Shown here: positions 1 to 64,000 of the stretch, piece after piece | Layout of the letters: each line of letters begins with the position of its first letter | Position numbering within the stretch: the first letter of the stretch is position 1 | Source: Sorex araneus | Lineage: Eukaryota; Chordata; Mammalia; Eulipotyphla; Soricidae | Length of the DNA: 64,000 nucleotides | Direction of reading: 5' to 3' | Assembly: GCF_027595985.1 (NCBI RefSeq) | Contig: NC_073305.1 | Location: 87,724,626 to 87,788,625 of the forward strand | Translations under genes and position numbers: made by a program | The notes under the pieces: model-generated | The model's input: only the letters and a program-made list of their open reading frames with translations | Databases searched by the model: none | Told to the model about the DNA's origin: nothing

Positions 1-584
1 GGATGTTTCCATCCCAAGCCCCAATCCCTGTCCCAAAACACAACCAAAAGAATATATTTTGTATTGTCTGTTATGAAGAACTGCTGAACATGCTTACAAA
101 AAAGTTTTCATATAAAGAAACAGTGTGAACATTGTTCTATTTTGGCAGGAGCCATTAAGACATTCTATAGGGTATCACTAACATGTTGTTAAAGTTTGGG
201 TGATGTGAGTTTTGGTGTATATGTCTGAAAATATGTATATATGCGTATTTTCCCCCTATGATTTGTTGCCTACTGTGTGACACCTATCAAATACGGTGTG
301 GCAATTATGGAGAATGGGTAGGGAGAGTCTTATGATGTGTCACGCGACCAAGAAAGCGGCCCAGGAATATGTTCAGTCATATGTGAGACTCGGCCCAGGA
401 GATTGGGGAGTGGCCTGGAGTGTGGCAGTGGTTGGGTTGTGGAGATCAGCTGCCGGGGTGGGGCTGGGTCCCTTGGGCGGGGAGGACCCTGACCTCCCCC
501 CTCTGGAAGGGCGTCCCCTTTTCTTAGTTATCTCCAGCTGAAAACATCGTGGACTCACTCTCAGATACTTCGAGAAGGCCCACA
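1..584. other. CILK1 intron 5, unique sequence
   Basis: No exon, RNA gene or recognisable repeat seen. Composition is ordinary intronic. Confidence 0.5.
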
Positions 585-589
585 ATCAC

Positions 590-715
590 GTAACATTTAT
601 CATAATCAAAATTATATATATTATTAATTTTTTTTCTGGGTGGCAGCAGGAATGGAACCCAGGTGTTCTACATTCAAGACATGTGTTTGCCCCTGAATTA
701 CATCCCCACACATCA
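590..715 (-). repeat. Probable old SINE remnant
   Basis: Contains GGAATGGAACCCAGGTGTT then CAAGACATGTG and TTTGCCCCTGAATTACATCC, resembling the antisense B-box and head of tRNA-derived SINEs, but strongly diverged. Confidence 0.35.
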
Positions 716-727
716 GATTTTATTTTT

Positions 728-860
728 AACCTCTTACTGTGCCTAATTTGATTTATAATTAATATAATCAACATAATATTTATAATTAATATAATTAATT
801 AATAATTAATTTAATCAAAATTAATATAAATCAATTATATAAATAAATCAAACTATCACA
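728..860. repeat. AT-rich low-complexity tract
   Basis: Repeated TTAATATAATTAATTAATAA-type words over about 120 bases. Confidence 0.8.
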
Positions 861-1352
861 TGCACGTATAACTACAAAAGAGCAGTGTGAGTGGAGGCTT
901 CACTCTCCCCAGTTTCAGGGGTGTTTCAGCCGTCCCCAGGGGTGGTAAGGGGGCTCAAACATATATCCTCAGAGATAGCAGAGAATCACCATCATCTCAG
1001 GGGCACAGACCACCCACACCACAGCAGAAACAATTGCAAACGGATGCTGAAGAAACAAGGGGCAAAAAAAGAAAAGAAAAAAGAAACAAGGGGGTGTGAG
1101 CACAGCAGGATACTACTCCAAGGCCTCCAGCACTGCTGTGTGGAACCTTGAAGGTCTCTGAGCATGGCTGGGCTGGGCTGGCCTGGGTAATTCCTGACAC
1201 CAAACAGTACCATATCCTCAGTTCTTGCATGAAACTGCAGGCCTCGTTGGCCAAGAATCACCAGGAGGGGCTTGCAGTCTGCCCAAGCATTGCTTGGCCG
1301 TCATTCCCCTGCAGACCCCAAACAAAAATCAAACAAGATATGTGCCCAGGGA

Positions 1353-1565
1353 TGAGGCCCAGTGATAAAGGGCATGCCTAGCATACGACAGACCCTGAGT
1401 CTGATACAAGACCATTCTCTTTTTTGTTTTCAGGTCACACCCAGGAGTGCTCAAGGCTGACTCCTCACTCTGGTGCTGCCTGGGGAACCATCTGTAGTGC
1501 CAGGGATGGAACCTGGGTCGGCTGAATGCAAGGCAAGCTTTTATCCCTAGAGTGTCTCTCTGGCC
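1353..1565. repeat. Two facing SINE form A fragments
   Basis: A plus-strand head fragment (AGTGATAAAGGGCATGCC) at 1353-1405 faces an antisense copy at 1418-1565 (GGTCACACCCAGGAGTGC ... GAACCTGGGTCGGC). Confidence 0.75.
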
Positions 1566-2239
1566 TTACGGTCATTCTCTTTCAAGAAGAAACGGGAGTT
1601 CTGAAGATGACCTACTCGTATCTGAAATTCTGGTGTATGTTTGCAACACAGGTTTAACTGTTAAGGGCTTGCTGCTTTGCCTAAGGAAGAAGTAAAGAAG
1701 AATATCTGTAGCTCACGTAGTGAAATGCAAAGATAACTCATCTGATGGGAAGCCCACCTCAGCTTCAGCAGAGCTTTGGGAGGCATGCAGGAGACAATCA
1801 GCATGCCAACCCTCCAAGGGCAACCAATGGGGTGCACGCAGGAAGCGATTAGCACGCTAACCCTCTGAGGGCACCCAGACCACCACCAGTCGGTGATCAA
1901 TGCCTCTGAAAGTCCACACCTTCCACTCACATGTGTGGAAAGTTCCCTTGGTTCTCCATCCCACTGGGAGGGCCAAAATGGGTCTGTGCTGCCATGCCAT
2001 TAAGTCCTGACTCTCTGACTCAAATGAAAACTCCTAACTTAGGGTTCTCATCTGTTCCTATCCAGATTAGTGCTGTATTCTCCTCCGGGGTGCCCCTTTT
2101 CTGAACAAGGTAGGCTAACTCTGATCATCTCCAAACAGACATGGCCTTACTTTTATAAAAGTCATGGTCCTCCAATCCTCAATCCCCAGCGGTGGCTCCT
2201 CCGCCATGATGTGTAATGCCCACTTCAAGAAACGGGCAT
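1566..2239. other. Unique intron sequence with a local duplication
   Basis: No gene seen. Holds a two-copy imperfect tandem repeat of about 51 bp at 1779-1879. Confidence 0.5.
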
Positions 2240-2410
2240 TTAAAAGAAAACTGCCTGCCATAGAGACAGGGGGTGGGTTGGGGTGAGGGTGGTGGGAGGG
2301 ATACTGGGGACATTGGTGGTGGGAAATGTGCACCGGTGGAGGCATGGGTGTTTGATCATTGTATTACTGAAGCTTAGTCATGAAAGCTTTGTAAATCACG
2401 GTGATTCAAC
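2240..2410 (+). mobile_element. L1 3' end fragment
   Basis: G-rich 3' UTR (GTGGGAGGGATACTGGGGAC) and terminal TTTGTAAATCACGGTGATTCA, shared with several other L1 tails in the window. A form B SINE interrupts its tail; the A-rich end resumes at 2663. Confidence 0.8.
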
Positions 2411-2662
2411 CACTGTCACTGTCACTGTCATCCCGCTGTTCATTGATTTGCTCGAGTGGGCACCAGTAACGCCTCCATTGTGAGATTTGTTGTTATTGTT
2501 TTTGGCATATCAAATATGCCACGGGTAGCTTGCCAGGCTCTGCCGTGTGGGCAAGATACTCTCAGTAGCTTGCCGGGCTCTTCAAGAGGGGCAGAGGAAT
2601 CGAACCTGGACTGGCCGCATGCAAGGCAAATGCCCTACTCACTGGGCTATCACTCCAGCCCC
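2411..2662 (-). repeat. SINE form B inserted in an L1 tail
   Basis: Full antisense copy from CACTGTCACTGTCACTGTC to TATCACTCCAGCCCC, with tRNA-like head at the right end and short-unit GACAGT-type tail at the left. Confidence 0.92.
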
Positions 2663-3045
2663 AATTAAAAAAAAATAATAATAATTTTAAAAAAAGAAAT
2701 GGGTATCTTCTCCCTGCTCCCTCTTCCAGTGCCACCACGTCAATTCATAGTCAGAAGTGAGCCATGTTCTTGCATTCTAACACCTCTCGTCTATCTTGCA
2801 ATGCGCTTCTTGCTTCAACCACTTCCTCTCCTCAGCCTATGCTTTCCCTCACTAAGTCTTTGTTAAGCCGCTTCCACAGAGCACAGGCACGCTCAGGAAT
2901 GAGAAGAATAAACATCCTGATTCGCCACGTATCTTTCTGCGCATTTTCCCTTTGTATAGATTATACTTCAGGGCCCTAACAAACTAACAGAGGGAAAATG
3001 GCTAGGATGAAAATCAAATATACACAAATTCTTAAACGTGAGTGG

Positions 3046-3220
3046 TGAGGACCCAGAGAGATTGGATAGGAGTCAAGGCATTTGCCATGCACACAGCAGA
3101 CCCTGTTTGAATCCCTGAAACCGCCTAAGGTCCTCCTAGCACTGCCAGGAGTGATTCCTGAGCACAGAACTAGGTGTAAGTCCTTAGCACTGCTAGCTGT
3201 GCCCCCGCACCCCCCCCAAA
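3046..3220 (+). repeat. SINE form A (diverged)
   Basis: Head with AGAGAGATTGG and CAAGGCATTTGCCATGC, body CACTGCCAGGAGTGATTCC. Confidence 0.8.
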
Positions 3221-3448
3221 GAAAAAAACAACCAAAAGCAAACAAACAAATTCACTTGGATATATAGGAAGATCCACTTTCTGTCAAGGAACCATGGACA
3301 CATTTGTCTGCAGTCTCATGGAGAAGGCCCTGGTGCTATTAAACACTGCTGCAACTTTCTCAAAGCCTCCACTGGCCTTGTTTTGATATGTACAAAGATT
3401 GATCTGATTTCTCCAATCCCTGCTGAGATCTTCACAGCTACTCAGTAT

Positions 3449-3664
3449 CACTGTACCACTGTCATCCCATTGTTCATCAATTTACTCGAGCGGGCACCAA
3501 TAACGTCTCCATTCGTCCCAGCCCTGAGATTTTAGCAGCCTTTCCTTACTCGTTTTTCCCAATGATTGGAGGCTCTTTTCAGGGTCAGGGGAATGAGACC
3601 TGTTATTGTTATTGTATTTGGCATATCGAATATGCCACGGGGAGCTTGCCAGGCTCTTCCGTAT
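3449..3664 (-). repeat. SINE long form C
   Basis: Antisense form B ends flank an extra block of about 75-80 bp (TCGTCCCAGCCCTGAGATTT ... GGGTCAGGGGAATGAGACC). It is one of three long-form copies in the window. Confidence 0.8.
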
Positions 3665-3765
3665 GGTCCCCCAGCACTTCCAGGAGTAATTCCTGAGTGC
3701 AGAACCAGGAGTAACCCCTGTGCATCACTGGGTGTGACTCAAAAAGCAAAACAAAACAAAACAGC
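3665..3765 (+). repeat. SINE form A 3' fragment
   Basis: GGTCCCCCAGCACTTCCAGG to GGTGTGACTCAAAAAGC, joined directly to the form C copy, so the two were fused by insertion or recombination. Confidence 0.75.
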
Positions 3766-4046
3766 TATTCAGTGCATAAAATTTAAAAATAAAAGAAGGG
3801 GGGCAATAGTGCTGAAACTGGTAGCTTCAAACATCCTGGTTTGAAGGAAGCTCTGATAAATGGTCTAGAGAACATTGAGGGATGGAGGAGATTTGATGTT
3901 GGGGAGGAGATAGGTGAGAATGGCCTGGTGGAGTTCGGATGATCATGCAGTGCTGAGGACGGAGTCCAGGTTTTCCTCACACAAAGCATGCACTCTAGCC
4001 CTTGAGTTATGAGTTATCTCCCTGGCTCCCTGGCTTGAGATTAATC

Positions 4047-4216
4047 TTTTTTTCTTTTTTGGAGTCACACCCAGCGATGCACAGGGGTTACTCCTGGTTT
4101 TACACTTAGGAATTACTCCTGGCGATGCTCAGGGGACCATATGGGATGCTGGGAATGGAACCTGGGTCAGCCGCATGCAAGGCAAATGCCCTATCCGCTA
4201 TACTATCACTTCAGCC
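4047..4216 (-). repeat. SINE form A
   Basis: Near full-length antisense copy from GGAGTCACACCCAGCGATGC to CTATCACTTCAGCC. Confidence 0.92.
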
Positions 4217-4587
4217 TTGAGATTAATCTTTAACATCTGGTTATTTGGATGATTATTTGCATGTTTTGGACCATATGTGATCAATAGGACTGGCATTTGA
4301 ATAAGACAAGATAAACATGTCCAAAATACAAAGGACTAGTGAAAAAATTGTATTTGTCAATGAGTCACTGTGTCAGTGGCATAACAACTCAATTATACTG
4401 CCACATTGTCATCTGTGTGCGTGTGAGTCTATGCCTTTATAGCTGGGAAGTCTTTGTGAGTGGTTCTGTAAAGTAGCTAGTTTTTTCTCATTACTGAATA
4501 ACAGCAACTCTCTATCCACAAGGCTCTCATGAGTAGTTTTATTTCATTTTTGTTTTAGCAAAACATTCCTCTTTCCCTATGACAGGC

Positions 4588-4745
4588 AATACAGCATGGT
4601 GGTTCAGTGAACAGACCATCGGGTTGCCTGGTTGCAAATTCCTACCAAATTTGCTCACTGACTGACATATCACTCTTCTCTGTGTCTCACCTTTCTCATC
4701 ATCAAGTGCAGATATAACAGCAATCTACCTTGTGGAGTTGTTTTA
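4588..4745 (+). repeat. MIR SINE
   Basis: Ancient mammalian MIR: CAATACAGCATGGTGGTTCA head, then the CTGTGTCTCACCTTTCTCATC core and CCTTGTGGAGTTGTTTTAAT. Older than the lineage-specific SINEs. Confidence 0.75.
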
Positions 4746-4788
4746 ATAGAATTCAATGTGCCAATTTTAATAGAATTCAATGTGCCAA
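4741..4788. repeat. 24-bp tandem duplication
   Basis: Two exact consecutive copies of a unit starting TTTTAATAGAATTCAATG, at the end of the MIR. Confidence 0.9.
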
Positions 4789-4804
4789 TATTTTAACACT
4801 TTTC

Positions 4805-4992
4805 AGGGCAGGGCAGGAGAGATTATTATGGCAGGCAGGGTGTTTGCCTCGCATGCAATAAACCCAGGTTTGATCCCCGGCACTGTAGGTGATCTTCTGA
4901 GTCCCACCAGGAGTGATCCCCCAGTTCAGGGCCTGGAGTAAGCCCTGAGCACTACAGAGTGTGGCCCCCAAATGGAAACAAACCAAAAAAAA
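4805..4992 (+). repeat. SINE form A (diverged)
   Basis: GCAGGGTGTTTGCCTCGCA head; CACCAGGAGTGATCCCCCAG body; A-rich tail. Confidence 0.85.
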
Positions 4993-5157
4993 AGCCCCCA
5001 AACCAACTTTTCAAGGCAGTATTTGGCACCACAGCACCTTGCAAGAGCATCTCATCATTAGTAGGTATGAACCCTCTCATCTTACTCTCCCTGGAGGGAA
5101 GGTAGATATGGCTTCACTTTTTGCTGCTGGAAATTAGGCTCTAATCATGGGAGTCAG

Positions 5158-5325
5158 GCTCAGAGAGATTGTACAAATGGTAAGGCACTTGTCTTGCATA
5201 TGGCCAACCTTGATCTGATCTCTGGCTCCACCTATGGTCCTCCAACCACTGCCTGAGCATAGAGCTACAATAATCTCTAAGCACTGCCAAATCTGGCTCC
5301 TAATCCCAAAAACAAATTAAAAAAA
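5158..5325 (+). repeat. SINE form A (old)
   Basis: AGAGAGATTGTACAAATGG head and AAGGCACTTGTCTTGC; body about a quarter diverged from the young copies. Confidence 0.7.
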
Positions 5326-5339
5326 TGCATGGAATTAAC

Positions 5340-5570
5340 ACAAATGCCCATCACATCACCAGGTGACTGGATGAAGAAGCTATGATACATATGCTCAACA
5401 GGCTGCTACTCTGTCATTAAAAAAATAAAAGACGAAATTGTGCCTGTAGGGATAAAATAGATAAATTTAGAGGTGATCGAGTTGAGTGATCTAATTGAGG
5501 AAGTGGAAGATAATTACCAGAGGATGTCAGTCCTATGTGGAATATGAATCACTAAAGCAAACGGGCAGCA
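5340..5570 (+). mobile_element. L1 3' region fragment (old)
   Basis: Remnant of an L1 ORF2 end and 3' UTR: ATGCCCATCACATCACCAGG, GGATGAAGAAGCTATGATAC, then AGTGGAAGATAATTACCAGA. Frame destroyed. Confidence 0.5.
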
Positions 5571-5654
5571 AACAAACAAATTCCCAATCTCTTGAAAACA
5601 GTAGTGGTTCCCAAGGGAAGGAGGTTGAAGGAGGACATAGAAGGGTATTTTCCT

Positions 5655-5832
5655 GGGGCTGGAGCGATAGCACAGCAGGTAGGGTGTTTGCCTTGCATGC
5701 GGCCAACCTGGGTTCGATTCCCAGCATCCCTATGGTCCCCTGAGCATGGCTAGGAGTAATTCCTGAGTGCAAAGCCAGGAGTAACCCCTGTGCATCACCA
5801 GGTGTGATCCAAAAACCAAAAAAAAAAAAAAG
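5655..5832 (+). repeat. SINE form A (young)
   Basis: Nearly consensus: GGGGCTGGAGCGATAGCACA head, GGTTCGATTCCCAGCATCCC B-box, GGTGTGATCC and A-tail. Confidence 0.95.
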
Positions 5833-7538
5833 AAGGATATTACCCTGTAGTGGGCATGACAAGTTTTATATATAGGCAGAGGTAAAAATAACGCTGATCC
5901 CCTAAACTCCCATCCTGTAAATATTAGAATAAATTGGAAATAAACGAAAAAAGAAAAATAAAAGCCCATGAGGCATCATGCAAGGAGGTGGCACTCAGCT
6001 CCGATGTGAGTCCTGGCTGGGTTCAGATTCTGTGGACACGCACGGTGCAGTTGATAACAAGGAGGCCACTTCTTCCACTGACTTCTGAGGTCCAGTGAAA
6101 ACCTTCCTACCTGCGCCATTCATAGATCAGGCCACAGCTAAGGGCTGTTAGGATAAGAGTCCTCCTGTTTCAGACAGGCTTTCAGAAGACAGGAACACAC
6201 CTTTAACTTAATTTCAGGGTACCATGTGCCAGCTGGATAACAGGAAAGTTTTCTCTTTCATGCTGACAGAAAATGTGCCCTGCTTACTCTCCATTAACAA
6301 CCTCTGGGCCAGGAAAACATCAAAGCACAAAGAAGGCTTTCTTCTCTCTGCCCAGTCTGCTCCCAGTGAGCTGATGCATGCGAGAACTACCGAAGCACAC
6401 TTCCCTATGTGGAATGGGGCCGGCTGACTTTCCTACTTGGGAAGCTGAACCGACACAGCCAAGCAAACCTTGAGCTATGGCGCTCTCAGTCGAGAGTCTC
6501 ACAAAGACAGTGAACGACTCGGGGCCAGTCCTGCACAACTGATTCAATGGCTGAGGCCGAGAGAGAGCCACAGAGAAGGGAACCTTCTCAGCACACTGTC
6601 CTCCAGGCCGCCCAGTGCATCCAGGATTAGCCGCGGAGATAGGTATGAGCTGGGTATTTGCAAGGGCAGGTCAAGGATGAACCTTGCTCCGTAGTAATTA
6701 ATTCCTGCAAAGTACATATGCTTTGGCATTGCTCAATCAGTACCAAGGAGCGTCGTGTTTCCATTCCCTGTGGGAGGAGAGCTCTCAGTGACATGAACTA
6801 CGGCCATAGCAACTACCTGCAGTGCTGTTCTCCCTCTCAAAGGAATCCAGTCCCCGGGGGCTGGAATGCACCTTCTCATAGTGAGAAACTGCTAACAGGC
6901 AGGGCCCGAGACTCACAGCTGAATCTGTGGAGTGATGGAGATGATTATTTTTTCCATGACTGGAAAAGGGACTAACAGAGATTTACATGTACACTTAAGC
7001 AAAGGCCGGACAGTACCATCTGAAAAATCATTCAAAAACAAAAAAAAAAGCATCTAGTAATCACCCAAAAAGCATCTAGCAATAAAAATGAGACTTTTTT
7101 GTTAAACTTGCAAAAAATAAACACCCATGTCACCTACAATTATTATCACTACCTTCTTCACCTCTTATATTCTTGTTCCTTTGAGCACAGACAGGCTCTG
7201 TTTTTGTTTAATTTTTTTCTTCTGATGAAGCATGACAAATGGGCACAGATATCTGAGCTAATCTCTGCTCTGCTTTTATTAGAGTGGGCTTCCTGACAGG
7301 TGTTTTACCCTCAATTTCCTCTTCTTTGGAAGGACTGGATGCCCATCTATTCTTTCTATTTGAGACATCGGCAACGAAATAAACAAGGGAATAGATCAAA
7401 TCTTATAAAGCTCAAACGAGATCTGAGTTCTGACAGTTGGAGGGAAATGTCAATGAAAATCTCTAGAAATAGCAGAAATGCCAGGGTTCTCAGACAAAGG
7501 GAGTCTGCTTTCCATATACGGAGCATCTCCTTGAGTTG
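5833..7538. other. Repeat-poor intron stretch
   Basis: About 1.7 kb of CILK1 intron 5 with no SINE or L1 recognised and no kinase residues in any frame. Could include conserved non-coding DNA; not testable from one sequence. Confidence 0.45.
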
Positions 7539-7624
7539 GTTCAATGCACAACATAAGTGTGAAGGGTCTGGAGGGGCCCTTGTTCAATGCACAACTTAAG
7601 TGTGAAGGGTCTGGAGGGGCCGAT
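7539..7624. repeat. 43-bp tandem duplication
   Basis: Two copies with period 43 beginning GTTCAATGCACAACATAAGT and GTTCAATGCACAACTTAAGT, essentially one difference; recent. Confidence 0.92.
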
Positions 7625-7841
7625 GTCCAAAGAGCTGTCTGAACACAAGAGCATATGGATACTAAATTCCTGGACACAAGTATATATTGTGTGTGCTCTT
7701 GCATGGATATTTGTGAGTATGACTGTGGGAGTGTATGTGGGGGATTTATGTGTAAGTCCATGTGGATATGTATAATTGTAGATAATATTCAAAAGTATGT
7801 ATGCATTGGTATGTTAGGTATATTAGTGCCAACTAGGAGGT

Positions 7842-7845
<4 letters not shown>

Positions 7846-7875
<30 letters not shown>
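7846..7875 (+). repeat. (GT)n microsatellite
   Basis: About 14 GT dinucleotides. Confidence 0.95.
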
Positions 7876-7876
<1 letters not shown>

Positions 7877-7879
7877 CAG

Positions 7880-8900
7880 GACTTAACATCAACCTATATA
7901 AAAGGCTACAAAAATCTTCTCTTGTAACAATTGTCTGAGTCTCATGAAAATCAACAGAAAATGAAAAAGGGATAAAGCAAAAGAATAACCCAAATAGCCC
8001 AAATAACTGCAACACTGGGTCTGATTTCCCTATTTGCCAACATTCCGGGTTGGCCTTTCTCTTCTGGGGGCCCTTTGATTTTTCATTGTTTCTTTTTCCT
8101 GAGCTTTTAAATCTAGTAGTGACTTTAAGAAGCTTTTCGTTGTATTTGTCCTGAAGATACCTTATCAGAAGCTTTCTGTGCTTTGCAACCTCATTCCATT
8201 CCTTGTGTGTTCTTGAGAATAAAATTCAACATTTCAGTTCTATCCACGTCAGCTGAATCAGAGAGACCTTTTACTAGTACCTCTACAAGAATTGGTTTAC
8301 AGTCTTGCCTATGTATTGCTGATTAATCAGCATGTGCCTGAGGCTGGCAAGGATTTGCACAGTCATTATTTGCCTACTTCATTTCACTCGTGACTAATGA
8401 AGGCACTACAAATGGTGGAATAGTCCTAGGCTAGGAATGACCCCAGATGTACCATACCCTCAACAGTGGCACAATAGCTGCTTACTCATTTTGGAGCTGA
8501 ACAAACAGTATTATCAAACAGTACTCGGTAATGAAACCCACTAACTATTGCAATATTTTGCAATGGCAAACATCTCCTTAGACAAGGGAGTGAACATATT
8601 TCTGCCTGTGCAAGGTCAACTATTCTGCTGCTTCAAAGGCCTGCTCGGGGGACTTCTGGCTCTCTGCTGCCGGATGCATTCATCCTGCTGCCCTGAGCTC
8701 ATGAGAAGGCTTCGGTCCAACCCTAGCTGGGACGATATCTAGTTAGTAATCAAGACTAGCAATGCCTCAGATACTTGGTAAAAAATAGAATCTCCCATCA
8801 TTGCTCTGCAACATCTTTAAAAAGCTCAGATAAGGAGAACAAATTGATGAAGGATTTTCTTTTCTTTTCCTTTCTTTTTCCAATGTAAGTTTTCTTGTTT
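7880..8900. other. Unique intron sequence
   Basis: About 1 kb with no recognised repeat or exon. Confidence 0.45.
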
Positions 8901-8904
8901 GGGA

Positions 8905-9096
8905 TTAAAAAAAGTATTTAGTTTTTAATTGAATCACAATGAGATACACAGTTACAAAGCTGTTCATGGTTGGGTTTCAATCATATAAAGTTCCAATACC
9001 TGTCCCTTCACCAGTGTACATTTCCCACCATCAATGTCCTCAGTTTCCCTCCTGCCCCACCCCATCCCTGCCTCTATGGCAGACACAGGCTCTTCT

Positions 9097-9137
<41 letters not shown>

Positions 9138-9205
9138 TTCTCTGTCTCTCTCTCTGTCTCTCTCATGGTTAGTTTGCAATACAGATACTAAATAGTTATC
9201 AGATA
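8905..9205 (-). mobile_element. L1 3' UTR, antisense, with (CT)n
   Basis: Antisense L1 3' end: GAATCACAATGAGATACACA start, then CACCAGTGTACATTTCCCAC, then a (TC)n run at about 9097-9164 and the GTTTGCAATACAGATAC 5' boundary. The TC run occupies the place of a short GAGAGAGA in the L1 at 9.3-10.5 kb. Confidence 0.8.
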
Positions 9206-9280
9206 TATTCCTTTACCTACCTACTTTCAATATTCAGTTTCTGTCCAAACTGATCATTTCCAGCTATTATTGTCTTACTG

Positions 9281-9298
9281 GGCTAAAGTGATAGCACA
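9281..9298 (+). repeat. SINE form B, 5' piece split by L1
   Basis: GGCTAAAGTGATAGCACA, the head of a form B SINE whose remainder resumes at 10536 beyond the inserted L1. Confidence 0.85.
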
Positions 9299-10535
9299 AC
9301 CGCAAGAGATACAGTGACCAGAATCCAAAGACTATCCACAGAATGGGAAAGGATATTTACACAATACCCATCAGATAAGGGGTTGATATCAATGGTATAT
9401 AAAGCACTGGTTGAACTCTACAAGAAGAAAACATCCAACCCCATCAAAAAATGGGGCGAAGAAATGAACAGAAACTTTACCAAGGAAGAAATACGAATGG
9501 CCAAAAGGCACATGAAAAAGTGCTCTGCATCACTAATCATCAGAGAGATGCAGATCAAAACAACTTTGAGATACCACCTCACACCACAGAGACTAGCACA
9601 CATCCAAAAGAACAAAAGCAACCGCTGTTGGAGAGGATGTGGGGAGAAAGGGACCCTTCTTCACTGCTGGTGGGAATGCCGACTGGTTCAGCCCTTCTGG
9701 AAAACAATTTGGACGACTCTCAAAAAATTAGATATTGAATTCCCATTTGACCCAGCAATACCACTGCTGGGAATATATCCCAGAGAGGCAAAAAAGTACA
9801 ATCGAAACAACATCTGCACATGTATGTTCATCGCAGCACTGTTTACAATAGCCAGAATCTGGAAAAAACCCGAATGCCCCAGAACGGATGACTGGTTGAG
9901 GAAACTTTGGTACATCTATACAATGGAATACTATGCAGCTGTTAGAAAAAAGGAGGTCAAGAATTTTGTAGTCAAGTGGATGGGCATGAAAAGTTTCATG
10001 CTGAGTGAAATGAGTCAGAAAGAGAGAGACAGACATAGAAAGATTGCACTCATCTATGGTATATAGAATAACAGAGTGGGAGACTAACACCCAAGAACTG
10101 TAGAAATAAGTACCAGGAGGTTGACTCCATGGCTTCGAGGCTGGCCTCACGTTCCGGGGAAAGGTCAACTCAGAGAAGCGATCACCAACTACATTGTAGT
10201 CGAAGGCCATGTGGGGGAAGGGAGTTGCGGGCTGAATGAGGGCTAGAGACTGAGCACAGCGGCCACTCAACACCTTTATTGCAAACCACAACAGCTAATT
10301 AGAGAGAGAAAACAGAAGGGAATGCCTTGCCACAGTGGCAGGGTGGGGTGGGGGGGAGATGGGATTGGGGAGGGTGGGAGGGACACTGGGTTTACGGGTG
10401 ATGGAGAATGGGCACTGGTGAAGGGATGGGTTCCAAACTTTGTATGAGGGAAGTATAAGCACAAAAGTGTATAAATCTGTAACTGTACCCTCACGGTGAT
10501 TCTCTAATTAAAAATAAATAAATTTAAAAAAAAAA
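9299..10535 (+). mobile_element. 5'-truncated L1 with intact ORF2 C-terminus
   Basis: A LINE-1 insertion. Its open frame (9314-10066, 250 codons, no frameshift) is the C-terminal end of ORF2p: it has [18 protein letters not shown], the cysteine-containing [18 protein letters not shown] segment, [12 protein letters not shown] and YTMEYYAAV. The endonuclease and reverse-transcriptase catalytic parts are absent, so it cannot move on its own. After the TAG comes a 3' UTR with a G-rich tract, CCTCACGGTGATTCTCTAAT and an A-rich tail. It is flanked by a 15-bp target-site duplication, TAAAGTGATAGCACA, at 9284-9298 and 10536-10550, lying in the head of a SINE. The intact frame suggests a fairly recent insertion. 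Confidence 0.93.
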
Positions 10536-10771
10536 TAAAGTGATAGCACAGTGGGTAGGGCGTTTGCCTTACACGCCGCCAACCCAGGTTCAATTCCTCT
10601 GCCCCTCTTGGAAAGCCTGGCAAGCTACTGAGAGTATCTCACCCACACAGCAGAGCCTGGCAAGCTACCCGTGGCGTATGCCAAAAACATAATAAGTCTC
10701 ACAATGGAGATGTTACTGGTGCCCACTCGAGCAAATCGATGAGCAACGGGGTGACAGTGACAGTGACAGTG
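10536..10771 (+). repeat. SINE form B, main piece after L1
   Basis: Continues from 9298: AGTGGGTAGGGCGTTTGCC to GACAGTGACAGTGACAGT. The SINE's own 12-bp target duplication ATTGTCTTACTG lies at 9269-9280 and 10772-10783. Confidence 0.93.
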
Positions 10772-10783
10772 ATTGTCTTACTG

Positions 10784-11262
10784 ATGAAGATTTTCCTGGA
10801 GTACGTGACCACTCATTCACCTAGATCAGCATTTCCCAAAGTGGAGGATAACACTCCCCAGGGTATGTTAGGACAATGAGGGGGTGGGGTGTAGGGCAAT
10901 GAGTGGGGTAGGGGTGGGGCTGAGTAGTTCTTTTTCTGGAAAGGGGGTTGTACATAGAGCCAAATGAAACGTTCATTCTAGATTCTTTAAATCACTCTTT
11001 GGATTAAATAGACCATCCCTTGAGTAAATCATATTAAACCCCAGTAGAGCTGTCTCTATGGGCACAATACTGGTCTCTATGGAGGGACTTATCCTGAAAC
11101 TGCCCTTTGTAAACTGTCATTATAGTTTGAATGGTTATAACTGACCATTCAATGACATTATGGACTATCCATTCCCTGAGGTAAAAAAAAAAACAAACCT
11201 CTGGTTTCAAAAAATACCAAAAATAATTCTGCTATTCTTGAGCAACTGGTATGTCTTTACTC
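10784..11262. other. Unique intron sequence
   Basis: No gene or recognised family; contains a GGGGTGGGG-rich patch near 10880-10930. Confidence 0.4.
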
Positions 11263-11274
11263 TAGGGTACTATA

Positions 11275-11481
11275 GCACTGTCATGCACTGTCATCCTGTT
11301 GTTCATCAAGTTGCTTGAGTGGGCACCAGTAATGTCTCCATTGTGAGACTGGTTGTTACTGTTGTTGGCATATAGAATACGCCACGGGTAGCTTGCCAGG
11401 CTCTGCGTGTGGGTGGGATACTCTCGGTAGCTTGCCGGCTCTCTGAGAGGGATGGAGGAATCAAACCCGGGTCAGCCACTA
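11275..11481 (-). repeat. SINE form B, 5'-truncated, with TSD
   Basis: Antisense copy lacking the tRNA-like head. Flanked by the 12-bp duplication TAGGGTACTATA at 11263-11274 and 11482-11493, so truncation happened at insertion. Confidence 0.9.
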
Positions 11482-11493
11482 TAGGGTACTATA

Positions 11494-11724
11494 TAGGTTA
11501 TAATTGATCATGTTTCACATTTTGCTGTTAGCTAGAATCTAATATACAAAACTGATTAACATGCATTGTGAGGGCTAATTTTAACCCTATGGTTTCACGC
11601 CTTTCCCTCTTCCCTTTGTTAAGTTTTATTTCCTATGTTGTCTGAATCTTATTAGACCATTTCTTTTTAATGCCTCTGGAACAAACTGAAACACAAACAC
11701 ATTGGGAAAATGAAGATCCATGAC
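11494..11724. other. Unique intron sequence
   Basis: Short stretch with no recognised element. Confidence 0.4.
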
Positions 11725-11876
11725 AAAACATGTTATGGGTTAGAGATGAGATATGACGATAGAGGGTAGTGGTCACTAGGGAACGGACTGGTGCTGGAAC
11801 ATTGCACCCCTGAAGCTCAATCATGCGTACCTTTGTAACATACGGTGATTCAATAAAAATAAATACATAAATAAAA
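11725..11876 (+). mobile_element. L1 3' end fragment
   Basis: GACGATAGAGGGTAGTGGTC, CTGAAGCTCAATCATGCGTA, ACATACGGTGATTCAATAAA and A-rich tail. Confidence 0.75.
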
Positions 11877-12162
11877 GTTGTGAATCTTCTCTGAGTTCTA
11901 ATATAAGACTTCTTACACCAGTTAACGGTTAGAAGCCAATCTCAGATGTATCACCAACAAGTTTAATACTAAAGCCTAGAGATAAGAATATGTAGGGAGG
12001 ACAAATAAGGAAAATATTCAGAAATCAAGTCACAAAATATATTTCAAAATTCACTATCAGCCTCTCAACTCTTTAATGTTTTCTTGGTGTCAATTATAAA
12101 AAACATCTAGACTTCCTGTCTTCAATGTGATGGTGATATTTTGCTGCTACTAAAAAATACAG

Positions 12163-12345
12163 AGGCTGGAGCAATAGCACAGCGAGTAGGGCGTTTGCCT
12201 TGCATGCGGCTGACGCAGGTTCAATTCCCAGCATCCCATATGGTCCCCTGAGCATCGCCAGGAGTAATTCCTGAGTGCAAACCCAGGAGTAATCCCTGTG
12301 CACCGCCGGGTGTGACCCCCCCCAAAAAAAAAGCAAAAAAAAAAT
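12163..12345 (+). repeat. SINE form A, first of a tandem pair
   Basis: Consensus-like. The flanking AAAAAATACAG occurs on both sides, a target duplication. Confidence 0.93.
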
Positions 12346-12352
12346 ACAGCAG

Positions 12353-12545
12353 GGGCTGGAGCGATAGCACAGAGGGTAGGGTGTTTGCCTTGCACGTGGC
12401 CGACCTGGGTTCGATTCCCAGAATCCCATATGGTCCCCTGGGCACTGCAGGAGTAATTCCTGAGTGTATGAACCAGGAGTAACCCCTGTGCATTGCTGAG
12501 TGTGAACCAATAAAGCAAATAAATAAATAAATAAATAAATAAATA
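12353..12545 (+). repeat. SINE form A, second of the pair, with (AAAT)n tail
   Basis: GGGGCTGGAGCGATAGCACA to CAATAAAGCAAATAAATAAA; the A-tail has expanded to seven or eight AAAT units. Confidence 0.93.
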
Positions 12546-12552
12546 ACACAGC

Positions 12553-12652
12553 ACTGGCCCTGTCTCAACTGTCCTTGGGTGTCAGTCTCATATTATGTTA
12601 TTTTATATTCCACAAATGAGTGCAGTCATTCTATGTCTGTCCCTCTTACAGG
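12553..12652 (-). mobile_element. Inverted 5' segment of an L1 insertion
   Basis: CTGGCCCTGTCTCAACTGTC onward matches the antisense L1 seen at 57.56-57.66 kb (TGGCCCTTGTCTCTACTGTC). It is followed immediately by sense-oriented L1 3' UTR, the arrangement left by twin priming. Confidence 0.65.
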
Positions 12653-12783
12653 CGGGGAGGCGTGAGGGTGGGGATACTAGGGACATTGGTGGTAGAAAAT
12701 GTGCACTGGTAGAGGGATGGGTGTTTGATCATTGTATGACTGGAACTCAAACATGAAAGTTTTGTAACTGTATCTCACAGTGA

Positions 12784-12790
<7 letters not shown>
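12653..12790 (+). mobile_element. L1 3' end, sense segment
   Basis: GGGGATACTAGGGACATTGG to GTAACTGTATCTCACAGTGATTCA-type end. The tail is interrupted by the composite element that follows and resumes at about 13478. Confidence 0.8.
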
Positions 12791-12829
<39 letters not shown>

Positions 12830-12857
12830 CCATCATCACCATCATCACCATCATCCC
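12783..12857 (+). repeat. (TCA)n microsatellite
   Basis: About 24 units of TCA/CCA trinucleotide, the 3' tail of the composite element. Confidence 0.95.
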
Positions 12858-13480
12858 TTTGATCACCAATTTTCTCGAGCGGTCTCAGTAACATCTCCAT
12901 TCGTCCTAGCCTTGAGATTTTAGAAGCCTCTCTTTACTCGTCCTTCCCAACGGTGCCTCTTTGGAGAATCTTTCAGGGTCAGGGGAATGAGACCCATCAT
13001 TGTTACTGGTTTTGACATATGAATATGCCATGGTGAGCTTCCCAGGCTCCCCCATGTGGGCAGGAAACTCTCGGTAGCTTGCCAGGTTCTCCAAGAGGAA
13101 GAATTAGGCTATGAGCTCCTTCTGGGAGTTTGGTTTTATAGTCTCTGGATGTTGGCCTTTGATGGGATTACACGGCCGCTGGGGGCAGAGTTTCTTGCCC
13201 CTGTGCCTGGCTGTCTTCACCAGGGCCCCTCAGAGGGGGAGGGTTGAGTTTCCCTCCCCGCCCCAAGCAGAGCCCCAGTAGCCAAAGACCTCCGGAACCC
13301 AGCATAGCCATGCTCAAGGCCCCTCTTCACACGTTCAGATGAGCCTCACGCGTGAAGGAACTGGCAGAGGAACTCAGGTGTGCGGGACCCGGGCTGAGAT
13401 CTCCAAGCCTGCTCGGATCGGGACTGGGCTTCTTCTGCCCAGATCCCCCATTTTCCAGTAGCTAGGCGGTCACACACAGT
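12783..13480 (-). mobile_element. Composite retroelement: unfamiliar 5' module + SINE form C body + trinucleotide tail
   Basis: About 690 bp, oriented right to left, inserted in an L1 tail with CACAGTGATTCA at both ends. In element order: a 5' module (about 13478-13105) of unique GC-moderate sequence that I do not recognise, with GAGACTATAAAACC near its inner end; then a long-form SINE body (GGAGAACCTGGCAAGCTACC to GATGTTACTGAGACCGCTC) with the extra form C block; then a tail of GAT/GGT trinucleotides ((TCA)n on the plus strand, 12783-12855). The usual tRNA-like head is missing. No coding capacity was recognised. The 5' module could alternatively be part of an LTR or a captured unique sequence. 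Confidence 0.6.
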
Positions 13481-13545
13481 GATTCAATTATACATATATA
13501 TATGCATATATAACACAGCACTGGCCCTGTCTCAACTGTCCTTTA

Positions 13546-13547
<2 letters not shown>

Positions 13548-13582
<35 letters not shown>
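13548..13582. repeat. (TA)n microsatellite beside CILK1 exon 5
   Basis: About 16 TA units starting about 28 bases inside intron 5 from the exon 5 donor. Confidence 0.95.
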
Positions 13583-13586
<4 letters not shown>

Positions 13587-13610
13587 CCAACAGTACTTCA
13601 AATCACTTAC

Positions 13611-13690
13611 CATGTTTGTGAATAAATGCAAGACCTTGTAATATCTGATACATGATATTCCTTATAGCAGACTCAGGAAACAATTTATTT
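13611..13690 (-). CDS. CILK1: CILK1 exon 5: alpha-D/E helices before the catalytic loop
   Basis: An 80-base exon: one base completing Arg93, then residues 94-119 ([26 protein letters not shown]) and the first base of Gly120. It ends just before the HRDLKPEN catalytic loop, which must be on the next exon, outside the window. The acceptor is GTCCCATACAG|AAATAA and the donor CAAACATG|GTAAGT, a perfect consensus. A (TA)n run begins only about 28 bases after the donor, and a large composite retroelement lies just beyond it. The exon is too short and wrongly phased to appear as a long open frame. Confidence 0.96.
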
Positions 13691-13799
13691 CTGTATGGGA
13701 CACAGGAAAAAGAGTTAAAATATATAGATTAACATATGAAAACAAAATTTGTGCCTAGTCTTTATGTTTCTTTTGTTAAAAAATAATAGGGGAAAAAAG

Positions 13800-13952
13800 G
13801 GGACCAGAGAGATAGTACAGTGGGGAATGTATTGGGCATGCATGTAGCTGATATCAATTTTATCTGCTATTCAGTAAATGGTCCCCTAAACACAGAGCCA
13901 GGACTAAGTCCTGAACACAGCCAGGTGTGGTACGAAACTCCATCCCCTAAAA
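13800..13952 (+). repeat. SINE form A (old)
   Basis: GACCAGAGAGATAGTACAGT head and GCCAGGTGTGGTACGAAA end; middle strongly diverged. Confidence 0.75.
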
Positions 13953-13965
13953 AGTGCTCAGATGT

Positions 13966-14138
13966 TGGGGCTGGAGCAATAGTACAGCAAGTACTACAGT
14001 CCTTGCCTTACAAAAAGCTTACCCAGGTTCAATCCACAGCATCCCATATGGTCCCCTGAACCCACCAGAAGTGATTACGGAGTGCAGATCCAGGAGTAAT
14101 GCCTGAGCATTACGAGATGTGCCCCCCAAGCAAAAAAC
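13966..14138 (+). repeat. SINE form A
   Basis: GGGGCTGGAGCAATAGTACA to CCCCCCAAGCAAAAAAC. Confidence 0.9.
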
Positions 14139-14139
14139 T

Positions 14140-14392
14140 GCACTGCATTGTAGCACTGTGGTCCCGTTGTTCATCAACTTGCTTGAGCGGGCACCAGTAA
14201 TGTCTCCATTGTGAGATTTGTTGTTATTATTTTTGGCACATCGAATATGCCATAGATAGCTTGCCAGGCTCTGCTGTGCAGGCAGGATACTCTTGGTAGC
14301 TTGCTGGGCTCTCTGAGAGGGACGGAGAAATCGAACCAGGGTCGGCTGCAAGCAAGGCAAATGCCCTACCCACTGTGCTATCGCTCCAGTCC
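14140..14392 (-). repeat. SINE form B
   Basis: Antisense full copy ending TATCGCTCCAGTCC, placed directly against the A-tail of the preceding SINE. Confidence 0.92.
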
Positions 14393-15230
<838 letters not shown>

Positions 15231-15724
15231 CTAAAATGGAAGGAGGGAAAATACCAAGAAGTTAAGAAAAGATTTACTGCTGAAAAGAAAAGCAATCCCA
15301 TGGATAATTAAAACAATTCTATAACCACAAGAATGTACAGACTATATTTTTTGCTTAGATTAATTAATTTGTGATTATAGCTTAGGTAGAACAGTTAGAT
15401 GGTGTTCACAGTTCTGCTCTTGGCGTACAAAGTTACTGCAACTTCACCACCACCAAAGAACTTCAGAGCCTCCACCACTGACCTTGTTCCTCCTGTCGCC
15501 TGCTCCCTCCTCCGTCCCCCTCGCCTCCCTGCTGAGTAACCTCAGTTTCATAAACCAAATGTTACTGTCTGTTCCCTTTCTTAAAACTTTCTATAAAACC
15601 ACTGGTGAACGAGACCAACACCTATTTGTCCTTCTTCCTCTCAATGACTTTTCTCGCTTTGATACTATGATCCTCCCTCCAGTTCCAACCACACTGCTAT
15701 GACACAGTTCATAGTTCATCCACA
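15231..15724. other. Unique sequence of CILK1 intron 3
   Basis: About 490 bp upstream of exon 4. No recognised element. Confidence 0.45.
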
Positions 15725-15901
15725 TTTTTTTCTTTTTGGCTGTTGGGCCACACCCAGCAATACTCGGGGATGACTCCTGGCTCTGCACTCAGGAATCACT
15801 CCTGACGGTGCTTGAGGGACCATATCGGATGCCAGGGATTGAACCCAGGTTGGCAGCATGCAAGGCAAGCTCCCTACCCACTGTGCTATCTCTCCGGCCC
15901 C
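15725..15901 (-). repeat. SINE form A
   Basis: GGGCCACACCCAGCAATACTC to TGCTATCTCTCCGGCCCC; moderately diverged. Confidence 0.9.
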
Positions 15902-16267
15902 TTTACTGACAATTTTACTCAAAAGTATTTCACTAAAGTTGACAGTCACTTCCTGTGGAAGCCTCTTTTGTTTGAGTCTAAGGTGAGTCCGGAGCTCACT
16001 GGCATTTCCAGTGCACCCAGCAGTGAGCCAGGACTAAGCTAGGTGCACTCTCTCCTGTGAGGAAGTTCATGCCATGAGAGCAGTCAGAGGGAACGAGTAA
16101 AGGAAAATGAGGCTTTGGCTGTTCTGTGTTACAGAAAGCAGCTGCTCAGGCTCAGATGACCAACTCACAGCCTTCAGCCAGCCTCAACAGGGAATGAATC
16201 ACACAGACGCTTGCTGGCCTGCTCCTCCCAACTCTCACCTGACTCATAGGGTCTGTGGGTCATAGAC
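15902..16267. other. Unique intron sequence
   Basis: No recognised element. Confidence 0.4.
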
Positions 16268-16402
16268 CACTTTTGGTTGGGGGGCCACACCTGGCTCAGT
16301 GCATAGGGTTCATTCCTGGCTGGGCTCGGGGGACCATCTGTGATGCTCAGGATTGAACTGGGGTGGGCCACATGCAAGGTAAGTGCCTTAATCTTGGGCC
16401 CC
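16268..16402 (-). repeat. SINE form A (old)
   Basis: GGGGGCCACACCTGGCTCAG, GGATTGAACTGGGGTGGGCC, CATGCAAGGTAAGTGCC. Confidence 0.75.
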
Positions 16403-16974
16403 CAAGATTCTAAAGGGGGAGAAAGAGGATCTTATCTTATCGATAAAAGTCTTCCTTTCATTGAAGACCCTGAAAGTGAGATGTAAGAAACGTAAGACAG
16501 ATATCTGCTTTCAAGAACAACGGAGACAAAACAACAATAACTAAGTCAAGGAGTTGGCTCCGAAAATGGCGCGTGATTCTGATTATTCCCCCTTGCACAG
16601 AGGTAGCTTAGCTCGTCCCAGGACATACAATGCAGTCCTGCCATGTGTAAACTATTCTCTGTTTGCATTGTTACTTGTGCCAGGGGTGAACAAATACCCG
16701 TTTGTATCCGTGAGCGGCAGTCCGGTGGCACAGCCAAGTCAGCTGCGGGTCTGCTCACAGGAAGTCTGCAAGGGTCACCTTGGCTGGCAGGATGAACCCC
16801 TTCATTCCAAAAGCCCTTTCCCTATAAAGAGTGACCTTAAGGGTGGGGGTGGGCGGTGGAGGGTAATTAAGATAGAGGAGGGTCCCCTATGACAACACTA
16901 CTTAGAAACGATCACTCTGGACAAGAACTGAGTGTTGAAAGCAGGTCAAGAAATATACATAATAACCTTTTAGC
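16403..16974. other. Unique intron sequence
   Basis: Intron 3 sequence with no recognised family. Confidence 0.4.
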
Positions 16975-17000
16975 ATCTGTACTGCAAACTATAATGCCTG

Positions 17001-17051
<51 letters not shown>

Positions 17052-17250
17052 AGGGAAGAAGGGAGAGGGAGAGAGAGAGAGAGAGAGGGGGAGGAAGGGA
17101 GATAGAGAAGGGGTGGGGGTGGCTTGGAGGGTTTGGAGGGAAACTGGGGCCAGTGGTGCTGGGAAATGGACTGGTGGAGGGATGGGTGCTGGAACACTGA
17201 CTGAAACCCAATCATGAACAGCTTTGCTAAAAAATAAATTTTAAAAATCA
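16975..17250 (+). mobile_element. L1 3' UTR with (GA)n
   Basis: TACTGCAAACTATAATGCC, a long (GA)n/(GGGA) tract at 17003-17106, then GGGCCAGTGGTGCTGGGAAA and AATCATGAACAGCTTTGC with A-tail. Confidence 0.82.
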
Positions 17251-17944
17251 ATATGTCTAAGAAAAATTTAAAAAGAATGTGTTTGATAATAACTCATAAA
17301 GCTTTTTTAATCTGTGAATTCCCTTTAAGGAAAAAAAAACACTTTTTCACAAAATAAACACAATGACTAAAGATGATAGTGTTGAACTGAACATAACATG
17401 TGCGGGGACATTCGGTAATAATGAGGAGCCCCAGGGATCGGAGCTTAGGGATGCACGATGCGATCAAGTTACGTCCAGCAGCTGGGAAGAGAGAAGAAAT
17501 ATGGCCAGTGAGTGAGAACAAAGAATCCTTCTGGAAATTTGTTTCCTGAAGGGCAGGTCCCTGCCAAGACGCCTTTCCGGCAGGAAGTCCTCAGCTGTCT
17601 GGGCCAACTGGCCAGATCCTTCTAGAATGACCCAATGGGGCAGATCACTTCTTTCAGTTAAGAGTCCTCCTTCTCCAGGGCAACAGACACAAGTGTTGCT
17701 CAGCCTGGGAGTTGTCATGGGACTCTCAAGGACCTCGGCCATTTTCCTGACGAGGGCAGACTCCTCCAAGGGAAAAGACACTTTTTCAAGTTCTCCAAGA
17801 ACAGACTAAGAACAGGCTTTCAATTCTTTGCCCAAAGTACATTTTGAGCATGGATCACTGGTCTGTCAGATGGCAGGCTGTGGCTCTAGTTTCAAAGTGG
17901 GTCCCAAGGGCAACTGATAGTCTCTATTACTTGCACATAAAAAA
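17251..17944. other. Unique intron sequence
   Basis: No recognised element; no exon. Confidence 0.4.
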
Positions 17945-18063
17945 ATAGGCATGGAGAGAGTGCAGAAGTCGGGGCGCATGCAAGGGGTTTGATCCCAGGC
18001 CTCACCTGGCCTTCTGAGCATGGCGGAAAGAAGTCTCGGGGCACCCTGGGGTGTGGCTTGCTT
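17945..18063 (+). repeat. SINE fragment (old)
   Basis: GGCATGGAGAGAGTGCAGAA and GGGGTTTGATCCCAGGCCTC, then CTGGGGTGTGGC; internal deletion. Confidence 0.55.
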
Positions 18064-18071
18064 ACAATAAC

Positions 18072-18252
18072 AGATAAACCTTTTGCTTTTCAGGTCACAC
18101 CCGGCAATGCACCGGGGTTACTCCTGGCTCTGCACTCAGGAATTACTCCTGGTGGTGCTCAGGGGACCATATGGGATGCTGGGAATCGAACCTGGGTCAG
18201 TCCTGTGAAAGGCAAACGCCCTACCCACTGTGCTATATATAGCTCCAGCCCC
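18072..18252 (-). repeat. SINE form A
   Basis: CAGGTCACACCCGGCAATGC to ATATAGCTCCAGCCCC. Confidence 0.93.
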
Positions 18253-19124
18253 CAGATGAGACTTCTACGGACCAGGGCAACCCCATCTAAGGGACAAGCA
18301 TGAACTCATGGAAGGGAGAAAAAAGTATTTTAAAGATTTTCAAGAGCAGAATTCTAGACAAGGGATAGAGGGCCTCCAGTTCTTAGCCTGAGGTATGCTT
18401 TGAGCAGGATTTTCAGGAGGTGAAAGAAGCCAGTCACAAAGACAGACAGACAGACAGACAGACAGAACGGGTCTAGATTTCTAGCAGAGTATAGCTCACT
18501 GGGACAAAGTGGGAAGGTGGACAGGCGAGAGTTCAAGGGGGTGGGGCACAGGCTCTGCCAGAATGTGGGTTTGACTGCGGGCAAAACCCCAGGCACCATC
18601 GGCAGCAGCACCTGAGTCCTGCCAGGTGTGACCCCACCAACTAACAAAAAGAAGTCAGAGGGAGGTTTTTTTTTTGGGGGGGGGGGCACGGTTGGGGATT
18701 CATGGCAGGGGAGGGTGGTGGGGGTGGTTAATGTCGAATGGGAACAGCTTCAGTTTTGCGACGAGAGGAATGGCTGTGTAATATGCTCACTGAACTGACT
18801 CATTTCAACAGGTCATAACAGAAACTGTTATATATTTTCAGCACAATTTGCAAGAAACAGGACGTCAGTGGGAAAGAACTGCAATCTGAATTAATCTAAG
18901 GTTGGAATTATAGTACTATACCCGGCACAGTACACTCACTCACATACTCTCTGGCATAGCACTTTCCTGCTTTCTGCTGTCAGCTACCGAATTGCTATGG
19001 CTTGTCCCCGTCTGGCTTCAGTGCTGTCACACAAACAGAACAATTCTACCAACTTTAAACCTAAGGATGTTTAAAACTATTCCATCAACTATGCATCTGT
19101 TTTCCCCAGAGCACCAATAAATAC
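18253..19124. other. CILK1 intron 3, mostly unique
   Basis: Contains a (GACA)n run at 18439-18467, a SINE-like end near 18595-18640 and a G run at 18675. Otherwise unrecognised. Confidence 0.45.
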
Positions 19125-19179
19125 CTTGACCTCCCGAAGGTTCATGCATTCCTCCCAGGAATAAAACTTTCTTTTCATT
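19125..19179 (-). CDS. CILK1: CILK1 exon 3: alpha-C helix
   Basis: A 55-base exon: one base finishing Lys34, then 18 codons reading MKRKFYSWEECMNLREVK (residues 35-52). This is the segment after the ATP lysine and the alpha-C helix; the LREV glutamate (E50) is the salt-bridge partner of K33. The acceptor is TCTCTTTCAG|AATGAA at 19180 and the donor GTCAAG|GTATTT at 19124. Both are canonical and the exon ends in phase 0, which fits exon 4. The longest open frame covering the segment runs in a different frame, so the exon is recognised by its residues and splice sites and not by ORF length. Confidence 0.95.
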
Positions 19180-19445
19180 CTGAAAGAGAAGAGACAAGTA
19201 ACATCCTGAGTTCCAGTAACAGGCCAAATTTTATTTTATTTATATTTTTAAAATATGTGTTCATTCTGAACAGTGAGCAAAATTGGTTTCAGTTCACATC
19301 TGGATTATACTAAGATTCAGAGTAAAAAAAAACAAAAAACATTTTTGGCAATGCAATCAATTCTACATCATCAAATCACTTAGCAGAGGTGGTGCAGCAC
19401 AGTGCAAAGAAAAGAGAGCTGGGTCGCAGGGAAGCCTACCTACCA

Positions 19446-19612
19446 GGGGCTGGAGCGATAGCACAGCGGGTAGGGCGTTTGCCTGGCCCTCAGCTGGCCT
19501 GGGTTCGATTCCCAGCATCCCATATGGTCCCCTGAGCACTTCCAGGAGTAATTCCTGAGTGCATGAGCCAGGAGTAACCCCTGTGCATCGCCGGGTGTGA
19601 CCCAAAAAGGAA
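19446..19612 (+). repeat. SINE form A (young)
   Basis: GGGGCTGGAGCGATAGCACA to GGGTGTGACCCAAAAAGG; in intron 2, about 270 bp upstream of exon 3. Confidence 0.95.
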
Positions 19613-19867
19613 AAAAAAAAGCCTAACTATGAACCAGCCCACTTGATTCGGAGAGAACTCCTTCAGGCTTACTTTATTTAGACCAGACACATCTGACAGA
19701 AGTTTCTGTACAAGAGAGAACGCTCTACATTATCCAGCATGGTAGCCACTCGTTACATGCTGCCACTGAGCACTTGGAATGTGACTGTGCAACTTAGCAA
19801 CTGAGTTTGCTTTTGTTTTTGGAGGGCTTACTTTTTCTTTTTATTATTATTTGTTTTGGTGTGATTC

Positions 19868-20140
19868 GTTTGTTTGGTTTTGGAGCCACACCTGGCTGTG
19901 CCCAGGGCTTACTCCGGACTCTGCATGCATGGATCACTCCTGGCGGGCTTGGGGGACCTTATCAAACCTGTGCTGGCCACATGCAAGGCAAGCGCCCCAC
20001 TCTCGCACTATCACTCAGGTCCCTGGTTTTGTTTTCATTTTCATTACTCCCGGCTCTGCACTCAGGGATCACTCCTGGCAGGGCTCACCCATATGCAGTG
20101 CTGGGGATTGAACACATGTCAGCAGCATGCAAGAACACAG
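19868..20140 (-). repeat. Two antisense SINE form A copies (old)
   Basis: A fuller copy at 19868-20022 (GGAGCCACACCTGGCTGTGC) and a fragment at 20040-20140 (ACTCCCGGCTCTGCACTCAG ... ATTGAACACATGTCAGC). Confidence 0.75.
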
Positions 20141-20143
20141 GCC

Positions 20144-20330
20144 TGGGGCCAGAGCGATAGCACAGCGGGTAGGGCGTTTGCCTTGCACGCGGCCGACCCG
20201 GGTTCGATCCCCGGCATCCCATATGGTCCTCCAAGCACTGCCAGGAGTAATTCCTGAGTGCAAAGCCAGGAGTGATCCCTGAGCATCGCTGGGTGTGACC
20301 CAAAAAGCAAAAAAAAAAAAAAAAAACAAA
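20144..20330 (+). repeat. SINE form A (young)
   Basis: GGGGCCAGAGCGATAGCACA head, GGGTTCGATCCCCGGCATCC, A-tail of 20. Confidence 0.95.
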
Positions 20331-20984
20331 AAACAGCCCTTTAAACTTTTTAAACTCAACAGGTACTTTTCTGCCCTGAGTTTTCATGTGATGTTCAACC
20401 CTTATTGCACTAAATTCTATTTGTCCTTTAGATTGTGGGTGAAATATCCTTTCACTTTGGGAGGGTTTCCCGACACCCTGGACTAGATGAGGACACTTTG
20501 AGGTTTAGTCCTAGAAGACCTGCTCATGTTTCATTGCACACTGCACGAGACATGATTAACGGCCTGCTTTCCCGTTATAATGTCAGTCTGTAAGGGAAGC
20601 CCCATTCATCATTGGTTTTTAAGTGCCTGGTGGAGTCTCTGCACATGGGAAGGGCTGACTCATATTTGGGACAAGAATAAAGAATTTGTCACTAACCGGG
20701 AGACAATGTGACATTGGGACTGAGCATCAGAGTGGAGAGATGGACCTAGTTTGTCATTTGTCAAAGGTGACGTATTGGGGAAATCAGGTAACTTGTCTAT
20801 TGGTTCCTTCTAGCCCTGTCCCATGGATTTTATAGGGCTGCTGTGAGGTTTACATGACAGCAGCGACAGGGGTTGAAGCACAGTCAAGATACAACCTTGA
20901 AATTTGGATTTCTGGTGCATTCCCTCTACTCAGTCTTTAGGTATGGAATGGATTGGCAGACTTTTTTTTTAATTGGAAGAAGAG
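20331..20984. other. Unique intron sequence
   Basis: About 650 bp of CILK1 intron 2. No certain repeat. Confidence 0.4.
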
Positions 20985-21106
20985 AGAACTTTCGGGTCAC
21001 ACCTGATAGTGCTCAGGGTTTCTTCCTGGCTCTGTGCTCAGGGGACCAGAGAGGCTGGCAGCATGCACAAGGCGAGTGCCTTAACCCCTGAACTATCCTC
21101 CAGCCC
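20985..21106 (-). repeat. SINE form A (old, deleted)
   Basis: CGGGTCACACCTGATAGTGC, then GGCTCTGTGCTCAGGGGACC and GCAGCATGCACAAGGCGAG. Confidence 0.75.
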
Positions 21107-21506
21107 AGAAAACTTTTTAAAATAAAGGGCCAGAGAGTGCAGATCTTAGGTTTCTCAGGCCACCTGGTCTCTGCTGCAACTCAGTTTTGTAGCTAGAGTG
21201 TGGGTGCACGCACAGACCAAATAGAAAGGTTTGTGTTCCCATGAAACTTCATTTATGGGAACTAACTTGAGTTTCTTACAATGTTCAATGTGTCCCATCC
21301 TCCTTTTGAGCCGCTTATCCCCCCAGCCATTTAAAACCCCATTCTTCATTCATAGGCTATACAGAACCATAAAACGGAGTGGAATTGGCCAATGGGTTAT
21401 AGTGAGCCATGCCCGGAACAGAAGCGTCCGGTACTGCACGGCCCAACAGGGGAGTAAATAGCACTTAAATTCTTCATGGCATTTAAATGAAAAATTTTAG
21501 TTCTGG
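21107..21506. other. Unique intron sequence
   Basis: No recognised element. Confidence 0.4.
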
Positions 21507-21662
21507 GGGGCCAGAATAGTAGTACAGAGGGTAAGGCACCTGACTTGCATGCAGGCATCCCATATGCTCCCCTGAGCCCACCACAAGTGATCCCGGAGTG
21601 TAGAACCAGGAGTAACCCCCCCTGAGCAAAACTGGGTGTCCCCCTGCCCCCCCACAAAAAAA
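21507..21662 (+). repeat. SINE form A (old, internal deletion)
   Basis: GGGCCAGAATAGTAGTACAG; the B-box region is deleted and the body resumes at GCATCCCATATGCTCCCCTG. Confidence 0.8.
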
Positions 21663-21821
21663 TTAGCTGAGGGCCAGAAAGATAGTATAGGGGTTAAGGT
21701 GCTTGCTTTTAATAAGGCCTAAATAAAGTAGGCAAAATACTAGTTATAGGAGAGATGGCTAGAGGGAATAAAGGGACCCATAGCAACCTAACTTGTTGCT
21801 CACATTAAAACTTGGGGGATT

Positions 21822-22003
21822 GGGGCCGGAGCAACAGTACAGTGGATAGGGCATTTGCCTTGCATGCTGCTGACCTGGGCTTAATTTCTGGGACCCCATG
21901 TGGTCCTCTCGAGAACTGCCAGGAGTAATACATCTGAGTGCAGGGCTGGGAGTTACCCGACCACAGTCACATGAGGTCAACCCCTACCTCCCCCCCCCCA
22001 AAA
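21822..22003 (+). repeat. SINE form A
   Basis: GGGGCCGGAGCAACAGTACA to CCTCCCCCCCCCCAAAA. Confidence 0.85.
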
Positions 22004-23250
22004 TACTTGGGGCTTTGATCCTGAAACTGGGAGGAAGGTATTAAAAGTCACATTACTTTGGGTTCCCCTGAAAGTAGAGCCTGAGCTAAGGACTTGGGTA
22101 GAGGGTGTTGTTTGGAAGGTGTTGGCAGAATAGGAGAGAGCTGGCACAGAAAGGTGGGAACCAGTCAATGGGGCTTTACTGAGTTGGTGCCAAGGTAGGC
22201 AACGGGGTATGTGCCTTCTAAGGACCCATGTGAAAAAGAAGCCTTCGGAGTGGGGAGTTGGCTGTGGAAATACAGAGAAGTAGGTGTGTGAGACAAATAT
22301 TCGGTAGTTAGCGTCTGCAGGACTAGGTGATCACTACATGATTGGTGACCACCGGTGGGGAATATGCAGGGAAGACTGAAGAATTCCTGGGTTTTGCTTG
22401 GAGCAAGAGAGGGAGGTTATGCTGTATCTAAGTTTAGAGATAGTCTGCAGGGCATCCAAGGGGCTACACTGAGAAGGCATCTGGATATCGAGAGGCTTTT
22501 TTCAAGGGTCCCCCCAAAGAGCCACACCCTCTGTTATTCTTATGCCAGGTAGAACCCATCCTTCTTCAAAGACTTGCTTCTAACCAGTAGCATCTGATAG
22601 CTTGAGGCCATGATGCTTCCACAGTTCATAAAAGCAAAACAGCGGTGATTTCCATCCTGGAAGAAGACTGACTCTCTGGAAGAAGCAAGCCAGTGAGCTA
22701 TTCACGAGAGGCTCCTGTGGCTAGTCGGAGCAGCCTGTAGGGAACCGAGGCCCTCAGGTCCATACTGAATGCTGCCCATGACCAGGGCCATGAGCTTGAA
22801 GGGGTCCTCCCCCGGTCCACTAACCAGCACTCTGGAGCCTCCTAGACAGCCCCAAGCAGCAGACAGCTAAGCCATCCCCAGCCCCCAAAACGGCAAGCTG
22901 ATAAACGTCTGCTGTTTGAAATGACTCATTATTAGAATCAATGTTCATGCAGCAACTAGTAATTAATATGATGCATCTGGGTTAATACAGTGTCAAGGAC
23001 AAATGAGATGGGCGAAAGACAGTAGTTACCAGCCCAACGCCACATGTGTAAATGATTCCCAATTAAGTCACTTCATTTCTTCTAATTCCATTTTCCTTTC
23101 CTTCAAAATAATTTTGTTTTGTTTTGTTTTTGATTCTGGTTTTGATGACTCACAGTGGGGACCGTGTGATGCCAGGATTCTAACCCAGGGCTCCTGCATG
23201 CAAAGCATGCGCTTCAGCCTGTTGAGCTACCTGTCTGGCTCCTAAAATGA
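22004..23250. other. CILK1 intron 2, unique, with one diverged repeat
   Basis: About 1.2 kb. A very old antisense SINE-like piece is visible at 23135-23240 (TTCTAACCCAGGGCTCCTGC). No exon. Confidence 0.45.
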
Positions 23251-23252
23251 TA

Positions 23253-23443
23253 TTTCTTTTTTTTTTTTTTTTGGTTTTTGGTTTTTGGGTCACACCCGGC
23301 GATGCACAGGGGTTACTCCTGGCTCTTCACTCAGGAATTACCCCTGGCGGTGCTCAGGGGACCATATGGGATGCTGGGATTAGAACCTGGGTCGGCCGCG
23401 TGCAAGGCAAACGCCCTACCCGCTGTGCTATCGCTCCAGCCCT
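23253..23443 (-). repeat. SINE form A (young)
   Basis: Poly-T then GGGTCACACCCGGCGATGCA to GCTATCGCTCCAGCCC. The flanking CTTAAAATGATATTTCTT-like words (TAAAATGATATTTCTT) on both sides are the target duplication. Confidence 0.95.
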
Positions 23444-23554
23444 TAAAATGATATTTCTTAGCTTACTTGGTCACTCATTACTACCACACAATATGAGAAC
23501 ACTTCATCTTTTCTGAGTTTTGTTTTATTTTGTTTTTTTGTTTGTTTTGCTTTG

Positions 23555-23800
23555 TTTTGATGCCAGGGATTGAACCCAGAACCTCCCACAAGCAAAGCAA
23601 ATACTCTAGCCCTGAGCTACATCTCTGATTTTAAAAAAGTTGTGAGGTGCCAGAGAGATATCAGTAAGGGTTTTGCCTTCCGTGTGGCTTCTGTGGGTTT
23701 GCTCCCTGGCACCCCACCCACTCCCCCATGCCCTGCTAGGAGTGATCCCTGAGCGCAGAGCCTGGAGTGGCCCACAAACCTAAACAACAACAACAACAAC
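23555..23800. repeat. Two old SINE pieces, opposite strands
   Basis: Antisense head fragment at 23555-23630 (GATTGAACCCAGAACCTCC) and a plus copy at 23645-23800 (GTGCCAGAGAGATATCAGTA) ending in a (CAA)n run. Confidence 0.65.
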
Positions 23801-24189
23801 AACAAAAAACCAGCAACAACTATAACAGCAAAGCAGTTGTGGGGCGGAGGGGCAGCTCTGTGGCAGAAGGCTAAGCTGCAGGCGGGAGGCCACAAGTCCC
23901 ATCCTTGTCACTGCCCCACAGGCCAAGCACGGACCCGGAGGCGCTGCTGCCTGTGATTCCCTGGCCCCGGCAGAGAGTGAGTGATCTCCAGCACGCCACA
24001 ACCCGGGTGAGCACCGCAGCAAGCCAGCCCACGCGACCTTCAGTAAGAAGGGAGTGGGGAAAAAGGCCGCGCAGTATGCAAAGGTGTGGACCTAGAGCGG
24101 CAGCGCGTTCACAACCTCTGACGTGAGCAGCTCAGCGTCAACGAGCGTGCACTCCCCAGAAATCAGTGAGAGTCTTCTCCGTGCCGCCC

Positions 24190-24362
24190 ACTCTTTTTTT
24201 TTTTTTTTTTGCTTTTTGGGTCACACCCAGCAATGCACAGGGGTCACTCCTGGTTCTGCACTCAGGAATCACTCTGGCGATGCTCGGAGGACCATATGGG
24301 ATGCTGGGAATCGAACCCAGGTCAGCCGCATGCAAGGCAAACGCCCTACCCACTCCAGCCCC
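24190..24362 (-). repeat. SINE form A next to CILK1 exon 2
   Basis: Poly-T then GGGTCACACCCAGCAATGCA to CTACCCACTCCAGCCCC; the GCTATCG of the head is deleted. CGCCGCCCACTCTTT-like words flank it as target duplication (CCGCCCACTCTTT). Confidence 0.93.
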
Positions 24363-24455
24363 CGCGCCGCCCACTCTTTAGGCATGGATCCAAGATGGGA
24401 ACGGGAAGCAGATGGCAAAGAGACCCGAGGACCCCACACCAAGGTTGGGACTCAC

Positions 24456-24556
24456 TTTTTAATCGCGATCAGCTCTCCAGACTCGAGGCTTCTTCCCAGC
24501 AGGACGGAACCGTAGGTCCCATCCCCAAGTTGCCTGATTGTGGTGTATCTATTCAT
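24456..24556 (-). CDS. CILK1: CILK1 first coding exon (exon 2): start codon, glycine-rich loop, ATP lysine
   Basis: Encodes residues 1-33 plus two bases of codon 34 of the kinase N-lobe. The ATG is at 24556-24554. The protein begins [16 protein letters not shown], where GDGTYG (residues 11-16) is the glycine-rich nucleotide-binding loop, and ends ELIAIKK, with K33 the ATP-anchoring lysine of beta-3. The donor is AAAAA|GTGAGT at 24455, phase 2, which is completed by the first base of the next exon. Residue 24 is Leu where I recall Ile in human, a mild change. The 5' UTR continues to higher coordinates; the acceptor of this exon is not clear, with CCCGCAG just upstream of the ATG one candidate. 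A SINE lies about 95 bp downstream of the donor. The identification is very secure because every residue aligns to the family. Confidence 0.96.
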
Positions 24557-24713
24557 GGTGTGCCCCGCGCAGGCCGGACACTCATCTCAGGGCTGCGGGG
24601 GTTCAGTCCCGCCGTGGCAGCAGGCCTCCCCGGAGTGTAACCAAATTTTCCGATGGCAGCACCAGCACAAGGTATTCAGGAGGACGTGACTATCTCCCAA
24701 AGACATATTTCCA

Positions 24714-24890
24714 AAGGTCAGTCTCCTGCCTGGAGAGGAAAATGGGAGATAAGAATGAATGCGAGCGCACGTTGTGTGGTGTGTGTGTGTGTGTGTGTCT
24801 GAGACAGGGTGTTGAACCAACCCAGACGTCTGGAAGGTCAGTCTCCTGCCTGGAGAGGAAAATGGGAGATAAGAATGAATACGAACGCAC

Positions 24891-24946
<56 letters not shown>

Positions 24947-24985
24947 GCTGAGATGGGTGTTGAACCAACCCCAGCCGTCTGGAAT
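24714..24985. repeat. 120-bp tandem duplication with GT repeats
   Basis: Two copies with period 120 starting AAGGTCAGTCTCCTGCCTGG, each holding a (GT)n tract (24779-24799 and 24892-24945). Lies 160-430 bp upstream of the CILK1 start codon in intron 1 or 5' UTR. Confidence 0.92.
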
Positions 24986-25431
24986 GGCCAGGGACTAGGT
25001 CATGCTCACTCCCTCCCTGCCTTCTCAGTGGCTACTTGCATGCTCATAGCAGCGAGCTGAGCAGTTGTGACAAGAATCGCACGGCCTGTGAAGCCTCCAG
25101 TGTTTGCCATTTGGTGCTTTATGGGCCAAGTGTGGCCAGCGCTGGTCTCTCGAGCAGGCTCTTTCCTGGTTTTTGGTAAAGCTCTACAGCCTGAGGAAGG
25201 GACTTTATCACGGACTCAGAAATGAATCGACTCCACTGGAATGCTCCTCTGCTGAGTCAGGATGGAAACTGCTCACAAGAACGAGCCATAAGAAATAGGC
25301 CCCAACTGTTGTATGACAATGTGAACATACAACAACCAAGAAATGACAACATTCGAGTTGTCATGGAATGCTGCATGGAAGCTGCATGTGCTCTATGAAC
25401 CATCTGTGGAGAGGCATGACAGTACTAACTC
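24986..25431. other. Unique sequence of CILK1 intron 1
   Basis: No recognised element. Confidence 0.4.
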
Positions 25432-25660
25432 AGTTTTGGCAGGGAGATGAGGGTACACCCAACAGTGCTCTGGGACCACTCTTGGTACATGGTTTGCATT
25501 CTACGGAGACCCAGATTTGATCCCCAGCTGTACAGGGTCCCCCAAGCAGCCCCAGAATGATGACTGAGCACCAAGCTCCAGACACCTCCTGATTCTGTGC
25601 TCAGGTCATCTCTGGCAGTGCTCATGGCACCAATGGTACATTAAGTTATCTCTCCAGCCC
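25432..25660. repeat. Old SINE pieces
   Basis: GAGGGTACACCCAACAGTGC and CTCCCAGATTTGATCCCCAG-like B-box in one orientation, then ATCTCTGGCAGTGCTCATGG and TTATCTCTCCAGCCC in antisense; a rearranged pair. Confidence 0.55.
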
Positions 25661-26188
25661 AAGGACATTGATTTTTTCTTTTTTTAACTTGTAAAACTGA
25701 GAGTGTTTCAATTTCCCTCTAGTTAAACACGATCATCTACTAAGTATTTACATAAGCACTTTGTATTAAGATTATATGGTATTAAGAAACATAAATGCTT
25801 ACATAAGAAGCCAATACACTAAATGAAACAATGTGTTTTTCAAATATTACTGTCAAACTAATTATCTGAAGAATTAAAACGTCAGAAAATCATTCTAAGT
25901 ATGTGCCACTCTGCATCTAGATCCAAAATCTGCATCCTCTTCTTCCAAAAGAATTCCAATTCATGAACAAAGGATGAAATGGGGGCAAGGAAGCTTCACA
26001 GTGAGATTTATTCCAGAAAATGGATTAACAACCTCAGTATCAGATCCAAATCCATGAGATACACTGAGGGAAACACAGCAAGAGCACTCCATGATAATGA
26101 TTTCAGAGGTGTCTTCAGTGATATCACCCCATTCAGAAAGAAAAATAAATCAATGAAAACATCAAAATAAATAATTTCTGCACTGAGG
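25661..26188. other. AT-rich unique intron sequence
   Basis: No recognised element. Confidence 0.4.
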
Positions 26189-26189
26189 C

Positions 26190-26448
26190 TGGACTGGAGC
26201 GATAGCACAGTGGGTAGGGCATTTGCCTTGCAAGCGGCCCACCCAGGTTCAATTCCTCCATCCCTCTCGGAGAGCCCAGCAAGCTACTGAGAGTATCCTG
26301 CCCTTAGGGCAGAGCCTGGCAAGCCACCCATGGCTTATTCGATATGCCAAAAACAGTGACAAAACAAGTCTCACAATGGAGATGTTACTGGTGCCTGCTC
26401 AAGCAAATCAATGAACAACAGGATAACGGATGACAGTGCTACAGTACA
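26190..26448 (+). repeat. SINE form B
   Basis: GGACTGGAGCGATAGCACAG to GGATAACGGATGACAGTGC. Confidence 0.93.
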
Positions 26449-26449
26449 C

Positions 26450-26618
26450 TGGGGCTGGAGATATGGTAGGGTATTTGCCTTGCATGTGGCCGATCCAGGT
26501 TTGATCCCCGGCATTCCACTTGGCTCCCCGAGCACCTCCAGAAGTGATCCCTGAGTGCAGAGCCAGGAGTAATCCCTGAGCACTGCCTGGTGGGACTCAA
26601 AACAAACAAAAATTAAAA
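26450..26618 (+). repeat. SINE form A, adjacent to form B
   Basis: GGGGCTGGAGATATGGTAGG; part of the A-box is deleted. Confidence 0.88.
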
Positions 26619-26859
26619 AAAAATAGTTTCTATACCCCACTGAATTAGAGAAAACATTTCCAGCCATACACTCAATAAAGTGCTACTATTTATATATACT
26701 TTGTATATAAAATATACAAAGCACTCAGCACTCACAAAGTTCAACAACAATAAATCCAATCCCTCTCCCCCTAAATAATTGGGAAGGAGCTGAAGACACT
26801 TGCTCCAAAGAAGACATAGCAATGTCAACTGGCGTCTAAAAACGTGCTCCTCAGCCCTG

Positions 26860-27770
26860 ACTGAGTGGCAGGTCAAATGACAACGAGGTGTCATCTCACA
26901 CCAGTTAAGAATGGCATATATCAAGAGAATCTAATCTAGAATAGACTTTTTTGATGTTACAAGGGATGTGGTTAAAATAAATAAAAAGGAACCACCCTCA
27001 GGCCAGAGAGATAGTGGTGTAGTGGTGCAGGGGTGAGGTACTTGCCTTGCTTGCCTCCAACTCCAGTTCTAACCCCCAGCACCACACAGGGTCCCCCAAG
27101 CACAGCCAGGAATCGCTCCTGAGCACCGAGCCAAGAATTTCACCTGAGCACTGCTGGATGTGGCCCCAAAACCAAAAGAGAAAACCTTTATTCATTCACT
27201 GCTGGTAGTAATGCTGTCTGGTGCAGCGTCTACAGAAAAACAGTATGGAGACATCTCGAAAAATTAAAATTAGAACTGCCATATGAAACCAGTGATTCCA
27301 CTCCATGGCATCTCTCCCAAGAACACAAAACACTAATTCAAAAAGATATATGCACACTTATGTTCACTGCTGCGCTCTTTACAACAGCCAAGACTTGGAA
27401 ACAACCCAAAGAAGTGGAAATGTTATGCCGCTGAGTGAAAAAGATGAAATCTTACCTTTAGGCTACAATTTGGATGAAACTAGAGGATGCCATGTGAAGT
27501 GAAATAAGTCAGAAGGAGGCCAAAGGCCAGATGACCTCACTCATAGGCAGTCCATATTGAAACAAGGAAGGGAACAGATAGTGTCCAATGAAAATAAAAC
27601 CTTGGACTCTGACAACAGAATTGAGGTTATCAGGTGGAGGGCAGGGAGATGACATCATGACAGTAGTGGATGGACTCTGACACTTTGGTAGTGATGAATT
27701 GTGGTAACTTTATACACCAAAACCAGAAACATTAATACTACTATAAACCATTTAACCACAATACTAATGA
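26860..27770 (+). mobile_element. Old L1 3' end interrupted by a SINE
   Basis: Decayed ORF2 end (ACGAGGTGTCATCTCACACC; GAACTGCCATATGAAACCAG; CACACTTATGTTCACTGCTG) and 3' UTR ending ACTACTATAAACCATTTAAC. Frame broken. A diverged form A SINE occupies 27000-27180. Confidence 0.8.
27000..27180 (+). repeat. SINE form A inserted in old L1
   Basis: GGCCAGAGAGATAGTGGTGT to GATGTGGCCCCAAAACC. Older subtype. Confidence 0.85.
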
Positions 27771-27858
27771 AAGAAAAGGGAAAAGGGGAATAAAAGATTT
27801 GTTGCCTACAAGAATTCTTGATGCATGCAAATATTAGTAGATAGAAGTCAGAAGAGAG

Positions 27859-28032
27859 GGCTGGAGCAATAGTATAGCAGGTAGGGTGTTTGTCTTGCAT
27901 GTGGCCGACCCTGGTTCAATCCTTGGCATCCCATATGGTTCCCCGAACACCACTAGGAATAATTCCTGAGTGCAGAGTCAGGAGTAGCCCCTGAGCATTG
28001 CTGGTTGTGACCCAAAAGGAAAAAAAAAAATT
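27859..28032 (+). repeat. SINE form A
   Basis: GGGCTGGAGCAATAGTATAG to GGTTGTGACCCAAAAGG. Confidence 0.92.
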
Positions 28033-28189
28033 GAAAGAGAAACAGGTTATTTACATAGTTTTAAAGTATATCTAATAATTATTAACTTCCTAGTGAAAGA
28101 TGGCAAGTTAACAGGTAGAGAGAAATCCAAGAGAAAGCTTCTTACCTGAATGATTCAACATCACCACTAATAACACTCATGACCTCGTG

Positions 28190-28670
28190 TAACCTGGACA
28201 TCGAGTTTTGAGAAGGGCAGGTCACTTCTGCAGTGTTCCTGTCCCAACTGCAGGTCCTTCATCTACCCATGAGAAGATACCAGACAAACCAAATCTGAAA
28301 GTCATTCTACAAACAACTGACCAAATACTCTGCAAAAGCAGCAAGATCATAAAAGCACAGACTGTGTAATTGTCCCAACTTGAAGGCTATTAAGGAGACA
28401 TGACAACTAAAATGCATTGGGACATCCTAGACAGGGTGCCTGGGACAGAAAGAAAGGACAGTCAGAAAACTTTGGGTGAAACTTCAGGCCTACTGTTCGG
28501 GTAACAGTACTGTACTACAGTGAATGTCCTGGTTTGCGCTGTTGTTCCATGATTATATAAGATGTTAGCACCAAGGAAGCTGAGTGAAGGATTTCTAGGA
28601 AGTCTTTGCATTATTTTTGAACTTTTCTGTACATGTGAAATGACTTCAAACCTAAAAGATAAATTCAGTC
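28190..28670 (+). mobile_element. Ancient L1 3' end (L1M/ME-like)
   Basis: The terminal pattern ACATGACAACTAAAATGCAT, TTATATAAGATGTTAGCACC, GGAAGCTGAGTGAAGG and GCATTATTTTTGAACTTTTC is the common 3' end of old mammalian L1 families. It predates the shrew SINEs. Confidence 0.7.
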
Positions 28671-28715
28671 TGGTAAAAGCTAAGCCTAATCTTAGATAGC
28701 TTAAGAAATGAAATA

Positions 28716-28908
28716 GTGGGACTGGAGTACTAGTACAATGGATAGAGTATTTGCCTTGCATGCAGCCAACCCAGGTTCAAACTCTGGCATCCCATATGGT
28801 CCCTTTAGCACTGCTGGTAATGATATCTGAATGCAGAGCTAGGAGTAAGCCCTGAGCATCACCAGGTGTGCCCCCACCCCACCCCACCCCACCAAAAAAA
28901 ATAATAAA
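28716..28908 (+). repeat. SINE form A
   Basis: GGGACTGGAGTACTAGTACA to a (CCCCA)n-rich end and A-tail. Confidence 0.9.
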
Positions 28909-29667
28909 ATAAAATGGGTATGCCTAACTGCATACCCATTTCACTAGATATGTGAATCAAATCACTAGATCTTTCAGAGTTGAAGTTCTCACCATCAACT
29001 CATTCCCCTTCCCTTTGGGACTATTTTAAGATTCCTGGTTAAAGGAGCATCTTCCTGCCTCTTGAAGTCCTCCAGAATCACTTTTTTTAGCAGTTGAAGT
29101 TCTCCAGAATAATTTTCTTTATGCTGGGATACATCATTTATAAAGCAACAGCCGTGTGGCAGACTCTAGGTCATGGTTTGGGGATACTAAGACCAACTGA
29201 ATTAGGTTTAATTCCCAGCACCGCATGGGTCTCTGAGAAACGTCAGGTTTGAGCTTGGAGGCCGATAACACAGCTGAGGTGGCCAGGGTATCCCCAACAC
29301 CAGAGGGCCTGAGCAGCATCATATTCTTAAGCATGGAGCCCGCAGCCAGTGCTGGCCGAGAGTCACCAGCAGGGCCCCGATCACCTGAGTTGGGAGTTTC
29401 CCCTGACCCTCTGGAATGTCCTCCATCAAAGGAGATCAATGCCAATATGGCCCGTTTTCTCAAAAAAATCTCAGTCTTGTGGCAGTGGGTGAGGGAGATG
29501 AGTCAGGTGAGAACCTGGATGTGTTCTCAAGAGATTATCCTAAGGGTATGGAAAGTGGAGGAGGAAGCAATGGCAAAGTCCCTGGCTTTCCAGCTGGGTT
29601 TATCCTGTCTGAGCTCAGGAGGGCAGTAAAAAAAAAAAATGTCTTCATATACGACTTCCTAAAATAG
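28909..29667. other. Unique intron sequence
   Basis: About 750 bp. Contains a 126-codon open frame (29249-29629) that I do not recognise and regard as chance. SINE-like words near 29205-29235. Confidence 0.4.
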
Positions 29668-29830
29668 GGGCCGGAGTGATAATACAGAGGGTAGGAAGCT
29701 TGTCTTGCACACGGCTGTGCCGAGTTCAACCCCCGACATCCCATATGGTCCCCTGAGCACTGCCAGGAGGAATTCCTGAGTGCAGAGCCAGAAGTAATAC
29801 CTGAGGCCCCCGAAATAAATGAACAAAAAG
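29668..29830 (+). repeat. SINE form A
   Basis: GGGGCCGGAGTGATAATACA to GAGGCCCCCGAAATAAATG. Confidence 0.9.
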
Positions 29831-30971
29831 GCTTTTTAAAAAAGTCTTTAAGGAAGACTTAAAGAAGGCTTAAAATTAAAAAAAGGAAGGGGGGGGATGT
29901 AAGTCTTTCATAAGATAAGGGATTCCAGTACCCCATGGAGTAGCAATAAAGACACAGGGCCTGAACGTGGGACTGAAGGAGGAATGGGGAGCTTGGAACA
30001 CCAGTGTTTGTGAAGAGCCTTGGACTCTGGATCTTGCTGGGTCCTGTGTGAAAGGACAAACAATTCAACAAACAAATCAACACAAACAATTCTTCTATGT
30101 ATGCTCAAGCATTCTATCTGCATTTACTTATTCTTTGAAAAGACCCCCTGAAGGATTTGTAGGTGAAGGCCCAAGTATGAGCATGAAATCAGTAATGAAA
30201 TGTGTGCTTCTCAGCCTCCTCTGGTTCTAATTACCAGATCTTTCCTCATAGGACCTATTTTCCACTCCTTTAATTATCTTTGGCATTCATCTCTAAATCC
30301 TCACGCATTTATCCACCACCTTGACCAAACTCATTATCTATATTCTGAGAGCATGCAGGCTTGTTCCCACTTAGAAAAAAATTTTTTGCGATGATATTAC
30401 ACCACTGATTCAGAGAGAGAGCCATTACTAATCATAGAAGCCTTTTCTTTGATCGTTCATGGCTGCTCTCATCCCCTTACACTGTGTAGGTGGGAAGAGA
30501 CTATCACTGAGAAAACTATTTGTGAAGGAATTAACAACTTTATTACAATACTCCTTGCTATAGCTTGCCATAGTGCATAGAACAAAATCCAATCATTTCT
30601 GGTAAGATTTAACTCTTATGCTGCAGTGGTTGCTTTGCAATCTGACACCTGCTCGAGTGACCCCGCGACGTACCATGAATCGGATGAATGTCTTGCCAGA
30701 CCCTGGTGTCAGGCTGACAAGTATAATTATATTCAACTTTTACGGAGGCGCCAAGCCTTATGCAAGGATTTGAGGCGCATTACAGATGAGAGAAAGGGGA
30801 GAAGCGTCCTTCTTTGAAATATCTCACAATTGACAAGCACATGAAAAATGGAAAAAAAAAACTGTAGAAAGCCCTAGGAGAGTAACTAGTCAACTCTTAG
30901 GAGGAGGAAGAGAGCCGACAAACTCCTGAAGACAGACATGACACCAAGGTACTAAAGATCATGCAAAGTTT
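29831..30971. other. Repeat-poor intron stretch
   Basis: About 1.1 kb of CILK1 intron 1 with no recognised family. CpG content rises locally near 30650-30800 but no exon is recognised. Confidence 0.4.
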
Positions 30972-31140
30972 GCCGGAGTGATAGTGCAGTGAAAAGGGTG
31001 CTTGTTTTGCATGTGTCCGACCTGGTTTCTAGCTCTGGTACCCCATATACATGGTCCTCCGAGCCCTCTCAGAGTGATCCCTGAGCACTGAGTCAGGAAT
31101 AATTCTGGAGCACTCTGGATACATCCCATTCTCCCTTATC
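30972..31140 (+). repeat. SINE form A (old)
   Basis: CGGAGTGATAGTGCAGTG, CATGTGTCCGACCTGG, CAGAGTGATCCCTGAGC. Confidence 0.75.
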
Positions 31141-31411
31141 CTCCCCAAACAGGGCAGAGCAAAGTTTAATGATAAAGAAAGGGACATAAGGGAATGGCAG
31201 CGGAAGGGGAATGTGTGCAAAGGGCTGATGGGTATCAGAGCTCAGGATTCTCACAAGTGGGTGAAAAGCCTTTGGTTTGTGCCCCCAGCACAATTACAAT
31301 CAGTAGATGAACTTTTAACACTGATACTCAGGCCCCACCTCTGAGCGTCAGGTCACAGACGGGCACTGAATTTGGGTGGTGCTGAACACTTTCCTGTTAA
31401 GACTGTACCAT

Positions 31412-31466
31412 GTAAGTAGCACTGTCATTCCGTTGTTCATTGATTTGCTTGAGCAGGCACCAGTGG
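31412..31466 (-). repeat. SINE form B 3' fragment
   Basis: AGCACTGTCATTCCGTTGTTC to GAGCAGGCACCAGT, heavily 5'-truncated. Confidence 0.75.
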
Positions 31467-31683
31467 GTTGTGAAATACAAGGGAAGGGCACAAAACCCAG
31501 GAAGGGCAGTAAGGAAAAGGCAAGAAATGACCAGAAACACAGGGTGGGGCCCAGAGATGAAGGAATGTATCTGCCATTCAGGAGTTTGGTCTTTATCTTG
31601 CATAGCAGGCGCTCCTGGAGGAGTTAGTTAAGAGGAGGTTATTTGTTTTAAACACACATACACAAAGACACACAGACACACAG

Positions 31684-31716
<33 letters not shown>

Positions 31717-32653
31717 ATATATATATATTTTAGACATCCTGGTTTATATTACTGTTAGTGACAGGACTGCATGCATACAATGTTTCAACATCACACTTAC
31801 CAGCAGATTTCCCCCATTTTAGCTTCCACCTCCTGGGCACCCTCCCCACCATAGTAAGCTCAGGTCTGTGTTCTGTAGACCAGCTCTCAGGTTTGCCAAG
31901 ATTTTACAGCATGGAAATGTTAATCGGGGGAAATCCCTCTAAATAGACCTGAGACTAGAGAAACTCAAGGAAAACTACCCAAAGAGGACTGTAATAGCCT
32001 GGGTGAAATATACTGCAGGGAGTGAAGGGAGGAACAAAGGCATGATGTGAAACTTAGCCACAGATGGAATAGGAAATTTGTGTGTGTGTGTGTGTGTTTA
32101 TCAGACAATCTATACACACAAAGAACATGCTGCATTCTAAGGCATAGAATTTGATGTATACACAAAACTTTTCACTGAAGAAGCTCACTAGGCAGCCAGA
32201 ACAATCCCTCCAGCCCCAAGCTCATACTTTAGTACACTCTTATTTCAGACTGCAGCATTCTGTCTGATGAGGCTGAAAAACACGTGCATCTCTGGGGAGG
32301 CGCCATTCACATGGACTGCTCCACGGACGGTGCCCACTCAAGGCTGACAACATGGCAACAGAGGGTCCAGAAGTTGGAACCTGATCATCTCAACATATCT
32401 TTGAGATACTGTTCAGCCTGTGATGAAACACTAGGAGAAAGAGAGAGGGAGAGGGAAGGTGGGCGAGAGGAAATGGAAGAATGATGAAGGACCTAAGTGA
32501 AATTGTGGGAGGGTAGCTGGAGGAGCAAACAACATGTAAAGAGAGGAAGTAGGGGTAATCACTTCAAGTCAACACTGATCAGAGAGACCAAAGTTATAAT
32601 ACGCAGAGATCTGGAGAACAGAATTATGACGCCCGTCTAAATTTTCTGTTCTT
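31467..32653. other. Unique intron sequence with microsatellites
   Basis: (CA)n at 31664-31710 followed by AT dinucleotides, (TG)n at 32079-32097 and a GA-rich patch near 32430-32475. No exon recognised. Confidence 0.45.
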
Positions 32654-32824
32654 GGGCTGGAGCGATAGTACAGCGGGGAGGGCGTTTGCCTTGCATGCGA
32701 ATGACCCAGGTTCGATTCCCAGCATCCCATATGGTCCCTGAGCACGACCAGGAGTAACTGAGTGCTAAGCCAGGAGTAACCCCTGTGCATTGCCGGGTGT
32801 GACCCAAAAAGAAAAAAAAAATAA
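32654..32824 (+). repeat. SINE form A (young)
   Basis: GGGCTGGAGCGATAGTACAG to GGGTGTGACCCAAAAAG, with a small internal deletion at AGGAGTAACTGAGTGC. Confidence 0.93.
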
Positions 32825-32879
32825 ATTTTCTATTCTCTAACCTACTGAATTATTTCCTATATTTATTTAGTTTAAATAT

Positions 32880-33014
32880 TGTTTTTTTCTTTTTGGGCCA
32901 CACTCAGCAGTGCTCAGGGCTTACTACTTGCTGGGTTCGGGGAACAATATGGGGTGCTGGGGATTGAATGCAATGCAACTGACCCTACCAATTGTACTAC
33001 CGCTCCAGCCCCTC
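32880..33014 (-). repeat. SINE form A (old)
   Basis: GGGCCACACTCAGCAGTGC to GTACTACCGCTCCAGCCCC; two internal deletions. Confidence 0.8.
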
Positions 33015-33565
33015 TTTTCTATATTAAAAAGAAATTACATATTAATCAAATAACCATTGACTAAAGGTATCACACAACCTGTTGTCAATTCTGAGCACAT
33101 TCCAACAGAGACTTATCATATGCATTTGAGCTCACATACATTATTCTGCTGGTTGCCATTTCTGTGGTGGTCCCAAGATGATGACTCGGTCAGAATCTGA
33201 CAGTAAAGGAACATGAACTCATTGACCTTCCGGAAAAGGAACACAGAGTCGGTTTGTGCATTAAGAAAAAAGAAGAGAGATACAGTAGGTGCCGTTGCTG
33301 ATCCACCCGACAGCAGTGCTTCCCTTCTGGCTTGATTTACCTGATTGAACTCAGCATTCTAAATGACCAGAGCTGGCGGAAGCTGAGGTGCCCAGTCTCT
33401 GCTCAGTGTAAGCCCAGTCATTCTCCGGGTGAACAGAACACAGAGACTCATTCACCAGAGAGGGAATCCGACAACTTCTAAGTACAACTCTGAGTCTAAG
33501 AATAAACATGGATAAATCACTCGTTATCTAAACCACGCCTAGATTCCTCAGAAAGCCTCACCCTG
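33015..33565. other. Unique intron sequence
   Basis: About 550 bp, no recognised element. Confidence 0.4.
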
Positions 33566-33788
33566 GGGGCTGAAGAGATAGCACAGTAGGTAGGGCATTT
33601 GCCTTGCAGACAGCTGACCTGGGTTCGATTCCCAGCATCCCATATGTCCCTCGAGCACCATCAGGAGTAATTACTGAGTGCAGAGCCAGGAGTAACCCCT
33701 GAGCACCACCAGGAGTAATTACTGAGTGCAGAGCCAGGAGTGACCCCTGTGCATCGCCGGGTGTGAGCCAAAAATAAAAAAAAAAAGG
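33566..33788 (+). repeat. SINE form A with internal duplication
   Basis: GGGGCTGAAGAGATAGCACA to GGTGTGAGCCAAAAATAAAA. The segment GAGCACC..CAGGAGTAATTACTGAGTGC..GAGTAACCCCT occurs twice in a row, making the copy about 50 bp longer than normal. Confidence 0.93.
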
Positions 33789-33867
33789 CTCACCCCAAAA
33801 GGTAATAAGAAAATTACTGTGTACAGTAGTCATACTACCAGCATTTTCCTTAAATTAATCTTTTTAA

Positions 33868-34012
33868 TCCTTCCCATTTTACCAGGCAGCTACTATTAAT
33901 ATTAGCCCCATTTCACAGATACAGAAACTCAGGCACAAGTTACTGGTTAAAGGTCACACAATCAGTAAGTTGTGGGACTGAGGAAGAACCCAGGCCTGCT
34001 GCCCTAGCCTGT
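33868..34012 (-). repeat. MIR SINE
   Basis: Antisense MIR: TAGCCCCATTTCACAGATAC, AGGTCACACAATCAGTAAG and GAACCCAGGCCTGCTGCCCT. Confidence 0.8.
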
Positions 34013-34045
34013 AGGGAAAGATTGTGAAAAATCCACAGACGGGGG

Positions 34046-34162
34046 TCCAGAAAGAAAGTAGAGCAGGTAAGGTGCCGACCGTGCACATAGCTGACTGGGG
34101 TTTGATCCCCAGTGCCCCATAAAGGGCCCCGAGCACAGCCAGGTGTGTCTCTGAAACAACAC
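34046..34162 (+). repeat. SINE form A (old, deleted)
   Basis: GGGTCCAGAAAGAAAGTAGA, TGGGGTTTGATCCCCAGTGC, CAGCCAGGTGTGTC. Confidence 0.7.
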
Positions 34163-34825
34163 AATCCAGAGAAGAGGAAACCTTTGGAGAAAGCAATCAG
34201 GAGAGAGAACCTGAAGTGGCTGCACCCGAGTGGGCTTCATTCCACCACCAAAGGTCCATGAGGCCACGAGGAGCACCCCAGAGTGGAGACACACAGGATC
34301 TCACCCCCAGAATGCCCAGGAGTGCCTCTCGGCCCTTGGTCATGGCCGCTGTGGAATCAGGGTGTGGACCTGAGGAATGGAGAGAGATGTTTCATGCCCC
34401 TGTGCCTCTGCATCAGGAATCGAGCTGCCATTTGTCTGGGGGGGAGGGGATGGATCAATGTATCCACTTTCCTGGTCATGAAAGCTGACGGAGAGAACAC
34501 AAACACAGGACCCCAGGGAGCACGTGACATGACATGACTTTCTCTCTCCGAGAGGGACACGCGCCCTCCCCACCCTCAACCGAAGGCCGTGGCTCAGAAT
34601 CGACTCCTCTCCTGCCCTCCTAGTCCAGCCTGGACCTCAGTCCACACAGCTGGCCAGAGCTCATGGTCTCGAGTCGGCCCCGGCACCCTGGCCTTAGCGC
34701 CTGGCCTGCACGGCCCCAAGAGTCAGGGACACGCGGCTGTGCCCTCGGCATTGGCCAGAACACTCACCGCTTCATCCTGGTTCTTGCATCTCACCCTCTG
34801 CTTAAGCAGCATCTTTGTCACGTTT
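34163..34825. other. Unique, GC-moderate intron sequence
   Basis: About 660 bp. Open frames here are unrecognised and overlap on both strands. Confidence 0.4.
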
Positions 34826-35007
34826 TTTGTTTTGTTTTTTTTTTGCTTTTTGGGTCACACCCAGCGATGCTCAGGGGTCACTCCTGGCTCTGCACTCAGG
34901 AATTACCCCTGGCCGTGCTCAGGGGACCATGGGATGCTGGGAATCGAACCTGGGTCGGCCGCGTGCAAGGCAAACGCCCTACCCGCTGTGCTATCACTCC
35001 AGCCCCT
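34826..35007 (-). repeat. SINE form A (young)
   Basis: Poly-T, GGGTCACACCCAGCGATGC to GCTATCACTCCAGCCCC. Flanked by TTTGTCACGT/CTGTCACGT, a target duplication. Confidence 0.95.
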
Positions 35008-35054
35008 GTCACGTATTTTCTGTGAATTCCACTCTTGGGCAGGATCTAAAAGCT

Positions 35055-35335
35055 CTCCGTGCTGGGCTGGGGAGACTCAGCTCAAAGAGGTGGGAGGCAT
35101 GGGGTCCAGTCCCCGGCACTGAACGGTCCCCTGTGCACCATCAAGGAGTGAGCCCCAAGCACAGAGCTGGGTGCAGCTTGCAGAGCACTGTCAAGTGCAT
35201 CCAAAAGTGATAGGAGAGTGGGGAGGGTGTTTGCCTCGCACGTGGCTAACCTGGGTTCAATTCCTGGCACCGCTCACAGTCCCCTGAGCACCAAAACAAA
35301 ATCAAACAAAAAGCCAAACAAACAAAAAAAAGAAA
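35055..35335 (+). repeat. Two SINE form A copies in tandem (old)
   Basis: A degenerate copy at 35055-35200 (CAGTCCCCGGCACTGAACGG) followed by a better copy at 35205-35335 (GGAGGGTGTTTGCCTCGCAC ... GGTTCAATTCCTGGCACCG) with a (CAAA)n tail. Confidence 0.7.
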
Positions 35336-35338
35336 CAA

Positions 35339-35505
35339 GGGCCAGAGAGAGTACAGATTGAGACACTTTCTTTGCACCCCACTTTGACCCCCAACACTGC
35401 ATATGGTACCTAGGCACTGCTAGGAGTGATCCCGGAGCACTGAGCGAGGAGTAAGCCCTAAGTATGGCCTAGTCAGGCCAAAACAAACAAACAAACAAAA
35501 GCAAC
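35339..35505 (+). repeat. SINE form A (old)
   Basis: GGGCCAGAGAGAGTACAGAT; body CTAGGAGTGATCCCGGAGC; (CAAA)n tail. Confidence 0.8.
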
Positions 35506-35539
35506 AAGAAGAGACAAAAAAAATAAAAATTGTTTCTTC

Positions 35540-35705
35540 TCTTTTTTTTTTTTGTTTTGAGGGGCCACACCCAGAAATGCTAAGGGGTTACTCCTGGCTC
35601 TGCACTCAGGAATTACTCCAGGCAGTGCCCGCAGGGGGACTATATGGGATTCCAGGGATTGAATGGGGGCAAATGCCTGACCCACTGTACTACTGCTCTG
35701 GCCCT
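35540..35705 (-). repeat. SINE form A
   Basis: GGGGCCACACCCAGAAATGC to TACTACTGCTCTGGCCC; B-box region deleted. Confidence 0.88.
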
Positions 35706-35715
35706 TAAAAAAAAA

Positions 35716-35777
35716 TCATATATATATATATATATTTACATATATATACATATACATGTATATATATATATATATTT
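35716..35777. repeat. (TA)n microsatellite
   Basis: ATATATAT runs with TACA interruptions between two antisense SINEs. Confidence 0.9.
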
Positions 35778-35946
35778 TTGGCTTTTTGGGTCACACCCAG
35801 CGATGCACAAGGGTTACTCCTTGCTCATACACTCAGAAATTACTCCTGGCAGTGCTCGGGGGACCATATGGAATGCTGGGACTTGAACCCGGGTGAGCCG
35901 TGTGCAAGGAAAATGCCCTACCTGCTGTGCTATCGCTCCAGCCCCC
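35778..35946 (-). repeat. SINE form A
   Basis: GGGTCACACCCAGCGATGCA to GCTATCGCTCCAGCCCC. Confidence 0.93.
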
Positions 35947-36889
35947 CCAAAAAATTCTTGATGCTTCTATTTCTTCCCATGCCAAGAAAGGATAAACTGA
36001 GCCGAGCAAAAATTTCATGACTTGTGAAGCTGAAGCACAACATAGACTAAGCGGCGAAATTCCCTCCCACTGCAAGGCGGCACGTCTCCGAGATCCACAG
36101 AGAGACTCTCGCGCTCTTCAGATCGGGCTCTGTTCTGTGGGTCTGCTGTGCCTCACAAGGAGTTTTATTTTGCTTTCAAAGTGTTCCAGGCAATACTGGA
36201 AAGAAATGTGATGATTTTCCCAGCGAGGTGACATTGGGGAAAACCTGCCTAGCACGGGTCCCAATTCCCTCCCCTCAGCTTCAATCCTCAGCGGAGGCAG
36301 AGAACATCTGCTTGTGCGAGGCCAGCCGCTCGCATGGGGTACCCTGCTCATTCACAGCCCGCAAAACAAGGCCTGGGGGCAGGGGCCCGGGGAGCCCGTT
36401 CCCTAGTTTGGAACCTTTGAGCGTCCCTGAGCCAACGCCACCGCTGCCCATTTTTTTAAAGATAGAAGGCAGGAAACTGCACGCAAACCTGGTGCGTGTC
36501 CTGGATTCTGGGTTATCTGCATCCTTCAACTGTTCAGATTTTAAGGCGGAGCTTTTTCTCCCCCAGCCCTAATCGGTTCAACACATCCAGCCTCACAGCA
36601 AAGCTGGATTAAGTACAAAATCTCATTAATGGATCGTTTTTTGTGGCACTTCTGAACTCTATTTCTGGCATTCTAGGTTTGAACAGATCCCGACTCTATA
36701 AGACTTAATATTGCTTTTGCCGTTGTTGTTCCTTTCTTTTCAAGAGGTGTTAAAATATTTATATTTTCTTTGGGGGGGTTGCTAATTCTTCTGTGCACAT
36801 GCATTTGAATATAAATGTCTTTTAAGTACCTGTCTTTTGGAGTTCGTGTGGTCAAAACAAACTTTCTTCACGTGGAACTTAAACTGTAT
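35947..36889. other. Repeat-free block in CILK1 intron 1
   Basis: About 900 bp with no SINE, flanked by dense SINEs, with retained CpGs (for example GCGGCGAAATTCCC, GGCGGCACGTCTCCG, CTCTCGCGCTCTTCAG). A candidate conserved regulatory element or unannotated alternative first exon; no homologue recognised. Confidence 0.4.
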
Positions 36890-37062
36890 CTTTTTTTTTG
36901 GGGGGGGGTCACACCTGGCGATGCACAGGGGTTACTCCTGGCACTGCACTCAGGAATTACCCCTGGCGGTGTTCAGGGATCCATATGGGATGCTGGGAAT
37001 TGAACCTGGGTTGGCTGCGTGCAAGGCAAATGCCCTCCCCGCTGTGCTATGGCTCCAGCCCA
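36890..37062 (-). repeat. SINE form A (young)
   Basis: TTTTTTTTTGGGGGGGGGTC variant of the tail, then CACACCTGGCGATGCACAGG to GCTATGGCTCCAGCCC. Flanked by AAACTGT on both sides. Confidence 0.93.
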
Positions 37063-37303
37063 AACTGTCTCTATCTTGACAAAGGACTGCATTAGCGATG
37101 CTCTCAGCTATTCTGGCAACTGAAGTGATGGCAGAGAGCATGGCTGAGAGGTATGACCCCTCTCTCCCCTATATAATACTTACTGCCCTCACTGCCTTCA
37201 AACCCAGACAATCAGGAATGAGCACATTGTGCAACAGGGCCCTCAATCCCATAAGAAGGGCCACAACTTCAATATCATGATTCATAATATACATTTGGTG
37301 CTG

Positions 37304-37552
37304 GGCTGGAGTGATAGCACAGCGATAGGGCGTTTGTTTTGCATGCAGTCGACCCGGGTTCGATTCCTGTGCCCCTCTCGGAGAGCCTGGCAAGCTACCG
37401 AGAGTATCCTTCCCGCACGGCAGAGCCTGACAAGCTACCCGTGGCGTATTCGATATGCCAAAAACAGTAACAACAAATCTCACAATGGAGACGTTACTGG
37501 TGCCCGCTCGAGCAAATCGATGAGCAATGGGATGACAGTGACAGTGACATTT
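37304..37552 (+). repeat. SINE form B (young)
   Basis: GGGCTGGAGTGATAGCACAG to GATGACAGTGACAGTGACA. Flanked by ACATTTGGTGCTGG on both sides, a clean 14-bp target duplication. Confidence 0.95.
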
Positions 37553-37978
37553 GGTGCTGGATAATCTCAGTTGTCTGTGGAATACAGAGATAAAACAAGG
37601 GAATAGATGATATTGGACAATGACAAACTCTTGGCCTTGGATTACAAAACTAATTAACAAACAGTAGAGGTGAGGGAAATGAAGGGAGGAACAAAGACCC
37701 GACCAGAGGTGTTGTGAGGACTGTGGTGGAGGCTCAGGGGCACTGTGGTAGTGGTGGGGTAGAGGAACTTTGTACATCAATACCATAAGTATTAGGGCTA
37801 CTGTAAACACGTTACCTAAATTATAACTTTTTAAAAAGGAAAGAATATGGGAATAAGGGTAGCTGAGCAGAGCCTTTGGGACACTGGTGGAGGGAACTGG
37901 TACTAGAGGACGGATGGGGTGTTGGAGTGATGGATGCATGAAAAGTATGAGAAAATATTATAAATCCTAGTACCTCAA
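37553..37978 (+). mobile_element. L1 3' end fragment
   Basis: TCTGTGGAATACAGAGATAA, ACTTTGTACATCAATACC, TACTGTAAACACGTTACC; then a second tail-like segment to 37978 (GGGACACTGGTGGAGGGAAC). Confidence 0.7.
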
Positions 37979-38165
37979 CAAGGAGGGAGGGAGGAAGGAA
38001 GGGAGAGAGGGAGGAAGGGAGGAAGGAGAAGGAAAGGAAGAAGGAAGGAAGGAAGGGAAGAAGGAAGGAAGGAAGGAAGGAAGGAAGGAAGGAAGGAAGG
38101 AAGGAAGGAAGGAAGGAAGGAAGGAAGGAAGGAAGGAAGGAAGGAAGGAGAAGAAGGAGAGGAAG
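37979..38165 (+). repeat. (GGAA)n microsatellite
   Basis: About 180 bp of GGAA/GGGA units, more than 25 consecutive perfect GGAA at 38062-38149. Expanded from the purine-rich tail of the L1 before it. Confidence 0.95.
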
Positions 38166-38869
38166 AAAAACAGATTTGGGGAATCAGATGACCAAAATAT
38201 GTTTCTCATACCTCTTTGGTCTTTAACCCCAGTTACTGACTCACAGATCCCCAGAGCCTTAGAATTCCTAAGAGAACAATAAAGGAGCCTCTTGTTATGT
38301 GAGTAAGAAGACTTCTGCAAGACCTAAGGATGGGGGCTAGTTGCCAGGAGAACCATCCAAAGTTGAAATGGTAATGGGGGCTGGGGGTGCTTTCAAGAGA
38401 CTAAGTTCAATTGTCAATGGACAGCAAATTAGTCATATGTGCGTATGCAATGAATCTCCCATAAAAACTCAAAAGGAGGGGCACAGAGGAAGAATCATTT
38501 TACCCCGGCTTAGGTGAAATTGGATGAGTGGGAGTGAAAAGTTCCCCCTTAATGAAGGTTGCTGGAGGTGCAGAAGTTAAGGACCCACCTTCTGTCTTAA
38601 TCACTGGCTCAGGTTGTAAAGCTGAGCAAGGTACAGGAGGTGAGGGTGAGGGGGTGAATGACAATGCGTCATACACTCCAGAGTTCAAACATTGCAGAGG
38701 GCTACAAGAAACTCAAAAGCCAATCTCACTGGAAGGTATATTATCATAAATACTAACAAAACGTTAAACAACTCATCAAGAAACTGCAGATGTTTACTAC
38801 CTTCATCTGCACTTTAGGCTCAAAGACTGTCTCCCCCATCACACAACTCTCCCATGGGAACACAAACAT
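38166..38869. other. Unique intron sequence
   Basis: About 700 bp, no recognised family. Confidence 0.4.
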
Positions 38870-39050
38870 TCAGAGATCCCTTGCCTTGCATGTGGCTAAC
38901 CCTATTTGATCCCCAGCATCTTCAATGGTCCCCCAAGCACCATGAGTAATCCCTGAGCAGAGAGTTAGGACTGAGCCCTGAACCGTAGGAATAGCCCCAA
39001 CACCGGACTCCCCGCACAACAAAAAAAGAAAAGAAAAGAAAAGAAAAAAA
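38870..39050 (+). repeat. SINE form A fragment (old)
   Basis: CCTTGCCTTGCATGTGGCTA, ATTTGATCCCCAGCATC, then an (AAAAG)n tail. Confidence 0.75.
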
Positions 39051-39129
39051 CCCAACATGCAAATCAACGGACTCTGCTGTGTGGGACACAGGTGTATGGA
39101 TCATCCTTCAACAACCAGTGGATGAAGGA

Positions 39130-39173
39130 CACGAGAAAAAGAGAGAGGGGGAGGGGAGAGGGAGAGGAGAGAA

Positions 39174-39244
<71 letters not shown>

Positions 39245-39404
39245 AAAGTGCCTGTCATAGAGGCAGCGGCGGGGCGGGGAGGGGGTGATGGAAGGGAACC
39301 TGCCTGGGGACACTGGTGCTGGAAAATGTATACTGGTGAAGGGACGGGTGTTGGAATACTGTATGACTGAAAGCCAATCATGAACAGCTTTCTCACTAAT
39401 GGGC
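39130..39404 (+). mobile_element. L1 3' UTR with long (GA)n
   Basis: (GA)n at 39177-39240, then GTGCCTGTCATAGAGGCAGC, GGGGACACTGGTGCTGGAAA and CAATCATGAACAGCTTTC. Its tail continues at 39661-39690 after an inserted SINE. Confidence 0.85.
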
Positions 39405-39660
39405 TATCTCACTGTCACTGTCACTGCCATCCCGTTGCTCATCGATTTGCTAGAGCAGGCCCCAGTAACGTCTCTATTGTGAGACTTATTGCTACTGTTT
39501 TTGGCATATCCAATACACCACGGGTAGCTTGCCAGGCTCTGCGTGCGGGTGCGATACTCTCGGTACCTTGCCGGGCTCGCCGAGAGGGACGGAGGAATTG
39601 AACACGGGTCGGCCAAGTGAAAGATGAATGCCCTACTGCCTGCTACTGCTCCAGCCCCAG
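39405..39660 (-). repeat. SINE form B inserted in the L1 tail, with TSD
   Basis: CACTGTCACTGTCACTGCC to CTGCTACTGCTCCAGCCCC. GCTATCTCAC is repeated on both sides (39402-39411 and about 39660-39669). Confidence 0.93.
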
Positions 39661-39690
39661 CTATCTCACAGTGATTCAATTAAAAAAAAA

Positions 39691-40004
39691 TTGTCATCTG
39701 GGAACTACAGTCATGTAGAGAGCAATTTTCACAATGTTGTCAAATATACATTCTACCCTAACACATACTTTCTGGTCTGAGTCATGGTCTCTTACAGTAA
39801 CCCAAGGATGGTCACATGTAACTTTATCACAAGTGAGACTAGGTCTGCACAAAGGTAAATGACTCACACTACTCTTCTCAAAAGATCCTTCAGGAGCTCT
39901 TGGATCTCAAGTGGCTACTAAGAGCCCCCAGCAGATGGGGAAAGTATCAGATGAAATGAAGCCCTTCCGTGGACAAAAATGAGCTAGAAGGACATCTTTA
40001 AGAT
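39691..40004. other. Unique intron sequence
   Basis: No recognised element. Confidence 0.4.
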
Positions 40005-40170
40005 CTAGAGATAGTACAGGGATTGAGGTGCTTGCCTGTATACGGCTGACCCTGACTCCATCCCTGGCACCTCAGGTTCATCCAGTTCCTCTGGGAGCAA
40101 CTCCTGAACAGAGAACTGGGAGTAACCCCCAAGCACCATTAGATGGGGCCTCAATCCCACACCCAAATAA
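40005..40170 (+). repeat. SINE form A (old)
   Basis: TCTAGAGATAGTACAGGGAT, CTTGCCTGTATACGGC, GGAGTAACCCCCAAGC. Confidence 0.7.
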
Positions 40171-40264
40171 GGAATCATTTTAACTAAGATAATATACAAC
40201 TGAATGCTAATTAGTATTGTTAATAAATAGCATCATAATATATGTCATCAGAATATATATCAGA

Positions 40265-40267
<3 letters not shown>

Positions 40268-40309
<42 letters not shown>
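40268..40309. repeat. (AT)n microsatellite
   Basis: About 20 AT units directly before a form B SINE. Confidence 0.95.
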
Positions 40310-40310
<1 letters not shown>

Positions 40311-40315
40311 CATCA

Positions 40316-40558
40316 GGGCTGGAGTGATAGCACAGCGGGTAGGGTGTTGGCCTTGTATGCAGCTGACCCTTGTTCGATTCCTCCGCCCCTCTCAGAGAGC
40401 CCGGCAAGCTACCGAGAGTATCTGCCCACACAGCAGAGCCTGGCAAGCTCCCCATGGTGTATTCGATGTGCCAAAAACAGTAACAAGTCTCACAATAGAG
40501 ACGTTACTGGTGCCCGCTCAAGCAAATCGATGAGCAACGGGATGACAGTGATACAGTG
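40316..40558 (+). repeat. SINE form B
   Basis: GGGCTGGAGTGATAGCACAG to GGATGACAGTGATACAGTG. Confidence 0.94.
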
Positions 40559-40675
40559 AAATATAGTTTCAACAGAACCAAAGTGCAACATGAGAACACA
40601 TAATGTTAAGGAAACTCCAGGCTGGAGATCTAGAATGTTTTGTTTTGTTTTGTTTCCTGAAAGGGTCCGTAATGG

Positions 40676-40850
40676 GGCCAGGAAAATGGTACAGTGGGTA
40701 GGGCACTTGCTTTGCACACAGTCAACACAGGTTTGATCCCAGGCACCTGATATGGTCCTTTAAGCTAAGGAGTGATCACCAGGAGTGACCCTGAGTGCAG
40801 GACCAGGAGTAAGCCCTGAGCACCACTGAGCATGACCCAAAAACAAAGCA
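40676..40850 (+). repeat. SINE form A
   Basis: GGGGCCAGGAAAATGGTACA to GCATGACCCAAAAACAAAGC. Confidence 0.88.
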
Positions 40851-40874
40851 AAGAAATGGAAAAGAACCCTTATT

Positions 40875-40955
40875 GACACAACATTCTCACTTTACAGACG
40901 AGGTTCGACTGACAGGAATAGAACCCTCTCATCTTCAGAATACAGAGCTTTAACA
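40875..40955 (-). repeat. Possible MIR remnant
   Basis: TTCTCACTTTACAGACGAGG and GGAATAGAACCCTCTCATC resemble antisense MIR; weak. Confidence 0.3.
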
Positions 40956-40974
40956 AGGAAATGCTTTCCCTGTT

Positions 40975-41130
40975 CCATTTTGGTTTGGACCACCCCTGGT
41001 GATGCTCAGGAGCTATTTACCGCTTGGTGCTGGGGGGGAGGGGCGGGAGAGGGGGCGGGCCTCAAACCCAGGTCTGCTACATTCAGAGCATGTGCTTCAT
41101 CTGTTGAGCCCTCGCTCCAGCTCTGCTGCT
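40975..41130 (-). repeat. SINE form A (old)
   Basis: GACCACCCCTGGTGATGCTC to GAGCCCTCGCTCCAGC, with a G-rich expansion in the middle. Confidence 0.7.
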
Positions 41131-41180
41131 CTAATAGTCTATTAAAGATGTTTTAGATTCTCCCCTTCTCCGCATATATA

Positions 41181-41420
41181 TGGGCTGGAGCGATAGCACA
41201 GCAGTAGGGCATTTGCCTTTCACGCGGCCTACCCGTGTCGATTCCTCTGCCCCTCTCAAAGAGCCCGGCAAGCTACCGAGAGTATCTCGCCAGCGCGGCA
41301 GAGCCTGGCAAGCTACCCGAGGAACATTTGATGACAAAAACAGTAACAAGTCTCATAATGGTGACATTACTGGAGCCCGCTCAAGCAAATCGATGAACAA
41401 CGGATGACAGTGATACAGTG
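41181..41420 (+). repeat. SINE form B
   Basis: GGGCTGGAGCGATAGCACAG to GGATGACAGTGATACAGTG, followed by (AT)n. Confidence 0.94.
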
Positions 41421-41520
41421 ATATATATATATATGTATATATATATACACACACGTCTTCATTTGTCCTAGTGTAGCCATATATATGCATATATGCGCAT
41501 ATATATACCCATATATATAA
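41421..41520. repeat. AT/GCAT low-complexity tract
   Basis: Alternating purine-pyrimidine AT, GT and TGCATA runs; potentially non-B-forming. Confidence 0.85.
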
Positions 41521-41980
41521 AATAGAAATATAGTGCTAATATTCAACTACGAATAGAAAGCAGTTGATCTCCAAAGAGGTGCTTTCTTCTTCCTGTGAGC
41601 CAGCCCAACAAGTTAAGGCACACGGGATGTGCCTGCAGCTCCGCAGGTGAGTCCTATTACGGACACTCTTTCGATGAAGGTTTCAACTTTCAAAGAACAG
41701 TGACTCAGGCACTAACTCACTGTGCAGGAATGCTTTGGTTTCCCTGGAAGGAATCAGAAATGGATACTTTCCCCTGGGACTGAGTGTTTCCTTAGGATTA
41801 TGGAATTATTTTTTCTAGCATCAGACAGCACCTCACCTGGGCAGGAAAGCCCACATCATTCTTGGACGTCAACTAGAGACCAACCAGGGTGTCACTGTTT
41901 CTTCTTTGGCTGCAATTAAGGACACCTTTGACTTCTTCCTTCACTTGCAATTGGCCTAGAAAGTAATTTATTTCATCCAT
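41521..41980. other. Unique intron sequence
   Basis: About 460 bp, no recognised element. Confidence 0.4.
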
Positions 41981-41983
41981 GGA

Positions 41984-42488
41984 ACTGGAGCGACAGCACA
42001 GTGGGTAGGGCATTTGCCTTGCATGCCGCACTGACCCGGGTTTGATTCCTCCGTCCCTCTCGGAGAGCCTGGCAAGCTACCGAGAGTATTTTGCCTGCAC
42101 GGCAGAGCCTGGCAAGCTCCCCGTGGTATATTCGATATGTCAAAAATAGTAACAAGTCTCACAATGAAGATGTTACTGGTGCCCAGGGCTGGATCGATAG
42201 CACAGCTGTAGGGCGTTTGCCTTTCATGTGGCTGACCCGTATTCGATTCGTCTGCCCCTCTCAGAAAGCCCGGCAAGCTACTGAGAGTATCCCACCCTCA
42301 CGGCAGAGCCTGGCAAGCTACCCGTGGCGCACTCAATATGCCAAAAACAGTAACAATAAGTCTCACGATGAGAGACATTACTGGTGCCCGCTCGAATAAG
42401 TCGATGAGCAACGGGATGACAGTGACAGTGACAGTGGCTGGTGCCCGCTCAGCAAATCGATGAACAACAGGATCACAGTGCTACAGTG
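41984..42488 (+). repeat. SINE form B, outer copy split by another form B
   Basis: AACTGGAGCGACAGCACAGT head; body to GATGTTACTGGTGCCC at 42184; remainder CGCTCAGCAAATCGATGAAC resumes after 42446. Confidence 0.93.
42185..42437 (+). repeat. SINE form B, inner copy
   Basis: GGGCTGGATCGATAGCACAG to GACAGTGACAGTGACAGTGG, flanked by the 9-bp duplication CTGGTGCCC (42176-42184, 42438-42446). Confidence 0.94.
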
Positions 42489-42577
42489 CTACTTCTTTTC
42501 GCAAGGCAATTTTTCTAGACAATTTGTAGAATGTGTATTGATAAGGAAGTCAAAATCGTGTTTTCTTCTTCTTTTGC

Positions 42578-42738
42578 TTTCTTTTTTGGGATACACCTGG
42601 GTAAACTCAGTGTTTATTTCTGGCTCGGTGTTCAGGGGATCACTCCTGGTGCTCATAGAGGACCATATGTTGGAGATAAAACTGGGGTTGGCCACATGCA
42701 AGGCAAGTGCCTCACTGGATGTACTTTCTCTGGTCCCC
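42578..42738 (-). repeat. SINE form A (old)
   Basis: GGGATACACCTGGGTAAACTC to GTACTTTCTCTGGTCCC. Confidence 0.75.
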
Positions 42739-42816
42739 TGTAACTGTTTCAAAGCAAGCAGAACCACCATTTAGAATCAGGTCTCACTATAAAATAATTC
42801 CTAGGCAAATCACTGC

Positions 42817-42836
42817 ACACACGCGCACGCACGCGC

Positions 42837-42886
<50 letters not shown>
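42817..42886. repeat. (CA)n microsatellite
   Basis: CGCACG variants followed by about 22 perfect CA units. Confidence 0.95.
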
Positions 42887-42887
<1 letters not shown>

Positions 42888-43836
42888 CTATTTGCACATT
42901 TTGATCATACTCTAGTTGTGGGCCCTTTTCAGAAGACTGTGGGGAGCCATAAAACAGCCCTAGTGAAGAGAATCAACAACAAAGTGAGATGCTGTTCACA
43001 GACTGCCAGATTGGAGTGGACAGAAAGGCCACTGTCCCTGGATTTCTCCACAGAAACCACCAGATGAGAGGTCCTGCCATAAATACATACACTCACACCT
43101 ACCCTGCAAGCAGGAAAATAGAACAGTGAGGGAAAACTCCAATTCAGCAAGATCCTGCAAAATGAAACGAAGGAGCTTGCCTCATGAGCAGCCCAGGAAA
43201 AAAAATAAAAATAAATTAAGAGGCGGTAGTGTTCCTGGCAAGGTTCAGATGGAAAAACAGAAACAGATCCCAGAAGCAGAGCCTTCGCCAGAAATAACTG
43301 AAGCCCGAGTCATTTAAGTCAGAGCAGAATTATACTCACGGAGGATGCAGCACATGGCTGCCCTAGCCTCTGGGCCTCCACACTCAGCCCTGACTTGGAA
43401 TCTGCCACTAACAGGTCAACACACATTTATGGGAGATTTGCTACATATTCAGGCTTCTGCAATTCATCGCCTGGGGAAGAGCAGAAAGAGGTCAGACACG
43501 GGCCAGCCCCTGTTGAGGCACTAGAGACCATCTTACTCCAAATACAGCTTGCTAGAGGAGGCATTTCTCCTACCTGACACATCAAAGAGCCAACACTAGG
43601 AGAATTCCACAGGGCCACGTGACTTATTAAGTCGAATCATGCCCTGACCTCAGTTTTTCCTGCCTCCAAAGCGCACACCACCATATTACCATGTATCGAA
43701 TACAGCGCCTGCCCTAAAGCAGTTTAACAATCTAGACCAATTAGAGATCAATATAACCAATGTAACAAAACAAGGATCCTAAAAGCAGAAGAGGAGAAAG
43801 GAGAAAAGAACATGAAGGAGAAAAGAAAATGTCATG
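42887..43836. other. Repeat-poor intron stretch
   Basis: About 950 bp without recognised SINE or L1. Confidence 0.4.
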
Positions 43837-43838
43837 GT

Positions 43839-44015
43839 GGGGCTGGAGCAGTAGTCTAGCGCGGGTAGGGTGTTTACCTTGCACGTGGTCGACCCGGGTT
43901 CGATCCCTGGCATCCCATTTGGTCCCCCGAGCACTGCCAGGAGTAATTCCTGAGTGCAGAGTCAGGAGTAACCCCTGAGCATTGCGGGTGTGACCAAAAA
44001 AGCAAAAAATAAAAT
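43839..44015 (+). repeat. SINE form A
   Basis: GGGGCTGGAGCAGTAGTCTA to GGGTGTGACCAAAAAAGC. Confidence 0.92.
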
Positions 44016-44392
44016 TAAATTAAAAAGTCACGGGAAAAGCTGCATGCTGGGCCTTGCACAGGGCAGTGATGAGAAGAGAAAGGGCTTCTAGGGAGAGAGA
44101 AATAAGCAAGGGCACCACATTGACATTAATCCTGGACCCCTTCGCAGGGCGGCAAGAACAAACTACAGCGCGGGCAAAGGCGGATGATGAACAGAAAAGG
44201 GGATTTCAACAGAAGGGTGTGGAGTCCTGATTATGAGAGGCCTTGGGAAATCAGGCAAATTATTTCAGACTTGAGATAAGAGAATGGAGAGGAAGGAAAG
44301 GTTGTAAAGCTGGGAGAGAGGCGGGCAGTGAGGCTTGGGAAAGATCCACAAGGCCAAAGAGAGGGAAAGGGGCGGGTGTTAAGGACCTGCTC

Positions 44393-44600
44393 AGGGGCCA
44401 GATAGGACAGCCGTGAGGGCCTTTGTCTTGCATGCGGCTGACCTGGGTTCAGTCCCCAGCATCCCATACGGTCCCCCAAGCAACCCCCAAGCACCACCAG
44501 GAGTATTTTCTGATTTCAGAGCCAGGAATAACCCCTGAGCATCGCTGAGTGTGACCCCCCCCCCCAAAAAAAAACCACCCAAAAAAACAAAAAAAAAACC
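44393..44600 (+). repeat. SINE form A
   Basis: GGGGCCAGATAGGACAGCCG to GAGTGTGACCCCCCCCCCC and A-rich tail; CAAGCA..CCCAAGCACCACC shows a short internal duplication. Confidence 0.9.
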
Positions 44601-44745
44601 CAAAACACAAAGGACCTGCTCAGTCAGTCAGCTATCATGCAGGGAGGGGGTGGGTTGGGGGCAGGAGTGGAGAGGCTGGCTGGTGTGAGGGTGGGGGGTG
44701 CTCCAGACTAGAAGGTGGAGAGAGGGCTCTAGGGATACCACATTC

Positions 44746-44895
44746 TAGGGCTGAAGAGACAGAACAGGCCTGTGGCCAATTCCATTTAAATCCCTGACAC
44801 CACAGAGTTCCCTGAGCACCTCCTTGATGACCCCTGAGCACAGAGCCAGGAGTAACCCCTGAGCATTTCCAGGTATGGCCCCAAAACACTCCCTC
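44746..44895 (+). repeat. SINE form A (old, B-box deleted)
   Basis: TAGGGCTGAAGAGACAGAAC; GAGCACAGAGCCAGGAGTAA; GGTATGGCCCCAAAACAC. Confidence 0.75.
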
Positions 44896-45054
44896 CCAGG
44901 CCCCCATATAAAGAATTCACATTCCAAAGGTCTGAATAGCACTGATATGAAGGATGAAGGTAAAGAAGGAAAAGATAGTCAAAATTATTCCAAAATTTCA
45001 GAACCGATAGGACTTTTGTTACTAAAAATCTCAAAAAGAAAAAAAAAAATTAGT

Positions 45055-45240
45055 GGGCCGGAGCGATAGCACAGTAGGTAGGGGATTTTTGCATGTGGCT
45101 GACCTGGTTCCATCCCCAGCATACTGTATGTTCCCTCAGCACCGCCAGGAGTAATTCTGAGTGTCCTGAGTGCAGAGCCAGGAGTAACCCCTGAGCATCG
45201 CTGGGTGTGACCCCCAAAAGTCAAAAATAAATAAATTAAA
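45055..45240 (+). repeat. SINE form A
   Basis: GGGCCGGAGCGATAGCACAG to GGGTGTGACCCCCAAAAG, with a short TCCTGAGTG duplication. Confidence 0.92.
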
Positions 45241-46549
45241 AAAATTAATTTAAAAAAGAATGAAAGTATAACAAGAACTTGGGTGAGGTTTAATATCAAT
45301 AAATAACTTCCCACCCCTCACCCCTCCACCTAGAGGCCTATTTATGATCCTGCTAGCTCAGTTATCTAGGTAAAACTGTAGGTAAAAAACTTCAGTGAGA
45401 ACAAGACATTCTTGGCAACTGAATGCTCTTTCTGTGGCAAGGGTGACAGATTTCGCTGTTGTCTCATGGCTCCATCCACCCTCCCATAGGCTCCGTCCAT
45501 CATCTAAAACTACAAAATTATGAAAGTACGTCAGTGTCATCCATCCTGCCCACACAGAAGACAAGTGAGAGAAACCAAAGAAGTGGTGAGGGCGACTATA
45601 AAGGGCTGTACCTTAAAGAAGAGCTGTAGGAGATATCACTTTCAAATTAAAAAAAAAAAATCCCAGCACTATCTTCTCTCCACACCCACAAATTACTGGT
45701 CCTCAGGATGACAGGAAAGCAGGAAAGGCTCCTTGAGAAAATTGCTGCGCTTTGTTCAGAAACTATTTCAAATGTGCATATTTCCGCATACATTAGCTCC
45801 CAGCACAGTTAGCATATGGTGGGGACACAAATTCTTCTTAATCATTTATATGTTGACTACACAAAATTCGGGGCTCATTTAAATTTTATATTCAGCAGGA
45901 GCACAATTCACCATTGGGCACCTCCAGGAAAAACCCACTCACAGGAAAATGTGAAAAATGAAAACTGTCGCTCTCCAACTTCTCTTGCTACCAGCCAATG
46001 CCCCTTCGTGGAGCTCTAGCCCCCCTCCGCCCATACAAACTCCCGGTGGCATTTCTTCCAGCACAGTTCAGGGCAGGGAATAACACGCTCATCTGCAGAA
46101 TGATGCATCCAATTACTTTTTTAATCCTGAAAAGTAACAGCCTCCCGCGACAGTCGCAAAGTTTCCAGGTGCATTTTCACAAAGGAAAACGGTTGGTTCT
46201 GGAAAAATCCCGCATCCTTCCACCTAGCCTTTACTCGGTTTTAGGAGGAAGAAGAAGAAGAAAAAAAAAAACCCCACGGGTAAAAAAGAAAAAATGGTTG
46301 CACCGATTGGGTGCGGATTTTGACTGGAGACCCCGTGTGGGACAGCCCAAGGCCTAGTCGGAAACATTCCCGGAGCAGAGCCCACCCCCTCCGACTCCGA
46401 CAGGCTCCGCATCGGGCGAGACTTAGTCTCCCCCCACCCTCTCTAAGGCGCCAAGGCAAACACCCATCAAAAGCGTCCAGACTCGGCGGACCCAGAGTTC
46501 TCCAGCCTACGGGGAGGCATCCACATGACCAAGGAGGAGAGAAACTAAA
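45241..46549. other. SINE-free stretch leading to the CILK1 island
   Basis: About 1.3 kb of intron 1 or promoter-flank DNA with no recognised repeat; GC content rises from about 46300. Confidence 0.45.
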
Positions 46550-47250
46550 TCCCATTAGCGACTCCCCCCCAATCCCCCCGTGGCACCACCCCCCAGCCCC
46601 TCGCGGGGCCCGCCGGACCTGGGGGGGGGTCCCTGCGCAGCGCCGGCCCGTCCCCCCCCACCCCCGAGTGACCAGTGCCCGCCAGTCGCCCCCCCACCCC
46701 CCGATCCCCGACCCCACTTACTGGCGCTGCGAATCCAGGCGGGGGCCCGCCTTGCGGTGAGCGGCGCTCTCGGCGACAGGGCGCCGCGGCCGGCTCAGGC
46801 GCTGGGGACCCGGCGAGCCGCGCTGGCAGCGGCCGAGGGCTCGGCTGGGGACGCCCGGCAGGTCCGGCCACTCGCTGGGGCCGCGCGGCGCATGGCACAG
46901 CAGCGGGAGTCGGGCCTCGGGCAGGAAAACAAACAAAAGGCAGGGAGGCTCTGCCGGGCCCGGCGGGCCGCTTTCCCGGGGAAAAGTTACCCTGCAGCTC
47001 CCCTCGGTGGCCCTGCGCGTCCCTGCACCGCGTCGGGGCCGCCGCAGGGCGCGCCGGCTTCGGCCCGCCCGACCGCGCAGAGCACCCGAGGCCGCCCAGG
47101 ACCACCCAGGCGACGCCAGCGCCCGCCGCGGCGTCTCCTTACCGAGGAGCGGGCCGGGGGGCACCAGATACCGAGGTCTGGACTTGGAGGCCGTGGTGCA
47201 GGCAACGCCCGGAGAAGGTTTTTCGTTCTAGGTAATCCAAGTGAAACATT
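46550..47250 (-). promoter_or_regulatory. CpG island, probable CILK1 promoter
   Basis: About 700 bp of very GC-rich, CpG-dense sequence without SINEs, sharply different from the AT-rich flanks. There is no obvious TATA box. The only strong splice donor noticed is on the minus strand (46721), which argues for leftward transcription into CILK1. Long open frames here on both strands reflect lack of stop codons in GC-rich DNA. Confidence 0.7.
46722..46950 (-). other. CILK1: Candidate CILK1 non-coding exon 1
   Basis: In the CpG island upstream of the coding exons, the minus strand reads CGCAGCGCCA|GTAAGTGGGG, a perfect U1-type donor at 46721-46720. A transcript starting in the island and using this donor would splice about 22 kb to exon 2 at 24.6 kb. 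The position fits the known gene structure, a 5' untranslated exon near FBXO9. The transcription start is not determined from sequence, so the right boundary is only indicative. Confidence 0.5.
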
Positions 47251-47259
47251 TCCCAATTG

Positions 47260-47734
47260 GAAAAAAAAAGTAAACTGAGGTTGGTTGCATGCATGAGAGG
47301 CGGGGGGTGGGGGGGAGTCAAATGAACGCCACTGAAGTGCACACTGAGAGATGATCAGGTGGGGAGTAAGTTATAATATTTCAGCACAGTAAAAATATGT
47401 CCAAGCACAACGGCTGCCTTCTCGTCTTCATACGAACGCCAGGCGTTCTATGGTGAGCACCCTTCGTTAAGATGGGCTAGGTATCCAGATGGCCAAGAGA
47501 CAGGAAAGGCTGTACGCGTTCGCCTGTGCCATAAATTATGTTACAGACATAGCCTTAAAGCATCCATCTGAGCACTGGCTCTAAAGTCTTGTAAAAAAAT
47601 GCCTTTTTTTTTTTTTTTAAATGTACACAATTGCCCTGAGCCCGTGATTTCAGACTTTAGCTGGAGGCATTAGGAGTCATCCGCAGGACTTGTTTTAAAA
47701 AGGATACCTGGCTTTGTCATAGATTTTGTTTGCT
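47260..47734. other. Intergenic spacer, unique part beside the CILK1 island
   Basis: Unique sequence between the CILK1 island and the first SINE pair of the spacer. A G-rich run (GGCGGGGGGTGGGGG) lies near 47300 and a T run near 47606. No gene or named element is recognised. Confidence 0.45.
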
Positions 47735-47880
47735 TTGGTTTGCAGCCACACCCAGCGGTGCTCAGAGCTCTGCATTCAGAGATCACTCCAGACTGGCTCT
47801 TATGGGAGGTTTTGGGGGGCGGGTGGGGGGGGGAGTTTAAGGCGGTGCCGGATCTCACCTGGATCCATCGCTGGCAAGGC
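47735..47880 (-). repeat. SINE form A fragment
   Basis: Degenerate antisense SINE 3' part (AGCCACACCCAGCGGTGCTCAGAGCTCTGC) with a G-rich run replacing the middle; it abuts a second SINE. Confidence 0.6.
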
Positions 47881-47885
47881 AATAG

Positions 47886-48117
47886 CCCTGTCATCCCATT
47901 GTTCATCGATTTGCTTACGTGCACCAGTAACGTCTCCATTTGAGACGTTACTGTTTTTGGCATATCGAATACACCAGGGTAGCTTGCCAAGCTCTGTCGT
48001 GCAGGCAGGATACTCTCGGTAGCTTGCTTGGCTCTCCGAGAGGGACAGAGGAATCAAACCCAGGTCAGCCCTGTGCAAGGCATATGTCCTACCTGCTGTG
48101 CTATTGCTCCAGTCTAG
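47886..48117 (-). repeat. SINE form B
   Basis: Antisense copy from CCCTGTCATCCCATTGTTC through GCTATTGCTCCAGTC. This is the last SINE before the SINE-free spacer leading to the FBXO9 island. Confidence 0.9.
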
Positions 48118-49640
48118 ATTTCTGATTCTGTTGCTACTCTGAAGCAGTTGTCCCAAGCAATGCAATTTTAGTTAAACTAGTCACCCACCAACACTTTGCA
48201 GATCCTTCTCCAAGGTTACAGTTCCCAGCTCGTCACAGTATGAATTTTCTCTCATTTTCTTTTAATTATTTCTGAATTAAAGAAGTGAAAGTGCGGTTTT
48301 TTTTTTCTTTCTTAAAAGAATCTATACCAAAAGCCCAAAGGCCTTTCCCTGGTCATGCCTGTTGAGGGGGGAAAAAAAAAGAGAGAAGGAATATAAGCCT
48401 GTCAAACTTTCCCAAATGGGAAAGTGTCATCTGGACATTTGGCAAATGAATGGCACTTTTACCATTCTGTTTACACATATCACACCTAAACCAGCTCTGA
48501 AACAAAAAGCCATTATTAATGAAGGGATGGAGGGGGCAGGGCATGAAGCTCTGAGTAGCATAATATATCATATGCTACTCTGGGAAAAGTGATTTAGGTA
48601 TCAAAATCATCAGCTTTATTATTAAGCGGATGTCCAGACCAAGTCTACCAAGCAAAGAAAGAAATTACTTTTAAAAAACACCTAATGAGCAAGCAAATGG
48701 TTCAGGTCAGTAGTCCGAGCCTTGGGATAATTATAACATTGCAAATAGAATATGATGCAATAGTATAACCCTGTAAAGAGAACCAGTGTGGCTACTGATC
48801 TAAAATAGCAAATTAGTTGCTATAAAACATAACTGTTTTATTGAAATAGCTGCTCAATTTACCCTTACAAAAGCTAATTAATATTTTACTATGCTTTATT
48901 GCTTTTTGCTAGAATAATGAACATCATCTGAGCTAATTGACCTTGATATCTTAAATTAGCATTCAACTTAGGTTAACAAAATTGAGCAGATCTGAAAATA
49001 TTTAAGTACACCATTATTTGTTTTCTAATTCAATGAGTCACTTTTATCATTTCATTGTATACTAAACCTTAATCTTTTCCTCTAATTTAAAATTTAAAAA
49101 TCAAATTTTATAGGGGTCATTGAGAAGAAAAATCACTCTTAATAGATTGGCCCTAAAGTTTCCTTTAAAAACTTACTTTTTCTTTTTTTTTTTACCGTTC
49201 TTAAATATTAGGACACTTATTAACTAAGCTGCTGAATTAGGGACAAACCAAAAAAATCCATCAAAGGGCAGATTTTAATATCAAAAGAAAAGATTTGGGC
49301 TTCCTTATTGTAGTTCACCATTCTCCCCCTTCTCTTTCTTCTGTGTTTTCTGCCAAAGACGTACTACATTTCTAGAGTCCCAGAAAGAAAAAAAAAAAAA
49401 CGGTTTCAGTTCTGGGAACTTGTTGAAAGTAGAGCATGGAACTCATAAGTAATAAACATCCTAGACATCTAGAAAAGACTTTAGAAACACCATAAATGTT
49501 TATTAAATAGACCATAATATATTCATTGTGTGGGTGTTTGATTTCATAGAACATGCAAAGCTCCATGCAAAGCTCCATCTTTTGAACGACTCCAAACTGC
49601 CAGTAACTGAGAGGTCATTCGATCCGGGAGGAATCAGGGG
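48118..49640. other. SINE-free AT-rich spacer between CILK1 and FBXO9
   Basis: About 1.5 kb with no recognisable retroelement in a region that otherwise has about one SINE per kb. The core at 48720-49100 is AT-rich with TAATTA-type words (CTAATTAATATTTTACTATG, GAGCTAATTGACC) typical of homeodomain-bound or conserved non-coding DNA. No exon is recognised. Retention without insertions suggests constraint, but this is inference. Confidence 0.4.
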
Positions 49641-49711
49641 GTTGGGCTTTAAGAGGTTGGGCTTTAAGAGGCTCTGGTCTGAAGTTCCGGCATTCAGCGC
49701 AGACCGAGCGG

Positions 49712-49731
49712 ACTACAAACCCCAGAGTGCC
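49712..49731 (+). promoter_or_regulatory. ZNF143/SBS-like site
   Basis: ACTACAAACCCCAGAGTGCC resembles the ZNF143/Staf consensus (ACTACAA, then C-rich CCCA, then TGC). The core ACTACAA and CCCAG are intact; the ATGC end is changed to GTGC. Confidence 0.55.
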
Positions 49732-49796
49732 TCGCGGTCGCCGGCCCGCAAAACTCCGGTTTCAAGAACTTGGTGCGGCCGCGTCCTGCCCCACCT

Positions 49797-49816
49797 TGCA
49801 TGATGGGACTTGTAGT
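49797..49816 (-). promoter_or_regulatory. ZNF143/SBS site
   Basis: The minus strand reads ACTACAAGTCCCATCATGCA, matching the ACTACAAnTCCCAnnATGC consensus fully. It points away from the site at 49712, giving an inverted pair about 65 bp apart. Confidence 0.7.
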
Positions 49817-50062
49817 GCGACCGTCTGCTCCGCGCGAGTCGTCGTGGCTAGCACCTACAACTGCCCCGCCGCTGTCTCGAGCATCTTTCCGCCCTCTGGC
49901 GGACCCGTTCTTTCGAAACGTTTATTTGTTGTAACAGCGTCTGGGCTGTGGCGAAGTTTCACCGTTACCCCCCGCATTCGTGGCGCGCGACTTTAGCCGT
50001 GCACCGACGGTCCCGACTGCCAAATTCCAGGCGCTCTAAGGTCCCCACCCTCCATGAGAAAC

Positions 50063-50064
<2 letters not shown>

Positions 50065-50096
<32 letters not shown>
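50065..50096 (+). repeat. (ATT)n microsatellite in FBXO9 promoter
   Basis: About ten ATT units, an AT-rich island in otherwise GC-rich promoter DNA, roughly 150 bp before the CGG repeat. Confidence 0.9.
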
Positions 50097-50242
50097 TTCA
50101 AGTATAGGAGTGCGCACTATGGAGCCTGAGTTGGGCGTGTCGCCAACTGGCGGCTGGGCCTCGCGCCCTTGGGTTCTCTCTGCCCTCGCGCCCCGTCGGC
50201 GGCGGCGCTGGCACCGCCACCAGCCGGCGGGCGACGCGGCAC

Positions 50243-50254
50243 TGCGCGTGCGCG
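50243..50254 (-). promoter_or_regulatory. NRF1-like site
   Basis: The minus strand reads CGCGCACGCGCA, an exact fit to the palindromic NRF1 consensus YGCGCAYGCGCR. Located upstream of the probable FBXO9 start. Confidence 0.6.
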
Positions 50255-50260
50255 GACCAG

Positions 50261-50310
50261 GCAGCAGCGGCGGCGGCGGCGGCGGCGGCAGCAGCGGCGG
50301 CGGCGGCGCA
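50261..50310 (+). repeat. CGG/CAG trinucleotide repeat at FBXO9 start
   Basis: Two CGG runs interrupted by CAG units. It lies in promoter or 5' UTR sequence; whether it is transcribed depends on the exact start. Confidence 0.85.
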
Positions 50311-50461
50311 GGTTACCGCAGCCCACGGGCCCGCTGTGCTGCGACGTCTGGGCTCTGGGGCAGGGCCCTTGGCGGCTATTGGTGGAGTTGTCGGCCTCGG
50401 CTGGCGGCGGGCGCGTCTCCGCTGCGCCGGTACTCGCCCCGACCCGGCCCCCTGGCCCGCG

Positions 50462-50472
50462 AACATGGCTGC
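50462..50472 (+). promoter_or_regulatory. YY1-like element, probable start-proximal site
   Basis: AACATGGCTGC fits the AAnATGGCnGC YY1 consensus on the plus strand. Such sites commonly sit just downstream of the start in TATA-less promoters, so the FBXO9 start is probably a little upstream, around 50440-50460. Confidence 0.5.
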
Positions 50473-50536
50473 CGTGCGTCGGGCCCGCAGTCACCGCCGC
50501 TGCCTGGTGCGCTTCTCCGACCGAGAACTCTGCTGA
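50465..50536 (+). CDS. Possible upstream ORF in FBXO9 5' UTR (23 codons)
   Basis: An ATG in strong context (AACATGG) opens a 23-codon frame, MAAVRRARSHRR and on to RELC, ended by TGA at 50534-50536. That is 89 bases before the FBXO9 ATG. If the mRNA starts upstream of 50465 this would be a non-overlapping uORF able to modulate FBXO9 translation. The ATG is also the centre of the YY1-like motif, so it could be a promoter site and not be translated. No family is recognised. Confidence 0.3.
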   Translation: MAAVRRARSHRRCLVRFSDRELC

Positions 50537-50625
50537 GCCCGGCACGCAGAGCGGCACGCAGGCAGGAGTAGGCGACACCCGCACACCGGCTCGGGGCTGG
50601 GCAGCGCACGGGGCAGCCCGCCAGC

Positions 50626-50628
50626 ATG
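50626..50628 (+). CDS. FBXO9: FBXO9 exon 1 coding part (initiator ATG)
   Basis: Exon 1 is almost entirely 5' UTR. Its last three bases are the initiator codon in CCAGCATG|GTAACC, with the donor at 50629. Exon 2 opens directly with GCA GAA GCT, giving [11 protein letters not shown] as in the mammalian protein. The split is phase 0 immediately after the start codon. The donor GTAACC is canonical GT but not optimal at +5. A G run of 13 lies about 15 bases inside the intron. Confidence 0.88.
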
Positions 50629-51330
50629 GTAACCTGGGCATGGTTGCGGGGGGGGGGGGGTCGCTAGCTGGAGACGGTGGGGGGCCAGGGACCCGTGAGA
50701 GATGGGGCTGCGGCGGTGCCAGGAGGGGCCAGGTCAGGTGTGTGGGGGGGAAGGAGCCGTTTTGCACCCCCCCATTATGCAGCCGGGATGGAGAGGGATG
50801 GATAGGGGCTGGCGGGTGGGGACCGCTCCCACTGCGCCCTGGGGTTCGGTCCTGCCACCCCCCACCCACAGCCCAGCCCGCTCGGGTGGTCAGTTGCAAA
50901 CACATTTCCGGGAGCCTGTTGGGGAAGGGCCGGCTGGTGACCCCAGAACCCCCCTTCCCCTTCCATGGTCTGCTTTCCGAGGACCGCGCCCCATCTTGCC
51001 CCTCTTGGGATCCTGTCCCGCAGGCTCTGAGCGTGGAGGGGGGCGCGCGCGCTGCGGAGAAATTGGGGAGGCGAGCGCGGCGGGGAGGGGGGAGCAGGGG
51101 GAGCCTTAGGAAGCCGACGACGCACTTGTGGATTGCGCCCCAGCTGGAAGTCCTCGCCTCCCGAGGGGCCGCTGACTGCGAGGAGGCCCAGGTTTCTGGC
51201 ACACCTGCCCCTGGGCGTCAGAGGAGCCTGCTTGGCAGGCCGCTCCGCTCAGCTCGACCCGCTGGGCCGCACTCCACCGCAGCGTCAGTGCCAGGCGGAT
51301 GGGGAGCCCCGGCGCATCTCGTTTAACAGC

Positions 51331-51659
51331 TGACAGCGCCTGTGCTGGCAGAAGTGGTTTGCCCAGCACAGCCCGTTCACTAACTTCTACGGATTTGTCC
51401 TCGGAGACAAAAAGTAGGGTTGAAGGAGTCCCGGGTGAAAGGACCAAACCAGTGAGGACCTAGTAGACATGCACACATGTATGAATACATGGGGAAATAA
51501 TTTTTTTTTTAAGTCAGGGAAAAGCTTTCACCATATGTCCAGCCTCATGACGTTTTATAATCCAATCTATGTTTGGGAGCCATTTTTTTAGTTACCAGAT
51601 TGGCATAATGCTAGAACTTTGTACGATATTGTTTAACTAAATTTCTTAAAATGATGCTT

Positions 51660-51660
<1 letters not shown>
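51331..51660. other. FBXO9 intron 1 next to the island
   Basis: No recognised element. Confidence 0.4.
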
Positions 51661-51708
<48 letters not shown>

Positions 51709-51925
51709 CGTTGATCATCGAATTTCTCCAGTGGTCTCGAAACGTCTTATTCGTCCTAGCCCTGAGATTTTAGAAGCCTCTCTTTACTTGTCCTTCCCAC
51801 ATTGGAGGCTCTTTCAGGGTCAGGGGAATGAGACCCAGCCTTGTTACTGGTTTTGGCATATGAATGCGCCATGGGGAGTTTTTGAGGCTCTCCCATGGAG
51901 GCAGGAAGCTCTCCAGTAGCTAGCC
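51661..51925 (-). repeat. SINE long form C, with (TCA)n tail
   Basis: (TCA)n at 51661-51707, then CCCGTTGATCATCGAATTTC, TCGTCCTAGCCCTGAGATTT, AGGGTCAGGGGAATGAGACC, and ends near CAGTAGCTAGCC. 5'-truncated relative to the copy at 12.8-13.5 kb but with the same tail type. Confidence 0.85.
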
Positions 51926-52166
51926 TTTAATCACGCAAAAGACCTCAGAGGTCACTAAAGCCACCATTCTATAGATGGACACGCCTTGAATACATAGCAG
52001 GTGGTGTATTTGGTCCAAAGGTTGTAAAGATGACAGCTAATGACCATGTTCCCGGTGCACAGACTATGGCAAAGAGAAAAAATTAATCTCAATAGAAGTC
52101 TGAAAATGCGATGGTGAATATGTCCTATGGGCACACAAGATGTTTCATTCTGGTATAATCCTGGAA

Positions 52167-52356
52167 TCTTTTTTTCTTTTTTTTCTTGTTTTTCTTTTTG
52201 AGTCAACCTGGCAATGCTCAGGGGTCTACTCCTGGCTCTGCACTCAGGAATTACTCCTGGCAGTGCATGGGGGACCATATGGGATGCTGGGGATTAAACC
52301 AGGCCGACTGCATACAAGGCAAACGCCCTACCCACTGTGCTATTGCTCCAGCCCTC
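52167..52356 (-). repeat. SINE form A
   Basis: TTTTTGAGTCAACCTGGCAATG to GCTATTGCTCCAGCCC. Confidence 0.93.
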
Positions 52357-53563
52357 AATCCAGGAGTCTTGGAGGGTGAGAAATAGCAAGGGAGGAGGAA
52401 AGCTGTTGCTGATGGAGAGAGCAAGGAGCATATAATTCTGAATGGGAGGGAACCTGGGAAGCTCTTGAAGTCAGTCTGATTTGAGGCAAGAGTTTAGGAG
52501 GCCAGATTATTGAAAGGCTACCCCCAGGGAATTCAGTTTCTCTTCCATTAACTGTGCTTAGATTTACAGCACTAAAGCACTTTGAGAAGAAAGAGACTTC
52601 TCAGTGTAATTTCAAATTCAAGTCCTTCATTATGTATTTACCTTCGAAAAGCTCCCAATTTAAAATAGATGCAAATATATGCATGTGTGTGACTGTGCCG
52701 AAATTTCAGTTTTCTCAAAATTCATCCAGAATTATGGCCTTTCTCAAGTATTTTTCATTGATTTTGCCTTTCGCAGTGTGCCAAGCACTTTATTTTATAT
52801 TAACTAGTTGAAGCCTTGAAGGTACTTATGCTTTGAGTCTGGTTGCCAGAGATAAGAGAGAAAGCGCGGCTTATTTATGTTGTCCTCTAAAGTTCCCCAG
52901 GTATATCTGATGTATTAAAAATGTGTGGTTTATATAAGCATTTTTGCCCTGGGAACAAGTTACAGCTTACAGCCAGTATTTGCAGTTAATAAAACTTGCC
53001 ATCTTTGAAGTGAATAAAATTAAATAACATTTATTTTTATTTCTAACCTTTAAGGTCATTTCCTGGATTTTCCACATTTCTGTATAAGACTGCGCACATT
53101 ACATTATTGAGCAAGTCTCATTTGCTAACATGTCTATTAGCTAATAAATGCTATTGAGACCACATTTTATTTTCTCTAGAAGGTGAAATTCAGTTTAGCA
53201 AATGCTTATTGAAAGTAAAGAATAAAATGAAGGAATCTGGCCTGAAATGTCTGTTCAGCCTCAAGCCACTCAGTAATCCCATCTAGCTTTATTCTATTTA
53301 AGTCAATGCAATATATTAAAATTTTAATTCATAAAATAGAAAGGGCTCTTTATAAAAACATTCAGTATTACATGTTGTTGATTAATGAGCTTTCCTAGTC
53401 CAATATAGCCATTGTGTAAAGAAGGACTTTATATGACCTATGTACATTGACCTAATTAAAAAAAAAAGCCAATTGGCTGAACTTTGTACTGAAATTAAAT
53501 GTTATTTTATGATGTCAAACTCTTAATTATCACTTAAATATTTACCAGTGAAGCTACTTATTC
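52357..53563. other. SINE-free AT-rich block in FBXO9 intron 1
   Basis: About 1.2 kb without recognised repeats. Sequence at 52880-53560 is AT-rich with many TAAT and ATTA words. No exon recognised. Candidate conserved non-coding DNA. Confidence 0.4.
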
Positions 53564-53569
53564 TACAGT

Positions 53570-53715
53570 GTTAGAAAGGTATTACCTAAGGACAGTATTG
53601 GAGAGTTTTTGACACTTTTGGTAGTAATGGTACAGTAAGTATGTACATCAAAAGGAGAAACAGTTAACATTATTGTAAACCCTGTTACCACAGTAGTTAA
53701 ACAAAACATATTCAG
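53570..53715 (+). mobile_element. L1 3' tail (old)
   Basis: GACACTTTTGGTAGTAATGG, GTATGTACATCAAAAGG, ATTATTGTAAACCCTGTTACC: the same end as at 27.7 and 37.8 kb. Ends about 150 bp before FBXO9 exon 2. Confidence 0.65.
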
Positions 53716-53863
53716 TTTAACCTGATTGGGATAATCAAATTTGCTGGTGAAGAAGTTAACCATGAGGGAATCTAAGGAATGTTTCACTGGATCAGCAAGT
53801 GAGAAAAACTCTTGCTTACATATTACATATTTGTAATCAGTGTTTGGGTTTTCTCCTCCACAG

Positions 53864-53950
53864 GCAGAAGCTGAGGAAGATTGTCACTCGGATGCTGTCA
53901 GAGCAGGAAATGATGAGGAAAATGAAAGCTCTGCCGAAACAGATCTGCAG
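53864..53950 (+). CDS. FBXO9: FBXO9 exon 2
   Basis: 87 bases, 29 codons (residues 2-30): [18 protein letters not shown], then [11 protein letters not shown]. This is the acidic N-terminus of FBXO9, two or three substitutions away from human by memory. The acceptor is TCTCCTCCACAG|GCAGAA. The 3' boundary is set by the next exon, which must start AQLQ; that places the donor at CTGCAG|GCATGT, a GC donor. Reading through gives a stop about 100 bases on, so the exon does end here. A second AG four bases later in the acceptor (CAGGCAG) would shift the frame and is unlikely. Confidence 0.92.
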
Positions 53951-54221
53951 GCATGTTGTCTGTTTAGTTATCATTCATGTGTTAGCTAAAATCTCGTCAC
54001 GATTTGTATTTTCCAAATTCTGTGGAATTGTTTTCACACTAGTGTTTTAGCATACTTGCATTGTTAGTGGAGTGCTGTACAAAAGAACATAGCAAGCCCA
54101 GGTTTGTAGACTAATGTGCGTTTAAAGAATTCAAACCAAGGTTCAAGTGAGACTCAGGTCCCTTAAATAAAAGATTGACAGACTGCACCTCCTAAGCATT
54201 TAAAATTTGTGTCTAGCAAAA

Positions 54222-54363
54222 GATGCACAGGGGTTACTCCTGGCTTTGCACTCAGGAATTGCTCCTGGTGGTGCTCAGGGGACCATATAGGATGCTGGGA
54301 ATCAAACCCGGGTCGGCCATATGCAAGGCAAATGCCCCACCTGCTGTACTATCACTCCAGCCC
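54222..54363 (-). repeat. SINE form A (5'-truncated of its T-rich end)
   Basis: GATGCACAGGGGTTACTCC to TACTATCACTCCAGCCCC. Confidence 0.92.
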
Positions 54364-55187
54364 CTATATAGAATACTCTTATAAAAAGAGGACTATTAAG
54401 ATATGTTTGACCATGATAGGAAAAATAATATAGACCCCTTAATCATTGAAGGGATAAGTAGTCTCATTTATAATTTTGAGAAATAGATAATAATATTAAG
54501 TTCTTTAAGAACCAGACTATGAAAACAGTGCATTTCTCATGACAGCGTCAGTTGTAAATTTTTTTGGAGAGCAAGCTAATAATTGGATCAAAATGGAAAC
54601 CTTATATTCTCTTTGATCAAGGAAATCTGCTTTCAGGAAGGTCTCTGGAAATGGGTAATTATACATGTGCAACAATATTTATTATATCATTGTTTTGTGG
54701 TAGAATGATATGCAAGCTAAAGATTCACTTTTTGCCTTAAGGATGTATCCATACAGTGAATACATAGTTTTCATTCAGTCATTTAAAGGGGCAGATGGAG
54801 CTATCTGTGTGGAACTTTGAACCCAAGTATAGAGCCCATCCCCCATCCCGGCCAGTTCGCCAGAAAAATAAATCAGTAAAATATTTTAATCTCAGCTGCT
54901 TTACAGCTAGACATGTAGCATAATTGAAAAGCACATCTTTGCGTAAATTTTTGTTGGAAGAGTGCTATGCTAGAATATCATTGATTTTATGGCATTAAAA
55001 AAAACCCTTTGGTTCCATTGTTTATACTACTGGCCTTCTGCCACTGATTTTAGCTCTTCATTATTTATTTCCTTTGACTTTGTTTTCTACTTCTAGTAGG
55101 CTTTTTTTTTGTTGCAGCTTTTTAGGGTAGAAATGTAGATCAGTGAATTTTGACTATAATAAATTCTAAATTCTTTAATAAAAGAAT
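54364..55187. other. Unique sequence of FBXO9 intron 2
   Basis: About 820 bp. A very weak SINE-like remnant near 54785-54870; otherwise unrecognised. Confidence 0.4.
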
Positions 55188-55335
55188 TGGGGACCAGAGT
55201 GATAATACAGTGAATAGGGAGTTTACCTGGCATCTGGCTGACCTGGGTTCGATCCATGGCACCCCTTTTGGTCCCCTGAAGTAAGTCCTGAACACTGTGG
55301 GGTGTACACCGCCCTCCCCCCCCCAAAAAAAAAGG
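55188..55335 (+). repeat. SINE form A (deleted)
   Basis: GGGACCAGAGTGATAATACA to GGTCCCCTGAAGTAAGTCC; most of the body is deleted. Confidence 0.85.
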
Positions 55336-55364
55336 AAGAAAGAAAAGAAAATCTGAAAATCAGA

Positions 55365-55475
55365 GTAGAGGTGATATGGAGTGGAGAATGGTGGGGTGTA
55401 GTAACTTTACACATCAATATAATAGATTTTAACATTATTGTAACCATGTTACCTATACTATAACTTTAAAAAAAA
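55365..55475 (+). mobile_element. L1 3' tail (old)
   Basis: GTAGTAACTTTACACATC, TTAACATTATTGTAACCATG, TTACCTATACTATAAC. Confidence 0.65.
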
Positions 55476-55583
55476 TAATGGATGGGACAGATTTTTCTTC
55501 TTTGAGAAAAATTATTGCAGTTAGTTATGGGCATGTACTAAATTTAAGTTTTATAATTTTTTTTTTTAAATTTGAAGTGTATT

Positions 55584-55775
55584 GGGGCCAGAGCAATAGC
55601 ACAGCGGGTAGGGCGTTTGCCTTGCACGTGGCCGACCCAGGTTCGATCCCCGGCATCCCATATGGTCCCCCAAGCACTGCCAGGAGTAATTCCTGTGTGC
55701 AGAGCCAGGAGTAACCCCTGAGCATCGCTGGGTGTGACCCAAAAAGCAAAAAAAAAAAAAAAAAAAAGAAAAAAG
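55584..55775 (+). repeat. SINE form A (young)
   Basis: GGGGCCAGAGCAATAGCACA to GGGTGTGACCCAAAAAGC, long A-tail. TTGAAGTGTAT flanks both ends as target duplication. Confidence 0.95.
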
Positions 55776-55810
55776 ATTGAAGTGTATCATGTAGTAATTT
55801 AAAATCTAAA

Positions 55811-55989
55811 GTTTTTTTTTTTTTTTTTTTTGCGTCACACCCAGCGTTGCACAGGGGTTACTCCTGGGTCATGCACTCAGGAATTACTCCTGGAAGTGCT
55901 CAGGGGACCATATGTGACGCTGAGAATTGAACTCAGGTCTGCCGCGTACAAGGCAAACGCCCTAACCGCTGTGCTATTGCTCCAGCCCA
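55811..55989 (-). repeat. SINE form A
   Basis: Poly-T, GCGTCACACCCAGCGTTGCA to GCTATTGCTCCAGCCC. Confidence 0.93.
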
Positions 55990-56021
55990 CAAGATTATTT
56001 TTTTTAATTTTTTATTTATTT

Positions 56022-56194
56022 ACTGTTTTGCTTTTGGGGTCACACCCAGCGATGCACAGGGGTCACTTCTGGCTCTGCACTCAGGAATTACCCCTGGCGG
56101 TGCTATGGGTATCGTATGGGATGCTGGGAATCGATCCTCGGTTGGCTGAGTGCAAGGCAAACGCCCTACCTGCTGTGCTATTGTTCCAGTCCCA
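56022..56194 (-). repeat. SINE form A
   Basis: GGGGTCACACCCAGCGATGC to GCTATTGTTCCAGTCCC; immediately follows another antisense copy. Confidence 0.93.
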
Positions 56195-56621
56195 AAAATC
56201 TAAAGATTTTAAAGTTGAAACCAAAGTAGCATATAGAAGGAAAAAAAATGTTTTAACTTACAGATTTTGTATGCACTTTAAAAAGAAAAAAAGCCAGGAA
56301 TAGTGCATATGATTTCCACAGTCCAGTCGGCAGTGTTCCTAAGAAGGTGGAGCACCCTAGGTTAGTCTTCCCAGAAAGCAGTTTCTAGGGTGGATTCAGT
56401 TATTTTAGAGGAAGCTTGTTGGGGGTGCTTTTGGGATCATCTCTATGAGAGAGAGGAAAGCTGGAAAGGGCAAAAAGTTAAGTTGCTCCACACTTTTTTA
56501 AGGGTGAGAGATACACATAACATGCTCCCATGTTTAGTGAGTTCCCTCCAACCCTTTGAGCTATCTTCACAGCCCCTGCTATGCAGGTTTGGTTGTTCTT
56601 TATTTTTATTTTGGAGGGGGG

Positions 56622-56790
56622 ATGTAGGGGAGAGGGGAGTTGTTAGGCCATACCCCCGTGGTGCTCAGGACCTCCTGGCGCCTCACTCTGGAATCACTCC
56701 TGGCAGTGCCCAAGGGACCATGTGTGATTGAACCTGAATCAGCCGTGTGCAAGGCAAGCACTTTACGTGCTGTACTGTCTCTTTGGCCCC
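56622..56790 (-). repeat. SINE form A (old)
   Basis: AGGCCATACCCCCGTGGTGC to GTACTGTCTCTTTGGCCCC. Confidence 0.75.
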
Positions 56791-57176
56791 ACTGATATGC
56801 AGCATTAATGGACTGTCTCAGCCAGTCCTGCAGAAGCTCTGCAGATGGACTAACCTTTCAGAGCTGGGTCAGTATGGGTTTTTGACCCATTTCACTTGGA
56901 GGCCATCGGGGGAGGTGTGGGGGCCAGCTGAGGCAGTATCCTCAAAGAGCAGACTGTGGAGGGCATCTTTGCTGTGTTTTTCTGTACCGCAGCAGTTAGG
57001 GTATTCCGTGCCTTATTCCTGCAGGAGCTGTCTAGGCAGCACAGAGAGTCTGCCACTTAGAGGATCTCAGTTTCTCCAGTATGAAAGAGTTTTGCAAGCA
57101 GGAGGCTGTAGGTCCACCTCTAGCACTGGCCTACATCTGCTGAGCAGGATCCTGGCAGCACTGCTCTTGTCCACCT
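56791..57176. other. Unique intron sequence
   Basis: No recognised element. Confidence 0.4.
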
Positions 57177-57880
57177 TTGTTTGTTTGTTTGTTTATGGAA
57201 TCACTGAGATACAGTTACAAAGCTTTCATAGTTTCAGTCATACAATGATCAAACACCAATCCCTCCACCGGTGCACATTCTCCATCACCAATGTTCCCAG
57301 TATACTTACTCCCCCCTTTCCAGCCCTCCCCCTGCCTCTAATGCAGAGAATTTCCCCCATACACTCTCTCAACATTTGGGCATTATGATTTGCAGTGTGG
57401 ATCCTGAGAGGTTATCATGTTTGGTCCTTTATCTACTGTCAGCAAACATCTCCCATCCCGAATGATTCCTCCAACCATCACTTTCTTAGTGATCCCCTCT
57501 CTATTCCAGCTGCCTTCGCCCCCAGCTCATGAGGCAGGCTTCCAACTATGGGGCAATATTCCTGGCCCTTGTCTCTACTGTCCTTGGGTTCAGTCTCATT
57601 ATGTTATTTTATGTTCCAAAATGAGTGCAGTCATTCTGTCTGTGCCTCTCGTTCTGACTGATTTCACTTAGCATGATACTCTCCATGATCATCCACTTAT
57701 AAGCAAATTTCATGACTCATCTTTTCTAACAGCTGCATAGTATTCCATTGTGTAGATGTACCAAAGTTTCTTTGACCAGTCGTCTGTTCTTGGGCTCTCG
57801 GGTTGTTTCCAGATTCTATTGTGAGCAGTGCTGCAATGAATATACAGGTGCAGATGCCATTTCTAATTTACTTTTTCTCT
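57177..57880 (-). mobile_element. L1 3' part, antisense
   Basis: (TTTG)n at the left, then antisense L1 3' UTR (TACAGTTACAAAGCTTTCAT; CCGGTGCACATTCTCCATCA) and decayed ORF2 end (CAGCTGCATAGTATTCCATT; GAGCAGTGCTGCAATGAATA). Unlike the L1 at 9.3 kb it carries a longer segment between ORF2 and the G-rich tract. Confidence 0.88.
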
Positions 57881-58067
57881 GCGACCTTTCGTGCCCCAAC
57901 AGAGTATGTGATCTCTGGGAGGCCACAATTGTGTGCAGGCGAGCACTCAAGCTGACGTAACCTCTCCAGCTCAGTTTTCTGGTTTTTAATATATTTATGA
58001 CAATTTATGTTGGGTCCCTGTGGTGAGCTACTATTTCTTGGTGAACCCTGATGTTTTCTCCTGCTAG

Positions 58068-58220
58068 GCCCAGCTGCAGATCTTCCGAGCTCAGTGGATG
58101 TTTGAACTTGCCCCAGGTGTGGGCACAAGCATAGAAACTCGACCTGGCAGAGCAGCAAGAGGCTCTTTCCTAAAAGCAGCAGAAGGCAAAGGAAAACAAG
58201 AACTGGCAAAAGAAGAAAAG
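58068..58220 (+). CDS. FBXO9: FBXO9 exon 3, with abnormal 3' splice donor
   Basis: 153 bases, 51 codons (residues 31-81): [18 protein letters not shown], a variable Ser/Lys-rich linker, then [11 protein letters not shown]. The acceptor is CTCCTGCTAG|GCCCAG. Compared with human from memory the linker is a few residues shorter and diverged, but the flanks are conserved and the frame is open. The next exon starts in phase 0 with Ala-Arg-Glu-Leu, so this exon should end after AAG at 58220. The following bases are TTAAGT, not GT. Using the GT at 58220-58221 would drop one base and meet a TAA soon in exon 4. Length divisible by three means skipping the exon would keep the frame. Confidence 0.88.
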
Positions 58221-58540
58221 TTAAGTATTATGGACATCTCCTACTAAATTCACTTTTTTGGGGGGTGGATGGGGTACACATAAAAAAATTTCATGGACAT
58301 TATGTCATTATTGTATCTAATGAAGGAAACACAGAGTTATATATGATAAAATATATCATGTGGGAAAAATATTGACCGTCATGCCAGTTTGTTTTATCCC
58401 TCACTGCTACTTCCGGGAACTTCGAATGATACTCATGGTCTTCTTTCGTATAGGCACACTGTCTTCTCGGAACTGTCTGTGGTAATTCCTACATCCCTGA
58501 CGTTCCCGGGGTCCGCAAAAGATTGACGATGCTAAATTTT
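58221..58540. other. Start of FBXO9 intron 3, unique
   Basis: Begins TTAAGTATTATGG where a GT donor would be expected. No repeat recognised. Confidence 0.6.
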
Positions 58541-58693
58541 TTTGTTTTGGCAATGCTCAGGGCTTACTTCTGCCTCTGCACTGACGGATCACTCCTGGCA
58601 GGCTTGGGGGACCATATAGGGTGCCAGGGATCAAACCTGGGTTGGCTGCTTGTCAGGCAAGATCTCTACCCATTGTACTAAAGCTACAGCCCT
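58541..58693 (-). repeat. SINE form A (old)
   Basis: GGCAATGCTCAGGGCTTACTTC to ACTAAAGCTACAGCCC. Confidence 0.8.
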
Positions 58694-58716
58694 AAACTCT
58701 TTTGCTTGTTTGTTTT

Positions 58717-58850
58717 TTACCTTTGCAACGCCTGGCGGTTCTCAGGGCTTACTCCTAGCAGGCCTTGGGGACATATGCAGTACTTTGTTACTGATCAAAC
58801 ACTGGTCAGCCACGTTCGAGGCACATGCCTTACCTGCTATGCTGGCCTCT
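58717..58850 (-). repeat. SINE form A (very old)
   Basis: GCCTGGCGGTTCTCAGGGC, GATCAAACACTGGTCAGCC, TTACCTGCTATGCTGGCC. Confidence 0.65.
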
Positions 58851-59019
58851 AATTTTGATGACAGAAGTCCAAAAACGAGTCTGTGGGTCAGGGAAGGAAA
58901 TCTTCCAATGTAAACACACATTTCCAATTTACGCAGCATTTTGATTTGGTTGGGTTGGGAAGGGGGTTAAGGGGGATTGGGGGGTATTTTTTGTTTTGGT
59001 CTGTTATTTGCTTTGGCTT

Positions 59020-59182
59020 TTTGATTTTGATTCACACCCAGTGGTGCTCAAGGGTTACTCCTGGCTCTCCCTGCAGGGATCACTTCTGCGCACAGGGGTG
59101 CATATGGGGAGCTGGAGTTTGAACCCGGGTTAGCCTTATGCCAGTCAAACACCATACCTGCTGTACTATTTGTACCAGCCCC
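59020..59182 (-). repeat. SINE form A (old)
   Basis: GATTCACACCCAGTGGTGCTC to TGTACTATTTGTACCAGCCCC. Confidence 0.8.
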
Positions 59183-59289
59183 TGTATTTTGATTTGAATA
59201 CGTGTATAATAATGCACTATTTTCTTATTCTGGAAAATGTTGAAAGTGCTTACACTGGGAAAGGGTTTTTATTCTGTTTTTTTGATGGG

Positions 59290-59460
59290 TGGGGTGGGGG
59301 TTTGGACCACATCAGTGGTGCTCAGGGCGTGCTCCTGGTTCTTTGCTCAGGGATCACTCCTAGCAGTGCTCAGGGACCATATGGGGTGCTGGGGATCAAA
59401 CCTGGGTGGGCCACATGCACGTCAAGAGCCTAACCCACTGTACTATCGCTCCAGTCCCTA
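59290..59460 (-). repeat. SINE form A
   Basis: GGACCACATCAGTGGTGCTC to GTACTATCGCTCCAGTCCC. Confidence 0.85.
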
Positions 59461-60039
59461 AGGATCTTTAAATTCTGTTGTTGGCTTCCTTCATGGTTGT
59501 GAAGTAGATGTGGCAACTGTTACACTCTGTTATTTTCCAGTTTCTTAGACTCTGTGATTTCTTTATCAGTAGTTCCAAGTTTCTGTTTATAAACAGTTTG
59601 CCACGGATATAACTGATATTACCATGAAGTAAAACTATTCCCATTCTTTTTTTTTTCCTCTAGAAATAGATTAGAACTACCTGTGGTGTTCCCTGTATTG
59701 AAATTATGCTTCACAAAAAAAAAAAGAAAGAAAGAAAAGAAATCAAGTGGACCAGAGACATACATTAAACAGCTAATGTTTTTTTCCATGTGGGAGGTTC
59801 AGGTTCAATCCTCGATCTCAAAACTCCATGTAATCCCCTAAGTTTGATTTCTGAAGGTGGCCTCTTGCATAGGTAGAGTGAGCTATGAAATACTTAGAAA
59901 TAGACATTGGTCCAACCCACAGCGCTTGTTCAGATTTCTTAGATCTATAAGCACCATTTTCTTTGTATGAGTCCAGCATTCTCTGCAGTTTCATTACTTA
60001 CAGTGACCACCACAATCAAGATACCAGACTGCTTTATTA
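59461..60039. other. Unique intron sequence with a SINE fragment
   Basis: A degraded SINE-like piece lies at 59748-59870 (GTGGACCAGAGACATACATT, GGTTCAATCCTCGATC). Otherwise unrecognised. Confidence 0.45.
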
Positions 60040-60404
60040 CTACAAAGATCCTTCTTGCTGTGTCTTTATGGATAAGACTTTTCAGCTTTTCCTGACCTTT
60101 CATGACCACTGGCAATTACTTGTTTGTTCTCTTCTCCTATAATTCTGATATTCCAAGAATATTGTGTAAATGGCATCAATATGGTATAGGAACTTTTCAG
60201 TTAACTTTGTTTACTAATTCCTTTCTGAGTCTTCCAAGTCATTTGTATGAACAGTTTCTTCCTTTTTACTTTTACTTTCTTTTGCTTTAACTTTTCAGTA
60301 GTGTTTTATAGTATAATATGTCCAATTTGTTTATTCATTGGTTAAAAGTCAATTTGGTAATTTCTAAGTTGGAAACTAAATTACTTGGTTATTAAGAGCA
60401 GAGG

Positions 60405-60555
60405 GGTTAAAGGGGCCAACAATATAGCAGGGAAGGCACGTGCCTTGCATGCAGCTCCCCTTGGTTTGATCCTCAGCACCCCATTTGACCCCCTGAGCAC
60501 AGAGCCAGGAGTGAGCACTGCACCACCAGGTGTGGCCCCCAAGCAAAAAAGAATA
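60405..60555 (+). repeat. SINE form A (old) in the L1
   Basis: GGGGCCAACAATATAGCAGG to GGTGTGGCCCCCAAGC. Confidence 0.85.
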
Positions 60556-60914
60556 GAGAAGTTATAAATATTCTCTTCCTATTATTTTCACGAGCAACTG
60601 ATTGCTTCTTTAAAACAAATACCAAACAAAGTGTACATTTGCTGAGTTATGTGGTAAGTACACATCTGCTTAAAAGAAATGGCCAAACTCAAAAGAGCTG
60701 TGTTCCTGAGTATCTGTGTCATTTTCTGTTCTGCTGCAATTTTTGAATTACCCAATGTGCCTATATCTTTGTCAACACTTGATGCTGCCACTGCTTTTTA
60801 ATTTTAGAACCTTTCTGAGTAGGTGTATAATGAAATCTTGTGATTTTAATTTGTGTTTCCCCAGGAACTGAGATAGACTCTCTCTTTTAATGTGCTATTT
60901 TGTATCTTTAAATT

Positions 60915-61096
60915 CTTTTTTTTTTTTTTTGCTTTTTGGGTCACACCCAGCGATGCTCAGGGGTTACTCCTGGCTTTGCACTCAGGAACTACTCCTGGCG
61001 GTGCTTGGGGGACCATATGGGATGCCGGGGATCGAACCCGGGTCGACCACGTGCAAGGCAAACGCCCTACCCGCTGTGCTATCGCTCCGGCCCCAT
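60915..61096 (-). repeat. SINE form A (young) in the L1
   Basis: Poly-T, GGGTCACACCCAGCGATGC to GCTATCGCTCCGGCCCC. TGTATCTTTAAATTCTTT flanks it on both sides (about 60901 and 61096), a clean 17-18-bp target duplication. Confidence 0.96.
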
Positions 61097-61541
61097 GTAT
61101 CTTTAAATTCTTTCCGAAATATCTGTGTTTTTACTGTTGCATTTGGATACTTTATGTATTCAAAATATAGATCATTTGTTGAATATGAGAAAGTAGATTC
61201 TTTTTCTCAGTTGGAAGTTTTTCCTTTTCATTCTCTTAACCAAGTGCTTTACAGAACAAAAGTTTTTAATTTTGATGAGATACAAGTGATCACTTTTCCA
61301 TTTATGGAGTTTCACTTTTAGTGTCTAATATGAAAACTCATCCTAGTTCTTAGTCTCTGACTTCCTTTATTTTTTTCCCCCTAAAAGTTGAGCATTTAAG
61401 TCCATGATCCACTTAAGGTTCAAGAGGTAGGTTCTGGTTTGTTATTTAGCTTACAGAGTTTCCAGTTGTAACATTATTCTGCTGTTTGTACTTATGTAAA
61501 TATAGCTTTTAAAAAATAGTTTTTCACTTTTTTTTTTGTAG

Positions 61542-61599
61542 GCTCGTGAACTCTTCCTAAAAGCAGTAGAAGAGGAACGAAATGGAGCTCTCTATGAAG
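61542..61599 (+). CDS. FBXO9: FBXO9 exon 4: first half of TPR-like repeat
   Basis: 58 bases, residues 82-100 plus one base: ARELFLKAVEEERNGALYE. This is helix A of the single TPR-like motif of FBXO9. Acceptor TTTTTTTGTAG|GCTCGT and donor TATGAAG|GTAAAA are canonical; phase 0 in, phase 1 out. It is preceded by about 50 bases separating it from an old antisense L1. Confidence 0.95.
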
Positions 61600-61771
61600 G
61601 TAAAAACTCAGGACTTGAATCATACTGTCATAACAGCACTAAATAACAGCTCTTTGTTATTGACCAATTTCAGTTTTTTTTCCTCCCCTAGAATACATTT
61701 TGTATATAATGTCAGTCTCCGGGTACTTTAAATTGTTCTTTTAAAAAAAAAAAAGTTTTTACAATTAATTG

Positions 61772-61900
61772 GGCCAGGGAGATAGCTTACAGAGTTAATG
61801 TTTTCCATGTGGGAGGTTTGTGTTAATTCTTGATCCCCTGCATCACCGGAAATGACTCCTGACTCATCAGGGCTAGGCGTGGTCCAGAACAGACAAACAA
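61772..61900 (+). repeat. SINE form A (very old)
   Basis: GGGCCAGGGAGATAGCTTAC, CATGTGGGAGGTTTGTG, TAGGCGTGGTCCAGAAC. Confidence 0.6.
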
Positions 61901-62029
61901 AATCTATACGGCGTTTCTCTCTTCAAAAAATATTTCTGGTAAATATAATATTGGCATAATGAGTAAAGTAACCTTTTTTTTTTCCAGGTAGGTTTAAGTG
62001 TTTATTAGTTATTCTTGTCTGTTTCTCTT

Positions 62030-62340
62030 TGGGTGTTCTGAGCACAGCCCTGGCACGTGATTCTCAGGGACGCCTCCAAGCCAGGTGCTTGGGATGTGCT
62101 CCCGGTAGTGCTTTGGGACAGTGTGGTGCTGGCAAACAAAGCCGGACCTGCGTGTCGGCCTGCTGTGCTCTCTGGCCTGGACCCTCATCAGAGTCACAAT
62201 GGAGGCGAAGAGCCGGCCCAGTGGGCCCAGCGCACGGTTTGCATGCAGGAGTCCTGGATGTGATCTCAGCATGTGGTGGTGCCTGGGTCAGAAATGACCC
62301 CGGGGCCACATGCTGCCAGGTGTGACCAAAAGCCCAAAGA
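62030..62340 (+). repeat. GC-rich patch with SINE-like pieces
   Basis: Contains SINE-like words in both orientations: GGTAGTGCTTTGGGACAGTG early and TTTGCATGCAGGAGTCCTGG ... CTGCCAGGTGTGACC late. Probably decayed, rearranged SINEs. Confidence 0.45.
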
Positions 62341-63393
62341 GAGCAAGAATTCTGAAAATACTGTTGATGGTTTTAAAATGCATGTGCTTTCTGAGGTAAA
62401 ATTATTTTAGAGGAGGAGAGAGTAAGGGATGGAGTAAGAATGTATACATGTTTTCTAAATTACAATTTTCGTTTCAGAAACAGGAATACCCTGAGCTTTA
62501 TTTGTTCCTTTCATGAATCCGACCAAAATGCATACAGTGATAAAAGTTATTTACTGCACTGGTAGTTTCAGCTTTCATTTTGTGATAGTAAAGCTAATAC
62601 GTGGGGCATAAGAAAAATGCCAGGGCTTGAATCGTTTGACTGTGCCCCCAAAATAACATTTTCAAAATAACATTAAAGCTGCATTTAAATGACTTTTTTT
62701 TTCTGTGAAACGTTAAAAGGCCCAAATGGTCAAATTTCATCTCCTCTTAGAGTGCAGTAATTCACCCAGAAAAATAAAATAGGGGAGAATGTGTTGAATT
62801 GAGTGTTACTTTCACTGGTAGTGGGGACTTAATTGGGCTCTACCTTCTATTTATATATATCCTGGGAAAAACTAATAAATATTTTCTTTGTAAACACCTG
62901 ACCAGGAAATTCACAGAAGACCTAACAGGTTTAAATAAGAGGCAATTGGACGAAAGAAATTTGGATTTTCAGGATTCACTTCAGAAAATTCATTTGGATT
63001 CCATTCATTAGGAATCATTTGACTTCCTTCAACTACGCATCTTAGAAAGGAAAGATTGGTTAAAAGTCTTTTTATTAGGGCTACAATGGTTGCATTTTCG
63101 AAGCCATCTAAGATTCAGTATACTTTAGAGAGTGAAGGAGAAGATGAGAAAAGAGTAAAAGAATAAAAAATAACATCTTAAGTTTTTGTAACATGACAGC
63201 TTTAGAATAAAACATTATTTTTGAGTTATAGTTTTGCAAATACGCTTGTTCACTGAACTGCGGTTATGTGTAGAAAAAGGGAATTTAGCTGCTTATGTAA
63301 GGACGTTTCCAAATTTAACCACAGTTAAGGGTAATCAAAGGAAATGATAAAAATGTGTGGTCATAGCTAATTTAGCTTTATTTCTTCTTTTAG
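62341..63393. other. Unique sequence of FBXO9 intron 4
   Basis: About 1 kb before exon 5. No recognised repeat. Confidence 0.45.
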
Positions 63394-63493
63394 CCATCAA
63401 GTTTTATCGTAGGGCCATGCAACTTGTACCTGATATAGAGTTCAAGATTACTTATACCCGGTCTCCAGATGGTGATGGCGTTGGAAACAGCTA
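63394..63493 (+). CDS. FBXO9: FBXO9 exon 5: second half of TPR-like repeat
   Basis: 100 bases completing Ala101, then [17 protein letters not shown] and [15 protein letters not shown] (residues 102-133) and the first two bases of a Tyr codon. Helix B of the TPR-like motif is followed by the conserved linker. Acceptor CTTCTTTTAG|CCATCA; donor AACAGCTA|GTGCGT, a canonical but weak site. Reading on would give an immediate TAG, so the exon must end here. The remaining coding exons, including the F-box, are right of the window. Confidence 0.94.
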
Positions 63494-63803
63494 GTGCGTA
63501 TATAATTTGATAGACAGTAATACATAGTTTGTTAAAGTTAAGCATCTGTGCCCTGTTGATGTTTAACCTGATAAGGAGATGGTGCTGATTCTGTTAAGTT
63601 CTATAGTCCTTAGTATAAAGACCTGTCATTGTAAACATGTAGAAAATGTTAATGAGGGAAGTTTTAAAGTTAAAATCTAGAAATACACATTTCAAACAAA
63701 AGTCGGATGAAAAAAGTTACGTGTGTTTTAATAAAAGTGATTATCGAAAGAACATTAACACATTTTAACTTTTGGAATCCGTGTAAGTGATGAAAACCAT
63801 TGG

Positions 63804-63945
63804 GGTGCAGTCTGGCTCAGCGGGAGAGTCCTTGCTGTGAAGGCATGCTTGAGACCAGGACTTCCTGCCAGGCGTCAACTGGGCGCCTGGAGCCAATTGT
63901 GTTCAACCCTCGTCACCGCGGCTGCCATAGCAAGAACAACAGAAG
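63804..63945 (+). repeat. tRNA-like SINE of another type
   Basis: GGGGTGCAGTCTGGCTCAGC then GGGAGAGTCCTTGCTGTGAA resembles the A-box half of an alanine-type tRNA or ID-like element, unlike the common head of the other SINEs. The B-box is not clear. Confidence 0.4.
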
Positions 63946-64000
63946 GGAAAGGAATTTATTAATTTATTTATTTTGGTTTTTAATTTTTCCCCCTTTTTTT

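Follow-up and report, generated by a model that had tools for sequence, protein, structure and literature searches.

A candidate TT-AG intron in the FBXO9 gene of Sorex araneus

Introduction

Does exon 3 of the FBXO9 gene in the shrew Sorex araneus have a splice donor that can be used? In the 64,000-nucleotide stretch of genomic DNA analysed here (the window), the intron behind this exon opens with TT, and a first-pass annotation had concluded that the exon has no usable splice donor. Standard gene callers tend to reject introns outside the GT-AG, GC-AG and AT-AC classes, and may therefore annotate a sound gene as defective. Such introns are rare in mammals, accounting for 0.08% of events in one survey (quoted in PMC13149111). 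The main text of PMC11544316, which describes the shrew genome, mentions neither 'FBXO9' nor 'splice site' (0 occurrences).

The FBXO9 gene model

The 5′ part of FBXO9 lies on the forward strand within the window. Guided by the human protein, 13 coding exons were placed, exons 1–5 inside the window and exons 6–13 downstream of it on the same contig (Table 1). The boundaries and phases proposed in the first-pass annotation, with exon 3 obliged to end in phase 0 at AAG (58220) and TTAAGT following, were confirmed. Positions 58191–58240 read GGAAAACAAGAACTGGCAAAAGAAGAAAAG|TTAAGTATTATGGACATCTC in one assembly, and exon 4 starts at 61542 (gtag|GCT CGT GAA CTC). Joining 58220 to 61542 yields an unbroken FBXO9 protein of 440 residues with a single stop, at its end, which scores above the cut-off for the Pfam families F-box-like, F-box and FBO_C. 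The 12 donors of the gene comprise ten GT, one GC (exon 2, CAG|gcatgt) and one TT (exon 3, AAG|ttaagtat).

Exon 3 retains an open frame of 51 codons, and its product shares 73.6% identity with the human protein. The other cleanly matched exons reach 86.7% to 100%, and exon 6 gives 73.5% in a match that runs into its intron. Judged by these sequence comparisons, exon 3 is among the least conserved exons of the gene and may be under weaker constraint. Compared with solved structures, it had no relative (one match, E 0.25).

Table 1. Coordinates of FBXO9 features and of candidate donors around exon 3 (positions in the window)
Feature	Position	Strand	Details
Exon 1, coding part (ATG)	50626..50628	+	donor ATG|gtaacc
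Exon 2	53864..53950	+	87 nt, frame-neutral, GC donor CAG|gcatgt
Exon 3	58068..58220	+	153 nt, frame-neutral, acceptor tcctgctag|GCC
Cryptic donor CAG|gtgtgg in exon 3	58117..58118	+	profile score 8.05, shifts the frame of exon 4
Weak donor GGT|gtgggc in exon 3	58119..58120	+	profile score 1.09, keeps the frame (406 aa)
GT one base upstream of TT	58220..58221	+	cut gives ...EEKLVNSS*
TT opening intron 3, proposed non-canonical donor	58221..58222	+	context AAG|TTAAGTAT
GT four bases downstream of TT	58225..58226	+	cut gives ...EEKLSS*
Intron 3, putative TT-AG	58221..61541	+	3′ end ttttttttttgtag, AG at 61540-61541
Exon 4	61542..61599	+	58 nt, phase 0 entry, donor AAG|gtaaaa
Exon 5	63394..63493	+	100 nt, donor CTA|gtgcgt

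No second copy of the 401-base FBXO9 region was found, with one occurrence in the genome, and no retrocopy carrying the exon 3–exon 4 junction was found when the genome was searched with the joined coding sequence and the protein. Of the 38 matches in the DNA search, 11 fall in the FBXO9 locus, and the 27 outside it are all confined to a GAT-repeat stretch (query 404–447); all nine matches of the protein search fall in the FBXO9 locus. The sensitivity of these searches is limited, as exon 5 was missed at the DNA level and exons 4 and 5 gave no separate matches at the protein level. A pseudogene or retrocopy is contradicted by the 13 exons, the open 440-residue frame and the remaining splice sites, which are GT or GC with AG.

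Cuts that keep the reading frame

The cut at TT keeps the FBXO9 frame and the two adjacent GT cuts break it, leaving one weak in-frame GT (exon end 58118). Translation bore out the frame shifts that the first-pass annotation had predicted for the adjacent sites (Table 1). Its statement that these were the only GT choices nearby overlooks the two GT donors inside exon 3 (exon ends 58116 and 58118). A cut at the first of these, the fairly strong CAG|GTGTGG, joined to the normal acceptor, leads to an immediate stop after LAPGS; the second, GGT|GTGGGC, is an in-frame GT 102 nt upstream of the TT cut. When every GT or GC donor downstream of 58075 (inclusive) was paired with AG acceptors between 61252 and 61590, 51 pairs kept the frame, 43 of them with an acceptor inside exon 4 and eight with the normal acceptor, namely seven weak GC donors and GGT|GTGGGC. 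Only by joining 58220 to 61542 is the complete FBXO9 protein preserved.

Reading through past the end of exon 3 reaches a stop after eight more residues (LSIMDISY). Skipping is in frame in each combination examined: loss of exon 3 gives 389 residues, of exon 2 411 and of both 360. The earlier suggestion that omission of the 153-nt exon 3 would be frame-neutral is upheld by the 389-residue product.

Strength and origin of the TT donor

The context AAG|TTAAGTAT pairs with U1 at nine of 11 positions (−2, −1 and +2 to +8, with mismatches at −3 and +1), a match on which the first-pass annotation did not remark. On a human donor profile, the TT donor scores 1.74, the lowest of the 12 FBXO9 donors; the GC donor follows at 3.28 and the ten GT donors range from 3.65 to 11.08. 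The predicted U1 duplex energy is −5.8 for the TT donor, −12.5 for its GT form (G at +1) and −5.0 for the GT one base upstream. The low profile score, a U1 energy far from that of the GT form and hardly better than that of the upstream GT, and the lower identity of exon 3 all speak against a working TT site. Among 11 FBXO9 exon ends, that of exon 3 is the richest in purines, with a fraction of 0.87 over its final 30 nt (next 0.70).

By the donor profile, the context AAG..AAGT is expected around ~2.6% of donors struck at random by mutation or error, whereas it would be expected of a TT donor that still works. A compensating U1 gene, with a 5′ end that pairs with T at +1, was sought as a 25-base pattern and gave 0 exact matches in the genome; the normal U1 5′ end, searched as a control, gave 21, these counts being lower bounds in which pseudogenes are included. 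A donor ranking by Erkelenz et al. from 2018 reportedly places TT after GC, and was left unused in the weighing here.

The first-pass annotation had favoured loss of one G from AAG|GTTAAGT and offered a G-to-T change at +1 as the other history. On the human donor profile, AAG|GTAAGT, which differs by one substitution, reaches 12.7 bits, compared with 3.6 for AAG|GTTAAG, which differs by one deletion; the substitution is thus favoured ~546-fold. The TT is most likely explained by a single G-to-T change at +1 of AAG|GTAAGT, the simpler history, and it is the second of the two proposals that the profile supports; we infer the ancestral base at +1 to have been G.

Comparison with ETV1 and other non-canonical donors

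Human ETV1 contains a constitutive TT-AG junction (Parada et al., 2014, PMC4176328). In the shrew genome, ETV1 was found in seven pieces on contig C1 near 377.1 Mb, with 78–98% identity to the human protein. Five of its donors are readable by eye, four GT and one TT. The TT donor follows ...HPSRTE-G and reads ACAGAAG|TTAAGTTTTT (L069 208|209, C1 near 377,125,907). The 9-mer AAG|TTAAGT, from −3 to +6, is identical at this exon end and at that of FBXO9 exon 3. As the sole TT among the five readable donors, the shrew ETV1 site is the apparent counterpart of the published human junction.

Shrew ETV4 and ETV5 both enter the following exon in phase 1. If ETV1 is like them, its exon ends in phase 1, so that the TT cut would keep the ETV1 frame and the GT one base upstream would break it. 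FBXO9 and ETV1 both have a GT one base upstream, and on that phase both would require the TT cut for the frame. The homologous donor of the paralog ETV4 is GT (ATGG|GTAAGA). The two sites differ in that the exon ends in phase 0 in FBXO9 and in phase 1 in ETV1, and in that FBXO9 also pairs with U1 at +7 (20 hydrogen bonds, against 18 in ETV1). A further difference is that human transcripts support the ETV1 junction, whereas the FBXO9 intron is known here from the genome.

Since the same 9-mer is present in shrew ETV1, and the TT-AG junction of the human gene is described as constitutive (PMC4176328), the FBXO9 TT donor may well work. The claim that exon 3 has no usable donor is, on this comparison, probably wrong. 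Two identical AAG|TTAAGT sites in different genes of one genome suggest that a donor fully paired with U1 elsewhere can lose the G at +1 and still function.

Two further cases are instructive. In human FANCC, c.165+1G>T creates a TT donor from which 27% of transcripts are normal and 73% skipped or cryptic and non-functional (Hartmann et al., 2010, as cited in PMC10572768). As proposed for FBXO9, the TT there arose by G-to-T at +1 and splicing is partly correct; the FANCC change is, however, a disease allele of patients and is likened to FBXO9 by its TT alone. The ACTR10 gene of some primates has a lineage-specific AT-AG intron, again a canonical donor that changed at +1 within a lineage and continues to be used; it differs in being AT rather than TT and in being backed by transcripts (PMC4176328).

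A usable TT-AG intron and its alternatives

We consider it somewhat probable (about 0.6) that FBXO9 intron 3 is a U2-type TT-AG intron that works at least partly. This is the leading reading here; a TT-AG intron had been one of the options listed in the first-pass annotation. The intron starts with TT (58221) and ends with AG (61540–61541), and the rest of its donor fits U2-type splicing and U1. According to this model, the TT donor would have arisen from AAG|GTAAGTAT through a single G-to-T substitution at +1. U1 could still pair with it at −2, −1 and from +2 to +8, and recognition of the site may be aided by the purine-rich end of exon 3. At least some transcripts would be cut at AAG|TT and so keep the 440-residue protein. 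Where the TT site is missed, in-frame skipping of exon 3 would be the most likely outcome, giving 389 residues with everything from exon 4 onward, the TPR region and the F-box included, intact. That splicing occurs at TT in this animal, and with what efficiency, we infer from the donor and its ETV1 parallel. The site is more likely a splicing curiosity than the mark of a broken gene, and caution is warranted against calling a loss of FBXO9 in the shrew from sequence alone. A more specific and more tentative proposal, which we hold to be doubtful as a whole, is that a canonical donor of this conserved mammalian gene recently became TT, converging on the ETV1 site, that it stayed usable thanks to the almost perfect U1 pairing of its other positions, and that weaker inclusion of exon 3 would now yield both the 440- and the 389-residue forms.

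The strongest alternative, though an unlikely one, is a loss-of-splicing allele, possibly private to the sequenced animal, in which most or all transcripts lack exon 3 and exon 2 is joined in frame to exon 4. The resulting 389-residue FBXO9 would lack the segment that separates the N-terminus from the TPR region. In mouse Fbxo9, the TPR domain is encoded largely by exon 4, whose deletion produces the frameshifting knockout (PMC6895989), so that neither the TPR region nor the F-box would be damaged by skipping of exon 3. This alternative draws on the frame being kept without exon 3, on the 73% of skipped or cryptic FANCC transcripts, on exon 3 being among the less conserved parts of the gene and on the occurrence of splice-dinucleotide variants in populations, of which the table of a human survey holds 175, one of them TT-AG (PMC2882926). 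It is opposed by the frame of exon 3, which is still open, by the near-perfect rest of the donor (~2.6% by a random strike) and by the ETV1 9-mer, kept in the shrew genome at what is described as a constitutive junction in human (PMC4176328). A private or hypomorphic FBXO9 allele remains among the candidates.

An error of assembly or consensus over a true GT is improbable. The call does concern a single base in a single assembly, and that one base separates a near-consensus donor from a TT site. Substitutions outside homopolymers are, however, not the usual error of long reads, and a random error would not single out donors that are perfect at their other positions (2.6%). That exon 3 is cut at another donor, namely the GT at 58220 with a bulged U1, CAG|GTGTGG (8.05) or GGT|GTGGGC (in frame), is very improbable even though all three sites are in the sequence, as the first two are out of frame with exon 4, none of the AGs between 61252 and 61590 restores the frame for the GT at 58220, and GGT|GTGGGC scores well below all ten GT donors of the gene.

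Further observations on the locus

The GC donor of exon 2 lies at 53951–53956, which places exon 3 between two successive non-GT donors. In exon 6, downstream of the window, a GAT repeat encodes an aspartate run (DNDDDDDDDDS) longer than that in the human protein. At 58080–58082, the methionine that starts a short human FBXO9 isoform (LQMFRAQ) is replaced by isoleucine in the shrew (LQIFRAQ). Finally, two GC-rich and CpG-rich stretches, at 46400–47199 and 49600–50800, lie ~2.4 kb apart; the second covers FBXO9 exon 1, whereas the first possibly acts as promoter for an adjacent gene.
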